NCBI RefSeq assembly: GCF_000328625.1
Contig: NC_019978.1
Coordinates: 1,550,001-1,614,000, forward strand
DNA length: 64,000 nucleotides
From: Halobacteroides halobius DSM 5150
GTDB taxonomy: Bacteria > Bacillota > Halanaerobiia > Halobacteroidales > Halobacteroidaceae
Direction of reading: 5' to 3'
Notes under the pieces: model-generated
What the model saw: only the letters and a program-made list of their open reading frames with translations
What the model was told of the DNA's origin: nothing
Database searches by the model: none
Made by a program: the position numbers and the translations under genes
Shown here: positions 1-64,000 of the stretch, one piece after another
How positions within the stretch are numbered: the stretch's first letter is position 1
Layout: each line of letters begins with the position of its first letter

Positions 1-1617
1 TTCTACCATCTCTCTCCAATTATCTATATCTTCTTCTCCTAATCCTAAACTACCTAATAATTTTATTAACTTCTGAGGTGCTGTATCTTGCAATTTCTCA
101 TAAATAGTTACTGCTTTATCTAATGCATATTGAGCTTGATAATTAGTAAATGCATTATTATCTACATTTTCGTGGTATTCGTCCGGACCTAATAATCTAA
201 TAAATTCATACCTGTTTTTATCCTTCTTAAAGTAAGCATGAGCTACTAAAAATTGAGCAATTTCAAAGACAATTTCTGCCCCATAGTCTTCAATAAACTC
301 CCAATCACCTGTAGCTTGATAATATTGCCACACCGCATAGGCAATATCAGGTGACACATGTATCTGCCAATCATTAAAGTGATTTCTAATTTTTCTGCCG
401 GTTAATACATTTTCAAAGAAGAAGTCTGGACATAACTCTTCACCACTCTTACCACTAACCCACGCATAATAAGCTCCATAATATCCTAAATCTTTAGCCT
501 TTTTTCGTGCCCCATCAAGTGTATGATATCTATACTTTAAAATATTTTTGGCTAACTCTGGTCTAGTGTATAAAAACATAGGCATATTAAATATCTCTTG
601 GTCCCAGAAAGCTGAGCCTTGATAAGCTTGACATGATAAACCTCGAGCACCAATTGGTAATTTATCACTATGAGCAGGAGTACAAATTGTATTATGATAT
701 AAATTAAATCTTAATAAGGTTTGAGCTTCCAAATCACCATCAACTTTAATATCAGATACTTCCCAGACTTGATCCCATTTTGTTTGATGGACTTCTTTTA
801 ATTTATCATAACCTGCCTCAATAGCAGTTTTAGCATCTCTTGTAGCAGCCTCAAAAGGATTAGCTAGATCATTACTACTATAAACACTCATTACCTTCTT
901 TAATGTTACTTGCTCACCAGCTGCTAAATCAAACTTTAACTGACGTAAAATTCTCTTTTCTTCTTTAATAATTTCTTCTGATTTTGGTTTTGCTCCTACA
1001 ATCTCTAAAGCTTCAGCTACATCTAATTCTATATTAGATTCTCCAGTAACTGCCTTAATAACAGTTAAATCATCTTCAACTATTAGTTCGTGATCTTTTA
1101 AATGTTGACCATTAAGATCCCAAACTTGACCATCAATTCCTGTAATTAAAGTAACTTCTGTATCCTCTTGAACTTCAAAAGTATATTCCATAGGCACTAA
1201 ATGAAGATTATCATAACTAGCAAACTTCTCAACATCTAACTGAACACTTGCTCCATTATTAGCACTCCAATTTAATTTTCGGTTATATAAACCATGTTTT
1301 AGATTTATTTCTCTTTGGTAATCATTTATTTTTCCTTCAAATTCAGATACTAGTTCTCCTTCAAGATATAATTTAGTATATAAAGCATTAGGAGCATTAC
1401 ACAATTCTCGCCATTTTCCATCAGCCATATCATAAGTATCTGTAACAATACAACCTACATACTCATCTGCTCCCCATTCAGCTGAAGTTCCTCGATAACC
1501 TAAATAACCATTACCAATCATGAAATTACTACCTGTAATTACTATTTGGTCTTCATTGAATTTATTTTCTCTTATCTGCCAACCATTTTCTGTAGATAAA
1601 TTATTCTTTAATTTCAT
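1..1617 (-). CDS. GH65 disaccharide phosphorylase (kojibiose/nigerose type), 3' end outside window
   Basis: Reads from an ATG at 1617, behind a GGAGG site, to the window edge: 539 codons visible, about 70% of a usual GH65 protein (about 770 aa). GH65 enzymes phosphorolyse alpha-glucosides such as trehalose, kojibiose, nigerose or maltose to beta-glucose 1-phosphate. The family motif GPDEYHENVDNN is present; its Glu, residue 480, is the expected general acid. The N-terminal beta-sandwich contains GNGYLGYRG. It follows a sugar ABC importer and has its own operator just upstream of the Shine-Dalgarno, so it probably acts on the sugar that importer brings in. The phosphate-binding loop lies outside the window. 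Substrate cannot be assigned from sequence alone. Confidence 0.88.
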   Translation of the reverse strand, partial: MKLKNNLSTENGWQIRENKFNEDQIVITGSNFMIGNGYLGYRGTSAEWGADEYVGCIVTDTYDMADGKWRELCNAPNALYTKLYLEGELVSEFEGKINDYQREINLKHGLYNRKLNWSANNGASVQLDVEKFASYDNLHLVPMEYTFEVQEDTEVTLITGIDGQVWDLNGQHLKDHELIVEDDLTVIKAVTGESNIELDVAEALEIVGAKPKSEEIIKEEKRILRQLKFDLAAGEQVTLKKVMSVYSSNDLANPFEAATRDAKTAIEAGYDKLKEVHQTKWDQVWEVSDIKVDGDLEAQTLLRFNLYHNTICTPAHSDKLPIGARGLSCQAYQGSAFWDQEIFNMPMFLYTRPELAKNILKYRYHTLDGARKKAKDLGYYGAYYAWVSGKSGEELCPDFFFENVLTGRKIRNHFNDWQIHVSPDIAYAVWQYYQATGDWEFIEDYGAEIVFEIAQFLVAHAYFKKDKNRYEFIRLLGPDEYHENVDNNAFTNYQAQYALDKAVTIYEKLQDTAPQKLIKLLGSLGLGEEDIDNWREMVE

Positions 1618-1632
1618 TATTTTCTCCTCCCT

Positions 1633-1644
1633 GAAACCGGTTAC
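1633..1644. promoter_or_regulatory. LacI-family-like operator (GAAACCGGTTAC) upstream of GH65 gene
   Basis: A near-palindrome matching three other sites in this window (4958, 5130, 14496). It sits between a terminator-like hairpin and the Shine-Dalgarno of the GH65 gene starting at 1617. The CG-centred dyad is typical of LacI/CcpA-family operators. No LacI-type regulator gene is visible in the window. Confidence 0.7.
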
Positions 1645-1667
1645 AATAAATTTAAAATTTTTTTATT

Positions 1668-1706
1668 AAAGCAGAATCCTAGAGATAATCCCCAGGATTC
1701 CGCTTT
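1668..1706 (-). terminator. Hairpin between solute-binding protein and GH65 genes
   Basis: Arms AAAGCAGAATCCT and AGGATTCCGCTTT pair with one mismatch, and on the minus strand the stem is followed by an A/T-rich tract with a T-run. It lies just after the solute-binding protein stop. It may end that transcript, stabilise its 3' end, or work as the leader hairpin before the operator at 1633. Confidence 0.65.
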
Positions 1707-1713
1707 GAATTAA

Positions 1714-3000
1714 TTACATCATATTCATTAACTTTTCAATCTTCTTCTGCATTGTTTCTAATGCTTTATCTGCACTCTTCATACCATTAATTACTTTGTG
1801 TACCTCAACTTGAATCACATCAGAAATCTGAGGATACATAGGAGTTACTGGTCGTGGCTTAGCATTAATAAAGACATTATACATATCTTTATAATATGGA
1901 TTAACTTCTAATACTTCTTTGTCGTGATAAACAGCTTTTCTAGTTGGAATTCGACTAGATTTAATAGCATTAAATGCTTGCATCTTATAACTAGTCATGA
2001 ATTTAACAAATTTAACAGCTGCTTCTTTATGCTCGGAATACTTATTTATTGCTAAGTTCCAACCACCTAAAGTAGCTGCTCCAGAATCACCTTGTGGCCC
2101 TCTGGGCATTGGTGCAATTCCAACTTTACCCTTTACAGGAGAACCTTTACTTTGAGCAATTGACCATACATAAGGCCAATTTCTATTAAAGACTGCCTTA
2201 CCTTCAGTAAATGGACGTCGACTTGATTCTTCCATAAATGTTGTAATACCTGGTGGAGTAACTTTACTTTGAACTAACTTCTTTACAAACTTTAGTGCTT
2301 GTAAGTTTTCTGGACTATCAATTACTACTTTACCTTGGTCATTTAATACTGCTCCACCATTAGACCAGAAATACTCTAAAATGTCACAAACTAGACCTTC
2401 GTATTGCTTAGCTTGGAAAGTAAAGCCCATTGTGGTACCTTTTTTACCCATATACTTTTTAGCCTTTGTGTATAATTCACTCCATGTATCTGGTGCATCT
2501 TTTACAATATCTTTTCTATAGTATAACATTCCAGCATCTGTAAACCAAGGAACTGCATACATTTTACCCTTATAAGTAACTGCATCAATTGGCCCTGGTA
2601 AGAATTTATTGATTTCTTCTTCAGTAAAGTACTTATTTAATGGCTCTAACCAACCAGCTGCTGCAAATTCTGCTGGCCAAATTACATCAACATTCATAAC
2701 ATCAATACTAGAACTACCTGCTGATAACTTAGTTACATAAGTATCATGTTGTGTATCACTAGAAGAAGGTTGTTCAATAAGCTTAACATTAATATTTGGA
2801 TACTTCTCTTCAAACTTTTTAATCAATAATGGATCAGTACCAGTATTATCAATTCCAGTACTAAAAGTAATTGTTACTTCTCCATCTTTCTTTTTCTTCT
2901 CCTCATCACCACCAAAAATCCACCAGGCTGAAGAAGTTGCAGTGACAGCAAAAACCAACAGGGCTATTAAACTTAATGTTATAATACTTTTTCTTTTCAT
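1714..3000 (-). CDS. ABC sugar transporter, extracellular solute-binding protein
   Basis: Family 1 solute-binding protein of the maltose/trehalose type, which captures a sugar outside the cytoplasmic membrane and delivers it to the permeases encoded upstream. The ATG at 3000 (MKRKSIIT) is preferred because a GAGGAG site precedes it; a GTG 15 bases further upstream lies inside that Shine-Dalgarno. Residues 1-26 form a signal peptide (charged start, then hydrophobic), but no lipobox Cys is evident, unlike the second binding protein of this region at 11401. A Lys-rich linker follows. The remainder has the size and pattern of the two-lobed SBP fold. It is the last gene before a hairpin. Ligand unknown; alpha-linked glucose disaccharide is inferred from GH65 neighbours. 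Confidence 0.9.
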   Translation of the reverse strand: MKRKSIITLSLIALLVFAVTATSSAWWIFGGDEEKKKKDGEVTITFSTGIDNTGTDPLLIKKFEEKYPNINVKLIEQPSSSDTQHDTYVTKLSAGSSSIDVMNVDVIWPAEFAAAGWLEPLNKYFTEEEINKFLPGPIDAVTYKGKMYAVPWFTDAGMLYYRKDIVKDAPDTWSELYTKAKKYMGKKGTTMGFTFQAKQYEGLVCDILEYFWSNGGAVLNDQGKVVIDSPENLQALKFVKKLVQSKVTPPGITTFMEESSRRPFTEGKAVFNRNWPYVWSIAQSKGSPVKGKVGIAPMPRGPQGDSGAATLGGWNLAINKYSEHKEAAVKFVKFMTSYKMQAFNAIKSSRIPTRKAVYHDKEVLEVNPYYKDMYNVFINAKPRPVTPMYPQISDVIQVEVHKVINGMKSADKALETMQKKIEKLMNMM

Positions 3001-3097
3001 TATCTCACTCCTCACTTGATTTTTAGTTTATTTTAATAAATTTAACCTTTTAAAAGCATTTTTAGTTTTTATGACCACCTCCCCAAAGATATAAAAC

Positions 3098-3940
3098 TTA
3101 ACCTTTTACTGCACCAGCAGTCAAACCAGAAATAATTCTTCGTTGGAAGAAAAGAACCATAATAATCAGTGGAACAGTAACTACTACAGTTGCTGCAGCA
3201 ATATCTCCCCACGGCATCCGATGTTGACCTGGAAACATTGTAAGTCCTACTGGAACTGTCTTCATTAAACTACTAGTCATGAAAGTTAATGCAAATAGAT
3301 ATTCATTCCAAGCAAAGATAAAGATTAAAATAGCTGCAGTAAATGTTCCTGGAGCAGCTAATGGTACAATTATTTTCCAAAATGCTTGCAAAGGTGTTGC
3401 TCCATCAATCTTAGCTGCTTCCTCTAAACCAAATGGAATTGTTCTAAAGAAGCTTGTTAAAATCCAAATTGTCATCGGCATAGCAAATGTTGTATAGGGT
3501 AGTATTAGCCCTAAATAATTATTTAAAAGTCCCACGTTTTTTAACATTAAATATAGTGGAGATACAATAGCTACTGGCGGAAACATAGATAGAGCTAAAA
3601 CTAAAGCTAAGATTGGCCCTTTACCAGTGAATTCTAATCGTGCTAAAGCATAAGCTGCAAAGGAACCCACTAGTAAACAAAATGTTGTTGTTCCTGTAGC
3701 TACAATCAAACTATTTAATAAATAACGCCCAAACGGTCGCCCAGTAAAGATAGTTACATATCTTTTTAGTATTATTTTACCTGGAATCCAATCAACAGGC
3801 ATAGAATACATCTCACTAGCAGGTTTTATAGACATTAAAAATTGCCAAATAAATGGAAATATAACTGTTACTATAAATCCAACTATAGAAAAATAAAATA
3901 ATACCTTAATTGTTGAAACCTTCTTTTTAGTAGTTGCCAT
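3098..3940 (-). CDS. ABC sugar transporter permease, MalG type
   Basis: Inner-membrane permease of 280 aa with about six membrane segments. It carries the EAA loop (EEAAKIDGATPLQAFWKIIVP), the cytoplasmic contact point for the ATPase. The ending with a GLTAGAVKG motif is typical of MalG-type subunits. A GGAGGTAAGTAA leader precedes the ATG. Only 14 bases separate it from the MalF-type gene upstream, so the two are co-transcribed and form the permease heterodimer. No ATPase gene is present in the cluster; a shared MsmK-type ATPase elsewhere is the usual solution for this family. Confidence 0.92.
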   Translation of the reverse strand: MATTKKKVSTIKVLFYFSIVGFIVTVIFPFIWQFLMSIKPASEMYSMPVDWIPGKIILKRYVTIFTGRPFGRYLLNSLIVATGTTTFCLLVGSFAAYALARLEFTGKGPILALVLALSMFPPVAIVSPLYLMLKNVGLLNNYLGLILPYTTFAMPMTIWILTSFFRTIPFGLEEAAKIDGATPLQAFWKIIVPLAAPGTFTAAILIFIFAWNEYLFALTFMTSSLMKTVPVGLTMFPGQHRMPWGDIAAATVVVTVPLIIMVLFFQRRIISGLTAGAVKG

Positions 3941-3954
3941 TTACTTACCTCCTT

Positions 3955-4890
3955 TTAGTCACGACTAGGATCAGTTCCTAATACTTTAATATAAATATAA
4001 CTGATTATTAATACTCCAACAAAGACTGTAACAGAAGCAGCAGATCCCTTTCCAAATTGTAAATAACTAAAGAGTATATTATATGAATATAATGATAAAC
4101 TCTCTGTACTATTAGCAGGACCTCCACCAGTTAATACTCTAAGTAAACCAAATACTCTAAATGCTCTTAAAGTTCTAAATAATAATGCTACTAATAAAGA
4201 TGGTTTTAATAAAGGAAAAGTAATCTCCTTAAACTTTTGCCACTTATTTGCTCCATCAATCTCAGCTGCTTCATAAAGCTCTCCAGGAATAGTTTGCAAT
4301 CCAGCCAATAACATCAAGGCCATAAACGGACTTGTCTTCCAAACATCAGCTATAATAGCAGCCCACATAGCTAAGCTTTCTTGTCCTAACCAAGATACTG
4401 TTTGATCAACTACTCCCAATCTAAGCAAGATATCATTAATAACTCCCATCTGCGGATTATACATTAACTTCCACATCATAGCAGAAATAACTGTTGGAAT
4501 AGCCCAGGGAATTAATACTGAAGCTCTAAAAAGTCCTCTCCCCTTAAAACTACGATTCATCAATAATGCCATTACTAAACCAATCGTTGCTTCAAAGAAT
4601 ACTGAAATTACTGTAAAATATATAGTATTCCAAGTAGCCCCCCAATATCTAGGTGTTTTAAATAATTCGATATAATTTTGCAGACCTATAAACTTAGTAT
4701 TTCCAAACTTTAAATTCATTTGAAATAAACTCAGCCAAACAGACTTTAACACTGGATATAATGCAACAGCAGTAATAACCAATAAAGCTGGTGCAACCAA
4801 TAAAAAGGCTAACTGTGCTTCTGATAATCCTGTGTTTGGCCCTTCTTCAGTTTGGCTTAAAGGATTAATCTCTTTTAATTTACTTAACAT
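3955..4890 (-). CDS. ABC sugar transporter permease, MalF type
   Basis: First gene of the smaller importer operon, 311 aa. An N-terminal cytoplasmic tail is followed by about six membrane segments and the EAA motif (YEAAEIDGANKWQKFKEITFP). It pairs with the MalG-type permease downstream. A strong GGAGGGGG Shine-Dalgarno lies just before the ATG. The 5' leader is long and carries two operators and hairpins (4958-5434), so expression should be tightly sugar-controlled. Confidence 0.92.
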   Translation of the reverse strand: MLSKLKEINPLSQTEEGPNTGLSEAQLAFLLVAPALLVITAVALYPVLKSVWLSLFQMNLKFGNTKFIGLQNYIELFKTPRYWGATWNTIYFTVISVFFEATIGLVMALLMNRSFKGRGLFRASVLIPWAIPTVISAMMWKLMYNPQMGVINDILLRLGVVDQTVSWLGQESLAMWAAIIADVWKTSPFMALMLLAGLQTIPGELYEAAEIDGANKWQKFKEITFPLLKPSLLVALLFRTLRAFRVFGLLRVLTGGGPANSTESLSLYSYNILFSYLQFGKGSAASVTVFVGVLIISYIYIKVLGTDPSRD

Positions 4891-4957
4891 CTTCCCCCTC
4901 CTTTTTTAATGTTAGAAAATTCTTAAAAAATAAACAACTTGTCACTAATATAAGTAT

Positions 4958-4969
4958 TAAACCGGTTAC
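4958..4969. promoter_or_regulatory. LacI-family-like operator (TAAACCGGTTAC)
   Basis: Gene-proximal copy of the ACCGGTTAC operator, about 70 bases before the permease start at 4890. With the copy at 5130 it could support repression loops or a transcription roadblock in the leader. Confidence 0.65.
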
Positions 4970-4982
4970 AGATGCTTATAAT

Positions 4983-5062
4983 AAGACAAAAGACTTCTAC
5001 TATTAATAACCCAGACAATAAATTCCTAGATTATCTACTAGTAAAAGCCTTCTTATAGTCTT
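4983..5062 (-). promoter_or_regulatory. Imperfect hairpin in leader between two operators
   Basis: AAGAC/GTCTT closes an internal loop around a second stem in which the arm ending TTTTACTA pairs with TAGTAGAAG. There is no clean T-run, so it is not a convincing terminator. Role unknown. Confidence 0.4.
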
Positions 5063-5129
5063 ATATACTTATATTTTTTTAAATTATTATATCTTAATAG
5101 TCTTGTTTAAATTGTTATTCATGCAATCT

Positions 5130-5141
5130 GAAACCGGTTAC
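5130..5141. promoter_or_regulatory. LacI-family-like operator (GAAACCGGTTAC)
   Basis: Second copy in the 4891-5441 leader, identical to the site at 1633. It lies about 260 bases downstream of the predicted transcription start near 5399. Confidence 0.65.
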
Positions 5142-5265
5142 TTATTACTTACAAACAAATTATGTATTGAACCTCATTTACATTGTACAATAAATTGAAT
5201 TTAATATCAAGCTCTAAATCATTTTTTTAATATTATTCTAATTATATACATTAAATCAGGAAATA

Positions 5266-5327
5266 AAAAAGCTTTTGCTATGATTTAAAGGCATAGTTAT
5301 CCCTTAATCATATAGCAAAAGCTTTTT
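5266..5327 (-). terminator. Terminator-like hairpin in leader / after pgmB
   Basis: A 16-bp perfect stem (arms AAAAAGCTTTTGCTAT at 5266 and ATAGCAAAAGCTTTTT at 5312), extended by weaker pairing in the loop, with T-runs on the minus strand. It terminates pgmB-end transcripts and also falls inside the leader made from the promoter at 5406-5434, so it may act as an attenuator. Confidence 0.8.
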
Positions 5328-5405
5328 ATAATCTTATATCTTATTTATTTTCTGATAGTTTATATTCTTATTTGAAATTCATTATCTTTAACTTACTACA
5401 TTTAT

Positions 5406-5434
5406 ATTATATAACATGTATAAACAAGTGTCAA
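5406..5434 (-). promoter_or_regulatory. Consensus sigma-A promoter for importer operon
   Basis: On the minus strand TTGACA (5434-5429), a 17-base spacer and TATAAT (5411-5406): a perfect match. It starts only eight bases beyond the pgmB stop, and transcription would begin near 5399 and enter the hairpin at 5327. Confidence 0.8.
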
Positions 5435-5441
5435 GGATTTC

Positions 5442-6080
5442 TTATAAAATTTTATTTAAATCTACATCTGCAGTACTACTAAAGCAATAATCCCCATGCC
5501 CCACTCTATCTTTCGGGCCAACTCCAACGGCGACCATATTAGCAGCCAAAGCAGCATCAACACCAGATTCAGCATCTTCAAGCACTACGCACTCTTCTGG
5601 CTTTACTCCTAACTTTTTGGCCGTATGTAAGAATATATCTGGAGCAGGCTTAGCATTCTCTACACTATATCCATCAGAAATAGTATCAAATTCGTCAGTA
5701 ATATCTAATCCTTCAAGTACAGTTTTAGCATTTCTACTAGCTGAAGCTATAGCCATCTTTAAACCTCGTTCTTTAATTTCATTTAATAGATCTCTAGCTC
5801 CAGATAATAAGTCATCTTCTCCCATTTCAGTTAGATATTCCTGATAATAGCCATTCTTACGATCCATCATCTCTTGAAACTCCTCTTTTGTATAATCATC
5901 AATATGATCTCCTAATAACAACTCCAAAGACTTACTACGAGAAACCCCTCTTAGTTGCTCATTATCTTCACGAGTAAAAGAGATTCCTTCTTCGTCAGCT
6001 AAACGCTTCCAACCTTGAAAATGATACTCAGATGTCTCAGTAACAACACCATCTAAATCTAAGATAATTGCTTTAATCAA
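5442..6080 (-). CDS. pgmB: Beta-phosphoglucomutase (HAD superfamily)
   Basis: Converts beta-glucose 1-phosphate, the product of the GH65 phosphorylases, to glucose 6-phosphate through a beta-glucose 1,6-bisphosphate intermediate. The 212-aa protein has the nucleophile motif DLDGVVTE (Asp8 and Asp10), the cap-domain sequence RGVSRSKSL, the SASRN phosphate-binding motif, a motif-III Lys in NAKPAPD and the metal-binding EDAESG acid pair. It is the last gene of the operon beginning at 14402, 18 bases after the glucosidase gene. Family and pathway agree well. Confidence 0.93.
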   Translation of the reverse strand: MIKAIILDLDGVVTETSEYHFQGWKRLADEEGISFTREDNEQLRGVSRSKSLELLLGDHIDDYTKEEFQEMMDRKNGYYQEYLTEMGEDDLLSGARDLLNEIKERGLKMAIASASRNAKTVLEGLDITDEFDTISDGYSVENAKPAPDIFLHTAKKLGVKPEECVVLEDAESGVDAALAANMVAVGVGPKDRVGHGDYCFSSTADVDLNKIL

Positions 6081-6098
6081 TTTAATACCCCCATGTAA

Positions 6099-8174
6099 TT
6101 ATTTAATAATAATCTCTAATTCAGAATCAGATAATAGACTTACTCCTATTTCTTCATTCTTTTGAACTACTTTAAAATCTAACTGCTGAGTACCTAAAGT
6201 TAAACCTCTAATCTCAATAGTAGTCAGATTATCAGGCAATGTCGGATCTAAATATACTTTATTCTCAGGTAGATTAACATTTAATCCTAAAATAGCCTCT
6301 AATAATAAATAAGGAGTTGCAGCTGCCCAGGCTTGAGGAGAACAAGCAATTGGATAATCAACTATTCCTTCTTTTTTGTCAAAACCACAGTATAACTCTG
6401 GTAATCTATAGTATTCAAAATTTTTACTAGCAGATAAAAGCTCATTTGTTATTTGGTTAGCTGCATGTGAATAACCATAGCTTTTCATACCAGCAACAAT
6501 AAGAGAGTTATCATGAGGCCAAACTGAACCATTATGATAACTGATTGGATTATAACCCTCATCTTCTTTACTCATTGTTCTAATTCCATAACCTGAGGAC
6601 ATATCATCTGCTACTAACCTGTCTACTACCTGCTGGGCTTTATCATCAGCTATAATTCCTGACCACAGACAGTGACCAATATCTGAAGTTATTGAGGCTA
6701 GTGGATCTTTATTTTGATCTAAAGCTAAAGCATAAAACTCTCTCTTCTCTAACCAAAATTTTGCTTCAAAGTTAGCCTTTAACTCTTGAGCTTCCTGCTC
6801 TAATTGTCTACTTAATTCGACCTCATCTAACTGCTCTAATATAGGTGCTAAATCCTTTTTAGCTCGATAAGCATAACCTTGTACTTCTGAAACTGCCATT
6901 GGTGAATTAGCTATTGCACCATATTCATGGCGCATAGAATCCTGAGAATCCTTCCACACTTGAACTTCATAACCTAATTCAGGACTAGCCTCATATTCTA
7001 TAAAACCATCTCCATCTTGATCACCATACTCATCAATCCAATGTAAGGCCTTTTTAATAGCAGGCAATAGTTCTTTAACTAAAGATAAATCACTAGTCCA
7101 GCGATAATATTTAGCGACTAGAATTAAGAATAAAGGAGTAGCATCTGCTGTTCCATAATAAGGATCATGAGGAGTTACTCCTGTATTTGCCATTTCTCCA
7201 AATCGTAGTTCATGAAAGATCTTACCTGGTTCCTCATCTCGACTAGGGTTAACTTCTTGACCTTGATACTGGGCTAAAGTACGTAAAGTCGACTTAGCAA
7301 TCTCAGGATTTAAGAGCATCATCTGTAAAGCTGTAATTAACCCATCACGCCCAAAAGGACAGACATACCAAGGAATCCCTGCTACCGGAAAATCTCCTTG
7401 TCCAAAATCAGCCATTAGAGTACGTAAGTCTAAGTTACTTCTCTTTAATAGCTGATTAAATTCTTGATTATCTGTCTTAATCTCTGTTCCTTGCACTTCC
7501 CAATTCTGATATGATTCTTTTAACTCCTCTAAAGCTAAATCATAATCTTTTATTTCTATTTCCTCTTCTTTAAGCTCAGGGGTAATATATAGATAAACCT
7601 CTTTACTTTCTTTAGCAGACAAAGTCAAATTATACTTTATCCTTTCTTTACTTATCTCTAAAGGTTTAGGTTGACAAGCTATTTTAGTTCTTCTTGTAAT
7701 ATCATCTGAACCTTGATAGGAAAAGGTTAGTCTATCTTCTTTCTCTTCTAGACCTACTTCATTAGTATATTCCATATCAGCAAAATCTCTAATATCTAAA
7801 ATATCTTTGTAGTCTGCTCCAACTTTAAACTCTAGTTCTAATTCAACTGAAAAATTGTTATAGTTATTTAACTCAATCTTTTCATATAATAATTCATTTA
7901 TAAATCTACTCCGCTTAATTCCTACTGTTTCTTTAGCTACTTGTTGACCATGAGATTCAAACTCTTGATTTGCTAAATGAATCTGATTAATATAATTTTC
8001 TTCCTCTGCGGCTGATAATAAAATAGGAGCCCTGTCATTGATGGTTAATTCAAGTTTATTTAAAAAACGGGTATCAAAAGTATATAAACCATATCCTTTA
8101 TCATCAGCTCTAATATTACCTAATTGATCACTAACTATAAAAATATTGCCTTCTTTAACTGTTAAATAATCCAA
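6099..8174 (-). CDS. Amylo-alpha-1,6-glucosidase / glycogen debranching-type glycosidase
   Basis: About 691 aa with an N-terminal beta-rich domain (GDE_N-like, residues 1-200) and a C-terminal (alpha/alpha)6 barrel of the GDE_C/trehalase-like clan. Sequences such as VAGIPWYVCPFGRDGLI, YYGTADATPLF and NGSVWPHDN are typical of this group; catalytic acids are expected in the FGRDG and C-terminal regions. It presumably hydrolyses alpha-1,6- or other alpha-glucosidic bonds. A TTG at 8174 has AAGGAG eight bases upstream and is preferred to the overlapping GTG at 8183. No secretion signal is seen, so it should be cytoplasmic. Exact substrate unknown; companion of a phosphorylase pathway. Confidence 0.85.
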   Translation of the reverse strand: MDYLTVKEGNIFIVSDQLGNIRADDKGYGLYTFDTRFLNKLELTINDRAPILLSAAEEENYINQIHLANQEFESHGQQVAKETVGIKRSRFINELLYEKIELNNYNNFSVELELEFKVGADYKDILDIRDFADMEYTNEVGLEEKEDRLTFSYQGSDDITRRTKIACQPKPLEISKERIKYNLTLSAKESKEVYLYITPELKEEEIEIKDYDLALEELKESYQNWEVQGTEIKTDNQEFNQLLKRSNLDLRTLMADFGQGDFPVAGIPWYVCPFGRDGLITALQMMLLNPEIAKSTLRTLAQYQGQEVNPSRDEEPGKIFHELRFGEMANTGVTPHDPYYGTADATPLFLILVAKYYRWTSDLSLVKELLPAIKKALHWIDEYGDQDGDGFIEYEASPELGYEVQVWKDSQDSMRHEYGAIANSPMAVSEVQGYAYRAKKDLAPILEQLDEVELSRQLEQEAQELKANFEAKFWLEKREFYALALDQNKDPLASITSDIGHCLWSGIIADDKAQQVVDRLVADDMSSGYGIRTMSKEDEGYNPISYHNGSVWPHDNSLIVAGMKSYGYSHAANQITNELLSASKNFEYYRLPELYCGFDKKEGIVDYPIACSPQAWAAATPYLLLEAILGLNVNLPENKVYLDPTLPDNLTTIEIRGLTLGTQQLDFKVVQKNEEIGVSLLSDSELEIIIK

Positions 8175-8203
8175 AATTAGCACTCCTTTTCCCCAAAATT
8201 ATC

Positions 8204-8965
8204 CTATACCCCAAAGCTTTTACCACCATTTACTGTCAATTGTTGACCAGTTATAAAACCAGATTCTTCAGAAGCTAAAAAGACAACAGCATTAGCTATA
8301 TCCTCTGGCTGACCCATCCGACGCAAAGGCACCTGCTCCTTATGTCTTTCAATACTCTCTTGAGATATATCCGCATGTCTTTCTACTGGGGTAAATCCTG
8401 GTGTTACTAAATTAACTCTAATTCCCTTTGGCCCTAGCTCCTTGGCCCAAGAGCGAGTCATTCCTATCATAGCCGACTTAGCAGTAACATAATTAGAAAA
8501 ATTAGCTTCACCAGACTGAACTACATCACTCCCAATATTAATAATCTGCCCTGCACCTTTTTCTTTCATCCCAGACAATACAGCTTTAGCTAACAATAAA
8601 GGAGCTTTAACAAAGAACTTAATCTGGTCCATATAAGTTCCCCAGGTATTCTCCTCAATTGAGAGTTCAGGTTGTGGACCAGTAGCATTATTGACTAAAA
8701 TATCTACTCTTTGACCATATATTTCTTCTATCTTAGCAATTAATTTATCTATCTGATTTTGATCTGTAATATCAGCTTGAATTGCTGTAGCTTCTCCACC
8801 TTCAGACTTAATTAAATTACAAGTTTCTTGTGCATCATCTATGCTATGAGCATAATTAACAACTACTTTAGCTTCCTCTCGGGCCAAAGCCTGACAAATT
8901 CTACGTCCTAATCCACGCGAACCACCAGTAACTAATGCAATTTTACCACTTAATCTATTCCCCAT
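8204..8965 (-). CDS. Short-chain dehydrogenase/reductase (FabG-like)
   Basis: Classical SDR of 253 aa: cofactor loop TGGSRGLG near residue 14, NNATG instead of the usual NNAG, catalytic Ser in INIGSDV and YVTAK (YxxxK), Ser and Tyr 13 residues apart as expected. Basic residues after the first strand (GRR) suggest NADP(H). The gene overlaps the GH65 gene by 11 bases and precedes the glucosidase gene, so it is translated with the sugar genes. It may oxidise or reduce a sugar or polyol, but nothing in sequence fixes the substrate; a fatty-acid role is unlikely in this operon. Confidence 0.85.
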   Translation of the reverse strand: MGNRLSGKIALVTGGSRGLGRRICQALAREEAKVVVNYAHSIDDAQETCNLIKSEGGEATAIQADITDQNQIDKLIAKIEEIYGQRVDILVNNATGPQPELSIEENTWGTYMDQIKFFVKAPLLLAKAVLSGMKEKGAGQIINIGSDVVQSGEANFSNYVTAKSAMIGMTRSWAKELGPKGIRVNLVTPGFTPVERHADISQESIERHKEQVPLRRMGQPEDIANAVVFLASEESGFITGQQLTVNGGKSFGV

Positions 8966-11306
8966 CTAAATCACAACTTATCTTTTGGCCCTGCTCTAAA
9001 CTAACTAATTTATCTTGGTGATAAAATTCTAACTCTTCTCCACTTGCTAAATTATAAGTTACCTCACCTGAAGTAACTTCAACTTCTAGTCGTCGTCCCT
9101 TAAAGTTCACATTAAACTTATAACTATCCCATTTCTCTGGTAGATAAGGATCAAAACTTAACTCTCCCTCATAGATTCTCATACCTGCAAAACCATTGAC
9201 TAATCCCAGCCAAGTTCCAGCCATAGCTGCTGTATGAACCCCATGTTGGGAATTATCATGATAATTATCTAAATCCATCCTTGCTGTCTCCATAAAGAAA
9301 TTATAGGCTTTATCATGATAGCCAATCTCTGCAGCCATAATACCATAAATACAACTTGATAGAGAAGAATCATGAGTTGTTAGTGGTTCATAATAATCAA
9401 AATCTCGTTTCTTTTGTTCTAAATCAAACTTATCCCCTAATAAGAAAGATACTAATACAGTATCAGCTTGCTTTAAAACTTGATGTCTATAAATTACTAA
9501 AGGATGATAATTTAATAATAGAGGATAATTCTCTTGAGGGGTATTTTTAAAATCCCAGACAGCTTTATCTAAAAAACTATCATCTTGAGCATGTATTTTT
9601 CTTTCTTCATCATAAGGAATATACATCTTATCTGCTGCTTCTTTCCAATTTGTAACTTCATCTTCCTTTAGTTCTATCTGCTTTTTTAATTCTCTATAAA
9701 CATCTGGGTGTTTTTCTTTTATCCAAGTTGCTATCTGATAAGCATACTCTAAGTTCATTTGAGCCATATAATTAGTATAGCAGTTATTATTAACAATGGC
9801 TGTATATTCATCAGGTCCTGTTACATCATTAATACAAAACTGATTATCTTTACCTGGAATATAATCTCCTAAATCAGCCCATACCCTAGCCGTCTCAAAT
9901 AACATTTCTGCTCCATAATTTAACATAAATTCTGTATCATCAGTTGCTTCCATGTATCTCTTCAAAGAGTAAATAACATCTGCATTAATATGGTATTGGG
10001 CTGTTCCAGCTGGATAATAAGCAGAACATTCTTCACCAGCAATTGTTCGCCATGGGAAAAGAGCTCCTTTGTCATGAGACATTGTTCTTGCTCTCTGGCG
10101 AGCATCATCTAAGATATTGTATCTATATTCTAATAACTTTTTACTAATCTCTGGTTTAGTATATAAAAAGAAAGGAAAACTATAGATTTCTGTATCCCAG
10201 AAATAATGTCCTTCATATCCTTCACCAGTCACACCTTTAGCAGCTATATTAGTCTTCCCGTCTTTACCTACAGATTGAAGTAGATGATATTCATTAAATC
10301 TAATTCCTTGTTGTAAAGCTTTATCTCCTTCAATTTCAACCTGTGCCTGCTGCCAAAACTCTGCTAAGTATTCTTTTTGGGTCGTTAACAATTTATTAAA
10401 TCCTTCTTCTTTAGCAGTCTTTAATGTATCTTTAGCATTAGGAAGTAATCTATCAGCTGAATAATCTCTGGACGTATAATATGTAATGTACTTCGTTAAA
10501 TTAATTGTTTCTTCTTCTCTAGCTTCTACTATGTAGTTGGCCCTTACCATTTGTTCTGGTTGATCAGTTTGTAATCTGAAATCACTTTCAGTTTCTAATT
10601 GATTCTCCATTCCACAGACTAATTCAAATTCAGTATTATTAGTTTTTTGAGTTAAAGCTGCAAAATTTCCCTTTTGTTCTTTATCTACTAAATTTAAAAC
10701 TTGACCTTGAAAATCAGATCCTACCCGAGGATCATCTTCATTTACTTGATTGGTAACTGCCCCATCTAAAGCAGATACTAAAGTAACCTCTCCCGAAAAG
10801 TTAAGTGGTCTTACTTCATAACTAATGGCTGCTAAATGTTTATTGGTCAAACAAACTATTCTCTTTATCTTAATTGCTACCTTTTTACCTGCTGGGGATT
10901 GCCAAGTTAATTCTCTAGTTAACACACCCTCTTTCATATCTAAAGTTCGTTCATAATTTAATAATTCCCCTGCAAACATACTAAATTCTTCATCTCCAAG
11001 ATATAACTTTATAATCTTACTATCCGTTACATTTAACATAGTTTGACTATTTTGGGCATAGCCATAAGCTTCTTCACCGTAAATAATTGGTTCTGATTCA
11101 TAAAAACCATTGAGATAAGTTCCTTGTAAAGATGTATTCTTGGGCCCAGCATAACCTTCTTCAAAGTTACCTCTCATACCTATGTATCCATTACCTAAAG
11201 CAAAAATAGTTTCATCACGATAATTTGTTTCTATATCAAAACTCTCTTCTCTAATCTTCCATTCATCGTAAGGATAAATTGCTTCTTTAAATTTTTCTTT
11301 TCCCAT
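8955..11306 (-). CDS. GH65 disaccharide phosphorylase (trehalose/kojibiose type)
   Basis: Full-length GH65 enzyme, 783 aa: N-terminal beta-sandwich (1-280, with GNGYIGMRG), linker helix, (alpha/alpha)6 barrel (about 330-700) and a small C-terminal beta domain. Glu500 in VTGPDEYTAIVNNN is the expected general acid, and HDSSLSSCIYG (645-655) is the phosphate-binding loop. It would phosphorolyse an imported alpha-glucoside to beta-glucose 1-phosphate for PgmB, encoded in the same operon. A binding-protein gene with a stable 3' hairpin precedes it. Trehalose, kojibiose, nigerose and glucosylglycerol phosphorylases share these motifs, so substrate is undecided. It is clearly divergent from the other GH65 gene at 1-1617. 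Confidence 0.93.
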   Translation of the reverse strand: MGKEKFKEAIYPYDEWKIREESFDIETNYRDETIFALGNGYIGMRGNFEEGYAGPKNTSLQGTYLNGFYESEPIIYGEEAYGYAQNSQTMLNVTDSKIIKLYLGDEEFSMFAGELLNYERTLDMKEGVLTRELTWQSPAGKKVAIKIKRIVCLTNKHLAAISYEVRPLNFSGEVTLVSALDGAVTNQVNEDDPRVGSDFQGQVLNLVDKEQKGNFAALTQKTNNTEFELVCGMENQLETESDFRLQTDQPEQMVRANYIVEAREEETINLTKYITYYTSRDYSADRLLPNAKDTLKTAKEEGFNKLLTTQKEYLAEFWQQAQVEIEGDKALQQGIRFNEYHLLQSVGKDGKTNIAAKGVTGEGYEGHYFWDTEIYSFPFFLYTKPEISKKLLEYRYNILDDARQRARTMSHDKGALFPWRTIAGEECSAYYPAGTAQYHINADVIYSLKRYMEATDDTEFMLNYGAEMLFETARVWADLGDYIPGKDNQFCINDVTGPDEYTAIVNNNCYTNYMAQMNLEYAYQIATWIKEKHPDVYRELKKQIELKEDEVTNWKEAADKMYIPYDEERKIHAQDDSFLDKAVWDFKNTPQENYPLLLNYHPLVIYRHQVLKQADTVLVSFLLGDKFDLEQKKRDFDYYEPLTTHDSSLSSCIYGIMAAEIGYHDKAYNFFMETARMDLDNYHDNSQHGVHTAAMAGTWLGLVNGFAGMRIYEGELSFDPYLPEKWDSYKFNVNFKGRRLEVEVTSGEVTYNLASGEELEFYHQDKLVSLEQGQKISCDLDGE

Positions 11307-11333
11307 CTATATTCCTCCTTTAACTATATGAAG

Positions 11334-11365
11334 TGATAGGTCAGGAAAAAACTCCTGACCTATCA
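11334..11365 (-). other. Stable intercistronic hairpin after binding-protein gene
   Basis: A perfect 13-bp stem (arms TGATAGGTCAGGA and TCCTGACCTATCA) with no following T-run on the minus strand, between the solute-binding protein and GH65 genes. More likely an mRNA-stabilising or processing site, which would favour the binding protein, than a terminator. Confidence 0.6.
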
Positions 11366-11400
11366 TAAACTTATAATTATCTAATTAAATCTACTATTAT

Positions 11401-12645
11401 TTATTGAGCTTCTTTTTTAGCATTTTGAATTACCTGGTGATACTTATCTAGAGTTTCTTCTACAGGTGCATCATTTAACACTATTTCTTTAAATGCACTA
11501 TTTAAGGCTCTACTTACAGTTGCCCAATAAGGAACATTAGGTCTAGGTTCAGCATACTTCATTGCTTCTTTTACAGCTTCAAAGTATGGTTTCTGCCATT
11601 TTGGAACTTCCCCATAAGCATCTGTTCTAGAAGATGGCCAGGCTAACTTAGTTACTAGTTGTTTTTGTACCTTTTTAGACATTAAATATTTAATGAACTT
11701 AACAGCTAATTCTTCATGCGGTGCACCTTTTGGAATAGCTAATACAGAACCTCCTAGTACATGAGATTCTTTGACAGGTCCGCTCCAACCGTGATATGCT
11801 TTAATCTCATCTTTATTATACTTTTTAACAATAATATTAACTCCGAACGGCCAATTACGTCCTAAATAAACTGATTCAGTAGCCAAAAACTTATTTGTTG
11901 TATCCCATGTTGCTCGCTTAAAGTCTGGTGATAAGTAAGGTTTTAGTTTCTTTAAGAATTTAAATGCTTTAATACTACCTTCATCATTTAACACCAATGG
12001 ATTTCCACCTGCTGAACGAATATAATCAAATAAGTGAACAGTTGTATCAGAAGCTAAACCACCTTTAATTCCTATTACACGTCCAATACCCTCTTTTTTC
12101 TTAAAAGTTTTAGCAACCTTAAGTAGCTCATCCCAATTCTCTGGCGGTTTAAGTCCATACTTTTCGAACTTTTTTTGATTATAAAAAGCAATCTCTACAT
12201 TAGGACGATAAGGCATAAAGTATAACTTACCATTAAACTCTCCAACCTTTATTAAAGCATCAATAACCTCTTTAGGAATTATATCTCTATATTCTGATAA
12301 ATCTTCAACTAATCCTCTATCAACTAATGGCGCTAACTGCATATTATCTTGAGCAACTACATCAATAGTCATATTTCCAGCTGCTTTTAAAGATTGTAGC
12401 TTCTTAATTACATTTCCAGATCCAATTTGAAAAGGAGTTACTTCAACATTATATTTCTTTTCAAATGGGGGTAATATTTCCTGTTTAATAACTTTCCACT
12501 CTGATTCTCCTAATGACATAACAACTTTTAATTCTTTCTTTCCATCTTTAGCTCCTTGGTCTCCTCCTGCACATCCAACTACAAGACCACTTAATAAGAT
12601 TGTTACAACTAGTAATGTAAATATTTTTTTAGATTTACTTATCAT
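11401..12645 (-). CDS. ABC sugar transporter, lipoprotein solute-binding protein
   Basis: Family 1 solute-binding protein, 414 aa. The signal ends in a lipobox (LVVGC, Cys near residue 25), so the mature protein is lipid-anchored. The ATG at 12645 has GGAGG seven bases upstream; the GTG at 12651 lies too close to that site. The chain has the two-domain maltose-binding pattern. It follows two permease genes and precedes GH65, so its ligand is inferred to be the disaccharide cleaved by that enzyme. Confidence 0.91.
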   Translation of the reverse strand: MISKSKKIFTLLVVTILLSGLVVGCAGGDQGAKDGKKELKVVMSLGESEWKVIKQEILPPFEKKYNVEVTPFQIGSGNVIKKLQSLKAAGNMTIDVVAQDNMQLAPLVDRGLVEDLSEYRDIIPKEVIDALIKVGEFNGKLYFMPYRPNVEIAFYNQKKFEKYGLKPPENWDELLKVAKTFKKKEGIGRVIGIKGGLASDTTVHLFDYIRSAGGNPLVLNDEGSIKAFKFLKKLKPYLSPDFKRATWDTTNKFLATESVYLGRNWPFGVNIIVKKYNKDEIKAYHGWSGPVKESHVLGGSVLAIPKGAPHEELAVKFIKYLMSKKVQKQLVTKLAWPSSRTDAYGEVPKWQKPYFEAVKEAMKYAEPRPNVPYWATVSRALNSAFKEIVLNDAPVEETLDKYHQVIQNAKKEAQ

Positions 12646-12699
12646 TTGCACTCCTCCTTTTATTTTATAAATGGATAATTAAATTATTGAAGAAATTTA

Positions 12700-13533
12700 T
12701 TATCCTTTAATAGCACCAGATAAATAACCTGACTTCATATATTTTTGTAAGAAGAAAGTAATAATTGCTACTGGAATAGTTAAAATAGTTGCATAAGCTG
12801 CTGTAGCAAATACTCCTCCTCGATTCACATAATAGAAAACCTGTAGTGGTAGTGTTTTATCAGCTAAAGTCATATATAAAGCATAAGTGAATTCATTCCA
12901 AGACTGTAACCAAGCAAACATTGTACCTACTGCAATACCTGGTAGAGCAATAGGAAAGACTACTTTTAGTAAAATTTGCATTTTACTAGCTCCATCAACC
13001 GAAGCTGCCTTTTCTAAATCCTGAGGAATTGTCTCAAAAGTTCCTACTAAAATCCAAGCTAAAAAAGGCAGTACTTTAATTAAGTGGGCCAAGATCAAAC
13101 CTAAATTAGTATCTAACAGACCTAATTTAATGAATTCAACTGAAACTGGTAAAGCTATACCTACTGCAGGAAACATTCTTGTAAAGAATAACGAAATGAT
13201 AGTAATATATTTAATCTTTCTATCCATCCTAGAAATCACATAAGCTCCAGGAGCAGCAATTATCATAGAGATTATAGCTGTACCTGTTGCTACTATAAAA
13301 CTCTTAGATAATGGAGCCCAGAGTCGGCCTGATTGAATTACCCCTTTCCAATGCTCTAACGTGAAATTTTGAATCCCAAATGTTGGATGCTGAGTTAAAA
13401 CTTCCTGAGGACTACTTACTGAAACCTTAAACATTAAATAAACAGGAAGTATCATAAATAATGTTCCTAATATAAGTGCTGGTATATAAAAAATATCAGC
13501 TAACTTTCCAGATAAATCTTCTGTATTATTCAT
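12700..13533 (-). CDS. ABC sugar transporter permease, MalG type
   Basis: 277-aa inner-membrane permease with about six hydrophobic segments, the EAA loop (LEKAASVDGASKMQILLKVVFP) and the typical C-terminal SGYLSGAIKG. Its ATG overlaps the stop of the MalF-type gene by one base (TAATG), indicating translational coupling and equal subunit output. Confidence 0.92.
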   Translation of the reverse strand: MNNTEDLSGKLADIFYIPALILGTLFMILPVYLMFKVSVSSPQEVLTQHPTFGIQNFTLEHWKGVIQSGRLWAPLSKSFIVATGTAIISMIIAAPGAYVISRMDRKIKYITIISLFFTRMFPAVGIALPVSVEFIKLGLLDTNLGLILAHLIKVLPFLAWILVGTFETIPQDLEKAASVDGASKMQILLKVVFPIALPGIAVGTMFAWLQSWNEFTYALYMTLADKTLPLQVFYYVNRGGVFATAAYATILTIPVAIITFFLQKYMKSGYLSGAIKG

Positions 13534-14402
13534 TATCCAAGTCCTCCTTCATCAGAAGCTACTTTCAAATAAGCAACCACAAATAATAAAATAATAACCA
13601 ATAAGATAGTTGAAGCTGCTCCCGAAGCATTTATATTATTATATAAATTATACTCTTGATAAGCGTAAGTAGCTAATACTGGAGTTGTTTGACCTGCTAA
13701 TACTAAAGGTAACTCAAAAATTCTAAAAGCATCAATTGCTCTTAAGATTAAAGCCATTGTGATTGAAGGCTTAAGTAATGGTAATGTAACATATCTAAAT
13801 GTTTGCCAAGTACTAGCTCCATCAATGTTAGCCGCTTCATAAACTTGTTTAGGAATTGATTGTAATCCAGCTAATAGTAATAATGTAATTAAAGGTGTTA
13901 CTTTCCACGTATCTGCCAAAGCAACAACAAAGATGGTTCTAAGTCCACCACCAGTCCAAGTAATAGGCAAATCTATTAACCCAATCCTATACAAAAGTTC
14001 ATTTAAATAACCAGTAGTACCAAATATATAAGTCATAACTACACCAGAAACAATTGTTGGTACTCCCATAGGAATTAAAAAGATCGATCTAAAAAAACCC
14101 TTTCCTCTAAAAGCTCTATTTAAGATTAAAGCTAAAACTAAACCTAAACTCATCTCAATTGTTAAACCTACAGCCGTTATCCCAATAGTATTTAAAAAAG
14201 CTTCAATAAAATCAGCCTTATTAAATAAGTACCTATAATGCTCTAAAGTAAATTGACCAGTCTGAGGATCTTGGAATCCTAACATGATTGACCTTAAAAC
14301 AGGCGTTAGTGTAAACCCAAGAATATAAGCAACCAATGGTAAAATCATAATTATCTCTAGTTTATAATTTTTTAGTCCTTTTTTAATTGCTGTTAAATTC
14401 AA
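13533..14402 (-). CDS. ABC sugar transporter permease, MalF type
   Basis: First gene of the seven-gene disaccharide operon, 289 aa, about six membrane segments and EAA motif (VYEAANIDGASTWQTFRYVTLP). The start is a TTG at 14402 with GGAGG seven bases upstream; no ATG fits. The leader (14403-14740) carries promoter, terminator-like hairpin and operator. No ATP-binding subunit is encoded nearby. Confidence 0.91.
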   Translation of the reverse strand: MNLTAIKKGLKNYKLEIIMILPLVAYILGFTLTPVLRSIMLGFQDPQTGQFTLEHYRYLFNKADFIEAFLNTIGITAVGLTIEMSLGLVLALILNRAFRGKGFFRSIFLIPMGVPTIVSGVVMTYIFGTTGYLNELLYRIGLIDLPITWTGGGLRTIFVVALADTWKVTPLITLLLLAGLQSIPKQVYEAANIDGASTWQTFRYVTLPLLKPSITMALILRAIDAFRIFELPLVLAGQTTPVLATYAYQEYNLYNNINASGAASTILLVIILLFVVAYLKVASDEGGLG

Positions 14403-14495
14403 TTCTAGGCCTCCTTGTTTTCTAAATTCATAATTAGTATAAGTTATTTTCTATCAAATATACTAAATGTAGATGACTTCTTAAACTATACATTC

Positions 14496-14507
14496 GTAAC
14501 CGGTTAC
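14496..14507. promoter_or_regulatory. Perfect palindromic operator GTAACCGGTTAC
   Basis: Best copy of the four ACCGGTTAC sites, a 12-bp perfect dyad about 95 bases before the permease start and about 200 bases downstream of the predicted transcription start. LacI/GalR-family binding is inferred from its CG-centred dyad. Confidence 0.75.
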
Positions 14508-14533
14508 AAATATATGTTATTTAAAAACAAAAA

Positions 14534-14602
14534 AACTTCCTGAACTTGATACAGTTAGGACTAGGCATAAAAATTCCTATTCTGTATTAAGTAAAGGAAG
14601 TT
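14534..14602 (-). terminator. Leader terminator/attenuator hairpin
   Basis: Nested pairing: AACTTCCT with AGGAAGTT, ACTTGATACAG with CTGTATTAAGT, and TAGGA with TCCTA. On the minus strand the stem runs into a T-rich tract (14535-14523). An upstream AAGGAA (14632-14627) could pair with the TTCCTT of the first arm as an antiterminator. It lies between promoter and operator. Confidence 0.7.
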
Positions 14603-14711
14603 CTTATAGGCTTATAATTATTATAATTCCTTGCTTATATGCTTTTATTATATTATTAAATAGTTATTTACTTATTGTTAAACCTGTATATACAACTTAT
14701 TTACTAAATTA

Positions 14712-14740
14712 ATTATAGACCATATTGCATTACTTGTCAA
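14712..14740 (-). promoter_or_regulatory. Consensus sigma-A promoter for disaccharide operon
   Basis: Minus-strand TTGACA (14740-14735), 17-base spacer, TATAAT (14717-14712): perfect consensus, start predicted near 14705. It begins nine bases after the stop codon of the SRPBCC gene. Confidence 0.8.
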
Positions 14741-14749
14741 GGAATTATA

Positions 14750-15202
14750 CTAATAAATTTTTCTCTTTTCTGTTTCTACCTTCTGCTTGATTGCTTCTAG
14801 CATATTCTTACTATTACTCCTTACTTTTTTCTTTAGGATAGGATTTAATAACGGGGCCAACATCGCTACCCCAAACTCAAACTCTACACTTAAAGTAATC
14901 TTTACTCCTTGTACAACTTCCTTTAGATCCCATTTTCCCTCAAACTTTTTTAAATCTCCCTCCAATTGCTGATAAAGTATTTCATATCCATCATCATTAA
15001 ATAAATCTTTTTCTTTCCAACTAATACTACGCCCATCTATCTTTGTCTCCCAACTAGTAATAGTAGATTTTTTATCTCTCTTTAAGACTTTAACACTAAT
15101 GACATTTTCCATAAATTGAGGATAAGATTCCATATCTTTAGCTAACTGATAAGCTTTATCTATACTCCCGTTTAGGATTATACTTTCTACTACTTGTGGC
15201 AT
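14750..15202 (-). CDS. SRPBCC/COQ10-like (polyketide cyclase family) protein
   Basis: 150 aa with the pattern of the START/SRPBCC ligand-binding fold: an N-terminal strand (VESIILNGSIDKAYQLAKDMESYPQF in outline), a central beta-sheet and a long C-terminal helix (LLNPILKKKVRSNSKNMLEAI). Family members bind lipids or other hydrophobic ligands in a deep cavity. No signal peptide. Function here is unknown. It stands alone between the IscB element and the importer operon, and its stop lies just before that operon's promoter. Confidence 0.75.
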   Translation of the reverse strand: MPQVVESIILNGSIDKAYQLAKDMESYPQFMENVISVKVLKRDKKSTITSWETKIDGRSISWKEKDLFNDDGYEILYQQLEGDLKKFEGKWDLKEVVQGVKITLSVEFEFGVAMLAPLLNPILKKKVRSNSKNMLEAIKQKVETEKRKIY

Positions 15203-15216
15203 TTACAATCCTGCTT

Positions 15217-15250
15217 ATAAAAACCTATTTAAAACTACTTATAGGTTTAT
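15217..15250 (-). terminator. Weak hairpin downstream of iscB
   Basis: ATAAAAACCTAT and ATAGGTTTAT can pair with a two-base bulge; a TTTTT lies within the 3' arm on the minus strand. It may end the iscB transcript. Confidence 0.35.
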
Positions 15251-15283
15251 AAACAGATACACCCCCCTTTTTAAAAATACTTA

Positions 15284-16543
15284 TTAAACAATCATTAGAC
15301 CTTTAGGTCTATTTAATAGAGTTAAATTTCTAAATCCATAACCTCGAAAAATCTTACCTTTTAAAGTTGAGAAATTACAGACTTTAGAATTATATTTATT
15401 ATTCTTAATTCTTAATGAAGTAATATAGCCTGTATAAGTTTCACCATTTCTCTTAGTATATTTAACTAAATCTCGCTGTCTAAAACATTTTAATTCTTTA
15501 ATTTTAGCCTTAGACTTCTTTCTAAGAGGTTTAATATAATACTCTTTAATATCATCAATATTATCAACAGGTAATAGTCCAGTAGTACAAATAGCATCAT
15601 TACTATGGCTTTTTTCTATCTCATAGTCAATCCGCTTATTAGCAGTATTACCACCTGATGTAATTTCTAGTTGAGCTATTTTAGATAATTTATCTCTTAA
15701 CCAAGTCTTACCTTGCATAACATGACTTGCTGATTTTAAGTCAGATAATTCTTTGCTATTAATAATATCTAAAAATTGGTCTTTATACTGATACTCTCTA
15801 CCATCAACTTTATCTTTATGACAAGCTTTACATAAGGTAATTAGATTATATATACTATCTGCTCCACCATCTCGTCTAGGCATGATGTGGTGGGCGTGTA
15901 GCATAGTTTCAGTAGCACCACATAATTGACAAGTACAATCATCACGATATAGCGTAGCTTTTCTTAAATTCTCGTCAAGTCGATTAGACTCTTGATACTC
16001 CCAATTATAAAGTTCTCTACCTTCTGTTAATTTACGAATATCAATTGATACATCTTCTAAGACTATCTTATCTATTCTAATGTACTTCTTTAATTTATTT
16101 ACTACTCTTAAAATAGCTTGTTTCTTTTGGAGTATGCTAGGTGGTATTCGACCTTTTCTCTTGCTAGAGGAACGATTATCAAATCTAGCAGGTCTATATC
16201 TCTTATGAGAACGTCTATACCTACGATAACCTCTACGTTCTTCCATCTTTTTAGATGCATCTTGACGTTGCTCCATTACTGCTTTAAATAGAACTTTATT
16301 TTTAGTTTGACACTTCTGTACTAAAGCAAACCCTACCTTTTTAGCACCATCATCAATTCCTAAAATTAGCTTATCACTATTAACTTGGTCTTTAGGTACT
16401 TCTCTTTTTAGCTTAATAATAAGTGGATATTCTTCTACTAAACTAGCTTTACCCTTTCTAATTAAATACCATGCTTTTTTACTTTTAGTAGGATCAAGTA
16501 GCTTTCCCTTACTATCTAATACAAAAGCATATTTGTTTGGCAT
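15284..16543 (-). CDS. iscB: IscB RNA-guided endonuclease (RuvC + HNH)
   Basis: IscB is a compact RNA-guided DNA nuclease, the family ancestral to Cas9. The 419-aa chain has an N-terminal PLMP-type domain (YAFVLDSKGKLLDP), RuvC-I Asp64 in LGIDDGAKK, an Arg-rich bridge helix with RRGYRRYRRSHKRYR, RuvC-II Glu163 in VLEDVSI, an HNH domain with CQLC and HAHHIMPRR (His218/His219) and CKAC, and RuvC-III SHSNDA with Asp316. All catalytic residues are present. The ATG at 16543 has GGAGG upstream; a longer TTG reading would translate part of the omega RNA. The omega RNA is encoded immediately upstream. No transposase TnpA is nearby. Confidence 0.93.
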   Translation of the reverse strand: MPNKYAFVLDSKGKLLDPTKSKKAWYLIRKGKASLVEEYPLIIKLKREVPKDQVNSDKLILGIDDGAKKVGFALVQKCQTKNKVLFKAVMEQRQDASKKMEERRGYRRYRRSHKRYRPARFDNRSSSKRKGRIPPSILQKKQAILRVVNKLKKYIRIDKIVLEDVSIDIRKLTEGRELYNWEYQESNRLDENLRKATLYRDDCTCQLCGATETMLHAHHIMPRRDGGADSIYNLITLCKACHKDKVDGREYQYKDQFLDIINSKELSDLKSASHVMQGKTWLRDKLSKIAQLEITSGGNTANKRIDYEIEKSHSNDAICTTGLLPVDNIDDIKEYYIKPLRKKSKAKIKELKCFRQRDLVKYTKRNGETYTGYITSLRIKNNKYNSKVCNFSTLKGKIFRGYGFRNLTLLNRPKGLMIV

Positions 16544-16934
16544 CTCTGCCACCTCCATAATGGGAACTTCCCTTCCTGGCAATGTCAAATGGGGCTTAAA
16601 GTGTCTTTGGTGTTAGGCTACCATATTCCATAAGAACTTAGGTAAGCGTTCTTCCTTGACACCACAGAGCAGTTTACAGAGCAAGGCTCTGCCTGCGACC
16701 TAAGACTGATAGGATACATCCGAGGGTGTGATAATAAGCCTTGTCGAGTTAAAAGACTCTTTGACCAAATAACATAGGAAACGCCTTTTGTTACGAAGTG
16801 TCCGCAAGACACGAAGGCATTGTGCTAAGGATATTTCTATCCTCTACACTCCCTTAACCTTGAAAGCAACGAAACAGTTTTACCTAACTTTAAATAGCAT
16901 TAATTAGGATTTTATAAGCTGTTTCATAGCTCCT
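15296..16934 (-). mobile_element. IscB/HEARO element (IS200/IS605-related, no transposase)
   Basis: Proposed limits: AGGAGCT at the 5' side (16934-16928), directly after the aminotransferase stop codon, and at the 3' side a palindrome TAGACCTTTAGGTCTA (15296-15311) followed on the minus strand by ATGA (15295-15292). The last three iscB codons then lie in flanking DNA. HEARO elements are known to lie next to ATGA/GTGA (from memory). Non-autonomous: a TnpA in trans would be needed to move it. Confidence 0.6.
16562..16934 (-). ncRNA. Omega RNA (HEARO) of iscB
   Basis: About 370 nt directly upstream of iscB, strongly structured and conserved in blocks with a second copy at 53459-53888. Shared blocks include CAGCTTATAAA, GGGAGTGTAGAG, TGCGGACACTTCGTAACA, CGCAGGCAGAGC and AAGCCCCATTTGACATTGCC. 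A GGGAACTTCCC palindrome closes the 3' end. The guide should be the DNA just upstream of the scaffold, that is the last codons of the aminotransferase gene. Short ORFs read through here are not genes. Confidence 0.85.
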
Positions 16935-18176
16935 TTAACCTGCTAATAAAACTACTTTTTGTAAAGCTTTATCTAACCTCTCAATTATTGTATCTAACTC
17001 TGATCGTTTAATAATCAAGGGGGGTTCTAATCTAATTACCTGTTGTTGATTTAGTGTATAAGCTACTAAAACCCCTTGAGCAATTAATTCAGAAATTAAC
17101 ATCCCACTATACCCTTCATTTCTTAATTCTATTCCAATCATTAAGCCTTGGCCTCTGACTTCTTTAATGAATTGAGAGTATCTTTTACTTAGTTGCTCTA
17201 ATTCTTCTAATAAATAAGCTCCTAATTTATTGGCTCTAGCTGCCAAACCTTCTTTCTCTATCTGCTCAATTGTAGCTAATGCAGCCTGACAAGCTAAAGG
17301 ATTACCTCCAAAGGTTGATGTATGTAAGAAAGGGTCATCTGCTAATTTAGACCAAACTTTAGAAGTAGCTATAAAGGCTCCTACAGGCATTACTCCTCCC
17401 CCTAATGCCTTAGCTAATGTCATAATATCTGGAGTAATATTATAGTGCTGACAGGCAAATAATTTGCCAGTTCTTCCTAAACCAGTCTGTACTTCATCTA
17501 AAATCATTAAAGCCCCATAACTATCACAAATTTCGCGTACTGTTTCTAAATAATCATTAGGAGGTAAGACTATACCACCTTCTCCTTGAATAGGCTCTAA
17601 AATTATTGCTGCTGTATCATGACTAACCAGCTCTAATAATGATTTAACATCACCAAATGGTACATGTTCAACTTGAGGTACTAAAGGCTTAAAAGGACTT
17701 TTGAAAATCTCTCTACCAGTAGCGCTTAAAGCACCCAACGATTTACCATGAAAAGAGTTTGTAGTAGCAATAATTTGGTCCCGCTCAGTTGCTAATCTAG
17801 CTAATTTTAGTGCTCCTTCAACAGCCTCAGTTCCACTATTGCAAACAAAGGAATATTGTAAATTCCCAGGGGTTATTTGGGCCAATCTCTTTGCTAGCTG
17901 AGCTAAAGGCTGACTAAACAAAACTTTAGAAGATAACGGCATTAAATCTAATTGTTCTTTAACCGCTTCAATTACTGCCTTAGGTTTATGACCTAAAGTA
18001 AAGGTACCATAGCCCCCTAAACAATCAATATACTCTTGACCCTCTACATCCTTAACAGTTATTCCATCAGCTTCCCACTCTAAGCTATCTAACCCCATTA
18101 ACTTATATAGGCGAGCTAAACTAGGATTGACATAATCTTTATAATTAGTAATTGTTTCTTCTACTATATCCTCCAT
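16935..18176 (-). CDS. Class III aminotransferase, putrescine aminotransferase-like
   Basis: 413-aa PLP enzyme of fold type I. It carries the class III motifs CNSGTEAVEGALKLAR, SFHGKSLGALSATG, LDEVQTGLGRTG and LAKALGGGVMPVGAF, where the Lys forms the Schiff base, followed by HTSTFGGNPLAC. The stretch matches Escherichia coli YgjG (putrescine aminotransferase) closely from memory, so transfer from putrescine or a related diamine to 2-oxoglutarate is likely; ornithine or 4-aminobutyrate are alternatives. GGAGG precedes the ATG. The IscB element begins immediately after its stop codon, leaving the protein intact. Confidence 0.85.
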   Translation of the reverse strand: MEDIVEETITNYKDYVNPSLARLYKLMGLDSLEWEADGITVKDVEGQEYIDCLGGYGTFTLGHKPKAVIEAVKEQLDLMPLSSKVLFSQPLAQLAKRLAQITPGNLQYSFVCNSGTEAVEGALKLARLATERDQIIATTNSFHGKSLGALSATGREIFKSPFKPLVPQVEHVPFGDVKSLLELVSHDTAAIILEPIQGEGGIVLPPNDYLETVREICDSYGALMILDEVQTGLGRTGKLFACQHYNITPDIMTLAKALGGGVMPVGAFIATSKVWSKLADDPFLHTSTFGGNPLACQAALATIEQIEKEGLAARANKLGAYLLEELEQLSKRYSQFIKEVRGQGLMIGIELRNEGYSGMLISELIAQGVLVAYTLNQQQVIRLEPPLIIKRSELDTIIERLDKALQKVVLLAG

Positions 18177-18250
18177 AATTTCCTCCTTTGCTATAAATTA
18201 CTAATTAATATTCTATCCTTAGTAAAAAAAAGTATTCATTAAAAGAAAAA

Positions 18251-18274
18251 ATTCTAGGAATTTAATCCTAGAAT
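18251..18274 (-). terminator. Terminator after recJ
   Basis: Perfect 9-bp stem ATTCTAGGA/TCCTAGAAT with a T-run on the minus strand (TTTTTTCTTTT), 6 bases after the recJ stop. Ends the four-gene repair operon. Confidence 0.85.
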
Positions 18275-18279
18275 ACTAG

Positions 18280-20556
18280 CTAACCTGTAACTAAATAATT
18301 TATTTTTTCTATATTACTCTCTAACATATACTCTCTAAAAGCCCTACTCTCTCTTAATAACTTATATAATCTTTTCTTATTAGCACCATAATTCTTTTCA
18401 CCAGTTCCCCTTGTAATTAAAATATTATAGGGATTAATAAACTGTAAACTTATTTTTCCCAGTTCCTGCAAATACTTTAAACCTAAGGAAAGAGTCAATT
18501 CCTGCTCCCCAGTTAAACTAGATAACGTATAAATATCAATTTTACCATCTTTATTCTCAATTATATACTTAACAAGTCCTACTAATTTTTTAATAAATAC
18601 TGCACTCAACTCTAACTCAGCCTTTGAATAAGCCAAGACCAGCTTATTAGGATCTATACTATATAATAAATCCTGTAAAATAGTTAAATCAGGCGGACAA
18701 GAAAGTAATACTAAAGTATCTGCTGGTTGTTGGTAATAACGATCAACCACTTTAAAATCCCATTTTTTAGTTCCTTCATAATAATAGACAGCTCTAGAAT
18801 AAGAAGGAAGTTCTCTACCTAACTCTTGCCAGCCACGTCTATCCTCAAATTCACAATCTATTTGCTTATCTTCCTTTATCTGTCCCGTAGCTGAGATTAC
18901 CTCTTTAACTTCTAATTGAAATCTTCTTTTACCTTGCCAGTTGTTAACATCTAAAGAATAAACTAAAGCCACCTTATCTGCTAATTTATCTTCTTCAGCC
19001 TGCCACCAAATAGCAGAGCGTTGTTCTTGACCATCACTAACAACTAATTTTAAATGTTTTTGACTACCTAAAGGACGATAATTAAGGAGCTCTAAATTAG
19101 GAGCATAAAATAAAGGTTCCGGATTTCCCTCCCCAAAGGGGGCCAAGCTCCTTAACTGCTCATACAGCTCTAAACCAGTTTTATCCAACTTTAACCTTTG
19201 ATCAACTTCAATTTCTTCAAAGCCACCTGCCTCTTTTAGTTTAGCAGTTAAAACATCTTTTAATTTATTCGTAAACTCAGCTAAATTATCTTTCTGCAGT
19301 GAGCAACCTGCTGCACCAGCATGTCCTCCAAAGCCAAGTAAAAAATCTTTACACTCTAGTAAAGCATCTCGAATATGAACTCCGGGAATTGACCTAGCAG
19401 AGCCAGTAACTTCTTCTGGCTTACCTTTTTTAGCACATAACAACAAAACAGGAACTTGAAATTTTTCTGTTAATCTGCCCGCTGCTATACCTACTATCCC
19501 CTGGTGCCAATCCTCTTGGTAAAGAATAATTGGTTCACTTTTATCTTGCACCAAATTTAGAGCTTCTTCTTCTATTTTAGCTCCTAATTCCTTTCTTTTC
19601 GTATTAATTTGATCTAACTGTCTAGCCAACTTTGCTGCTTCCTTAGGCTTAGAACTAAGTAATAATTCAACAGCCACATCAGCCTTATCTATTCTACCAG
19701 CTGCATTAATCCTTGGCCCTAGACGAAATCCAAGATCAACCTCTGAAATCTGAGAAGTATTAACCCCAGCTACCTTGCATAATTCTTCAAGCCCTAACCA
19801 ATTAGTTGTTGCTAATGACTCTAATCCCTGCTGTAACAAATAACGATTCTCTCCTCTTAGCGGAACAACATCAGCTACTATAGCCAACGCTACTAAATCA
19901 AGTAATTGATCTGTTAAATCATCCTTTTTCACCTTAGCTAGTACTCCCTGGGCCAAAAAGTAAGCCATTCCAGCTCCCGGTAAATAATAAGCCTGATGGT
20001 CAACAGGCAAAAACTTAGGGGATAATAACAGATCAGCTGCCGGTAACTCCTCTGGTAAGTCATGGTGATCTGTAACTATCACTTCTAAGCCTAATTCTTT
20101 AGCTAAAGCTATCTCTGCTTGATTAGAAATTCCACAATCACAAGTTATAATCAAATCAACTCCACTCGTAGCTAATTCTTTAATAACCTCTTGCTTCATC
20201 CCATAGCCTTCTGTAAATCTATCAGGGATATGATAACTAACATTAGCTTTAATCTCTTCTAACATTCTAACTAAAATAGCAGTCGCAGTAACTCCATCGG
20301 CATCATAATCACCATAGACACAAATCTTTTTGCCATTATCAACTGCCTTTAAAATTAATTGAACTGCTTCTTTTAATCTAGGAAACTCAGTTACTTTAGT
20401 AGGTTGATAATAATTGGGATTTAAAAACTCCTCTACTGCTTCCTTAGTTTCAATCCCTCGTTTAATTAATAAACTAGCTAATAATTTACTCCCCTCTAAT
20501 CGATCTAACATCCACTGTGGGATTTCCTGATTTAATTGATTGACCTTAACTTTCAT
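18280..20556 (-). CDS. recJ: Single-stranded-DNA-specific exonuclease RecJ
   Basis: 758 aa. RecJ degrades single-stranded DNA 5' to 3' in recombination, mismatch and base-excision repair. DHH-domain motifs: YGDYDADGVTATAIL, CDCGIS, VTDHHDLPEELPAAD (Asp163-His164-His165), DVVPL and RLGPRINAAGRI; the DHHA1 motif GFGGHAGAAGCS follows, then an OB-fold domain. A C-terminal extension of about 180 residues, longer than in E. coli, is usual in Firmicutes. GGAGGTGTCAAG precedes the ATG. It is the last gene of an operon with a helicase and a nuclease. Confidence 0.95.
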   Translation of the reverse strand: MKVKVNQLNQEIPQWMLDRLEGSKLLASLLIKRGIETKEAVEEFLNPNYYQPTKVTEFPRLKEAVQLILKAVDNGKKICVYGDYDADGVTATAILVRMLEEIKANVSYHIPDRFTEGYGMKQEVIKELATSGVDLIITCDCGISNQAEIALAKELGLEVIVTDHHDLPEELPAADLLLSPKFLPVDHQAYYLPGAGMAYFLAQGVLAKVKKDDLTDQLLDLVALAIVADVVPLRGENRYLLQQGLESLATTNWLGLEELCKVAGVNTSQISEVDLGFRLGPRINAAGRIDKADVAVELLLSSKPKEAAKLARQLDQINTKRKELGAKIEEEALNLVQDKSEPIILYQEDWHQGIVGIAAGRLTEKFQVPVLLLCAKKGKPEEVTGSARSIPGVHIRDALLECKDFLLGFGGHAGAAGCSLQKDNLAEFTNKLKDVLTAKLKEAGGFEEIEVDQRLKLDKTGLELYEQLRSLAPFGEGNPEPLFYAPNLELLNYRPLGSQKHLKLVVSDGQEQRSAIWWQAEEDKLADKVALVYSLDVNNWQGKRRFQLEVKEVISATGQIKEDKQIDCEFEDRRGWQELGRELPSYSRAVYYYEGTKKWDFKVVDRYYQQPADTLVLLSCPPDLTILQDLLYSIDPNKLVLAYSKAELELSAVFIKKLVGLVKYIIENKDGKIDIYTLSSLTGEQELTLSLGLKYLQELGKISLQFINPYNILITRGTGEKNYGANKKRLYKLLRESRAFREYMLESNIEKINYLVTG

Positions 20557-20571
20557 CTTGACACCTCCACC

Positions 20572-21390
20572 CTAAAAACTAATTGCTTCGATATCATCCC
20601 AGTCCTCTGTCAAATCTAAATCTTCCTCTTTAGGTTCTATTTCCAAAGCAGGCTCACCATGACAGATAGGCCGATACTCACAATATAAACAATTCTTCTC
20701 TTCACTTGTAGCTAATACATCATCATCTGCTCTAAAGCTTACCTGTTTAATATCAGAAATCATCCTTTTAATCTTTCGTTCATCCCGTAAATATCTTTCT
20801 TGATTATAAAATAATACTTTTTCATCATCAGGAAAACGAGGGTTCCAATAAACCAAGGTAATATCCTTAGGTTGCCAAGAACCTTCGGGAGCATAATCAC
20901 CCCCTGCTTTACATAATAGATACCTATATACAACAGTTTGTAAACTACGCTTAAGATAATTAACTTTAGAATTAGTAGCATGGGTCTTCCAATCATAAAT
21001 AACTACCCGACCAGCTTCGCTAAAATGTAATAAGTCATACTTAGCCATTAATTTTAAATCTCCATTATTTAATTGTAATTTATGTTCTGGTAAAAATTGA
21101 TCTTGCTTATTATATGGCCTAAAGTTAGTTAGTCTCTCTAACCAAGTAATCATTTCCTCTGAAATTATATCTTTACTATCAACAATTTTACCCCGAAAAT
21201 AATAACGTTCGGCCAACATATGAAATAAATTACCTTGTTCTTGTAACTTCCTTTTTTCTTTATCTTTAATCCAATCATCTGGCCAAAACAACCCATCAAT
21301 ATACCTTCGTTTAAATTTTAGTTGGCAAGTATCATAAGTTTTAAGAGCTGAAGCACTAAAATATAAATCATCAATTACTTGCGATGACAT
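20572..21390 (-). CDS. PD-(D/E)XK nuclease with Fe-S-type cysteines (RecB/AddB C-terminal-like)
   Basis: 272 aa, a free-standing version of the nuclease domain fused to RecB or AddB in other systems. An early Cys (SASALKTYDTCQLKFKRRY in outline) plus a C-terminal CLYCEYRPIC make the four-Cys pattern of 4Fe-4S nucleases such as AddB and Cas4. Catalytic residues are AKYD near 118 and YDWKT with Asp133 and Lys135, preceded by LFHMLAERY. An acidic tail follows. It is 6 bases after the UvrD-like gene and 15 before recJ, so it probably forms a complex with the neighbouring helicases. No cas genes nearby. Confidence 0.85.
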   Translation of the reverse strand: MSSQVIDDLYFSASALKTYDTCQLKFKRRYIDGLFWPDDWIKDKEKRKLQEQGNLFHMLAERYYFRGKIVDSKDIISEEMITWLERLTNFRPYNKQDQFLPEHKLQLNNGDLKLMAKYDLLHFSEAGRVVIYDWKTHATNSKVNYLKRSLQTVVYRYLLCKAGGDYAPEGSWQPKDITLVYWNPRFPDDEKVLFYNQERYLRDERKIKRMISDIKQVSFRADDDVLATSEEKNCLYCEYRPICHGEPALEIEPKEEDLDLTEDWDDIEAISF

Positions 21391-21396
21391 CTAAGT

Positions 21397-23589
21397 TCAC
21401 TCCTCTGCTAAAAATTCTTTTAATTTTATAAAGACTTTATTCGGTTTAATCTCATACCAATCAGTATAATAACCCTCTCTTTTTTGATAACTAGTTAAAA
21501 ATAAGTTCTTTTCAGCCCGAGTAATAGCCACATAAAGCAACCTTAATCTTTCTTTAGCTACTCTGATTTTGGCTTCTTGATTAGGATTTTTGCTGCCTCC
21601 TTGGCCCACAATATTCTCTAATTGTGCTTCTACACTTGCTTTAGGATTACGTTTACCTGAAACAAGATAATTAAGCTCTCCTTTAAATTTATCTCCTAGG
21701 GTAACTGGATATTTATCCCGGACTACAGAAGTAACAAATACAGTATCCCACTCTAAACCTTTAGATTTATGAGCTGTTAAAACTGTAATCACACCTGGTT
21801 GTGGTTTGAATCCATTTAGCTTATTAAATTTATCTGCAATTTGATTAAATGAGCGTTCTAAATCAGATAATTGCCCCATAATATCTACTAACTTATAATC
21901 AGGATTAATCTTTAATTGATCTCTAATTTGTAATACAATACCTTGGACTAAAGCTAATAATTCACCTGTAAACTTTAAACTTTCAGCTATAAATAAAACC
22001 AATTCATCTGGAGGTAATTTAACACTAGCATCTAACCACTCTTTAATTTTATCTGTAGCCTCATTAAATTCTTGATATAATTCTCGATTATCAAATAACT
22101 GGTCTGGCAACTTAGTTGCAGACAATTCTCCTCCAATAGGATAAATAACTTCTTCTAGGGTATATTCACTAAATAATTTATTAATTACCTGCTTTTCTTC
22201 TGTAGTAAATTTAAATAAGAAGACTTCATTAATTAATGCAATTATTTTATCCTCTCGTTGTGGCTCTGCTAAATAATCTATAGCTTTAAGCAAAGATTTA
22301 ATTGTATACTCCTGTTCCTGATTTAATTTACCGATTTCTTCAACAGGCAATTCTGCTTGCTTAAGTTTTTTAGTTATATCCTCTCCTACATACCTATTAG
22401 GGACAAGTATTCCTATTGCTTGGTTAGGATACTTATCTAATTGATCTGCAGCCTGATTAACTATCCAGTCAATCTCTTTTGCTTCAGTTTCAAATAATTT
22501 AGCTGCTACTTGATGGCCTTCGGTCGTTGGATTATCTTCTTTACCTACAGGATGGATCAATTGGTCTTCTAAAGCAGTTGTACAACCTTGATTAGGATGT
22601 TGATTTCTTGTCCAATCAACTAAATAATTTGCTAAATCAATAATATCTTGACTACTACGGCCTGAATAAAGAATAGATTCTTTTTTCACACTAGCTTGAT
22701 TACAAAAACTCCTAAAAACATCTGGGTCAGCTGCTGTAAAGGTCCCCATAATGGCTTGATTAGAATCTCCAACCCGTACCAAATTACCATCTGCTCCTGC
22801 TAATAACTTAAGAATCGTCTCCTGCACTAAATTAGAATCTTGAGCTTCATCCTCAAAGACATAAGTCCACTTTTCTCTTAATCTTTGACAAAACTGAGCA
22901 TCACTTTTTAGCAAGCGCCAAGTATTAATCAGCAAATCATCAAAATCAACCCACCCCTTTTGATGTAAAACTTGAGAATAATCAAGTAATAACTCCAAAG
23001 CCCAGGCCAAATAAGAAGAGCTAGCAATCCGTTGCCTTAACTTAAGAGCTTTATCTCGATCTATCCCTCTCATCTTAAGGTGACTGATCCAAGTTTGAAC
23101 TAAACCAGGAAATTTATTCTTCCATCTATCCTCTGCTTTGCGATTACTAATTATTCCTTTCCAGTTAGACTTATTTTCTTGTAACCACTTGGTTGATAAC
23201 TCCGCAATGATTTGCCACTTTTGTCTTTGGTCAATCACAGTAAAATCATCATTAATTAACACTAAGTCAGATTTTTCTTTTAAAATGCTAACTGCTAAAG
23301 AATGAAGAGTTTTAACTTCAAAGCCTCTGTTTTTAGGAAACCCTCTTTGCTCTAAAAAATTATTAATACGAGTGCGAAAATTAGCTACTGCTGCATTCAT
23401 ATAAGTAACAATTAAGATTTTACCTGATTTTATATACCCCTCTGTGATTAAATCCGCTGCTAAGTGGGCCAAAGTAAAAGTCTTACCTGCCCCCGGCACA
23501 GCAGGAACTGCTAAATAACCCGACCTATATTTGACTACTTCATCTTGTCCAGGTCTTAATTTTAGATTAGAAAAATCAATTTCAGCCAT
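21397..23589 (-). CDS. UvrD/AddA-like superfamily 1 DNA helicase
   Basis: 730 aa. Walker A AVPGAGKT at 30-37, motif II DEAQDS at 247-252, motif III-like VGDSNQAIMGTF, motif V VITVLTAHKSKGLEWDTVFV and motif VI RLLYVAITRAEKNLFLTSY. These are the complete motor motifs of a 3'-5' translocating UvrD/Rep/AddA helicase. It lacks a fused nuclease domain, which is supplied by the next gene. The ATG lies inside the end of the upstream gene (8-base overlap), which suggests fixed stoichiometry with it. Confidence 0.9.
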   Translation of the reverse strand: MAEIDFSNLKLRPGQDEVVKYRSGYLAVPAVPGAGKTFTLAHLAADLITEGYIKSGKILIVTYMNAAVANFRTRINNFLEQRGFPKNRGFEVKTLHSLAVSILKEKSDLVLINDDFTVIDQRQKWQIIAELSTKWLQENKSNWKGIISNRKAEDRWKNKFPGLVQTWISHLKMRGIDRDKALKLRQRIASSSYLAWALELLLDYSQVLHQKGWVDFDDLLINTWRLLKSDAQFCQRLREKWTYVFEDEAQDSNLVQETILKLLAGADGNLVRVGDSNQAIMGTFTAADPDVFRSFCNQASVKKESILYSGRSSQDIIDLANYLVDWTRNQHPNQGCTTALEDQLIHPVGKEDNPTTEGHQVAAKLFETEAKEIDWIVNQAADQLDKYPNQAIGILVPNRYVGEDITKKLKQAELPVEEIGKLNQEQEYTIKSLLKAIDYLAEPQREDKIIALINEVFLFKFTTEEKQVINKLFSEYTLEEVIYPIGGELSATKLPDQLFDNRELYQEFNEATDKIKEWLDASVKLPPDELVLFIAESLKFTGELLALVQGIVLQIRDQLKINPDYKLVDIMGQLSDLERSFNQIADKFNKLNGFKPQPGVITVLTAHKSKGLEWDTVFVTSVVRDKYPVTLGDKFKGELNYLVSGKRNPKASVEAQLENIVGQGGSKNPNQEAKIRVAKERLRLLYVAITRAEKNLFLTSYQKREGYYTDWYEIKPNKVFIKLKEFLAEE

Positions 23590-25591
23590 TATTTATCACC
23601 TCAGTTTGATCCTCTTGTAACCAATCACTTAACTGGCCCTCCTGTTGCCAGCCCCGACTACTTAAATCACTATCAGCTAAATATAATCCCTTAGTTACCT
23701 TACTTAATATACTTTGTAAATAATCAGCTAGTTGTTGATAACGTAATTTTTGGTCTATCTTATCGCCCCACTCCCCTTCTGTCTGTCGTGATAAAACATA
23801 AGGATTACTAAGTTCTTTTCCACTGCCTAATAACCATAATTCACTAGATAAATCTAATAAAAATAAATATTCAACCTTATCTACATCTGGTAAAGATAAG
23901 AAAGAATAAGGAGTAGCTAAGATGACCTTATCTTCTGATTCTTGTTTGCCAAATAGTAATTCAGCTGCTACTGTGCCCTGATTAATCATCTCTATAAATT
24001 TATACCCTATATCTTCTTCAGCTGCATCTTTAAATTGGCTAACTACTTTCTTAAACTTAACAATTGAATCCATAATCTTTCTACAAGATAAAATAACTTC
24101 TTCTTGTTCAGATTCATCAGCTAAAGCAGCAAGTAACGGTGATAACAACTCTCCAAATGCCTCTCTAAAGAAATACTCTAATTCAAAATCAGTTGCCCGT
24201 TTATCTGTTATCCAAGCCTTAAAATCATCATATCTTTTAGCATCATCAAATCCTAATCTAGCCCTTAACTGAGGATTCTCTTCTAAATCAGGTAACTGCT
24301 TATCAATAACACGATTAGCTAATAGTCCTGCTCTAATAGGGTCCAGCTTTAAAATTAAACCTAATGTTTGCACTAATGAGGAAAAATTTAACTCTAACTC
24401 CCAATCAGGATTAACTAAAATAGTCAATACTATTAAAGCTTGAGCAAATCTATTATCAAGTAATCTCCGATCCCGTCGTAAATTAAGTAATGAATGACCA
24501 TCTTTTTTAAATTCTTTTTCTAATACAAACTCTAATATTTTATCAATTTGGGGCGCAATTATAGCAATCTGGTGGGGATTAACTCCTTCTTTAATCAATT
24601 CATCTATTTCATTGGCTACTTTAAGTAACATCTCCCCTCTAAATTTTTTCTTAATTAACTGGTCTTGTTGCACAAAATCATTATAACTTAATTTTGCTCC
24701 TGTAAGAATTTTATCTGTAATTTTAGTTGCCATCTCCCTAGCCTGCAAAGAAGCAGTATGTATCTCTTCAAGCTCTACTAATTCACACTGGCTAAAGAAG
24801 TACTCTTTGGCTAACTGAGGCGCAGCACCAAAGAACTTCTCAAAACCTCCTTCGGGATTAAAAGATAAATAAGCTTCATCTACTTCTGGCAATAACTTTT
24901 TAATTACATCTTGAGCTGTGGGTACCATCTTTTCTAAATCATCTACAAATAAGTAATTAAACCGTTCTTTTAAATCCTGATTATACTTTTGATTAGATAA
25001 TAAATACTTATTATACAAATCTACTACTAAAGAATAATCCAAACACCGCTGTTTAAGACATACTTCTCTAAACCGTTTCATTAACTTAAATCCAGCTTGA
25101 TACGAATCCTTTTGTTCTGCTAGCTTGGCCCACTTATTTAACCTATCCTTGACCTCAGACAATTCTAATCCATTTAAAGCAGCATAATTTAAGTTATTAA
25201 TTAACTGCAGGGCAATTTGTTGGGCAGTAGCACTAACCTCTATAAAATTTCCTTGCTCTCTTGCCTGTTCTACAAAGGAAGTCATTAAATAATGAGTGGG
25301 CTCTACAGTCATAAAGGTCGGCTTAAGTACTTTTCTCCCGCCAGATAAATTTTCTTCAATTAAATCCCAGTATCTTGTTACCTCTTGGTTAACAAAACCA
25401 AAATAAGTAAAGATATTTACTAAGCCTGTTGTTGTTAACTTAATCTCTTGTCTCCACTTAGTAGCATTAGTCCCCTTATTAACTAGTACTAAACATTCAT
25501 CTGTCTTCACTTGTTGACCAATTTGATGATACTTTTTTTGTAGCTTAGTAGTCTTTCCTGAGCCAGTTGGCCCACTATATATTCTTTTCAT
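23582..25591 (-). CDS. AddB/RecC-like P-loop protein (degenerate helicase)
   Basis: 669 aa from the ATG at 25591, which has AGGTG six bases upstream. Walker A GPTGSGKT lies at residues 7-14, right at the N-terminus as in AddB. Later motor motifs are eroded: an LFVDDLEKMVP stretch takes the place of the DEAQ motif, and a late sequence DKVEYLFLLDLSSELW resembles the AddB segment that follows motif V. It lacks cysteines of a C-terminal nuclease. With the UvrD-like partner and the nuclease it looks like a three-part AddAB. First gene of the operon; an extended -10 TGGTATACT lies at 25637-25629. Assignment is inference from motif layout. Confidence 0.7.
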   Translation of the reverse strand: MKRIYSGPTGSGKTTKLQKKYHQIGQQVKTDECLVLVNKGTNATKWRQEIKLTTTGLVNIFTYFGFVNQEVTRYWDLIEENLSGGRKVLKPTFMTVEPTHYLMTSFVEQAREQGNFIEVSATAQQIALQLINNLNYAALNGLELSEVKDRLNKWAKLAEQKDSYQAGFKLMKRFREVCLKQRCLDYSLVVDLYNKYLLSNQKYNQDLKERFNYLFVDDLEKMVPTAQDVIKKLLPEVDEAYLSFNPEGGFEKFFGAAPQLAKEYFFSQCELVELEEIHTASLQAREMATKITDKILTGAKLSYNDFVQQDQLIKKKFRGEMLLKVANEIDELIKEGVNPHQIAIIAPQIDKILEFVLEKEFKKDGHSLLNLRRDRRLLDNRFAQALIVLTILVNPDWELELNFSSLVQTLGLILKLDPIRAGLLANRVIDKQLPDLEENPQLRARLGFDDAKRYDDFKAWITDKRATDFELEYFFREAFGELLSPLLAALADESEQEEVILSCRKIMDSIVKFKKVVSQFKDAAEEDIGYKFIEMINQGTVAAELLFGKQESEDKVILATPYSFLSLPDVDKVEYLFLLDLSSELWLLGSGKELSNPYVLSRQTEGEWGDKIDQKLRYQQLADYLQSILSKVTKGLYLADSDLSSRGWQQEGQLSDWLQEDQTEVINNG

Positions 25592-25822
25592 TTTCATCAC
25601 CTACTGATAAATTAAAACCTTTTAGTTAAGTATACCACATAAGAGCTAATTAATTAAACTTAATTGATTAAAATATAAATCATAATTTATCGCCAACTAA
25701 CAAATAATAATAAAACACACTTAGGAGAATTTAAGCTACTTTGTAAGCACAATCGGAAATGTTAGCTCTCACACTATTAAGAGATACATTCAAAATCAAA
25801 AATCTAATTAGGAGGTGGAATT

Positions 25823-26941
25823 ATGCAGACCAAAATTGTAGATAAAGCATATAGTTTTAGAATTACACCTAATAAAAAGCAAGAAGAATTAATCAATAAA
25901 AATATAGGTTGTGTTAGGTTTGTATTTAACCACTTCCTAGCTCAATCTAAAGACGATAAATACTTATCATATTCTAAATTTGCTACACAATTACCTAAAC
26001 TAAAGAAAGAATATAATTGGTTAAGAGAAGTTGATAGTATTTCTTTACAACAATCTCTAAAAGACTTAGACAAAGCATTTAAGCGTTTCTTTAAAGGTTT
26101 AGGTGGTTTTCCTAAATTTAAATCCAAAAAGAATAATAAGCAATCTTATAGAACTCAATATTTCAAGCGTTCTAGTGGAACTGAAAGCATTGAGATTAAA
26201 GATAATAAAATCAAGCTACCCAAACTTGGTTGGGTAAAATTTAGAAAATCTAGAGAAGTTACAGGTAAAATTCAAAATGTAACTATTAGAAAATCAAAAG
26301 CAAATAAATACTATATTTCTGTATGTGTTCAAGAAGAAGTTGAAGAACTACCTCAAACTGATAAAGCCATTGGTATAGATTTAGGCTTGAAAGACTTTCT
26401 AATTACTTCTAATGGTGAAGTAGTTTCTAACCCTAGAACTCTATCTAAATATGAAAATAAGATTGCTAGACTAAATAAAAGACTTGCTAAAAAAGAAGAA
26501 AACTCAAATAATTGGTACAAAGTAAAGAATAAATTAGCTAGAGTACACGAGAAAGTAGCTAATATTAGGAAAGACTTCTTACATAAACTTTCAACTAAAT
26601 TAATTCGTGAAAATCAAACGATAGTAGTTGAAAGCCTAAAAGTTAAGAATATGCTTAAAAATTCTAGACTAGCAAAAAGTATCTCTGATGTATCTTGGTC
26701 TAAATTCGTTGACTATTTAAGCTATAAAGCTGAATGGTATGGTAAGGAATTAATTAAAATTGATACATTCTTTCCTTCAAGTCAACTTTGTAGTGAATGT
26801 GGATATCAAAAGAAAGAGGTCAAAGATTTAAGTGTTCGTGAATGGGAATGTCCGAAGTGTCATTCAATTCACGATAGGGATATAAATGCTAGTAAGAATA
26901 TTTTACAACAAGGTTTACAACTACAATTAGCTAGTAGATAG
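25823..26941 (+). CDS. tnpB: TnpB RNA-guided endonuclease (IS200/IS605 family OrfB)
   Basis: 372 aa, full length for the family. Domains: N-terminal helix-turn-helix/WED region (MQTKIVDKAYSFRITPNKKQ), then RuvC with Asp186 (IGIDLGLKDF), Glu270 (VVESLKVKNM) and Asp353 (HDRDINASKNIL), plus a zinc ribbon CSECG...CPKCH between the last two. All catalytic residues are intact, so an active RNA-guided nuclease of the Cas12 ancestor type is likely. GGAGGTGGAATT precedes the ATG. One of two genes in the window on the plus strand; no TnpA transposase is beside it. Confidence 0.95.
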   Translation: MQTKIVDKAYSFRITPNKKQEELINKNIGCVRFVFNHFLAQSKDDKYLSYSKFATQLPKLKKEYNWLREVDSISLQQSLKDLDKAFKRFFKGLGGFPKFKSKKNNKQSYRTQYFKRSSGTESIEIKDNKIKLPKLGWVKFRKSREVTGKIQNVTIRKSKANKYYISVCVQEEVEELPQTDKAIGIDLGLKDFLITSNGEVVSNPRTLSKYENKIARLNKRLAKKEENSNNWYKVKNKLARVHEKVANIRKDFLHKLSTKLIRENQTIVVESLKVKNMLKNSRLAKSISDVSWSKFVDYLSYKAEWYGKELIKIDTFFPSSQLCSECGYQKKEVKDLSVREWECPKCHSIHDRDINASKNILQQGLQLQLASR

Positions 26942-27083
26942 ACTATATACTGTCGGGCGGACAGAAATTTAAGCCTTTGGAGAACTTGTAAGACCAATTT
27001 GCACTTAATCCTTGAGATTAACTGTAAAAAGGCTAGGTTCTATGAATAAGGAATCTGCTTGGGCTTGCCCCGCAGAGCGTCAA
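26880..27083 (+). ncRNA. Predicted right-end omega RNA of TnpB
   Basis: By analogy with other TnpB elements, the RNA overlaps the end of tnpB and runs to the right end. The stretch after the stop contains GTCGGGCGGACAG and GGAGAACTTG segments able to fold, and ends with the GC-rich hairpin at 27055. The left limit is approximate. Confidence 0.55.
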
Positions 27084-27764
27084 ATAGCTGAAAGTATACT
27101 AATGGTACTCCAAAGAAATGTACAATCTTTAATTCGTGCTTTTATGACCGCTACAACTAATGATCAAGTGCGAAATTTATTTGGAAAGTACTTAAAAAAA
27201 GAATTAAATTGTATTCATAATACAGCAAAGTACTTCAAATTAAAAAACTGGGCTTCACAACCACCAAAGTACCCTCATAAACCTCCTACAACTAAAGAAG
27301 AGATAAACTCAGGAGAAGCATTTCACTTGTGGAGTCATCTTTGTGCCCGCTATGATCAAATAGAACTAACAAAACTTTATGAAAATTATACCCATGATCC
27401 TGATTTTAAATTTCTTTTAACAAATGGATTGCGCATGGTACTAGAAGACCAGCTTGCCAACCTAGAACAAGAAATGGATCACTTTGGTCTGCCCCTTCCA
27501 GAAAGACCTCCTAAAAGTATCAAAACAACTCAAAATGCAGAAGTTATATCAGATGAAATGATCTACCGGAATATAATGACAGGTCAACAAAATATGCTCC
27601 GCTTACACTCTAGTGGTCTAATACAAAGTATCACCAATGATCGAATCCGTAATATATATCTAGATTTAATAAAAGAAGAGATAGATATACTTAATAAATT
27701 TATAAAATATGGCAAGACTAAAGGATGGATTAGAACTGTTCCCAACTATAATAAAAATATTTAA
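27042..27764 (+). CDS. DUF3231 protein with transposon-derived N-terminus
   Basis: From the ATG at 27042 the first 14 codons come from the TnpB element's right end; host sequence starts after 27083 (reading IAESILMVLQRN). A TTG at 27012 would extend it by ten codons. DUF3231 proteins are usually tandem repeats of a four-helix unit of about 165 aa. Here one complete unit (GEAFHLWSHLCARYD to the end) follows only the second half of another (ending WASQPPKYPHKPP). The missing half is not found to the left of the element, so the gene is probably truncated. Function unknown; members often occur in spore formers. A strong terminator follows. Confidence 0.65.
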   Translation: MNKESAWACPAERQIAESILMVLQRNVQSLIRAFMTATTNDQVRNLFGKYLKKELNCIHNTAKYFKLKNWASQPPKYPHKPPTTKEEINSGEAFHLWSHLCARYDQIELTKLYENYTHDPDFKFLLTNGLRMVLEDQLANLEQEMDHFGLPLPERPPKSIKTTQNAEVISDEMIYRNIMTGQQNMLRLHSSGLIQSITNDRIRNIYLDLIKEEIDILNKFIKYGKTKGWIRTVPNYNKNI

Positions 27765-27794
27765 CAGAGCAACCTTTTAAAAGGTTGCTCTGTT
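27763..27794. terminator. Bidirectional terminator, perfect 32-bp palindrome
   Basis: AACAGAGCAACCTTTT followed by its exact complement, between the convergent DUF3231 and chemoreceptor genes; the A/T centre and flanks serve both directions. Confidence 0.85.
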
Positions 27795-27796
27795 AC

Positions 27797-29380
27797 TTAG
27801 ACTTCAAAGTGATTTACTAACATATTTAATTCTTGAGCCATATTACTCAAATCTTGACTAGAGCTTGATATTTGTTGCATAGCAGCAACTTGTTCTTCTG
27901 TTGCACTTGATATCTCTTGGCTACCTGCTAATAATTGATCACTATAATCAGCTACTTCTTGGACTTGATTATTGGCTAGTTCTATTTTATCAGCTATTTG
28001 AGCAAAGAACTGGCCTGTTTCTTGAACATCTTGTGCACCACTTTGAATCTGAGAGTTAGTCTCCGCAATAATTTCTACTGCTTGGTCTGTTTTAGAACCT
28101 AACTGATTAATAATTCCTTTTATATTACCAACTGAATCTTGAGTTTCTTCTGCTAATTCCCTAATCTCTTCAGCTACTACTGCAAAACCTTGGCCCGCTC
28201 CGCTTTGTGTACTTCCTACTCGCGCAGCCTCTATTGAAGCATTTAAGGCCAATAAATTTGTCTGTTCAGCCACTTCAGAAATAACTTTTATTATCTTCTC
28301 TATTTGGGCAGAAGATTCTTTTAGCTTCTCAATAACTTCAGTTGACTCTTGAGCAGTAGTCACAATTTGCTTCATTCTTTCTTCTGTTGTTTCCATCTGC
28401 TCTAACCCACTTTGAGCCAAATCATCAACTGCTACTGTTACTTCTGCTGTATTTTGAGCATTATCATTTACATTTTCAACCTTATTGGTAAAATCTTCTA
28501 TCGAAGCAGAAACTTCTTCTAACGAAGCAGTACTTTGTTGGCTAGATGCACTTAGTTGCTGACTAGTAGAGGAAGCCCTTTCGGCTGCCTGATTAATACT
28601 CTGTAACATTCCTTTTAAGCCACTAGCCATATTATTAACTGCTGTTTCTAAATCTCCTATTTCATCAGCTCGATTTAAATTGACTTGAACAGCAAAATTA
28701 CCATTAGCCATCTCTCGAGTTTTGGCTATAATGTTATCTAAAGGATTGAATAATATTCTATCTAAGAATTTAGATAGAATAAATTGAATAATAACTATCC
28801 CAACACCTAATATTATAACCACCCACATAATAATTCGCTTAACTACATCAGCAACTAAATCTTCTGAAGTTCCAACTCTCATCATCCCGATAATTTGGCC
28901 CTCACTATCTTTAAGAGGAGTATAAGCAACATAATAATTCTTTCCTAAAATAGTCATTTCACCATAAAAATTATTACCTTTATGTAAAACAATATTAGCA
29001 ACTTCATCTGAAGCCTTAGTCCCTACTAATCTAGTTCCATTTTTCTTCTTAATATTACTAGAAATATTAGTCCTATTTGAAAAAATGGTTACATTTCCAC
29101 CAGTTAACTGACTAATATAATTAACTAATTTAAAATTTCCATTTATTTTCCTCCCCCCTTTATATAAACCAGTATCATATTGATACCAAGCCCCTGAATA
29201 TTTCTCATTTAAAATCTGATAACTAACTCTAAGATCTCTTTTGACCCTATACTTTGATAATTGCTCTCCTACTACCTGATTAACAGTAATCAAACCTGCA
29301 ATTATTATAAATAGTAACGCAACTAGTACAAATAATTTAAATCTTGCTCTTAGTGATAAATTCTTGATTTTATCTATCAT
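27797..29380 (-). CDS. Methyl-accepting chemotaxis protein
   Basis: 527-aa transmembrane chemoreceptor. One membrane helix near residues 14-34, an extracellular Cache-type sensor (about 35-180, with [21 protein letters not shown] near its end), a second membrane helix (about 185-205), HAMP (205-260) and a long coiled-coil signalling domain. The tip reads [39 protein letters not shown] in two parts; most receptors have EAARAGE.GKGFAVV, so about four residues are inserted at the tip. It transmits ligand state to CheA/CheW. Ligand unknown. Monocistronic between two terminators. Confidence 0.94.
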
Positions 29381-29519
29381 TCTTCTTTTCCTCCTCTTAG
29401 ATTGTTACTAAACCATCCATTTATCTTTATTTCGATAAAAAATTATCAATCCCTTTAAATATTATTTCTACTTATTTACAATTTAGATAAAACTCTAAAA
29501 ACACCTGCAAAAAAATAAA

Positions 29520-29546
29520 TTTCCCCATCCTGTCAGGATGGGGAAA
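29520..29546 (-). terminator. Terminator after transketolase gene
   Basis: Arms TTTCCCCATCC and GGATGGGGAAA around a short loop; on the minus strand followed by TTTATTTTTTT. Strong rho-independent terminator. Confidence 0.88.
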
Positions 29547-29601
29547 TACAACTTAGCTCTTTAATTAGTCAGTAATCAACTTTAATTTAGCTGGATAGTA
29601 A

Positions 29602-31575
29602 TTAAAGTTGATTTAAAATGTCTTCTGTAATTTTTTGAGTTGTAAACCCTAATTGCTGGGCTACTTCTTGACCAGGGCCACTAGCCCCAAATTGATCTAC
29701 ACTAACTACTAAATCATCTAATTTTAATAGCTGATGCCAGCCATTACCTACACCAGCTTCAATTGCAACTCGTAGATTATCTTCATCACCTAATACTTCT
29801 TGAATATAACTTTGCTCTTGCTCTAAGAATTTATCTCTATTGGGAATAGAAACTATTCTAGATAATACATCTTCTGCAGTTAACATCTCTGCTACTTCTG
29901 TAGCTAAAGAAACTTCACTACCACTAGCTAGTAAAGTTACTTCAGCATTTCTCTCCTCTTTTACTACATATCCTCCTTGTGACATATTTACTACCTTATT
30001 ATCTTTATTCAAGTGCGGTAAATCTTGTCTAGTTAGGATCAGAGCAGTTGGACCATCAGTCCTCTCCATTGCTTGTAGCCAAGCTTCTTTTGTTTCTTCT
30101 TCATCAGCTGGCCTAATTACATCTAAGTTAGGAATTAAACGTAAAGATTCTATTTGTTCTACTGGCTGATGAGTTGGTCCGTCCTCTCCAATATAGACAG
30201 AATCATGGGTAAAGACATAAACAACTGGTTGATTCATTAAAGCAGACATTCTAACTGCTGGACGTAGATAATCAGAGAAGACTAAGAAAGTAGCTACAAA
30301 TGGTCTAAGTCCTTGGTGGAGAGAAATACCATTAGCGATTGCTCCCATAGCATGCTCTCTTACTCCAAATCGGAAATTACGGCCGTCATAGTTATCCTGT
30401 TGAATCTCATCATATTTATTAAGGTAAGTCTTATTTGATGGTGCTAGATCAGCTGAGCCTCCAACTAAATAAGGCACTTGATCAGCCATCTCTCGTAAAG
30501 TAGCACCTGATGCTTTTCTAGTAGCAATCGGTGTATCAATCTCTAACTTCTCAACTACATCTTGTAAATCAGTTGGTAACTCTAAATTATATCCGTTATC
30601 CCATTCTTCTTTTAATTCTGGGTTGGCCTTGGCCCAAGCAGCAAATTCTTCTTCCCAGGCAGCTCGTTCTGCTTGCAATTCTTCTTTTCGTTGATTAAGA
30701 AATTCTTTTACTTTATTTGAAATATAGAACTTTTCATCAGTTGGTAGTCCAAATTCTTCTTTTAATCCTTTAATCTCATCTTCTCCCAATGGAGATCCAT
30801 GAGCTGAACTAGTATCCTGCTTAGTAGGTGCTCCATAAGCAATATGTGTATTAGCCATAATTAACGTAGGTTTATCAATAACTTCTTTCCCTTCTGCAAT
30901 GGCTGCTCTTAAAGCATCAAGATCATGACCATCAACATCTTCAACTACATGCCAATCATAGGCTTTAAATCTATCGGCTACTGATTCAGTAAAGGTAATA
31001 TCTGTATTACCACCAATGGAAATATCATTATCATCATAAATAGCTACTAATTTATCTAACCCTAAATGCCCAGCTAATGAAGCAGCTTCGGCAACTATTC
31101 CCTCCATCATACAACCATCACCTAATAGAGTATATGTATGATGGTCTACTATTTGATGGTCAGTTGTATTATACTTTTCAGCTAACATTTTCTCTGTAAC
31201 TGCCATACCTACCGCATTAGAAAAACCTTGTCCTAGTGGTCCAGTAGTAGTATCAATTCCTGGAGTATGACCATATTCAGGGTGACCTGGAGTTTTTGAA
31301 TTTAATTGCCTGAAATTCTTTAAATCATCAAGTGATAAATTATAACCTGTTATATGTAATAAAGAATACAACAAAGCTGAGCCATGACCTGCTGATAAAA
31401 CAAACCGGTCGCGATTGGCCCATTCAGGTTGGGTTGGGTCATGACTCATTACTTCACTGTATAATAATGAACCTATATCGGCACACCCTACTGGTAATCC
31501 TGGATGGCCAGACCCAGCTTCTTCTACCATATCAGCAGATAATCCTCTTACTACATTAGATACTTCTTTTAACAC
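29602..31575 (-). CDS. tkt: Transketolase
   Basis: 657 aa from a GTG at 31575, preferred because GGGAG lies eight bases upstream; the ATG at 31590 overlaps that site's own region and lacks one. Transfers two-carbon units between ketose and aldose phosphates in the pentose phosphate pathway, using thiamine diphosphate. Visible motifs: SGHPGLPVGCAD, GPLGQGFSNAVGMA, the ThDP/metal motif GDGCMMEG...IYDDNDISI, and pyrimidine-domain VREHAMGAIANG and DGPTHQPVEQ. Follows the transaldolase gene, so the two non-oxidative pentose enzymes are probably co-transcribed. Confidence 0.96.
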   Translation of the reverse strand: MLKEVSNVVRGLSADMVEEAGSGHPGLPVGCADIGSLLYSEVMSHDPTQPEWANRDRFVLSAGHGSALLYSLLHITGYNLSLDDLKNFRQLNSKTPGHPEYGHTPGIDTTTGPLGQGFSNAVGMAVTEKMLAEKYNTTDHQIVDHHTYTLLGDGCMMEGIVAEAASLAGHLGLDKLVAIYDDNDISIGGNTDITFTESVADRFKAYDWHVVEDVDGHDLDALRAAIAEGKEVIDKPTLIMANTHIAYGAPTKQDTSSAHGSPLGEDEIKGLKEEFGLPTDEKFYISNKVKEFLNQRKEELQAERAAWEEEFAAWAKANPELKEEWDNGYNLELPTDLQDVVEKLEIDTPIATRKASGATLREMADQVPYLVGGSADLAPSNKTYLNKYDEIQQDNYDGRNFRFGVREHAMGAIANGISLHQGLRPFVATFLVFSDYLRPAVRMSALMNQPVVYVFTHDSVYIGEDGPTHQPVEQIESLRLIPNLDVIRPADEEETKEAWLQAMERTDGPTALILTRQDLPHLNKDNKVVNMSQGGYVVKEERNAEVTLLASGSEVSLATEVAEMLTAEDVLSRIVSIPNRDKFLEQEQSYIQEVLGDEDNLRVAIEAGVGNGWHQLLKLDDLVVSVDQFGASGPGQEVAQQLGFTTQKITEDILNQL

Positions 31576-31638
31576 TTTAATCACTCCCATTATAATATTA
31601 ATTTTTACTTACAATACTTTAAAAACCACATAATAAAG

Positions 31639-31663
31639 AAGACCCTCTAATATAGAGAGCCTT
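31639..31663 (-). terminator. Weak hairpin between transaldolase and transketolase genes
   Basis: AAGACCCTCTA pairs with TAGAGAGCCTT with two mismatches; only a modest T-rich tail follows on the minus strand. May be a partial terminator. Confidence 0.45.
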
Positions 31664-31674
31664 AAAAATTACTA

Positions 31675-32322
31675 TTATTCTTGAGCTTCTTTCCAATCAT
31701 CTAAAAATCTCTGAATTCCAATATCCGTTAGTGGATGTTGAGACATCTTCTTAATTACACTAGAAGGAATAGTAGCAATATCTGCTCCTACTAATGCTGC
31801 TTCTTTTACATGACGAGGACTTCTGATACTAGCCGTTATAATTTCACTATCTAAATTATAATTAGTTAAAATCTGATTAATTTCTTCAATTAATTTCATT
31901 CCATCATGTGCTCTATCATCTAACCTTCCTACAAATGGACTAATAAAGCTCGCTCCAGCCTTTGCTGCTAATAAGGCTTGATTGGCTGAAAAAACTAAAG
32001 TAACATTAGTTTTTATACCTTCATTTTCTAAAGTATTAACTGCCTTTAATCCTTCTTCTGTCATTGGAATCTTAACTGCTACGTTAGAAGCTAGCTCTGC
32101 TAATTCTCTTGCTTCTTCAATCATCCCTTCAGTATCTGTACTAATTACCTCAGCACTTACTGGACCATCTACTAGTTCACAAATTTCTTTGATTCGTGTA
32201 TGGAAATCTACATCTCCTTCTTTAGCTACTAAACTAGGATTAGTTGTCACTCCATCAATTACACCTAAACTATTTGCCTCTTTGATTTGGTCTAAATTAG
32301 CAGTATCAAGAAAAAATTTCAT
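31675..32322 (-). CDS. tal: Transaldolase (short MipB/TalC family)
   Basis: 215 aa, the single-domain transaldolase/fructose-6-phosphate aldolase family. [16 protein letters not shown] at the N-terminus and the Schiff-base Lys in [15 protein letters not shown] are diagnostic; [20 protein letters not shown] and SPFVGRLDD follow. The three-carbon transfer works with transketolase encoded just downstream. GGAG precedes the ATG. A fructose-6-phosphate aldolase activity is possible, but transaldolase fits the neighbourhood. Confidence 0.93.
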
Positions 32323-32400
32323 TTTATCACTCCTTTAAAATTAATAAAATAACATTTAACCAAAACAAATCTTTGTCTCTTACAATTTAGTTAAGTAGAA

Positions 32401-32435
32401 TCAATACAAACCAGCTAACAACTGGCTTGTATTGA
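32401..32435 (-). terminator. Terminator after nucleoside transporter gene
   Basis: TCAATACAAACCAG pairs with CTGGCTTGTATTGA (one mismatch), 13 bases after the nupC-type stop. Confidence 0.65.
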
Positions 32436-32447
32436 AAATTATCATTA

Positions 32448-33638
32448 TTACATTAAAAGACCAGCAATTGTAGCAGTCATATATGTCGCTAATGATCCAC
32501 CAATTAAAGCTCTAACACCTAAAGCAGCAATCTCTCCTCTACGTTCAGGAGCTAAACTACCGATTCCGCCAACCTGAATTGCAATAGATGAGAAATTAGA
32601 AAATCCACATAAAGCAAAAGTAGCAATCATTTCTGATTTAGCAGATAAAGCTCCTTCTTTAATCATTTGAGATAATTGAGAATAAGCTACAAATTCATTT
32701 ATAGCCATCTTTTGACCTAATAAACTTCCTACTTCTTGAATTTCAGCTACTGGAACTCCCATTAAGAAAGATAATGGTGCAAAAATATATCCCAAGATCT
32801 GTTCTAAACTAGTACCTAAAAAACTTAATGGATAGTTAATTAAAGCAATTAATGAAACAAACGCAAGTAACATAGCTGCTACATTTAAAGCTAACTGTAA
32901 TCCCTCACTTGCCCCTTCAGCAGCTGCATCAATTATATTAGCATTATCAATCTCTAAATCAATTTCCATATCACCTGATGTAGCTGACTCTTTGGTCTCC
33001 GGCACAATAATTTTAGCCATTACTAAAGCTGCAGGAGCAGACATAATACTAGCTGCTAGTAAATATCCAGCATCAATTCCCATACCAATATAACCAGCCA
33101 TTACTCCTCCTGCTACAGTAGCCATACCACCAGTCATTAAAGCCATTATTTCAGATCGGGTCATATCTGGCACATATCTTTTTACAACTAGTGGGGCTTC
33201 TGTTTGCCCAACAAATACATTAGCCGCAGCAGATAGAGATTCAGCTCCACTTAAATCCATCGTTTTCTTCATTACCTTAGCCATATACTTTACTACTTTT
33301 TGTACAACACCTAGATAATATAAAACGGACATTAAAGAAGAAAAGAAAATAATTGTAGGAATTACAGATAAAGCAAAACTAAAACCTGTATCCATTAATG
33401 AACCAAACAAGAAATTAGCACCATCAGTTGAAAATCCTAAAATTTTCGCTACAAAATCACTTAACTTCTCAAAAAGTCTTTTTCCCAAAGGCCATTTTAG
33501 AATAATAAAAGCAAAGGTTAACTGTAGTAATATTCCTCCAATAACTGGGTGATAATCAATTTCTTTGCGATTTTCTGAAACAGCATATGCAATTCCTAGT
33601 AGAACGAACATTCCGATAATTCCGATAAATTTAGACAT
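32448..33638 (-). CDS. nupC: Concentrative nucleoside transporter (CNT/NupC family)
   Basis: 396-aa membrane protein with about nine hydrophobic segments. CNT hallmarks are the NVFVGQTEAPLVVKRYVPDMT stretch and a C-terminal FALCGFSNFSSIAIQVGG. It imports nucleosides with Na+ or H+; Na+ is likely in a salt-loving cell (inference). It sits beside a deoxynucleoside catabolic operon that would degrade the cargo. The 184 bases upstream contain an A/T-rich region with inverted TATTAGATAT repeats but no promoter I trust. Confidence 0.92.
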   Translation of the reverse strand: MSKFIGIIGMFVLLGIAYAVSENRKEIDYHPVIGGILLQLTFAFIILKWPLGKRLFEKLSDFVAKILGFSTDGANFLFGSLMDTGFSFALSVIPTIIFFSSLMSVLYYLGVVQKVVKYMAKVMKKTMDLSGAESLSAAANVFVGQTEAPLVVKRYVPDMTRSEIMALMTGGMATVAGGVMAGYIGMGIDAGYLLAASIMSAPAALVMAKIIVPETKESATSGDMEIDLEIDNANIIDAAAEGASEGLQLALNVAAMLLAFVSLIALINYPLSFLGTSLEQILGYIFAPLSFLMGVPVAEIQEVGSLLGQKMAINEFVAYSQLSQMIKEGALSAKSEMIATFALCGFSNFSSIAIQVGGIGSLAPERRGEIAALGVRALIGGSLATYMTATIAGLLM

Positions 33639-33822
33639 ATTAATAGCCTCCTATTATAGTTTATTTTTTAGAGGCTTATTAATAGTTATTGATTATTAGA
33701 TATCCTCTTATTAATCATTAAATATTTTATTGAAGTTTATACAATTTGTTATATTGTGACAATAACTATTATCTTATAGAATATCTAATAGAAATAAAAA
33801 GTTTATCAAGCCAAAAAATTAT

Positions 33823-34494
33823 TTAATAATCACTTATAGCTTCTTGTCCTCTTATAATCTTCACTCCTGAACTAGCACCAATTCTAGTTGCTCCAGCCTC
33901 AATCATCTTCTCAACTGCTTCTTTATTTCTAATTCCACCAGAAGCTTTTACTCTCATATCTTGACCTACTACTTCTCGCATTAATCTAACATCACTTGCA
34001 GTAGCTCCTCCGGTACCAAAACCAGTTGAAGTCTTTACAAAGTCGGCTCCTGCCTCCTTAGCAGTTTGACAAGCTTTTTTCTTTTCATCCTCTGTTAAAT
34101 AACAAGTTTCAATAATAACTTTAATTATAGCCTGCCCCGCTGCTTTAACTACTGCTTTAATATCTTCTTTAACTAGATCCCAAGCACCAGATTTCAATGC
34201 TCCTAGATTAATTACCATATCAACTTCTTGAGCACCATTTTCAACTGCCTGTTTAGCTTCATAAGCTTTTACTTCTGAAAGGGTATTTCCTAAAGGAAAT
34301 CCAATTACTGTACAGACTTTAACAGAACTTCCCTTTAACTCTTCTGCAGCTAGTACTACATAATTAGGATTAATACACACAGAAGCAAATTGATACTTAA
34401 TTGCTTCTTGACATTTTTCCTTAATATCCTCTACTGTAGCATCAGCACTTAAGATCGTATGATCAATAGTTCCTGCTATCTCTTTAGCTTCCAT
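33823..34494 (-). CDS. deoC: Deoxyribose-phosphate aldolase
   Basis: 223-aa TIM-barrel class I aldolase that splits 2-deoxyribose 5-phosphate to acetaldehyde and glyceraldehyde 3-phosphate. Schiff-base Lys in [14 protein letters not shown] and a second key Lys in [10 protein letters not shown] are present, with [11 protein letters not shown] at the N-terminus. Last gene of the pdp-cdd-xapX-deoC unit. Confidence 0.96.
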
Positions 34495-34509
34495 AACTTC
34501 ACCTCTACT

Positions 34510-34665
34510 TTAAAATATAGTCTGAGCTAATACAAAACCTAAATAAATACCTACAACTCCCATAACAGCTCCTAATGTTGGTGGTGCGGGAACAGGTAAC
34601 TTTAAAAGTGAAAATAAAAACCCTACTGACATTCCTGATATAGTTGAAACTAGAATGTTTTTCAT
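34510..34665 (-). CDS. Small XapX-domain (DUF1427) membrane protein
   Basis: A 51-aa protein with a strong AAGGAGGTAAGAGAT leader before its ATG. It has two hydrophobic segments around the family core LLKLPVPAPPTLGAVMGVVG, with the typical P-x-PAPP turn. XapX domains occur next to nucleoside genes, first named beside xanthosine utilisation in enterobacteria, though their job is not known. It lies between cdd and deoC in the same direction, so a role in nucleoside uptake or handling is inferred. Confidence 0.82.
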   Translation of the reverse strand: MKNILVSTISGMSVGFLFSLLKLPVPAPPTLGAVMGVVGIYLGFVLAQTIF

Positions 34666-34718
34666 ATCTCTTACCTCCTTAATTACTTCATATAAAAATA
34701 AATTATAATTTATTTAGA

Positions 34719-35111
34719 TTACTTATCCATATCTTTCCCAGCGAAAGCACCCCATAATATATCTTTTAAGTCTTTAGTTATTGCATCGCCTTCTAAATTA
34801 GCCATAATCACCTTAATACCCGGGCCAAACTCACTAATCACCTGCCGGCAAGCACCACAAGGCGAAACTGGATCATCTGTATCAGCCACAACAGCAAGTG
34901 CCTTAAAATCCTTTTTACCTTCTGAAATAGCTTTGAAGATAGCTGTTCTTTCAGCACAATTAGTCAAACCATAAGAAGAGTTCTCTACATTACAACCAGT
35001 ATAGATTTCATCATCTACTGTTAATAAAGCAGCTCCCACTTTAAAATTAGAATAAGGTGTATAAGCATTCTCTCGTGCCCTAATAGCTTCTTCTATTAAC
35101 TGCTCTTTCAT
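34719..35111 (-). CDS. cdd: Cytidine deaminase
   Basis: 130 aa, the tetrameric zinc enzyme converting cytidine and deoxycytidine to uridine and deoxyuridine. Catalytic and zinc motifs CNVENSSYGLTNCAERTAIF (Cys and Glu) and PCGACRQVI are intact. Located 30 bases after pdp; its product feeds the pyrimidine phosphorylase. Confidence 0.96.
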   Translation of the reverse strand: MKEQLIEEAIRARENAYTPYSNFKVGAALLTVDDEIYTGCNVENSSYGLTNCAERTAIFKAISEGKKDFKALAVVADTDDPVSPCGACRQVISEFGPGIKVIMANLEGDAITKDLKDILWGAFAGKDMDK

Positions 35112-35141
35112 GTTATCTCTCCTTTCAGAAAATTAACCTTT

Positions 35142-36446
35142 TTATTTTATCACTTCATAGACCAATGGTGCTACTTCAGGTTTTTCACTACTAATTTGAT
35201 AAGCTGATAGCAATTTTTCTTTAGCTTCTTTTAATTGTTGGTCATCATTAAAGTATAAAGTAGCAATCTTTTCTCCCTTAGCTACTTCATCTCCTACTTT
35301 TTTAGCTAGCTTAACTCCTACTGCTAAATCAATAGTTGACTCTTTAGTCTCTCGACCAGCTCCTAACATCATAGCACTAATCCCTACTTCTTCAGCCTTA
35401 ATCCGTTGGATATAACCATCAGTTGAAGCCTTAACCTCTAATTTATTTTTAGCTTGTGGTAATAAATCCAAATCTTCTATTGCTCCAACACTACCGCCTT
35501 GATTGCTAATCATTTCTTTAAACTTCTCTAGAGCAGAACCATCATCAATTGCTTCTTCTAATTGTGCTCTAGCTTCTTTTTCATCCTTAGCAACTTCTCC
35601 TAATACCAGCATTTGACTACCTAAAGTCAAACATAATTCCGTTAAATCAGTTGGCCCATCCCCTTGTAAAGTCTTAATTGCTTCTTTTACTTCTAAAGCA
35701 TTACCTACTGCAAAACCTAATGGCTGATCCATATCTGAGATAACAGCAACTGTATTACGACCTACATTATTACCTATCTTAACCATAGTCTGGGCTAATT
35801 CTTTAGCACCTTCATACTCTTTCATAAATGCACCACTACCAACTTTAACATCTAAAGTAATTGCGTCTGCACCAGATGCAATTTTTTTACTCATAATACT
35901 ACTAGCAATTAAAGGAATTGAATCCACAGTAGCAGTTACATCCCGTAAAGCATATAATTTTTTATCAGCTGGGGCCAAATCACCTGTTTGACCTGCTACA
36001 GCTATATGTTGCTCATTAACACTATCAATAAATTCTTTCTGGGTTAAGGAAACATCAAAATCAGGAATAGACTCTAATTTATCAATTGTTCCACCTGTAT
36101 GTCCTAAACCACGTCCGGACATCTTAGCCACTGGAGCTTTACAAGCGGCAACTAATGGAGCTAAAACTAAAGTAGTTGTATCACCTACTCCTCCAGTACT
36201 GTGTTTATCCACCTTAATACCTTTGATTTTACTTAAGTCAATAGTATCACCAGATTGAGCCATTATTTCTGTTAAACTAGCAGTTTCTTCTTCATCTAAT
36301 CCCTGAAAGAAAACAGCCATAGCCCAAGCTGATAATTGATAATCAGGAATTTCACCTTTAGTATAACCCTCAATTAAGAAATCCAACTCTTTTTCTGTTA
36401 ATTTCTTACCTTCCCTTTTTTTCTTAATAATATCGTAAGGTCTCAT
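35142..36446 (-). CDS. pdp: Pyrimidine-nucleoside (thymidine) phosphorylase
   Basis: 434 aa. Phosphorolyses uridine, deoxyuridine and thymidine to the base and (deoxy)ribose 1-phosphate. [18 protein letters not shown] is the phosphate-binding loop, followed by [18 protein letters not shown], characteristic of the family; the C-terminal domain is lipoyl-like. First gene of the nucleoside operon, behind a good promoter and a dyad operator (36551-36609). Confidence 0.96.
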
Positions 36447-36550
36447 AATTTCTTAAACCTCCTTGTGGGTTTTAACTTTATATATATGTTATAACCTTAT
36501 AATAATTAAGTTAATTTAAACTTAATTCACTTATATTAAATAATAAACAC

Positions 36551-36575
36551 TTGTAAGTCGTCTAACGTCTTACAA
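36551..36575. promoter_or_regulatory. Dyad operator upstream of pdp operon
   Basis: Symmetric 25-bp dyad: TTGTAAG-T-CGT-CTA-ACG-T-CTTACAA. It starts at the predicted transcription start and reaches about +24, so binding there would block initiation. A DeoR/GntR-type nucleoside repressor is a guess; none is encoded in the window. Confidence 0.65.
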
Positions 36576-36580
36576 TAGTA

Positions 36581-36609
36581 ATTCTAATATATTCAACTGG
36601 CTTTGTCAA
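36581..36609 (-). promoter_or_regulatory. Sigma-A promoter of pdp operon
   Basis: Minus-strand TTGACA (36609-36604), 17-base spacer, TAGAAT (36586-36581). Next to the dyad operator. Confidence 0.7.
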
Positions 36610-36708
36610 GAAAAGTATTTTATAAATTTAAGTAGTCTGTATCATTTATAATTTATACATTTTCACTTTAAACTATTCTCTTTAAATATACCTATTAGCA
36701 ATAAAAAA

Positions 36709-36728
36709 AGAGGGGCAACCTCCCCTCT
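36709..36728 (-). terminator. Terminator after RND pump operon
   Basis: AGAGGGG/CCCCTCT stem followed on the minus strand by TTTTTTTATT, ten bases past the stop of the RND gene. Confidence 0.85.
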
Positions 36729-36737
36729 CTTTACTAA

Positions 36738-39700
36738 CTATGCTTCTATTGTATTTTCTTGTTGACCATGGAGCAATCTTTTAATGAATCCTTTTAAGGT
36801 TTTAGAGATATCATCAACTACAGAATAAATAGCAGGTAACACAACTAATGTTAAAATAGTAGCAAATAACAATCCAGCAATTACTACTATAGCCATTGGT
36901 TGTTGCACCTCTGATCCTTCTCCTATCCCTAAACCAATTGGAACTAATCCTAACACAGTAGTTAAGGTTGTCATCATAATTGGTCTTAAACGAATTGGCC
37001 CAGCTTTTAAGATAGCTTCCTCTCTGCTTTCCGTTTTACGTCTGGTATTAATATAATCAATCATTACAATAGCATTATTCACTACAATCCCTGCTAACAT
37101 AATCATCCCAATTATCCCTGGTACACTTAATGGGTTACCAGTTAAGACTAATCCTAATACTGCTCCAATCAAAGATAATGGTACTGTAAACATAATAGTT
37201 AGTGGATGAATCAAGGATTCAAATTGAGAAGCAATTACCATATAAACTAGGATAACTGCTAATACTAAAGCAAAACCTAAATCTCCAAAAGACTGCCGCA
37301 TATCCTTAACCTGGCCACCATACTCAATGGTATATCCAGCCGGAATATCTAATTTACTAACTCTCTTCTTAATTCCCTGTTGAACTTCACTTAAACTTTT
37401 TCCGTAATAAGAAGTTTGAACTCTAACAATCCGTTGTTGATTTTCTCTTTCGATACTGGTTAAACCATTAGTTAGCCTTACCTTAGCTATTTGAGCTAAA
37501 GGAACTGTAATTCCGGTCCTAGATGTTACATTTAATTCTTTTAATTCACTTAAGTTATTAGCTTCCTGATCCCTTAACTGTAATCTAACATCAACTTCTT
37601 CTCCACTTTCTTGATACTTAGTTACTACTTGCCCTTTAACTGCTGTCTTAATCGTTTTAGCAACAGCAGCAATATTAAAGCCTAATTCTTTAGCTAAATC
37701 CCTCTTTAATTTAACTTGGGCTTCAGGTCTACTCTTACTAATACTAACCTTAACATTTCTAGTACCTGATACTTCTTTTACTTCCTTTTCTATATCATGA
37801 GCAATTGAGGTCAGCTTTTTTATACTTGGCCCTTGGATCATTACTTCTATAGGAGAACGACCACCGCCACCTCCTCCCATAATAGAGGTTTGTGGGGTAA
37901 TCTTAATTTCTGCACCAACAATATTTGTAACCTTATTACGTAATCTCTCTACTATTTGACTAGTGCTTCTAGTTCTCCTGCTTTGATCAACTAATTTAAC
38001 TAATATTTGTCCGGTTCCTGAACTTCCACTACTCATCATTCCACCTGATCCACCAGCAGAACTATAAGTAACATCAACTTCAGGAATCTTTTGTACATAA
38101 GCTTCAACCTGCTTTACTATTTGTTTAGTTTTAGCTACTTTCTTACCTTGGGCCAAATCAATATTTATAGTAAAAGCTCCTTGGTCTGTCTTAGGAATAA
38201 ACTCCGATTTTAACGGAATAACCTCAGTATAAACTCCTAATCCAAAACCAACTATAATAACTATTGTCAGCGCCACTATTAAATATCTTAACCTTAAAGC
38301 ACCCTTTAATAGATTCTGATACCATTGGGTAATAGCTCCAAACTCAAATTCTTGTTCTGCATCAGTAAATTTATCTTTAACAGTCAACAGCTTAGAAGAT
38401 AACATTGGAATTAAAGTTAAAGCTACCAATAAAGATGCTACTAATGAAAAAGTAACTGTTAGAGCCAATGACCCAAATAATTGAGAAGCCAATCCTTCAA
38501 TATAAACAATTGGTAAAAATACAGCAGCTGTAGTCAAAGTAGATGCCATAATAGCCGTTCCTACTTCTGCTGTTCCTTTTTTAGCTGCAGCTAATCTACT
38601 CTCATTTTCTTGCCGATGCCGATAGATATTTTCTAATACTACTATAGCATTATCTACTAACATTCCAATCCCTAAAGCTACTCCACCTAAAGTCATCAAA
38701 TTTAAAGTTAAATCAGCAAAGTACATTAAAGTAAAAGCAACAACAACTGAAATTGGAATTGCTGTACCAATTATAAATGTACTTCTGATATCTCTTAGAA
38801 AAAGAAATAACACTAACATAGCTAATCCGGCACCAATTAAACCATTCTTCTTAACACTATTAACCGCTTTAGCAATAAATTCTGCTTGATCTTGAACAAT
38901 CTCCAATTGAATATCAGTATTAACTTGCTTTTTTAAATTAGCTAATTCTTTTTTGACAGCCTTAGCTACTTCAACTGTATTAGCTCCACTCTGTTTTTGA
39001 ATTGATAAGCCAATACTTCTCTTCCCATTTAGATAAGTATACTGATCTATTTCTTTATGTGTGTCTATAATCTTAGCTACATGCTTTAAACTAATCTTGG
39101 CCCCTTGAGGAGTAAGTAATTCTAAATTTCTAATCTGGTCTATACTATTAAACTCTCCTACTGTCTTTAGTAACAGATTTTTATTACCTCTTGTAATTGA
39201 ACCACCTGATAGATTTAAATTAGACTGCCGTAAACTAGAACTTATTTGATTTAGGGTTAATCCATAAGCCATCAATCTTTCTTGGTCTACATTAATTTGA
39301 ATTTCTCTAGTTAAACCACCTAATACACTTACTGAAGCAACACCCGGAATTCTTTCCAAAGTCGGTTTAAATACATCTTTTCCTATTGCTTTTAAATTCT
39401 CTAAACTACCATCACCTGACATACCAATTCTCATAATTGGCATTTGGGTTGGATCAAACTTTAGTACTCTTGGATTACCTACATCATCTGGTAACATCCG
39501 CTCGACTAAAGATATATTCTCTCTCATATCTAAAGTAGCGAAATTTAAATCTGTTCCCCAGTCAAACTCTACTATTACCAAGGAGCTCCCAGGATTACTA
39601 ATTGATATTATATTCTTTACGTTATCAACAGTTGCAATAGCTTCTTCAATAGGCTTAGTTACTGTTTCTTCAATTTGTTTAGGAGCAGCTCCAGAATAAT

Positions 39701-39851
39701 TAGTCATAACAACTGCGTAAGGCAAATCCAATTTAGGTAACAGATCTACTGGTAATTTAGTTAATGAAACGGTTCCTAATAATAAAACCAATAAGACCAT
39801 CATTACTACTGTCACAGGTCTTTCTACTGAAAAATCAGATAGTTTCATCAT
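36738..39851 (-). CDS. RND family efflux transporter, inner-membrane pump (AcrB-like)
   Basis: 1037 aa, normal length for an AcrB/MexB/HAE1 pump. Twelve membrane segments in the 1+5+1+5 layout with two large periplasmic loops. N-terminus FSVERPVTVVMMVLLVLLLG; GVALGIGMLVDNAIVVLENIYRH contains the membrane acidic residue of the proton relay (helix 4 region), and the C-half has the matching GIVVNNAIVMIDYIN. It forms a tripartite export system with the adaptor and TolC-like proteins encoded upstream, and its start overlaps the adaptor stop by four bases. Glycine-rich loops (GGSGGMMSSGSSGTG) are unusual additions. Confidence 0.95.
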   Translation of the reverse strand: MMKLSDFSVERPVTVVMMVLLVLLLGTVSLTKLPVDLLPKLDLPYAVVMTNYSGAAPKQIEETVTKPIEEAIATVDNVKNIISISNPGSSLVIVEFDWGTDLNFATLDMRENISLVERMLPDDVGNPRVLKFDPTQMPIMRIGMSGDGSLENLKAIGKDVFKPTLERIPGVASVSVLGGLTREIQINVDQERLMAYGLTLNQISSSLRQSNLNLSGGSITRGNKNLLLKTVGEFNSIDQIRNLELLTPQGAKISLKHVAKIIDTHKEIDQYTYLNGKRSIGLSIQKQSGANTVEVAKAVKKELANLKKQVNTDIQLEIVQDQAEFIAKAVNSVKKNGLIGAGLAMLVLFLFLRDIRSTFIIGTAIPISVVVAFTLMYFADLTLNLMTLGGVALGIGMLVDNAIVVLENIYRHRQENESRLAAAKKGTAEVGTAIMASTLTTAAVFLPIVYIEGLASQLFGSLALTVTFSLVASLLVALTLIPMLSSKLLTVKDKFTDAEQEFEFGAITQWYQNLLKGALRLRYLIVALTIVIIVGFGLGVYTEVIPLKSEFIPKTDQGAFTINIDLAQGKKVAKTKQIVKQVEAYVQKIPEVDVTYSSAGGSGGMMSSGSSGTGQILVKLVDQSRRTRSTSQIVERLRNKVTNIVGAEIKITPQTSIMGGGGGGRSPIEVMIQGPSIKKLTSIAHDIEKEVKEVSGTRNVKVSISKSRPEAQVKLKRDLAKELGFNIAAVAKTIKTAVKGQVVTKYQESGEEVDVRLQLRDQEANNLSELKELNVTSRTGITVPLAQIAKVRLTNGLTSIERENQQRIVRVQTSYYGKSLSEVQQGIKKRVSKLDIPAGYTIEYGGQVKDMRQSFGDLGFALVLAVILVYMVIASQFESLIHPLTIMFTVPLSLIGAVLGLVLTGNPLSVPGIIGMIMLAGIVVNNAIVMIDYINTRRKTESREEAILKAGPIRLRPIMMTTLTTVLGLVPIGLGIGEGSEVQQPMAIVVIAGLLFATILTLVVLPAIYSVVDDISKTLKGFIKRLLHGQQENTIEA

Positions 39852-41113
39852 TCATCACCTCGGTTGATGACTCTTACTCTATCTCCCGAAGTCACTTGGT
39901 CTAAACCATTAGTAATTACTTTTTCTCCAAGATTAATGCCATTTAAAATAGCTACTTTACCTTGGGCAGTCAAACCAGTTTTTACTATTTCTTTAACTAC
40001 TCGATTACCTTTAACTAAATAAACATATCTGTTATTGTCTTCTATCATTACTGCTTGTTGCGGAATTACTATTCTACTTAAACTCTGGTCTGTTTGAATT
40101 TTAACTTTGGCATACATCCCTGCTTTAATTGGCCCAGGATTATTAATTTTGATCTTTACTAGATACTTTTTCTTAACTGGATCAATTACTGGACTAATAG
40201 TCATAATTTTTCCTGTAAAATTCTTATCTAAAGCTGATATATTTATTGCAACTTGCTGACCTAAGTTTAACTTAGTTATATTTTGCTCACTTATATAAGT
40301 CTCAATTATCACTTGATTAAGATTTACCAGTGAAATTAAAGGTTTAGGTGTAGCTATCTCACCTTCTTCAATCTCCACTTTAGCAACTGTTCCAGAAATT
40401 GGTGCTGTAACTATTGCTTTATCTAATCGTAATTGAGCTGCTTCCATACCTTTCTTAGCTTGATTAATTTGAGCTTTTAAAACAGCAATTTGCTCCTTAG
40501 TAGCACCTTCTTTAGCCATCTCTAAGCTTTCTTTAGTTGATTGATAGCTACTTTTAGCACTAATATATCTACTTTTACTAGCTTCTAATTGTTGCTGTGA
40601 TATGATTTCTTTTTCAAATAATTTCTTATGTCGTTCATAATTACTCTTAGCCTGTTTATAATTAACCTTAGTCTGTTTCAATTGAGCTTTTAATTGAGCA
40701 ATCTTTTCTTCTCTAGTCCCTGCTAATAATTTGTTTAAGTTGGCTTGAGCTACATCCAATCTAGCTTTAGCTTGCTCAACTTGTATTTTAAAATTTTCTT
40801 GGTTTAACTGTAGTAACTTACTGCCAGTCTTTACTTTATCTCCAACTTCTACTAATACATTTTCTACTTTAGCCTGAAGTTGTGGAGTAATTTGAACTTT
40901 TTTTAGCGGTTTAGCTTGGCCCGTTACTGTAATACTTTTTATTACTTTTCCCACATTAGCTAAAGTTACTTCTACAGGTGTAACTTGTTCTTGCTTTGGA
41001 GGTTGTGACTTAGTAGTTGGTTGAGCTTGGTTTTGACTACAACCAATAATCCCTCCTATAATCAACCCCAATATAACTATAATAATAACTAATTGTTTTT
41101 GCTGGCTAATCAT
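39848..41113 (-). CDS. RND efflux periplasmic adaptor (membrane fusion protein, lipoprotein)
   Basis: 421 aa. Lipobox GGIIGC near residue 25 predicts a lipid-anchored protein. Barrel-sandwich lipoyl halves flank a coiled-coil hairpin (about 130-225, rich in Gln/Lys/Glu heptads), then beta-barrel segments (IVTAPISGTVAKVEIEEGE). HlyD/AcrA family; links the RND pump to the outer-membrane channel. Overlaps the TolC-like gene upstream by eight bases. Confidence 0.93.
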   Translation of the reverse strand: MISQQKQLVIIIVILGLIIGGIIGCSQNQAQPTTKSQPPKQEQVTPVEVTLANVGKVIKSITVTGQAKPLKKVQITPQLQAKVENVLVEVGDKVKTGSKLLQLNQENFKIQVEQAKARLDVAQANLNKLLAGTREEKIAQLKAQLKQTKVNYKQAKSNYERHKKLFEKEIISQQQLEASKSRYISAKSSYQSTKESLEMAKEGATKEQIAVLKAQINQAKKGMEAAQLRLDKAIVTAPISGTVAKVEIEEGEIATPKPLISLVNLNQVIIETYISEQNITKLNLGQQVAINISALDKNFTGKIMTISPVIDPVKKKYLVKIKINNPGPIKAGMYAKVKIQTDQSLSRIVIPQQAVMIEDNNRYVYLVKGNRVVKEIVKTGLTAQGKVAILNGINLGEKVITNGLDQVTSGDRVRVINRGDE

Positions 41114-42389
41114 TATTTATTTCCTCCTTGCCTAACACCATATTCAATTTAGCTTGGGCTAAATTATAATCATAAATTGCTTGGTAATAATCTGTTTTTA
41201 CTTGTTTTAGGGTTGTTTCCGCTCCTAACATCTCTAAACTCGTAATCATTCCTTCTTTGAATTTAAGCTTAGTATGTTCTAAATTCTCTTTTGCTTTTTG
41301 CAAATTAAGTTTATTTAATTTTATTCTTTGCCTAGCTTCCTTTAAATTTAATATCGTTTGCTTTACTTGTAATCTAATTTGATCTTCAATCTGTTGCTGA
41401 CTAATTCTAAATTTATCTATACTTTTAGTCATCTCTTTTATTTTAGCTTCATCTTTACCTCCATCAAATAAATTATACTGTAAATTTAATGTTAATTGTA
41501 AACTACCATCTTTAACAGTAAATTCTTTATCTCGCGCTTGATAATTAATCATTAAATTAAGGTTAGGATATTTATCTTTATTTCTAACTCGTTGTAAATT
41601 CAACTTTAGATTTTTTGCTTGTAACTTCAATATATCAAACTGAATTCTATTCTTTAGTGCATATTGATAAGGATTATCAACAATATCTACTGGTTGCCAG
41701 TTTAATTCTTTATTAAACTTTAGTTTTACCTGGCTTGATATTCCTAAGCTATTTTGTAAAGCTAACTTAGCAAGCTGTAAACGATTCTTAACCTGTAATA
41801 ATCTCTGTTGGGCTTGATTATAATTTACCTTAGCCTGTAATACATCCGTTTTAGTAGCAATTCCTACCTCTAAATTAACTTTAGCTACCTCTAAGTACTG
41901 TTTAATTCTCTTAAGTTGCTGTTTAGTAACTTCAATCATCTTTTTAACCTTTAAAATATTATAATATTGCTCTAGAACTTGATACTTGATCTTTTTCTTC
42001 TCTTCTTGTAGCTTTAATTTAGCTACTTTAAGATTGTTTTGCATCTGTTGATATGTAGACCATAACTGTCCACCTAAAAAAATAGGTTGTTGCAGATTTA
42101 ATCCAACTGCAAAACTATTTTTATTTTTAGACATCGTTAATCTCTGCTTCTCTTTAAACCTAGTATAACTACTATTTAAACCAATATTAGGATAAAAGGC
42201 ACTTTTAGCCCCACCAAGTTTAGCTTGAGCTATTTTTATATCCTGCCTTAATTTATCTAACTTTTGATTTTGTCTTAACGCCAAATCTATTACTTGTTTC
42301 TTAGATAAAAATCTTTTTTCTGCCGCATAACTAATTCCAGATATTAATAATGAAATCAAGATTGCTGATATAATTAATCTTTTCTTCAT
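41106..42389 (-). CDS. TolC family outer-membrane channel protein
   Basis: 427 aa with a signal peptide (about 1-22, ending SYAAEK) and a duplicated OEP pattern of long helices and strands: two repeats from about 30-215 and 225-420. Forms the trimeric outer-membrane duct of the pump. Its presence shows a diderm cell. First gene of the operon behind the promoter and operator at 42408-42468; GGAGGGG precedes the ATG. Confidence 0.92.
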   Translation of the reverse strand: MKKRLIISAILISLLISGISYAAEKRFLSKKQVIDLALRQNQKLDKLRQDIKIAQAKLGGAKSAFYPNIGLNSSYTRFKEKQRLTMSKNKNSFAVGLNLQQPIFLGGQLWSTYQQMQNNLKVAKLKLQEEKKKIKYQVLEQYYNILKVKKMIEVTKQQLKRIKQYLEVAKVNLEVGIATKTDVLQAKVNYNQAQQRLLQVKNRLQLAKLALQNSLGISSQVKLKFNKELNWQPVDIVDNPYQYALKNRIQFDILKLQAKNLKLNLQRVRNKDKYPNLNLMINYQARDKEFTVKDGSLQLTLNLQYNLFDGGKDEAKIKEMTKSIDKFRISQQQIEDQIRLQVKQTILNLKEARQRIKLNKLNLQKAKENLEHTKLKFKEGMITSLEMLGAETTLKQVKTDYYQAIYDYNLAQAKLNMVLGKEEINND

Positions 42390-42407
42390 CTAACCCCTCC
42401 TTAAATA

Positions 42408-42429
42408 CAATTGACTATTTAGTCAGTTG
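42408..42429. promoter_or_regulatory. TetR-type operator of RND operon
   Basis: Imperfect dyad with core TGACTATTTAGTCA and flanks CAAT/GTTG. It covers the region from the predicted start of the promoter at 42439-42468 to near the Shine-Dalgarno. The TetR gene ends at 42494, right beside it. Confidence 0.75.
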
Positions 42430-42438
42430 TTCAGTTAT

Positions 42439-42468
42439 ATTATAATAGTTGTTTTCTATATTTGTCAA
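42439..42468 (-). promoter_or_regulatory. Sigma-A promoter of RND operon
   Basis: Minus-strand TTGACA (42468-42463), 18-base spacer, TATAAT (42444-42439). Confidence 0.78.
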
Positions 42469-42493
42469 GCTAAATAAAATTTTATACAAGCTT

Positions 42494-43069
42494 TTACTCC
42501 TTTCCTATTCCATTTAAAAATACATCAAGTATCAATTGAGCTTTATCAATACTTATAAATTCAGTATTACAAAAATGAGGATTATATACTTTAGTCATCC
42601 CCAATAAAAGATTAGCTAACTCTTGATTATTAATTTCAGATTTCAATTCTCCACTCTTCTTTCCCTCCTCAATTATAGTTGCGATTGTTATTATCATATC
42701 TTCTCTTAATTCTATAAGTTTTTCCTTAAATTCTGCATCAATACTTGTTGTATTCTCTTCATACATTTTAGAAACTTGCTGACCATTTTTAAAGAATTCT
42801 AAAAATAACTCTACTAGCCTCTCTAATTTATTTATTGCTGTATTCTCTTTTGCTATTGTTTTCTTAACTCGGCAATGTAATTTTTCAATTCCTGATATTA
42901 AAATCCCTCTAAAAAGATCTTTTTTACTATCAAAATACCAATAAACTGTTCCTTTAGCTACTTCAGCCTCTTGAGCAATTTGACTAACAGTAGTCTTATG
43001 ATAACCTTGCTCAGAAAATAATTGTAGTGCAGCATCAATAATTCGATGTTCTTTATTATCTTCAGGCAT
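42494..43069 (-). CDS. TetR/AcrR family regulator of the RND pump
   Basis: 191 aa from the ATG at 43069 (GGAGG six bases upstream). N-terminal helix-turn-helix: IIDAALQLFSEQGYHKTTVSQIAQEAEVAKGTVYWYFDSKKDLF in outline, the classic TetR fingerprint. The C-terminal ligand domain is poorly conserved, as usual. It lies immediately upstream of the pump operon in the same direction, and the dyad at 42408 fits as its target. Ligand unknown; probably a drug, solvent or bile-type compound exported by the pump. Confidence 0.92.
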   Translation of the reverse strand: MPEDNKEHRIIDAALQLFSEQGYHKTTVSQIAQEAEVAKGTVYWYFDSKKDLFRGILISGIEKLHCRVKKTIAKENTAINKLERLVELFLEFFKNGQQVSKMYEENTTSIDAEFKEKLIELREDMIITIATIIEEGKKSGELKSEINNQELANLLLGMTKVYNPHFCNTEFISIDKAQLILDVFLNGIGKE

Positions 43070-43090
43070 ATATACCCTCCTTATGTTCAT

Positions 43091-43109
43091 TTATTAGTTT
43101 AACTAATAA
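43091..43109. promoter_or_regulatory. Perfect 19-bp palindrome upstream of TetR gene
   Basis: TTATTAGTT-T-AACTAATAA, between the MFS stop and the TetR start, near the end of the TetR leader. Differs from the operator at 42408. An autoregulatory site or weak terminator are both possible. Confidence 0.4.
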
Positions 43110-43130
43110 TCTACTTTGCTATTATTATAA

Positions 43131-44267
43131 TTAATTTTCGACAGCTACAACCTTATCTCGAGAGTTTAAAAATGTAAAGTATATTAGCCCAGTTACTAAT
43201 GCAACTAAACTTAAGTAAAAATAAAGAATTGACCCACCTAAACTTCCATAAATTATTCCTCCAATAGAACTACCAACAATACTACTAATCCCTTTAGTTG
43301 TTGCATACAAATTCTGTCCTGTAGCTTTAAATTTATCACCACAAATTAAATTTATGAAATCAACAGAAACAGCATGTAATAAACCAAAAGTTATACTATG
43401 TAATAATTGCGATCCTAAAAACACCATCGATATAGGAAAACTGGCTAATAAAAACCAACGCAAAGCAAAAGCAAGGGCCGAAATTAAAAAAATGTACTTT
43501 AAGTCAAATCTTTCTATAATACCATCTGAATAATGAAAAATAAACATTTCACTAGCTGCCGCAATCATTAAAGCTAGACCTATTAAAGTTTCTCCTCCTC
43601 CATGATCAATTACATATAACGGAAAGAAGATATTATTGGTGCTTAAAGTTAAATTAATAAAAAATATGAACAAAATAAACTTTAATAGTTTTCCTCTCTT
43701 TAATAACTTTTTAAAATCTTTAACATTAGCAATTTCTAATGTTACATTACTTGTAGGAAGCTTTCTTACTGTAAATAATGATATAAAGAAGATAACCCCC
43801 ATATAATAAAACAAATTAGTTGCAGTAGTCTGTTCTATAAGATAACCTATTATAGGCACTAATAAAGTGTAGCCTAAAGACCCCCAAACTCGATACTTCC
43901 CATATTGGTTTCCATTCTTTCCTAAATAACCAAGCAACTGTGCATCAGCTAAGGGAATAATGGGGCTCCAAAAAATAAAAAAGACACTCATAACTAGCAT
44001 AATCATATAAAAGCTATCTGTTAATAAAAAAGTTAAACTAGCAAGCATAGCTCCTAGTACTGCTATAATTAATAACCGTTTACTTATTTTATAGTAATCA
44101 GATATCATACCCCATAGTGGCAAAATAACTAAAGAAACTCCTTTAGCTACTGAATTAATAAAGCCAATTTGACTTGATGTTAAGCCAACATTTTTAAAAT
44201 AAACATTTAAATAAGTTAAAGCCGCAATACCCATATAAAAAAACAAATTAAATACTTTAAAATACAT
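43131..44267 (-). CDS. Major facilitator superfamily transporter
   Basis: 378 aa, about twelve membrane segments. A GGAGG lies six bases before the ATG at 44267, whereas a longer reading from 44285 is unsupported. Family sequence: IGFINSVAKGVSLVILPLWGMISDYYK with the MFS G-x-x-x-D motif, and FWSPIIPLADAQLLGYLGK, which resembles the LacY-like/nucleoside-symporter branch (MFS_1_like). Substrate unknown. It may share a transcript with the TetR gene 60 bases downstream. Confidence 0.85.
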   Translation of the reverse strand: MYFKVFNLFFYMGIAALTYLNVYFKNVGLTSSQIGFINSVAKGVSLVILPLWGMISDYYKISKRLLIIAVLGAMLASLTFLLTDSFYMIMLVMSVFFIFWSPIIPLADAQLLGYLGKNGNQYGKYRVWGSLGYTLLVPIIGYLIEQTTATNLFYYMGVIFFISLFTVRKLPTSNVTLEIANVKDFKKLLKRGKLLKFILFIFFINLTLSTNNIFFPLYVIDHGGGETLIGLALMIAAASEMFIFHYSDGIIERFDLKYIFLISALAFALRWFLLASFPISMVFLGSQLLHSITFGLLHAVSVDFINLICGDKFKATGQNLYATTKGISSIVGSSIGGIIYGSLGGSILYFYLSLVALVTGLIYFTFLNSRDKVVAVEN

Positions 44268-44600
44268 AAGAATCCTCCTAAACAACTACATTACTATTGA
44301 TAATTTTTAGTTTAACCTACACTATCTTATTATGAGATTTAATAAACTATTATCAAATAGCTAAATTAAAGTTAACTGTTATATATCTTAAATAAAGAAT
44401 CTATTTATCCTGCTACTTAATCAATTTAATTGATATAGTTTTCTGAACTTAAATAATAAAGTAGGACCAGCCTCACGGCTGGGACCTCTTGTCAAACTGC
44501 ACGTACGGTTCTCCCGTATACAGCTTTCGGTCATTGTTGCTCCTTAACAGAGAGTAAGTTATCGTCTTTGTGTTGCCACAAATGTATATTTTACTCTTGT

Positions 44601-45722
44601 CTAAAGCACATCGGTAAGCAGTGATTCTAGTCCTAAATCTCTTAATATTTTATTAGGAAGGCGATAATTCTGCCCTTTCGCCTTCTTTCCTTCTATAAAA
44701 CAACGTACTCTCATTCTTATCCAACCATCTAACTTTTTATATAGTCCTTTAATATTTCCTAGTAGAAAACTATTACCCCAACCTCTAATAATTAAATTAA
44801 GCTCATCAATCATTACAGCTACTCCTATTGACCTATTCCTTTTGGTTTTCTTTCTTACTTTATCCTTGAAACTTTTAATAGAGCTCTCTTTTGGCTTTTT
44901 ATAATCACAATTATAAAATTTAAATTCTAGAAATTTAAATCCATCATTAAAATTCGTAATTACTGTTTTCCGAGGATGTAGTCTTAAGTTTAATTCATTT
45001 TCTATAATCTGGCGAGTTACTTCCAAAGCACGTTCTGCTTTAGCTTTACTCTTAGCCATAATTATAAAGTCATCGGCAAATCTAACTATCTTATATCCTC
45101 GACGCGTCATTTTCTTATCAAAGTGATGTAGGTAGATATTTGCTAAAAGTGGAGAAATTACGCCTCCTTGTGGAGTTCCCTCCGTTGTTTCTTCTTTTCC
45201 TTTCTCAGTCATGACACCTATAGTAAGCCACGACCTAATAATATCTAATATCCAACCATCACTTACTTCCTCTGCTATCAGCTCCATTAAAATTTCATGG
45301 TCTATTGTATCAAAGTAAGATTTGACATCTGTGTCTAATACCCAATTATAACCTTGTTCTTTATATTCTTCTACTTTCTTAATTGCATCTTCGGTTGACC
45401 TATTAGGTCTAAAACCATAAGAACAGTCGCAGAATATTTCTTCAAAGTGTATCTCTAGAATCTGTTTCACTGCTTGTTGGGCAATTCGGTCTTTAATTAC
45501 TGGAATACCTAGTGGTCTTTGTTCTCCATTTCCTTTTGAGATATACGTTCTTAGAACTGGTTGTGGCTCATATCTATCTTCTGTTAACTGGCGATATAAA
45601 GCACTCATATTCTTAGTGTAATTTTCTCTAAATTCTTCAACTTCTACACCGTCAATCCCTCCACAACCACCATTATTCAAAACTTTCTGAGCTGCACAAT
45701 GTAAATGTCTTTTCTTAGTCAC
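44601..45722 (-). CDS. ltrA: Group II intron reverse transcriptase/maturase
   Basis: 373 aa. Reverse transcriptase blocks: GGIDGVEVEEF, RTYISKGNGEQRPLGIPVIKDRIAQQ, YGFRPNRSTEDAI, VLDTDVKSYFDTIDH, GTPQGGVISPLLANIYLHHFD, IVRFADDFIIMAKS (FADD replaces the usual YADD), LHPRKT and FLEFKF. A maturase X domain follows (IIRGWGNSFLLGN). There is no HNH endonuclease, as expected for class C. The start is a GTG at 45722 with no clear Shine-Dalgarno and follows a run of 12 A residues; the N-terminus may be slightly short. Confidence 0.93.
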   Translation of the reverse strand: MTKKRHLHCAAQKVLNNGGCGGIDGVEVEEFRENYTKNMSALYRQLTEDRYEPQPVLRTYISKGNGEQRPLGIPVIKDRIAQQAVKQILEIHFEEIFCDCSYGFRPNRSTEDAIKKVEEYKEQGYNWVLDTDVKSYFDTIDHEILMELIAEEVSDGWILDIIRSWLTIGVMTEKGKEETTEGTPQGGVISPLLANIYLHHFDKKMTRRGYKIVRFADDFIIMAKSKAKAERALEVTRQIIENELNLRLHPRKTVITNFNDGFKFLEFKFYNCDYKKPKESSIKSFKDKVRKKTKRNRSIGVAVMIDELNLIIRGWGNSFLLGNIKGLYKKLDGWIRMRVRCFIEGKKAKGQNYRLPNKILRDLGLESLLTDVL

Positions 45723-46572
45723 TAAATCTTTTATACTATATAGCGAACTAATTTTTTTTTTTTCTACCTATCCTACCTCACGACTTACCAGTTCTTCCTA
45801 TCCTGTCTTAATATCTAAACCCCTATATTCGTAGCATTCCTAAGCACGTCTTCTAAGCTCTCGCCAATCGCACCTCTTAGTTTACTACTACTTAGGTCAT
45901 GGTTTTTCTTAAATTCATCACGCTTCCAGTTATGATTTTCTGTCCGCTATTTCTTTTAAGACTTATTGTCTTTAACAATGTTTAAACCATTTTGATTTAA
46001 ATACCATCAACACTCAATTTTAAACTTCAATAACCTGGCTATCCTTCACTGTAATCAACTTTCATTGATTTTTTTTTTTTTTTTTTTCACTACTATGATA
46101 GCTTCTGAACTCTAATATTTCATCGCTTTGACTTTCCCTATTCAGGTTATATCATCACTTATCTTTATAGATTTCTATAAAGACCATATTAGAGCATCCT
46201 CTGGTCACCTATGCTATATTCCAATCATTCCGACCATAATCACACTCATTAATCTAACATACTCCAATGGTCTGTAAGTCAGCTTTGGACTTCTCCATCC
46301 TTTTGGTAGATCGTCACTAATGAATGCCACCTTCGGTTCACATATTGTTCCGGACTGATTTTTCGCCTCAAACTCTTCAGATTACATCTCACAATGAACA
46401 CCCTGTTACTGTTGGCTTCATATCCTGTTCTTTATTAACTTAGGTTGACGTTTGTTTTCTCCGTTTGCTCACCCATTTCGTCTGTGAGTGCCACAATATC
46501 TCAACCATATTATCCATTCTTCCAGAATAGGCAGGACTTACACCTACTATCATCATAGACTACAGAGCACAC
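45723..46572 (-). ncRNA. Group II intron ribozyme, domains I to IV (5' part)
   Basis: 850 bases with no ORF of note, longer than the 550-600 usual for domains I-III. Opens GTGTGCTCTGTAGTC and GTAGGTGTAAGTCCTGCC, standard domain I sequence. Two homopolymers occur: 19 T (46069-46087) and 12 T (45752-45763) on the plus strand. Confidence 0.75.
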
Positions 46573-46577
46573 ATAAA

Positions 46578-46605
46578 GACTGGACGAATAATCATTCGCC
46601 CAGTC
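46578..46605 (-). terminator. Terminator, insertion target of group II intron
   Basis: GACTGG-CGAAT stem with one mismatch and loop AATC, six bases after the outer-membrane protein stop. The intron 5' end follows the stem and its short T-tail on the minus strand. Confidence 0.85.
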
Positions 46606-46611
46606 AATAAC

Positions 46612-47706
46612 TTAAAAGTTAAAAGTACCAGAAAGATTAGCATATCCTTCTGAATCAGCAGCTATATTAAAGTCAATAAAAGGTAAGTTTACTCCAAATC
46701 CACCAGTAATCGTTCTCTGAGCAGACTTAGCTAAATTCGTTCCATAAGCTCCTAATCGTAGAGAGAATAAACCTAAAGTTCCTTCAGCACCTATTCGCTG
46801 AATTTTTGGCCCATTTTTAGGTATTTCTAAATCAGCAGCTACTCGAGCAGATAAGATATTAATCATTGGAAAATTAAAAGTAGCTCCTAGACCTACCGTA
46901 GTTGTTCTTTCTAAAGCAGAATGAGTCATCTCTAAAGTATTAACTAAATTCTTAATGCTAACTCCTGCCTTTAGATTAACTATCCCCATATCAGATAAAG
47001 TTATTAGTGCTCCTACATCAGCTCCCAGACCTTTTTTTGCTTTAGGATCTATTTTAGTTATTATCTTACTTGCTTTAGGGTCTGGGTCTGGGTCTATATT
47101 AACACCATTTTCTTTAGCATATAAAGCTTTAGCACTACCTCCAATAGATAAAGAACCAACTATTGGGGGATCAATTAACTCCATCCCATAAGCAACAATC
47201 CCTTGTCCAATTATAGTATTTGTTGCTCTAGCTTTAGTTACTTCTCTTTCTATTCCTTCAAATGTAACTGTCTCTTTTCTGCTAGTAATACTAATCCTAT
47301 CATTAACGATAGCTCCTACACCAAAATTAGTTAGATTAGCTGCCACCATCCCATTTAAATTAATATTTGCATTTTCAGGAAAATTTAACCCTTTTACCTC
47401 ACTAATGGTAACTTCTTCATCACTTAAGCCTTTAGCCTGCTTAATAAAATCAGTAATATCTTTAATTGTACTTGGCTTTAACTGACCACCAGCACTTGCT
47501 TGAACTCCTAATAAACTACTTTGTGTTAAACCGGCTGGATTCCAGTAAATTGCACTTGCATCATCAGCTACCGCTGTAAAAGCCCCTCCCATACCATAAG
47601 CTTTAGTTCCAAACTTATTATAAGAACCAGGTTTAGCAGCAGAAACTGGATTAATCATTACTGTTACTAATAGAACAGCAATTAGTAAAGTATAAAATTT
47701 CTTCAT
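46612..47706 (-). CDS. Outer-membrane protein, TraF/OmpP1-like
   Basis: 364 aa. Signal peptide about 1-23 (LLIAVLLVTVMINPVSAAKPG). Then FGTKAYGMGGAFTAVADDASAIYWNPAGL, the N-terminal signature shared by OmpP1/FadL/TraF_2 porin-like proteins. The rest alternates short strands and Gly turns ending in an aromatic-F terminus (SGTFNF), as in beta-barrels. An outer-membrane location is inferred. Function unknown; the FadL family imports hydrophobic compounds. Monocistronic, with a terminator that the intron targets. Confidence 0.8.
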   Translation of the reverse strand: MKKFYTLLIAVLLVTVMINPVSAAKPGSYNKFGTKAYGMGGAFTAVADDASAIYWNPAGLTQSSLLGVQASAGGQLKPSTIKDITDFIKQAKGLSDEEVTISEVKGLNFPENANINLNGMVAANLTNFGVGAIVNDRISITSRKETVTFEGIEREVTKARATNTIIGQGIVAYGMELIDPPIVGSLSIGGSAKALYAKENGVNIDPDPDPKASKIITKIDPKAKKGLGADVGALITLSDMGIVNLKAGVSIKNLVNTLEMTHSALERTTTVGLGATFNFPMINILSARVAADLEIPKNGPKIQRIGAEGTLGLFSLRLGAYGTNLAKSAQRTITGGFGVNLPFIDFNIAADSEGYANLSGTFNF

Positions 47707-47831
47707 TTAATTTCCCACCTTTCCTAATTTAATTATTTTTATGTAATTATAAATTTCAACAACTTGTTATAAACTCCTTTTTTTATTTATAATATACTAT
47801 TATACTTAAGCTTACTGTATGCCTTAACACA

Positions 47832-47980
47832 TTATTGATATAAAGCTTCACTTTTAATTTACAATTAACAATTGACAATTAGAAACCCTTAAAACCTTTC
47901 TAAATCAAGAGATTACACGGTTTTGATTTTTAATTGTAAATTGTTCATTGTCCATTGTCAATTGCTCTTAATATCAATAA
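47832..47980. repeat. Probable MITE-like intergenic repeat (149 bp)
   Basis: Ends in inverted repeats TTATTGATAT / ATATCAATAA. Inside, arms rich in ACAATTAACAATTGACAATT and its complement flank a less repetitive core. The arrangement resembles small non-autonomous repeats common in Clostridia. No second copy is seen here. It fills most of the gap 47707-48020. Confidence 0.55.
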
Positions 47981-47986
47981 TAAAAA

Positions 47987-48017
47987 AGTTCCTCTATTCT
48001 AATGAATAAAGGAACTT
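47987..48017 (-). terminator. Terminator after thrB
   Basis: AAGTTCCT/AGGAACTT with extra pairing of ATT/AAT inside the loop, followed by TTTTTTATT on the minus strand. Confidence 0.8.
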
Positions 48018-48020
48018 AAA

Positions 48021-48911
48021 TTAATAAGTAATTATTCCTTGATTAGTAGGAGAAGTTACTAAATAATTAGCTTCTATCCCTTCTTCAGTAAATATAGAAA
48101 CCATTTCTTCACCAATCTGCTCTTCTTTATCTAATGTCAAAGCTATTACAGTTGGCCCTGAACCACTTAAAACTACTCCTAAGGCATTTTTATCTACTTT
48201 ATTAACTAACTTATTAAATCCAGGTAGTAATTTTTGACGATAAGGTTGATGTAATCTATCTTCTAAAGCTCTACCAACTAAATCATAATCCTGATTCAAT
48301 AAGCCTGTAATTAATAATGCAGTATGACTCACATTAAAAATAGCATCTGCAAAATCTACTTTTTTAGGTAAAACTTCTCTAGCTTCAGTAGTTGACACCT
48401 GATAATCTGGAATACAAACAACTACTTTTAATTCTGGAACAGCTATCTTTTCGTACATTACTCTTCCCTTATCTTGTAATGTAGAAACAACAATTCCACC
48501 TAATAAAGCAGGAGCTACATTATCAGGATGGCCTTCTAATCTTGTTGCTAAATTAAGTAACTCTTCGGTCGATAATTTCTCTCCGGTTAATTTATTAGCA
48601 GCTACCATACCAGCTACTATTGCTGTAGCACTACTTCCTAAACCACGGGCCAAGGGCACTTGATTGCTTAGCCTTAGTCTTAATCCAGATGGATAATAAC
48701 AAGTCTTTTTAAAAACCTTATTCATTGCCTGATAGACTAAATTCTTCTCATCAATTGGTAACTCATCTGCCCCATAGCCTTCTATTATTATTTCTAACCC
48801 CTCTTCTATCTTTGTTACTTCTAATGTATTATATAATTCAAGGGCCATCCCTAATGTATCAAAACCTGGCCCTAGATTAGCTGTAGTAGCTGGCACTTTA
48901 AGTTTAAGCAT
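48021..48911 (-). CDS. thrB: Homoserine kinase
   Basis: About 296 aa from the ATG at 48911. GHMP kinase: [15 protein letters not shown], then the phosphate loop [16 protein letters not shown], and a C-terminal [14 protein letters not shown]. Phosphorylates homoserine for threonine synthesis. It overlaps lysC by several codons with little Shine-Dalgarno, suggesting coupling. No thrC is present in the window. Confidence 0.95.
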
Positions 48912-50136
48912 CTTGACCACTTAGATTAGATAAATTAAAACTATCATGAATAACTTGTACTGCTTCATCTGCTTCACTCTTATCTAATAAGCAAGAAATC
49001 TTAATCTCTGAAGTACTAATCATCTCAATATTAATCTCTTCACTTCCTAAAGCATCAAACATTTTAGCTGCTACCCCTGAATTAGTTACCATCCCGGCTC
49101 CTACAATAGATACTTTAGCTACATCACTATCAGTAATTAATTCTTTATAGGATAATTCTTGCTTTAACTTTTCTAAAATAGTCTTTGCTTGATTTAAATC
49201 ATCATCTTCAATAGTAAAAGTAATATCATTTAGATCATCATAATGAAGATTTTGAATAATCATATCAACATTAATTCCTTGCTCAGCTAATTTTTTAAAT
49301 ACTTTAGAAGCTATTCCAGGCTCATCTGGCACTCCTACTATTGAAATTTTGACCTCATCTTGATTACAAGTGACACCACTTACTACATTAGTCTTTTCCA
49401 ATTTTGCTACCTCCTTGATATATGTTCCTGGACTACAATAAAAACTTGACTTAACTGCTAATTTAACATCATATTGCTTAGCAATTTCTACAGATCTAGG
49501 ATGTAAAACGTCAGCTCCTAAACTAGCTAATTCTAACATCTCTTCATAAGAAACCTCTGGTAATTTACGTGCTTCTTTTACAACTCTAGGGTCTGTCGTA
49601 TAAACACCATCTACATCAGTATAGATTTCACACACATCAGCCTTTAGGGCAGTAGCTACAGCCACAGCAGTAGTATCTGATCCACCACGACCTAAAGTAG
49701 TAATATCATTATTAACCGTTACCCCCTGAAATCCTGCCACAATAACAATCTTATCCTGACTTAGTTCTTTTTCTAATCTTTCCGATTCAATTTCCAAAAT
49801 CTGAGCCTTACTGTGTAAATTATCAGTGATAATTCCTACTTGAGAACCAGTTAAAGAAACAACTTCTTCACCTAATTCATTAATAGCCATTGCTAATAAA
49901 GCCACTGAAACTTGTTCTCCAGTAGCAACTAACATATCATACTCACGCTTAGGAGGAGTATCAGTAATCTGCTGAGATAACCCAATTAATTCATCCGTTT
50001 GATCTCCCATAGCAGATACTACAGATACTACTTGATTTCCTGCTCTCTTTCTTTTTACAATTCTTTCAGCAACTCTTTTTATTCTTTTTACATCAGCAAC
50101 AGAACTACCACCATATTTTTGTACCACTAGTCCCAT
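48904..50136 (-). CDS. lysC: Aspartate kinase
   Basis: 410 aa: [15 protein letters not shown] kinase N-terminus, [36 protein letters not shown], then two tandem ACT domains (about 265-410) for feedback by lysine and/or threonine. First step of the aspartate family pathway. Its neighbours hom and thrB point to threonine/methionine supply. Confidence 0.96.
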
Positions 50137-50164
50137 CTTACTTTATCCTCCCTTATTATCTATA

Positions 50165-51448
50165 TTATTCTTCTACTCTTATTAAATTAGCTATCTCTTT
50201 TACTCCATCTAATGCTTTTATTTCATCTAAAGCAGATACTAAATTTCCTTCTTTAACTTTATGAGTAACTAATACTAAAGGTACAGCTTGATTAGCACTT
50301 CTCCCTTTTTGAATCACCGATTCAAGGCTAACACCATACTCTCCTAACAAGCCAGTTATTTTACCTAACACCCCAGGTCTATCACAGACATTTAATCGTA
50401 AATAAAAACTTGTTTCTGTCTGGGCTTGAGGCTTGAACTCTTTATCTTCAAAACAAGTGCATGGAATTCTACCTTGAGCACCAAAATCAATATTTCTGGC
50501 AGCAGTGATAATATCCCCTACTACTGCACTACCAGTTGGCATTTGACCTGCTCCTGGCCCATAAAACATTACTTCGCCAATTGCATCCCCTTCTACAAAA
50601 ACAGCATTAAATACATCATTAACAGAAGCTAATGGATGTTCTTTAGGAATTAAAGTAGGATGTACTCTCACTTCAATTCCTTCATCTTCTTTACCAATAG
50701 CTAATAATTTAATCTTATAACCTAATTCTTTAGCATAAGAAATATCCTCTTTAGCAATCTCAGTAATCCCCTCTATATAAACTTCATCAATATTAACTCG
50801 GGACTCGAATCCTATTGAACTTAAAATAGCTAATTTATATGCTGCATCATGTCCTGCAATATCTGAAGTTGGGTCTGCTTCGGCATAACCTAACTCTTGA
50901 GCTTTCTCTAGTACTTCATCAAATTCTGCACCTTCTTGGCCCATCTTAGTTAAAATATAATTAGTAGTTCCATTAACAATTCCCATAATTTTATTAACAC
51001 TATTTCCAGCTAAATCTTCTTTTAAAGGACTAATGATTGGAATTCCACCTCCAACACTAGCTTCAAAATAAATATCAACCCCATTTTCATCAGCTGTACT
51101 TAAAATTTCACTACCATATTTAGCAATTAACTCTTTATTTGCTGTAACTACACTACGTCCGCTATTTAAAGCTCGTAAAACAAATTCTTTAGCTGGATGT
51201 ACTCCGCCAATTAATTCTACTATAATATCTATTTCAGAATCATTAATTATCTCTTCAAAATCATCAGTCAATAAATCTTTCTCTACATCAACTGCTAACT
51301 TCTGACTTGTATCTTTAACTAATACTTTATTAACTGTTAATTTGGCCCCAGACTTATTAGCAATACTATTCTTATTTTCTTGCAAAATCTTATAAACCCC
51401 TGAACCAACAGTTCCACAACCTAATAATCCAACTTTAATCTCCTCCAT
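50165..51448 (-). CDS. hom: Homoserine dehydrogenase
   Basis: 427 aa. N-terminal NAD(P) fold LLGCGTVGSGVYK, then VTANKELIAKYG, GIVNGTTNYILTKM and YAEADPTSDIAGHDAAYK catalytic regions; C-terminal ACT domain (about 350-427) for threonine control. Reduces aspartate semialdehyde to homoserine. Second gene of the operon. Confidence 0.96.
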   Translation of the reverse strand: MEEIKVGLLGCGTVGSGVYKILQENKNSIANKSGAKLTVNKVLVKDTSQKLAVDVEKDLLTDDFEEIINDSEIDIIVELIGGVHPAKEFVLRALNSGRSVVTANKELIAKYGSEILSTADENGVDIYFEASVGGGIPIISPLKEDLAGNSVNKIMGIVNGTTNYILTKMGQEGAEFDEVLEKAQELGYAEADPTSDIAGHDAAYKLAILSSIGFESRVNIDEVYIEGITEIAKEDISYAKELGYKIKLLAIGKEDEGIEVRVHPTLIPKEHPLASVNDVFNAVFVEGDAIGEVMFYGPGAGQMPTGSAVVGDIITAARNIDFGAQGRIPCTCFEDKEFKPQAQTETSFYLRLNVCDRPGVLGKITGLLGEYGVSLESVIQKGRSANQAVPLVLVTHKVKEGNLVSALDEIKALDGVKEIANLIRVEE

Positions 51449-51474
51449 ACTATTCTCCTCCTTAAATTTATATA

Positions 51475-51921
51475 CTAACCTTTAAAGGTTTGAGTAATTA
51501 CTCTTGCCTTTCTAATTCCTTCAATTTCTTTTAGCTTATCTAATAATTTCCTTATAGTAATTGATAATTGATTTATTTCTATTGTTAAGGTGACATGTGC
51601 AACCTCAGCTAAAGGAAGGTCTTGATTAATAGTTAGAATATTTCCTTTATATTCTGCTATTTTAGTTAATACCTGAGATAAAAGTCCTGCTTTATCAATT
51701 ATTAATAAAGATAAAGTAACTAATTCTTGACTATTCTCATCTTGAACAGTAAAAATAGAATCTCTATATCTATAATAAGCACTTCTGCTTAAACCTACTC
51801 GTTTAACAGCTTCTTTAATTTGATTTTCTTCTCCTGTAGCTAATAACTCTTTAACTTGAACCGTCTTCTTCATAGCATCTGATAAAACTTTTTCAGCTAC
51901 AATATAAAATTTTTCTTCCAT
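51475..51921 (-). CDS. ACT domain protein (PheB/UPF0735 family)
   Basis: 148 aa. N-terminal helix-turn-helix-like part (VKRVGLSRSAYYRYRDSIF) and a C-terminal ACT domain (LSLLIIDKAGLLSQVLTKIAEYKGNILTINQ). The family is found beside hom in Firmicutes; members are thought to sense an amino acid and may regulate the operon. First gene behind the promoter at 51994-52022. Confidence 0.88.
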   Translation of the reverse strand: MEEKFYIVAEKVLSDAMKKTVQVKELLATGEENQIKEAVKRVGLSRSAYYRYRDSIFTVQDENSQELVTLSLLIIDKAGLLSQVLTKIAEYKGNILTINQDLPLAEVAHVTLTIEINQLSITIRKLLDKLKEIEGIRKARVITQTFKG

Positions 51922-51957
51922 ATGTAATCACCTTAACCTTTATTTGTGTTTTATATA

Positions 51958-51984
51958 TGGACACTCGTTTTTATATAATGGACA
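51958..51984 (-). promoter_or_regulatory. Tandem TGTCCA repeats after hom promoter
   Basis: Minus-strand TGTCCA-TTATATAAAA and TGTCCA-TATATAAAA repeat exactly 21 bases apart (two helical turns), in the first 30 nt of the transcript. Likely protein-binding sites. Confidence 0.5.
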
Positions 51985-51993
51985 TTGATTTAA

Positions 51994-52022
51994 ATTATAA
52001 CACTACTCCATAGGATTTGCAA
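51994..52022 (-). promoter_or_regulatory. Promoter of ACT-hom-lysC-thrB operon
   Basis: Minus-strand TTGCAA (52022-52017), 17-base spacer, TATAAT (51999-51994). Confidence 0.6.
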
Positions 52023-52045
52023 CTCCTTTTATAAATTTTTAAATA

Positions 52046-52079
52046 AAAATTCCCCTTCTCTAAAGAAAAGGGGAATTTT
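52046..52079 (-). terminator. Terminator after ilvE
   Basis: AAAATTCCCCTT/AAGGGGAATTTT stem with T-rich tail on the minus strand, directly after the ilvE stop. Confidence 0.85.
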
Positions 52080-52083
52080 CTAA

Positions 52084-52968
52084 TTATTCTTCATAAATTA
52101 AAGTTCCAGTAGTATTAGCTAATTCTCTAAATTTAGAAATTAAGCTTTTAGTGTATTGACCAGGATTACCATCAGCAATCTGTCTACCATCTATCTCTAC
52201 TACCGGTATTACTTCAGCTGCCGTCCCCGTTAGAAAACATTCATCAGCAGTATAAAGGTCATGTCTTGTAAAAACCTCTTCTGCTACTTCTAAATCAAAT
52301 TCAGGAGCAACTTCTAACACAACCCCTCGTTTAATACCTTTTAAAGCTCCAATGTATGTAGGAGGAGTTATTAACTTACCATTTTTAATAATAAAGATAT
52401 TATCTCCTGTACATTCTGCTACGTAACCTTCATTATTTAACATAATTGCTTCTAAAACCCCAGCTCGATTAGCTTCAATTTTAGCTAAAATATTATTTAA
52501 ATAATTTAAAGATTTAATCCTTGGGTTCAAAGCTTCTGGGATATTTCTTCTTGTTGGTACAGTAGCAACCTCTAACCCATTTTCATAAAACTCATCAGGA
52601 TAAAGTGTAATATCACTAGCAATAATAATTACTGTTGCTGCTTCACATTTTTGTGGATCCAAACCTAAATCTCCTACTCCACGGGAAATAACCAATCTAA
52701 TGTATGCATCCTCTAATCCATTAGCTCTAATTGTCTTTAAAACAGCTTCTCTCATTTCATCTTTGGTAAGTGGAATATCTAATAAAATTGCTTTGGCTGA
52801 TTCATATAATCTGTCTAAATGCTCTTCAAAACGAAAGACTCGTCCATTATACGCCCGAATTCCCTCAAATATACCATCACCATACAATAACCCATGATCA
52901 AAAACTGAAACTTTAGCTTCTGACTTCTCAACTAATTCTCCATTTAAAAATATTTTTTGACTACTCAT
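52084..52968 (-). CDS. ilvE: Branched-chain amino acid aminotransferase
   Basis: 294 aa from the ATG at 52968, which has GAGGTG upstream. Class IV PLP fold: FDHGLLYGDGIFEGIRAYNG, catalytic Lys in NPRIKSLNYLNN, AECTGDNIFIIKNGKL and TPP. Transfers amino groups between branched-chain amino acids and 2-oxoglutarate. D-amino-acid transaminases share the fold, but the start LFDHGL...EGIRAY suits IlvE. Own promoter and terminator. Confidence 0.9.
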   Translation of the reverse strand: MSSQKIFLNGELVEKSEAKVSVFDHGLLYGDGIFEGIRAYNGRVFRFEEHLDRLYESAKAILLDIPLTKDEMREAVLKTIRANGLEDAYIRLVISRGVGDLGLDPQKCEAATVIIIASDITLYPDEFYENGLEVATVPTRRNIPEALNPRIKSLNYLNNILAKIEANRAGVLEAIMLNNEGYVAECTGDNIFIIKNGKLITPPTYIGALKGIKRGVVLEVAPEFDLEVAEEVFTRHDLYTADECFLTGTAAEVIPVVEIDGRQIADGNPGQYTKSLISKFRELANTTGTLIYEE

Positions 52969-53007
52969 CCTACTCTCACCTCTCATTTAATTCAATTATT
53001 ATTTTAT

Positions 53008-53036
53008 ATTATAATCAAAATTTTTATTTTTTTCAA
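53008..53036 (-). promoter_or_regulatory. Promoter of ilvE
   Basis: Minus-strand TTGAAA (53036-53031), 17-base spacer, TATAAT (53013-53008). Confidence 0.7.
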
Positions 53037-53060
53037 ATTTTACAATAAACTAAATAATAA

Positions 53061-53084
53061 TACAGGAGGTTTAAACCTCCTGTA
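53061..53084 (-). terminator. Terminator after hup, perfect 24-bp palindrome
   Basis: TACAGGAGGTTTAAACCTCCTGTA, eleven bases after the hup stop, followed by T-rich sequence. Confidence 0.75.
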
Positions 53085-53094
53085 TAGCATAATA

Positions 53095-53409
53095 CTACTT
53101 TACATTAACAGTCTCTTTTAATGATTTACCAGCTTTAAAAGCAGGTACTGTTCGAGCTGGAATCTCCATTTCCTCACCTGTTTGAGGATTACGACCTGTT
53201 CTAGCACTACGATCCCGTACTTCAAAGCTACCAAATCCAATAAATTGAATTTTAGATCTTTCCTCAGCATCTTTCTTAGCTTCGTTTCTTAGATTTTCAG
53301 TAACTACTTCTAACATTGTGTTAACTGTTTCTTTAGTATCCTTTTTAGTAATTCCTGTTTTTTCTGCAATCTGATCTACTAAATCATTTTTTGTGATATT
53401 TTTTGCCAT
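53095..53409 (-). CDS. hup: HU family DNA-binding protein
   Basis: 104 aa from the ATG at 53409 (GGAGG nine bases upstream). MAKNITKNDLVDQIAEKTG, then the signature GFGSFEVRDRSARTGRNPQTGE and PAFKAGKSLKETV. Typical HU is about 90 aa; here about eight extra charged residues (RNEAKKDAEERS) lie before the beta-arm. Nucleoid-associated DNA bender. The region upstream is occupied by a HEARO copy. Confidence 0.94.
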   Translation of the reverse strand: MAKNITKNDLVDQIAEKTGITKKDTKETVNTMLEVVTENLRNEAKKDAEERSKIQFIGFGSFEVRDRSARTGRNPQTGEEMEIPARTVPAFKAGKSLKETVNVK

Positions 53410-53458
53410 TACAATCAACCTCCTTGTTTTAACTTATCTAAAACTAACTAAATATCAT

Positions 53459-53888
53459 TATAGTTACCTAGTGGGTATGATTTCCCACTAGGATTTGTGG
53501 TTCTCTCGAACCAATCTCCCTTGCGGGGTAATTCCCTTTTAGGCAATGTCAAATGGGGCTTATGCACTTTCGGTGTTAGCCTTTCATATCCAGAAGAACT
53601 AGACTTAGACGAGGTTTCTTCCTTAGTGCCACAGAGTAGCTTACAGAGCAGAGCTCTGCCTGCGATTTGGAACTGATGGATATATTCCAAAGTGTGATAA
53701 CCTTGTTGAGTTTAATAAAAACTCTTTAACCAAATAACATAGGAAACGCCTTTTGTTACGAAGTGTCCGCAGAACACGAAGGCAATGTGCTAAGAACTTT
53801 TCAGTTCTCTACACTCCCTTTGCCTTGAGAGCAACGATCAACTTTACCTAGTTTTAACTAGGAATTTATAAGCTGTATCATAGCTCCT
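53459..53888 (-). mobile_element. iscB-less HEARO element (stand-alone omega RNA)
   Basis: Starts with AGGAGCTATGA like the IscB element, keeps the omega RNA scaffold, then diverges after TTGCC into a short tail: CCCCGCAAGGG, GGTTCGAGAGAACC, and a perfect 9-bp hairpin CCTAGTGGG/CCCACTAGG (53467-53492). It ends before ATGA (53458-53455, minus strand). No iscB or transposase. Non-autonomous derivative (MITE/PATE-like), inserted upstream of hup. An 80-codon frame through it is not a gene. Confidence 0.75.
53534..53888 (-). ncRNA. Omega RNA (HEARO), stand-alone copy
   Basis: Aligns along its length with the RNA at 16562-16934, including TGCGGACACTTCGTAACA, CGCAGGCAGAGC and AAGCCCCATTTGACATTGCC, with covarying changes such as the AACTGAAAAGTT hairpin. 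Its guide would come from the sequence right of 53888, different from the IscB locus. Confidence 0.8.
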
Positions 53889-53980
53889 ACTTAATAATAT
53901 TACCTTTATAGTAATTATTATGCCACAAATAGATTTCTTGATATCTTTTAATTCTCCTTCTTTTTTCAAAAAAAAATAAA

Positions 53981-53999
53981 TCCGGTCTAATAGACCGGA
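53981..53999 (-). terminator. Terminator after spoIVA
   Basis: TCCGGTCT/AGACCGGA stem followed on the minus strand by a T-run (53980-53968). Confidence 0.9.
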
Positions 54000-54006
54000 G
54001 AGGTAA

Positions 54007-55485
54007 TCACAATATAATACAAATCAAACCACCACTTCCTTCATTTACAATTTTCTCTAGAGTATCTCGTAATTTCTCTTGTGCATTGACTGGCATTCGA
54101 TATAATTTATTATTAATACCATCTTTAACTAATTCATGTAGCGAACGACCTAAAAAGTCTGAATCCCAAACCGCTTCTGGATTCTCATCAAATTCTGTTT
54201 CAAAGAATTCAATTAATTCCTCACACTGCTTTTCCGTTCCTACTACTGGAGAAACTTCAGTTTCAATATCCGCCCTAACTAGATGAATAGAAGGTGCTGA
54301 AGCTCTTAATTTAACTCCAAAATGACCTCCCCGATTTATTTTCTCTGGCTCAGCAAAAACCATATCATCTAAATTTGGAGTCACAATTCCATAACCTCTT
54401 TCTTTAACTTCTTCTAAAGCATCAGCTACCTTATCATATTCTTCTTTAGCTACGCTTAAATCTTTAATTAAACTAAATAACTCTCGTTCATCTTCAATTT
54501 CCAATCCTGTTGTCTCTTCTAATACTCGATAAAATAAGTCTTTTTGTAGAGTAAATTCTAACTCAGCTATTCCACTTCCCAAATCTAGATTACCAACATT
54601 AACCCGCTTAGAATGATCACTTGCATCTAAATTGGAGGATAAATTTTCAATATCTCTAAGACTAAAGATATCTTTTACCCCTTGATGAATAACTTCATCT
54701 AACTCTTGACTAAGCCAATGAGCATCTTCTAACTCATCAATCCATAGAGGTAAATCAATATTAATTTCTCGTAGTGGAAATTCATATAATACTTCTTGTA
54801 ATAAATAATTAATATCTTCTCCGTCTAAATTAGCACAATCTACTGGAATAACCCTTTTATTATACTTTTCTTCTAACTTATTAGCAAGCTTTTTAGTTTC
54901 TTTACTTTCTGGTTGAGCTGAATTAAGAGTTATAATAAATGGTTTACCTAATTGATTTAACTCATTTATTACTCGTTCTTCAGCTTCTATATAGTTTTCT
55001 CGTGGTAACTCAGTAATTGAACCATCCGTAGTAACTACTAATCCTATTGTTGAATGATCTTCAATAACTTTAGCTGTTCCTATTTCTGCTGCTTGCTCAA
55101 AAGAAACTGGTTGCTCAAACCAAGGAGTCGTTACCATTCTTGGCCCAGAATCTTCTTCATAACCTAAAGCACCATCCACTTTATACCCTACACAATCAAC
55201 TAACCTAACATTAAAATCAACATTATTTTCTAGGCTAATCTGAGTTGCTTGATTAGGTACAAACTTAGGTTCAGTAGTCATAATCCTCCTACCTTCACCA
55301 CTTTGCGGTAATTCATCCTGTGCTCTTTCTTTACTATTCTCATCTTCAATATTAGGTAACACCAATAAGTCCATAAACCTTTTAATAAAGGTAGATTTCC
55401 CTGTTCTAACCGGGCCAACTACCCCTATATAGATATCACCATTTGTTCTAGTAGCAATATCTTGATAGATATTAAATGATTCCAT
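54007..55485 (-). CDS. spoIVA: Stage IV sporulation protein A
   Basis: 492 aa. Coat morphogenetic ATPase that polymerises on the forespore surface. Walker A GPVRTGKST (24-32) and conserved start FNIYQDIATRTNGDIYIGVVG; conserved C-terminus ending in GGLICIIL anchors to SpoVM. A marker of a spore-forming lineage. A sigma-E-type promoter lies upstream (55550-55577). Confidence 0.97.
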   Translation of the reverse strand: MESFNIYQDIATRTNGDIYIGVVGPVRTGKSTFIKRFMDLLVLPNIEDENSKERAQDELPQSGEGRRIMTTEPKFVPNQATQISLENNVDFNVRLVDCVGYKVDGALGYEEDSGPRMVTTPWFEQPVSFEQAAEIGTAKVIEDHSTIGLVVTTDGSITELPRENYIEAEERVINELNQLGKPFIITLNSAQPESKETKKLANKLEEKYNKRVIPVDCANLDGEDINYLLQEVLYEFPLREINIDLPLWIDELEDAHWLSQELDEVIHQGVKDIFSLRDIENLSSNLDASDHSKRVNVGNLDLGSGIAELEFTLQKDLFYRVLEETTGLEIEDERELFSLIKDLSVAKEEYDKVADALEEVKERGYGIVTPNLDDMVFAEPEKINRGGHFGVKLRASAPSIHLVRADIETEVSPVVGTEKQCEELIEFFETEFDENPEAVWDSDFLGRSLHELVKDGINNKLYRMPVNAQEKLRDTLEKIVNEGSGGLICIIL

Positions 55486-55549
55486 TATTTTCCCTCCCTT
55501 GCTCCCTTTCCTTGTTAGAGTCTATCCTAACTTCTCGAATATCACTATA

Positions 55550-55577
55550 TATATATGATGTGTGTTTTAAAATATTC
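55550..55577 (-). promoter_or_regulatory. Sigma-E-like promoter of spoIVA
   Basis: Minus-strand GAATATT (55577-55571), 13-base spacer, CATATATA (55557-55550). Sigma-E mother-cell consensus is about GHATATT and CATACAHT; spoIVA is a sigma-E gene in Bacillus. Confidence 0.55.
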
Positions 55578-55612
55578 CTTAAGTAAGAAAATAACAAGGG
55601 AGATACTTTAAT

Positions 55613-56638
55613 TTACCAAGCTTTCATTTTAGCTACTGCTTCAATCTCATGTTTCTTTCCTCTTAACATTAAATCATTAACTGCTTCTTTTGGCTCTTTA
55701 CCCGCAAATAAAATTTGATAAACTTGATTAACAATTGGCATTTCTACACCAAGCTCTTGGGCCAAGGAATAAACAGCTTTAGTCGTCTTTACTCCCTCAG
55801 CTATCATTTGCATTTCATCTAAAGCCTCTTCTAAAGTATAGCCTGAGCCAATCTTATGTCCTAACCTTCGATTCCTACTATGTTGACTAGTACAAGTAAC
55901 TACCAAATCGCCAAGGCCAGTTAGTCCTGCAAAAGTCATTGCTTTAGCTCCCATCTCTACTCCTAAACGCTTAATTTCTGTAATACCTCTAGTTACTAAA
56001 GCAGAAATAGCATTATCTCCATATCCTAAACCATCAGCTATTCCAGCTGCAATAGCAATACTATTTTTAACAGTTGCTCCTAATTCAACACCTACTATAT
56101 CCGGATTAGTATAGACTCTAAATTTATCTGACATAAATACATCTTGTACTCTTTGGGCCAAATTTTTATTTCTATGAGCTACCACTACTGTACTAGGATG
56201 GTCTAATACTACTTCTTCAGCGTGAGTTGGCCCGCTTAATGCTAGAATCCTATCTTCAAAATCAAATAACTCAGCTTTTAAAACTTGAGTCATCCTTAAA
56301 TTAGTACCCTCTTCAAGGCCTTTAGTCGCACTAACTATAATAGTATCTTCATTTAATAAACCTTTTAAACCTTTTGCTACTGTTCTCATTACATGTGAAG
56401 GAACGACAACAACTACTAATTTAGCATTTTTTACTGCTTCTTTAAGATCAGTAGTAGCCTTTAAATCAGAAGGTAATTTAATATTAGGCAAAAAAGAATT
56501 CCTCTGCTCCTGATTAATCTCAGTTACCTTCTCTTGGGATACATCTTGAATCAAAACTTGGTATCCATTACGGTGTAACTGTAAAGCTAATGCCGTCCCC
56601 CAGCTACCACCACCAATGACTGCTATTTTATTCTTCAT
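55613..56638 (-). CDS. gpsA: Glycerol-3-phosphate dehydrogenase [NAD(P)+]
   Basis: 341 aa from the ATG at 56638 (GGGAGG upstream). GGGSWGTALA dinucleotide loop, VVPSHVMR, SGPTHAEEV, GATVKNSIAIAAGI and a catalytic Lys in that region. Makes sn-glycerol 3-phosphate for phospholipids, the substrate of PlsY encoded directly upstream. Confidence 0.96.
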   Translation of the reverse strand: MKNKIAVIGGGSWGTALALQLHRNGYQVLIQDVSQEKVTEINQEQRNSFLPNIKLPSDLKATTDLKEAVKNAKLVVVVVPSHVMRTVAKGLKGLLNEDTIIVSATKGLEEGTNLRMTQVLKAELFDFEDRILALSGPTHAEEVVLDHPSTVVVAHRNKNLAQRVQDVFMSDKFRVYTNPDIVGVELGATVKNSIAIAAGIADGLGYGDNAISALVTRGITEIKRLGVEMGAKAMTFAGLTGLGDLVVTCTSQHSRNRRLGHKIGSGYTLEEALDEMQMIAEGVKTTKAVYSLAQELGVEMPIVNQVYQILFAGKEPKEAVNDLMLRGKKHEIEAVAKMKAW

Positions 56639-56669
56639 ATTATCTACCTCCCACAAAAATTACATTTTG

Positions 56670-57278
56670 TTATTCATTGCTGTTTTGCTCCATCCCAACT
56701 TTATTCTCTTCGCCTGCTAATAATCGTTTAATATTAGGACGATGACTATAAATTACAAAAGCAGCAATTAAGAAACTAAAAATAACCAAGGCTGTATCTT
56801 TATTAAACCACAACATTAAAACTGGGATCAAAGCCGATCCAATAATAGAGCCTAACGAAACATACTTAGTTAAGAGAACAATTGATAGCCAGACAAGAAA
56901 GACAATCACCACTACTACTGGAGCCAATGTACCTAATACACCAACAGAGGTAGCTACACCCCGACCACCACTAAACCCTAAAAAGATTGATAAATTATGC
57001 CCTGCAACAGAAAATAATCCTGCTAATAATAATAATATAATTTGATCTCCTAAGACAATATCAGCTAACTTAACTGCTAATACCCCTTTACTAATATCTA
57101 ATAAAGCCACTAAAGCACCCATTTTTAAGCCCATTAATCTAAAAGCATTAGTAGCACCTATATTCCCACTGCCATACTTTCTAATATCTTGGCCCTTAAC
57201 CATTTTAGATATTAATAATCCAAAAGGAATTGAACCTAATAAATAGCTAACTAACATCACTAAAACTACCTTAAACAT
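56670..57278 (-). CDS. plsY: Glycerol-3-phosphate acyltransferase PlsY
   Basis: 202-aa membrane protein with about five segments. GSIPFGLLISK, GSGNIGATNAFRLMG and GFSGGRGVATSVG are the three conserved PlsY motifs. Uses acyl phosphate to make lysophosphatidate. Usual der-plsY-gpsA order, with spoIVA next, as in many Firmicutes. Confidence 0.96.
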   Translation of the reverse strand: MFKVVLVMLVSYLLGSIPFGLLISKMVKGQDIRKYGSGNIGATNAFRLMGLKMGALVALLDISKGVLAVKLADIVLGDQIILLLLAGLFSVAGHNLSIFLGFSGGRGVATSVGVLGTLAPVVVVIVFLVWLSIVLLTKYVSLGSIIGSALIPVLMLWFNKDTALVIFSFLIAAFVIYSHRPNIKRLLAGEENKVGMEQNSNE

Positions 57279-57296
57279 TTTGTTACCTCCTAATAA

Positions 57297-58613
57297 TTAT
57301 TTTCTTCTAACTTTAATTCTAATTGGGGTTCCTTCAAAGCCAAAGGCTTTTCGTAATTGATTCTTTAAATAACGTTCATAAGCAAAATTAAGCAATTCTG
57401 GATCATTAACAAATAATACAAAAGATGGTGGCTTAATTCCTACTTGCTTAGCTGAATAAATCTTCATTCGTTTCCCTTGCTTATTAGATGGAGGTTGTAC
57501 AATTTCAACTGCTTCATTAATTACATCATTTAACATATTACGTTTGACTCTCTTTTCATTCTCTTTAACAACATAATCAACTAAATCTAAGATTCTTAAT
57601 ACTCTCTGACCTGTCAAAGCAGATACGAAAGTAATTGGAGCATAATTTAAGAACTTAACTTGATACCTTATTTCTTCAATATACCGATCCATTGTCTGAT
57701 TATCTTTCTCAATTAAATCCCACTTGTTAACTACTAGAACGACTGCTTTTCCTTCTTCATGTGCATACCCAGCAATTCTTTTATCCTGATTAGTAACTCC
57801 TTCTTGAGCATCAATTACTATTAAAGCAACATCAGATCTATCTACAGCACGTAAAGCTCTAATTACACTAAATTTCTCAACCCCATAATCAACTTTACCT
57901 TTTCTTCTCATTCCTGCAGTATCAATAATTACATATTCCTGGTCTGCACTTCTAAATGGAGTATCAATAGCATCTCGTGTAGTTCCTGCTATATCACTTA
58001 CGATAACCCTCTCTTCACCTAACATCTGATTAACCAAAGATGATTTCCCTACATTCGGGCGACCTACTACTGAAAATTTAATTACATCTTCATCATAATC
58101 AGTTGTTTCTAATTCTGAAAAATGACTAATGACTTCATCTAATAAGTCACCTGTTCCTTGGCCATGCTGAGCAGAAACTAAACAAATTTCAGAAAAACCT
58201 AACTCATAAAAATCATACTTAGCCAATTTTGCTTCTTTAATATTTTCAGCTTTATTAGCTGCTATAATAACTGGTTTATCTGCTTTTCTTAACAGCTCAG
58301 CTATTTCCTTATCACGATTTGTTAAACCATCTCTAATATCAACTGTAAATAAAATTACATCAGCTTCTTCAATAGCAATTTCTGCTTGATATCGCATCTT
58401 CTCTTTCATTTTTACTTCTTCATTAAACTCAATTCCACCAGTATCAACCATTAAAAATGGTCTTCCTAACCACTCAGCATCAGCATAAATCCTATCTCGA
58501 GTAATACTTGGTTCATCTTCAACAATAGAAATTCTGCTACCTACAATTCGATTAAACAAAGTGGATTTTCCTACATTCGGTCTTCCAACAATAGCTACAA
58601 CGGGTTTATTCAT
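57297..58613 (-). CDS. der: GTPase Der (EngA)
   Basis: 438 aa from the ATG at 58613 (GGAGG upstream). Two tandem GTPase domains: GRPNVGKSTLFN and GRPNVGKSSLVN, each with DTGG/DTAGM, NKxD, and a C-terminal KH-like domain. Essential 50S ribosome assembly factor. Overlaps the radical SAM gene by eight bases. Confidence 0.97.
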   Translation of the reverse strand: MNKPVVAIVGRPNVGKSTLFNRIVGSRISIVEDEPSITRDRIYADAEWLGRPFLMVDTGGIEFNEEVKMKEKMRYQAEIAIEEADVILFTVDIRDGLTNRDKEIAELLRKADKPVIIAANKAENIKEAKLAKYDFYELGFSEICLVSAQHGQGTGDLLDEVISHFSELETTDYDEDVIKFSVVGRPNVGKSSLVNQMLGEERVIVSDIAGTTRDAIDTPFRSADQEYVIIDTAGMRRKGKVDYGVEKFSVIRALRAVDRSDVALIVIDAQEGVTNQDKRIAGYAHEEGKAVVLVVNKWDLIEKDNQTMDRYIEEIRYQVKFLNYAPITFVSALTGQRVLRILDLVDYVVKENEKRVKRNMLNDVINEAVEIVQPPSNKQGKRMKIYSAKQVGIKPPSFVLFVNDPELLNFAYERYLKNQLRKAFGFEGTPIRIKVRRK

Positions 58614-59967
58614 CACCCTCACCTCCTAGTTCTATTCCTAAAACTTTTTCTACTAAATCTAATGCTTTATTATCAACTCTTAATAATTGACTAGATATCT
58701 CTTTTTTAAATTCTGACCATGCTAAATCATCCAAAAACAATTGATCATCATTTAATAATACTTCTGGAATTAATACTACCTCACCTAACTTAGATTTAGC
58801 TAAAGTCGATAAAATATCACGCCCTGTTAATAAGCCTGTTACAGTCACTTCAGAACCAAAATAATCATTTTCTACTTCTAGTAAATCAACCTCTAAGTTA
58901 TCAATGTTATTCAAGCTCTCTACTAAGGGGGCTAAAGCCTTGGCCCCTAATACTCCTGTAACTACTGTAACCTTTCTAGTTTGCTCTAAACTAACAGGAA
59001 TTTGATTCTTTAACTCTGTAAATTGATCCCATAATATTCTAACCATTCCTATACCATTCTCTAATTGAGGAAACTGATCATAGTTTTTAGCAGATGGAAT
59101 AGGCTTGTTAGCTAAAAAATAAAATTCATCAGCTAGATAAACAAAATTGAACCCATGCTTTTCTTTAAATTTAGCTTGCCAATCCTCGACTGTTTTAATT
59201 ACTCGTTGTGCTTCTTCAGTTGTAAAGGATCTTAAGTTATATAAATCATCTCTAAATTTAGTTAAGCCAACAGGAACAATAGCTAATGAATTAATTTGAG
59301 GAACAAATTCTCCTAATTTCTTAATAGTCTCTTCTAAGTATTGACCATCATTAATTTCTGGACATAATACTATCTGAGTATTAAGCTTTATTCCAGCTGC
59401 AATTAACTCTTTTATTTGCTCTAATATCTTACCAGCTTGTTTATTCCCTAACATCTTTTTTCTTACCCTTGGATTAGTACTATGCACAGAAATATTTAAA
59501 GGACTTAAACGTAATCGTTTAATCCTATTAAATTCTTCTTTAGATAAATTAGTTAAGGTAATATAACTACCTGATAAAAAAGAAAACCGATAATCATCAT
59601 CCTTTTTATTTAATGTATCACGACTATTAGAAGGAGCTTGATCAACAAAACAAAAGACACAATTATTATGACAAGTCTTTAATTCATCGAAAATAATATC
59701 GGAAAAATCAATACCTAAAGTCTCATCATAACCTTTTTCAATCTCTAATACCCAATATTCTCCTTCTAACGTAATTACTTCGAGCTCTAAATATGTATCT
59801 GTTATTAAAAATTTATACTCTATAAAATCTTTTATAGTTTGTCCATTTATTTTAATTATTCTATCTCCTGGATTTAAACCTAGTTCATCTGCAATACTAT
59901 CTTTTGCTACTTTTTCAATTTCTACATAAGATTCTATCTCCATTTGTTTATTTTGCTCCTGCTTCAT
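58606..59967 (-). CDS. PDZ / radical SAM / DUF512 protein
   Basis: 453 aa from the ATG at 59967. N-terminal PDZ-like segment (GLNPGDRIIKINGQTI), then a radical SAM core with the Fe-S motif CHNNCVFCFVDQ (CxxxCxxC), HST and LCPEINDG, and a C-terminal DUF512 region. A widely conserved Firmicute protein, always near der; the reaction it catalyses is unknown to me. Confidence 0.88.
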   Translation of the reverse strand: MKQEQNKQMEIESYVEIEKVAKDSIADELGLNPGDRIIKINGQTIKDFIEYKFLITDTYLELEVITLEGEYWVLEIEKGYDETLGIDFSDIIFDELKTCHNNCVFCFVDQAPSNSRDTLNKKDDDYRFSFLSGSYITLTNLSKEEFNRIKRLRLSPLNISVHSTNPRVRKKMLGNKQAGKILEQIKELIAAGIKLNTQIVLCPEINDGQYLEETIKKLGEFVPQINSLAIVPVGLTKFRDDLYNLRSFTTEEAQRVIKTVEDWQAKFKEKHGFNFVYLADEFYFLANKPIPSAKNYDQFPQLENGIGMVRILWDQFTELKNQIPVSLEQTRKVTVVTGVLGAKALAPLVESLNNIDNLEVDLLEVENDYFGSEVTVTGLLTGRDILSTLAKSKLGEVVLIPEVLLNDDQLFLDDLAWSEFKKEISSQLLRVDNKALDLVEKVLGIELGGEGDE

Positions 59968-60002
59968 ATCCAATCACCTCTATAATTACTTCCCATTATA
60001 CT

Positions 60003-60031
60003 ATTATCTTATATTGAACTAAATTAGTCAA
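60003..60031 (-). promoter_or_regulatory. Promoter overlapping DUF3189 stop
   Basis: Minus-strand TTGACT (60031-60026), 17-base spacer, GATAAT (60008-60003). Would start the radical SAM-der-plsY-gpsA operon. Confidence 0.5.
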
Positions 60032-60527
60032 GATGAATTTTATTTCCTTTATTTGAATTATTAGCTTTAAATTGTCTTATCTTCATTTTAACTTCAGCTA
60101 CTAAATCAACAAATTTAAAATAAACTTTTTGTAAACTATAAATAGTTAATGGCCTCCCTACTTTCACTAACCCAAAACGACGTGATAAATTACCTCCTAT
60201 TTTAGTTAATAAATTAACATATGGTAAAGCTGAGACTAATATCAACTTATTACTATCTATTCCATGCATCTTAAGAAAATTAAGTAAGATCTCCTTAGTT
60301 AAATCACGTTTACTTCCCATTCCTATAATGTATACTTCATTATTAAATTCATCCTGACCATAATAAAAAGGAGTTCCGATTTGGTAAGATTTAGTCTTAT
60401 CATAATAAGGTAGTTGAGTAATCTCTTTCTTATTTGCTATTCTATTATTAGGTAATTTTCCTACATGAATCGCAGCTGCTAAAACAGAAGAATGAGCACT
60501 ACCATAACAATAATAAATTATTTTCAT
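60024..60527 (-). CDS. DUF3189 family protein
   Basis: 167 aa. Starts MKIIYYCYGSAHSSVLAAAIHVGKL and shows the family's pattern of short strands and helices, with a basic C-terminal tail. The next gene is a diverged paralogue. Function unknown; linked to sporulating Firmicutes. Confidence 0.75.
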   Translation of the reverse strand: MKIIYYCYGSAHSSVLAAAIHVGKLPNNRIANKKEITQLPYYDKTKSYQIGTPFYYGQDEFNNEVYIIGMGSKRDLTKEILLNFLKMHGIDSNKLILVSALPYVNLLTKIGGNLSRRFGLVKVGRPLTIYSLQKVYFKFVDLVAEVKMKIRQFKANNSNKGNKIHLD

Positions 60528-60529
60528 CT

Positions 60530-60976
60530 TTAGCTATTAATCCTCTCTTTAAGCTTAGTTGTTAATTGTTTGATTTCTAAATAATTATTCTTTACACCTC
60601 GCTTAATTAGATACAATCCTGTTTTATTCCAACCAACTCTAGTTAACTTCACTCCTACTTTAATCCATAAATTAGCTACAGAAGTTGTATCGACTATTAA
60701 TAATTCATTATCTATAGTAAACATATTTGTTAAACCCTTTAACATTCTACTTACTATTGCCTGTTGACCTTGACAACCTAACACTAAAACTTCATTCCCT
60801 AATGAATCTTGTCCTAAAGATATAAATTTACCTTTCTCTTCTGTTGATAATTCAGTAAATATTAAAGTCTCTAATTGATCATTCAAATCATCTTTTTCTT
60901 GCCAAAAACCAAGATAAAAAGAAGCTGTTAACAATGCAATCCCACTTTGATAGTAACCTAAATAGACTATTTTCAT
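60530..60976 (-). CDS. DUF3189 family protein, paralogue
   Basis: 148 aa, separated from the preceding gene by two bases. It aligns with its neighbour (MKIVYLGYYQSGIALLTASFYLGF), so a tandem duplication, but has diverged widely; the Tyr-Tyr-Cys and Ser-His residues of the first are not kept, so the copies may differ in activity. Confidence 0.72.
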   Translation of the reverse strand: MKIVYLGYYQSGIALLTASFYLGFWQEKDDLNDQLETLIFTELSTEEKGKFISLGQDSLGNEVLVLGCQGQQAIVSRMLKGLTNMFTIDNELLIVDTTSVANLWIKVGVKLTRVGWNKTGLYLIKRGVKNNYLEIKQLTTKLKERINS

Positions 60977-60989
60977 CTTTTTCTCCTAA

Positions 60990-61184
60990 TTAATGTTTGA
61001 TTAATATATAAACCCCATTTCCTAAATCATGAACCATTGATTTAGTCAAACGAGAGATAAGCATTGAGATATACTCTAATTCCTCTTTATCTGTAGCATA
61101 AAAGATTGGGGCTGAACCACTTTCAACCTTATCCTGTTCTTCTTTAGTAGTTACAATAGCTAAAATAAAATCAGTTATATTCAT
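60990..61184 (-). CDS. YIEGIA capping-type small protein
   Basis: 64 aa, reading MNITDFILAIVTTKEEQDKVESG. It lies directly before the YIEGIA membrane gene on the transcript side and resembles the small partner of that family. A ferredoxin-like fold is possible but not shown. GGAG precedes the ATG. Confidence 0.7.
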   Translation of the reverse strand: MNITDFILAIVTTKEEQDKVESGSAPIFYATDKEELEYISMLISRLTKSMVHDLGNGVYILIKH

Positions 61185-61203
61185 AAACTATTATCTCCTC
61201 CTT

Positions 61204-62127
61204 TTAATCCGCTGCAATTTTTCCTGGACCAGATTCTAATGGTTTCCTTCGAGAAGCTTCTAGTACTGGCGTATTCTCTACTGCCTTTTTAATACAGGCA
61301 GGATCAGGTTCTATAGGAATTATAATAATACATACTTTACCATTATCTAAGTTCAACCTAGCAAGTGGAGTATAATCTTGAACACCTACATCTAATTTTA
61401 CCCCCAGTTGAGTTACTGTATCATGGATAATAGCTTGTCTTTGACCTGTATTAGCTAAAGTTGCACGAGCATTATCATTTGTAGGCTCAATTACTATTCC
61501 TATTCCTGACTCTTGCCATTTTTTTAGCGACTCATTTAAACCTACATTCATTACTACTACATCTTCTACTTTTATGTTGCTATTATTTGGCCCAGAAAAA
61601 TCTAAATCTACAATCTTTACTTCTCCAATATCACCAACAGTTTCTTCTTTCATAACTGCATGAAGTATATAACCTAATCCGCCCCCCAAAAATATTCCAA
61701 TTCCGATTGCATATATAAAGGGTATAGTAAAAGTAATTGCTAAATAATACCCCAGCGTAGATAAAAATGCAGTAATCATAGCTAAATAATTTCTGGCTTC
61801 AAATATTTTAGCAATATTTTCAATATAGGCATCCCCACGAGGTACCAATTCTGTATCCTCAATCTCCAATAAAAACTGCCTTTCCATAGTTCTAATCCCT
61901 CTAAATTGTTGGGCAGCAGCTCCTAAAAAAGTTACTGCAATATAATTTGCTTGTAATAAAGCCGGAACTACTAAACCACCTAAAGATGCAGCAATAAATC
62001 CCAAGGTAAGATGAACCAAATACCCCCGCGGATAACCTGGATACTGTCTATAATCTACTCGTAAACTAAATAACCGGGCCAATGCTCCTAAACAGACACC
62101 TAATAAAATCATAGACCCATATTTCAA
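61204..62127 (-). CDS. YIEGIA family membrane protein
   Basis: 307 aa with three to four hydrophobic segments (residues 5-25, 38-65, 115-155) and the name motif as YIENIAKIFEARNYL. The soluble C-terminal half (170-307) may hold a nucleotide-like or regulatory fold. Known from spore formers; function unknown. Forms a unit with its capping protein and DUF1614 neighbour. Confidence 0.8.
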   Translation of the reverse strand: MKYGSMILLGVCLGALARLFSLRVDYRQYPGYPRGYLVHLTLGFIAASLGGLVVPALLQANYIAVTFLGAAAQQFRGIRTMERQFLLEIEDTELVPRGDAYIENIAKIFEARNYLAMITAFLSTLGYYLAITFTIPFIYAIGIGIFLGGGLGYILHAVMKEETVGDIGEVKIVDLDFSGPNNSNIKVEDVVVMNVGLNESLKKWQESGIGIVIEPTNDNARATLANTGQRQAIIHDTVTQLGVKLDVGVQDYTPLARLNLDNGKVCIIIIPIEPDPACIKKAVENTPVLEASRRKPLESGPGKIAAD

Positions 62128-62237
62128 TTATTCTTCCCCTCCCAGTTTAGATTATAATTTTCTCTTTTGATATATCATTCCATTATCCTTATTTTTATTT
62201 CGAATATAACCTCTCGTGTTTTCTCATCAATTACCAA

Positions 62238-62846
62238 CTATTCATTAAACAAATCTAAATCTTCTTTGGTCTCCCCTATTAATTCAACTAATAATATAGC
62301 TAAAGATCCACTAATTACTATAGAATCGAGGATACCAGCCCCTCCAATAGTAATATTAGTAGGTACTCCAGCATTAATAACTTGTAATAAAACAAGTACA
62401 TCATAGACTAAAAAACCTAATCCTCCCGCTACAAAAGCAACTTTACGCGACCGTCCAGTTAAATATGCTACTATAGCTGCTACTATAGGAAATAAATAAT
62501 TACTGTCAATTACTGTATATCCTTCTTCAAATTGATATAATTTAGTTAAAAAAAAGATTGTTAAACCAGTTATTAAAATAGCTACAAAAGATTTAAATAA
62601 TTTAGCTGTTTTTATTTTACTTAAAATAAAAACAGCTAATATAATTGGTACAACAGCGCCTCCTACATTTATTTCAACCTCTGGGGTATTACTAATAGGA
62701 AAATTAATAAAGCTTCCTATTAGCATTGCAGTTAAACCAAACAATAATTCCTTTTTATTTAAACCAATTTGCTTAATAGCTTTTTCACTAATAAATAAAT
62801 AAATAAATAGTTCTAACCCAACAAGAATAATAACTCCCATAGGCAT
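62238..62846 (-). CDS. DUF1614 family membrane protein
   Basis: About 202 aa from the ATG at 62846 (GGAGG eleven bases upstream; ATG at 62840 and GTG at 62858 are alternatives). Six to seven membrane segments with the family core EINVGGAVVPIILAVFIL and TIGGAGILDSIVISG. Upstream neighbour of YIEGIA on the transcript. Function unknown. Confidence 0.75.
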   Translation of the reverse strand: MPMGVIILVGLELFIYLFISEKAIKQIGLNKKELLFGLTAMLIGSFINFPISNTPEVEINVGGAVVPIILAVFILSKIKTAKLFKSFVAILITGLTIFFLTKLYQFEEGYTVIDSNYLFPIVAAIVAYLTGRSRKVAFVAGGLGFLVYDVLVLLQVINAGVPTNITIGGAGILDSIVISGSLAILLVELIGETKEDLDLFNE

Positions 62847-62925
62847 ACTATAATACACCTCCAAGCACTTAAAGCTTTATTAGTTAGTTTTGGATTATAG
62901 TAGAAAAAATATGCACTTAAAATAA

Positions 62926-62953
62926 AAAAGCAGCCTATTAATAGGCTGCTTTT
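62926..62953 (-). terminator. Terminator after spoVS, perfect 28-bp palindrome
   Basis: AAAAGCAGCCTATT followed by its exact complement, then A/T-rich tail on the minus strand. Confidence 0.88.
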
Positions 62954-62982
62954 CAAAAGGCAATTTATAGTCTGAATTTAAA

Positions 62983-63243
62983 TTATCTTGATTCCACAAT
63001 TAACTTGATAGCAGTTCTTTCCTCACCATCAATTTCAATATCTGTAAAAGCCGGAATGCAAAATAAATCTTTCCCACTTGGAGCTACATAACCTCTAGCA
63101 ATAGCTACTGCTTTTACTGCTTGGTTTAATGCACCTGCTCCTATAGCTTGTAGTTCTGCCCCCTCCCTTTCTCTTAATACTCCAGCTAGGGCTCCTGCTA
63201 CTGATTTAGGACTTGATTGAGATGATACCTTTAGTACTTCCAT
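62983..63243 (-). CDS. spoVS: Stage V sporulation protein S
   Basis: 86 aa. MEVLKVSSQSSPKSVAGALAG start and VKAVAIARGYVAP centre are diagnostic of SpoVS. A small, Alba-like fold protein needed for coat/cortex completion. Follows rny, as in Bacillus. GGAGG precedes the ATG. Confidence 0.96.
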   Translation of the reverse strand: MEVLKVSSQSSPKSVAGALAGVLREREGAELQAIGAGALNQAVKAVAIARGYVAPSGKDLFCIPAFTDIEIDGEERTAIKLIVESR

Positions 63244-63296
63244 GTTTGTATACCTCCTTAAGTATTTTTTGTTAAATATCTTGTTCTATATATATA

Positions 63297-63323
63297 TTTC
63301 AATATTTACAAAAAAATTCCTTC
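63297..63323 (-). promoter_or_regulatory. Sigma-H-like promoter of spoVS
   Basis: Minus-strand GAAGGAATT (63323-63315), 11-base spacer, ATTGAAA (63303-63297). Sigma-H consensus RNAGGAWWW and RNNGAAT is met at all but one fixed position; spoVS is sigma-H controlled in Bacillus (from memory). Confidence 0.55.
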
Positions 63324-63484
63324 TTTTTATGTAAGAATTTTTCTTTAACAGGACACCATTTATTATTTTACTTTTATTTGATATTTATACATCTTTTAAA
63401 TAAAAATATTTATCCCTTATTATTTATTTGAATACTTAGCAATCAATTCCTGCTTTGAATAAAGAAAAATAATATTAATTAAAA

Positions 63485-63510
63485 AATGGTGACCATAACT
63501 GGTCACCATT
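63485..63510 (-). terminator. Terminator after rny
   Basis: AATGGTGACC/GGTCACCATT stem followed on the minus strand by TTTTTT, three bases after the stop. Confidence 0.88.
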
Positions 63511-63513
63511 AGT

Positions 63514-64000
63514 TTATTTAGCATAATTAACAGATCTAGTCTCTCGAACAACTGTAATTTTAATTTGACCTGGATACTCTAAATTATCCTCTATTTCTTT
63601 AGAAACCTCATAAGAAATCTTACTAGCAATATTATCATCGACTTCGTCCGGTTCAACTATAACCCTTACTTCACGTCCAGCTTGAATAGCATAGGCTTTT
63701 TCTACCCCATCAAAGGAATCAGCTATACTTTCCAATTTTTCCAACCGTTTAATATAAGATTCTAAAGTTTCTCTTCTAGCACCTGGTCTAGCTGCTGAAA
63801 CAGCATCAGCCGCAGCAACTAGTACTGCTACTATAGATTCCGCTTCTATATCACCATGATGAGCAGCAATAGCATGAATTACATCCTCATTCTCACCATA
63901 TTTTCGGGCCAAATCAACACCAATTTGAGTATGAGGACCTTCTACTTCATGATCAATAGCTTTCCCTAAATCATGCAATAATCCGGCTCGCTTAGCTACA
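63514..64000 (-). CDS. rny: Ribonuclease Y, C-terminal part (5' end beyond window)
   Basis: The visible 162 codons begin [21 protein letters not shown] with the HD-domain metal motif, then HHGDIE and [14 protein letters not shown], and end in a KH-independent C-terminal domain ([11 protein letters not shown]). RNase Y is the membrane-anchored endonuclease that starts mRNA decay. The N-terminal anchor and KH domain lie outside the window. Confidence 0.95.

Follow-up and report, generated by a model that had tools for sequence, protein, structure and literature searches.

The ribosome-binding site (SD sequence) of hup in Halobacteroides halobius DSM 5150 almost certainly holds a non-autonomous mobile element that carries an omega-RNA and no nuclease gene. 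Taken as a whole, the best explanation is an IscB-type transposon of this kind whose RNA is served in trans, and we give this reading a probability of about 0.6. The element lies in the stretch of 64,000 nucleotides that was analysed here (the window; NC_019978.1, positions 1,550,001 to 1,614,000). Positions in kb or Mb, or with the prefix C1, are those of the genome, and a caret in a sequence marks an element junction.

Table 1. Features of the two elements in the window and of the hup region, in window positions
Feature	Position	Strand	Basis or remark
Complete IscB element, in the SD of ORF 14750-15202	15210-16934	-	Ends set against the C1:65 kb copy (98% identical)
IscB of the window	15284-16588; from ATG, 15284-16543 (419 aa)	-	Pfam RRXRR (PF14239) and HNH (PF01844)
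omega-RNA of this IscB	16572-16864	-	R1
hup, HU-like DNA-binding protein, SD occupied by element	53095-53409	-	PF00216, E 3e-31
Rebuilt SD AAGGAGG at right junction, 9 nt upstream of hup ATG	53419-53425	-	Sequence; 407-kb and 183-kb copies end alike
iscB-less mobile element (omega-RNA and right-end region)	53420-53883	-	464 nt between two SD-like junctions
Right-end palindrome CCTAGTGGGAAATCATACCCACTAGG, 9-bp stem, arms CCTAGTGGG...CCCACTAGG	53467-53492	-	
Hairpin GGTTCGAGAGAACC between RNA 3' end and right end	53499-53512	-	
omega-RNA scaffold core, HEARO-like	53536-53829	-	R1 covariance model
Left-end subterminal palindrome CCTAGTTAAAACTAGG	53847-53862	-	Sequence
5' part of native hup SD, TAGGAG, insertion target	53884-53889	-	Empty sites in relatives
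Predicted guide: native hup leader from predicted transcription start to element	53884-53910	-	Position relative to conserved -10
Conserved hup promoter, extended -10 TGGCATAAT, weak -35, left flank of element	53917-53944	-	Block in seven family-level relatives
Terminator between spoIVA and hup promoter	53981-53999	-	8-bp stem, then T run
spoIVA, upstream gene	54007-55485	-	PF09547/PF20438/PF20439; same neighbour in relatives

The Rfam model for HEARO (RF02033) gives no match to the hup omega-RNA even at an E-value of 10, and a separate detector was therefore built from which the source genome was excluded. For this covariance model (R1), 190–230 nt upstream of 22 related IscB genes from genomes and viral contigs were aligned; the training set thus comprised 22 omega-RNAs adjoining IscB genes in other genomes, with H. 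halobius left out. The resulting structure has 45 pairs, is 93.3% paired, and includes 33 pairs that are changed on both sides. Its covariation of 0.538, compared with 0.186 after shuffling, was reached in 0 of 500 shuffles, and the structure collapses when slid by one column. R1 matches the hup leader over its full length (39.3 bits, E 2.7e-7), scores the RNA of the window IscB at 48.1 bits, and also recovers the remaining omega-RNA copies of the same genome. One relative is recognised by Rfam HEARO, though weakly (25 bits across the full model). The RNA at hup belongs to a diverged branch of HEARO for which the Rfam model is too strict, and that model was dropped as a detector. No iscB lies beside the hup omega-RNA. 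The initial annotation, which had described an omega-RNA scaffold without a nuclease gene adjoining hup, was thus right about the locus and drew it too short, as the element reaches 53420, at the hup SD.

The original state of the site can be read from related genomes. In 11 relatives with a syntenic region, spoIVA is followed directly by hup, and the gap contains no element. Where present in relatives, this gap comprises a terminator, a promoter block, and the SD TAGGAGG about 10 nt before the ATG. The promoter block TGTGGCATAATAA, with its extended -10, is conserved upstream of hup in seven family-level relatives. In H. halobius it survives intact to the left of the element, and the native SD is split as TAGGAG^G around the insertion. 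Since the conserved promoter lies in this flank, the omega-RNA should be made as the hup leader, which we consider likely. The simplest reading of the sequence would be a single transcript from the hup promoter that runs from a predicted start site through native leader, omega-RNA, and rebuilt SD into hup. The native leader would then be the guide, with a predicted length of 27 nt that depends on the predicted start. The 5' flank of the RNA is native hup leader of unique sequence, and the guide plus GGAGG has no other site in the genome with three or fewer mismatches. The chromosome thus offers the guide no intact target, a point against service in trans, and the only intact target would be a hup allele that lacks the element.

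DNA and protein searches of the genome located three IscB elements, at C1:65 kb, 1.566 Mb (the one in the window), and 1.916 Mb, and four iscB-less copies, namely the hup element and copies at 407, 183, and 2504 kb. The ends of the hup element were set where similarity with the other three iscB-less copies ends, and its junctions read TAGGAG^CTATG on the left and AAGGAG^G on the right. In all seven copies a start codon ATG lies 6–9 nt beyond the right end. The genes entered are hup, pfkA, rplK, those for an amino-acid permease, a UPF0004 protein, and a polyketide_cyc protein, and one ORF without a Pfam match. Left ends read (A)AGGAG^CTA except in the 183-kb copy, which has AAGAGCTA. Right ends read AAGGAGG in the iscB-less copies and GCAGG or CTAGG in the IscB copies; six of the seven were fixed where similarity between copies stops, and the 1.916-Mb end was set by analogy. 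Other Firmicutes have related IscB elements whose left end is (A)GGA/GGA, in many cases immediately behind a stop codon; beyond the right end, 13 of 19 have an SD and then ATG by a crude automatic rule. Because the seven copies and these relatives show the same placement, the element is taken to target SD sequences. As the iscB-less copies bring their own SD-like version of this motif at the right end, insertion at the SD (AAGGAG) rebuilds the ribosome-binding site of the gene that is entered. It also always leaves the omega-RNA in sense orientation, between the promoter of the host gene and its ATG.

These features resemble those of non-autonomous IS200/IS605 derivatives (MITE- or PATE-like), which likewise have an internal deletion and keep their subterminal palindromes, found here at both ends of the hup element. 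Insertion 3' of a short fixed motif on the same strand (AAGGAG or AGGA), a similar motif at the right end (AAGGAGG or CAGG), and the absence of a visible duplication are further points of likeness. In contrast to such derivatives, the hup element carries a nearly intact nuclease-guide RNA, and the genome has no match to a Y1 transposase (PF01797). Present mobility is therefore doubtful, and we infer movement by the IS200/IS605 route, as well as membership by mechanism, from the ends. The Y1 transposase may have been lost, or the transposase may be of another kind. Two further mobile-element features were seen in the window. A TnpB (OrfB_IS605 with TNB and HTH domains) is encoded at 25823-26941 (+) in this genome without a detectable Y1 transposase, and a group II intron domain match (44456-44528) directly follows a reverse-transcriptase/maturase-like ORF at 44601-45722 (together 44456-45722, -).

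The iscB-less copies are in different states. The 407-kb copy is a sister of the hup element (96% identical), and the 2504-kb copy is a 128-nt remnant that keeps only the two ends. The 183-kb copy (L018, C1:183404-183877) sits between nusG and rplK and is damaged, being without the 3' strand of the pseudoknot. It is also a mosaic, with a 5' part of the type at 65 kb and 1.566 Mb and the rest of the hup-element type, a pattern that suggests recombination between copies. The genome search proposed in the initial annotation thus did find more copies of the scaffold, each with a different predicted guide from its flank.

Two smaller segments vary among the RNAs. One site of the omega-RNA either has a hairpin of about 40 nt (CCTTCGTGTCC..GGACACTTCG..AAAAGGCG) or lacks it cleanly, as judged from window 53743-53784, C1:407 kb, 1.566 Mb, 1.917 Mb, and locus L048, and two copies differ in this even though their IscBs are 98% identical. 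An insert of about 118 nt between the omega-RNA 3' end and the iscB start occurs at C1:407636-407755, 65048-65167, 183673-183785, and 1916965-1917080, and is absent from the hup element and the window IscB element. The idea that this insert is a dispersed element in its own right was rejected, since the genome search locates it in omega-RNA copies only.

Nucleases that could serve in trans are present in the same genome. The closest solved relative of the window IscB is HfmIscB (9k2z, E 5e-130), which belongs to its branch. The protein has a PLMP-like N-terminus and intact, constrained RuvC and HNH motifs; GIDDG, LED, HH, and SHSND are invariant in an alignment of six sequences. With dN/dS values of 0.13–0.20, the intact IscBs are under purifying selection, and by sequence they look functional. 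The complete IscB that had been noted 37 kb from the hup element is real. The hup omega-RNA is 94% identical to the RNA at C1:1.917 Mb and 77% identical to that of the window IscB, which is for this reason the less likely partner. Elsewhere, a locus with an omega-RNA followed by an iscB cut to about 104 codons (L035/L087, G011:C1:2135912-2136421) was seen in a genome that holds a complete copy at another place, and is a possible intermediate.

The most serious rival is that the hup element is a dead remnant, in which iscB was deleted internally, a few moves occurred while a transposase was present, and the RNA is now transcribed in the hup leader without function and drifts. We consider this appreciably less probable than service in trans, and the evidence from this genome alone leans towards it. 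Compared with the 1.917-Mb RNA, the hup omega-RNA differs at 6 of 72 conserved columns and 13 of 216 others, and its 407-kb sister at 3 of 72 and 11 of 216. Because these stand-alone scaffolds differ equally at both kinds of column, no selection on the scaffold is visible in this genome; two IscB-linked RNAs compared in the same way differ at 9/72 conserved and 52/212 other columns (P 0.02). Without excess constraint, and with two of the four stand-alone copies broken, the genome leans to decay. The missing Y1 transposase and a model score 9 bits under that of the closest IscB RNA also fit a remnant. Against it, the hup omega-RNA keeps 38 of the 45 consensus pairs, compared with 40 in its IscB-linked relative, two of its changes at conserved columns occur naturally in relatives (L047, L068), and intact cognate IscBs persist. 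Loss of an 'invariant' G in the stand-alone copies was considered as proof of decay and dropped, since its position at the edge of a hairpin insertion cannot be aligned unambiguously, and a different pair closes the helix. The hup omega-RNA may be functional or in early decay, and the chance that it is a working trans guide is about even.

Matching elements with a constrained scaffold in other genomes also speak against a dead remnant. A search for iscB-less copies that covered 398 genomes from the phylum and 189 from a single order yielded L108 (genome G087) and L116 (genome G585), which occupy the SD sites of rpmB and secG, respectively. Neither has an iscB. They share 94.6% identity over 444 nt, with scores of 176 and 172 bits, and have a common internal structure, including a 10-bp hairpin in place of iscB. 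Both genomes also hold an iscB-adjacent copy, although the iscB of G585 runs off its contig. Compared with an IscB-linked RNA, L108 differs at 1 of 73 conserved and 5 of 119 other columns (P 0.26), and L116 at 0 of 73 and 8 of 119 (P 0.02); one hairpin pair is changed on both sides in this scaffold comparison. The omega-RNA-only element of this lineage thus looks maintained, with its scaffold fully preserved. Since the hup-type element recurs in this unrelated genus, sequence comparison indicates at least two origins of omega-RNA-only transposons in housekeeping-gene leaders. In both lineages, strong hairpins stand before the SD in place of the lost iscB, about 25–80 nt after the RNA in L108 and L116 and at 53467-53512 in the window.

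The stretch between the RNA and the SD also has a far stronger fold than shuffled sequences in both lineages (z -4.4 for the hup tail, 53407-53535, and -5.1 for L108/L116). This strong fold, and the position of the omega-RNA between promoter and SD of highly expressed genes, would suit a domesticated leader, in which the RNA would control hup, pfkA, and rplK, either alone or with IscB bound to it. Such a role is improbable, as the 11 syntenic relatives do without the element in the hup leader, unrelated genes carry it in different genomes, the copies are in differing states of decay, and the insertion target already explains the placement. Least probable is a multi-guide system of the host, in which a single IscB would be deliberately directed by scattered RNAs to various targets, for example foreign DNA. 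In its favour, several RNAs whose predicted guides come from different flanks coexist with three intact IscBs. Against it, every such guide is no more than native sequence next to the insertion, and the hup guide, set by the landing place, matches nothing else in the genome. The initial annotation had offered a multi-guide system and a decayed transposon as the alternatives; the choice does not fall that way, for the element is a non-autonomous transposon, and its RNA may still work in trans or may have ceased to do so.

For the preferred reading, a non-autonomous element served in trans, a sequence of events can be proposed. The hup element has lost iscB and kept both transposon ends and the whole omega-RNA. 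An IscB from elsewhere, best that at C1:1.916 Mb, would take up the hup omega-RNA in trans, and the complex would cut hup leaders without the element. Cutting of such empty leaders would favour recopying of the element, either where it has been excised or into newly arriving alleles. The hup element is probably parasitic on IscB in trans.

The described OMEGA systems (IscB with omega-RNA/HEARO) share with these elements a covarying HEARO-like scaffold, an IscB with RuvC and HNH domains, and palindromic ends; their 5' guide comes from the left flank, as is predicted for the hup element. The hup element differs in having no iscB in cis and an RNA that Rfam HEARO does not recognise; moreover, the present copies go into SD sequences, which the iscB-less ones restore. 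Stand-alone HEARO or omega-RNA loci were reportedly noted in the first descriptions of HEARO and IscB, and non-autonomous IS605 elements with guide RNAs have already been described. Those stand-alone loci are similar in that no nuclease is adjacent and an IscB lies elsewhere in the genome, whereas the present iscB-less copies are discrete elements with defined ends that sit in housekeeping-gene leaders and are found again in an unrelated genus.

Retention and gene drive of IS605 elements by TnpB and its guide RNA have been documented (PMC11870625). The role proposed here is alike, in that the element would be retained through cleavage of its empty site by a nuclease whose adjacent motif is identical to that used for insertion; it differs in the use of IscB, a guide at the 5' end, and a nuclease supplied in trans. 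For one IscB ortholog, the ribonucleoprotein and a purine-rich NNRR motif have been described (PMC9640706). In the open literature we found no description of an SD target combined with SD restoration and a guide RNA that serves as the expressed leader of a host gene, and nothing relevant on SD-targeting IS elements.

If the preferred reading is right, the choice of target would account at once for the sparing of the host gene, the expression of a guide RNA that has no promoter of its own, and a guide that always matches the empty site. The locus would offer a clean natural test of whether IscB accepts the RNAs of other loci. It would also show how a nuclease and its guide RNA can become distinct genetic units, a split that has been proposed in the emergence of separate-guide CRISPR systems. 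More tentatively, with odds somewhat short of even, omega-RNA-only transposons may form a recurrent class whose members insert into SD sequences, bring a replacement SD, occupy the expressed leaders of essential or highly expressed genes, and depend on a resident IscB in trans. If this class is true, it would represent a nearly cost-free element that is parasitic on a nuclease and turns host leaders into guides.
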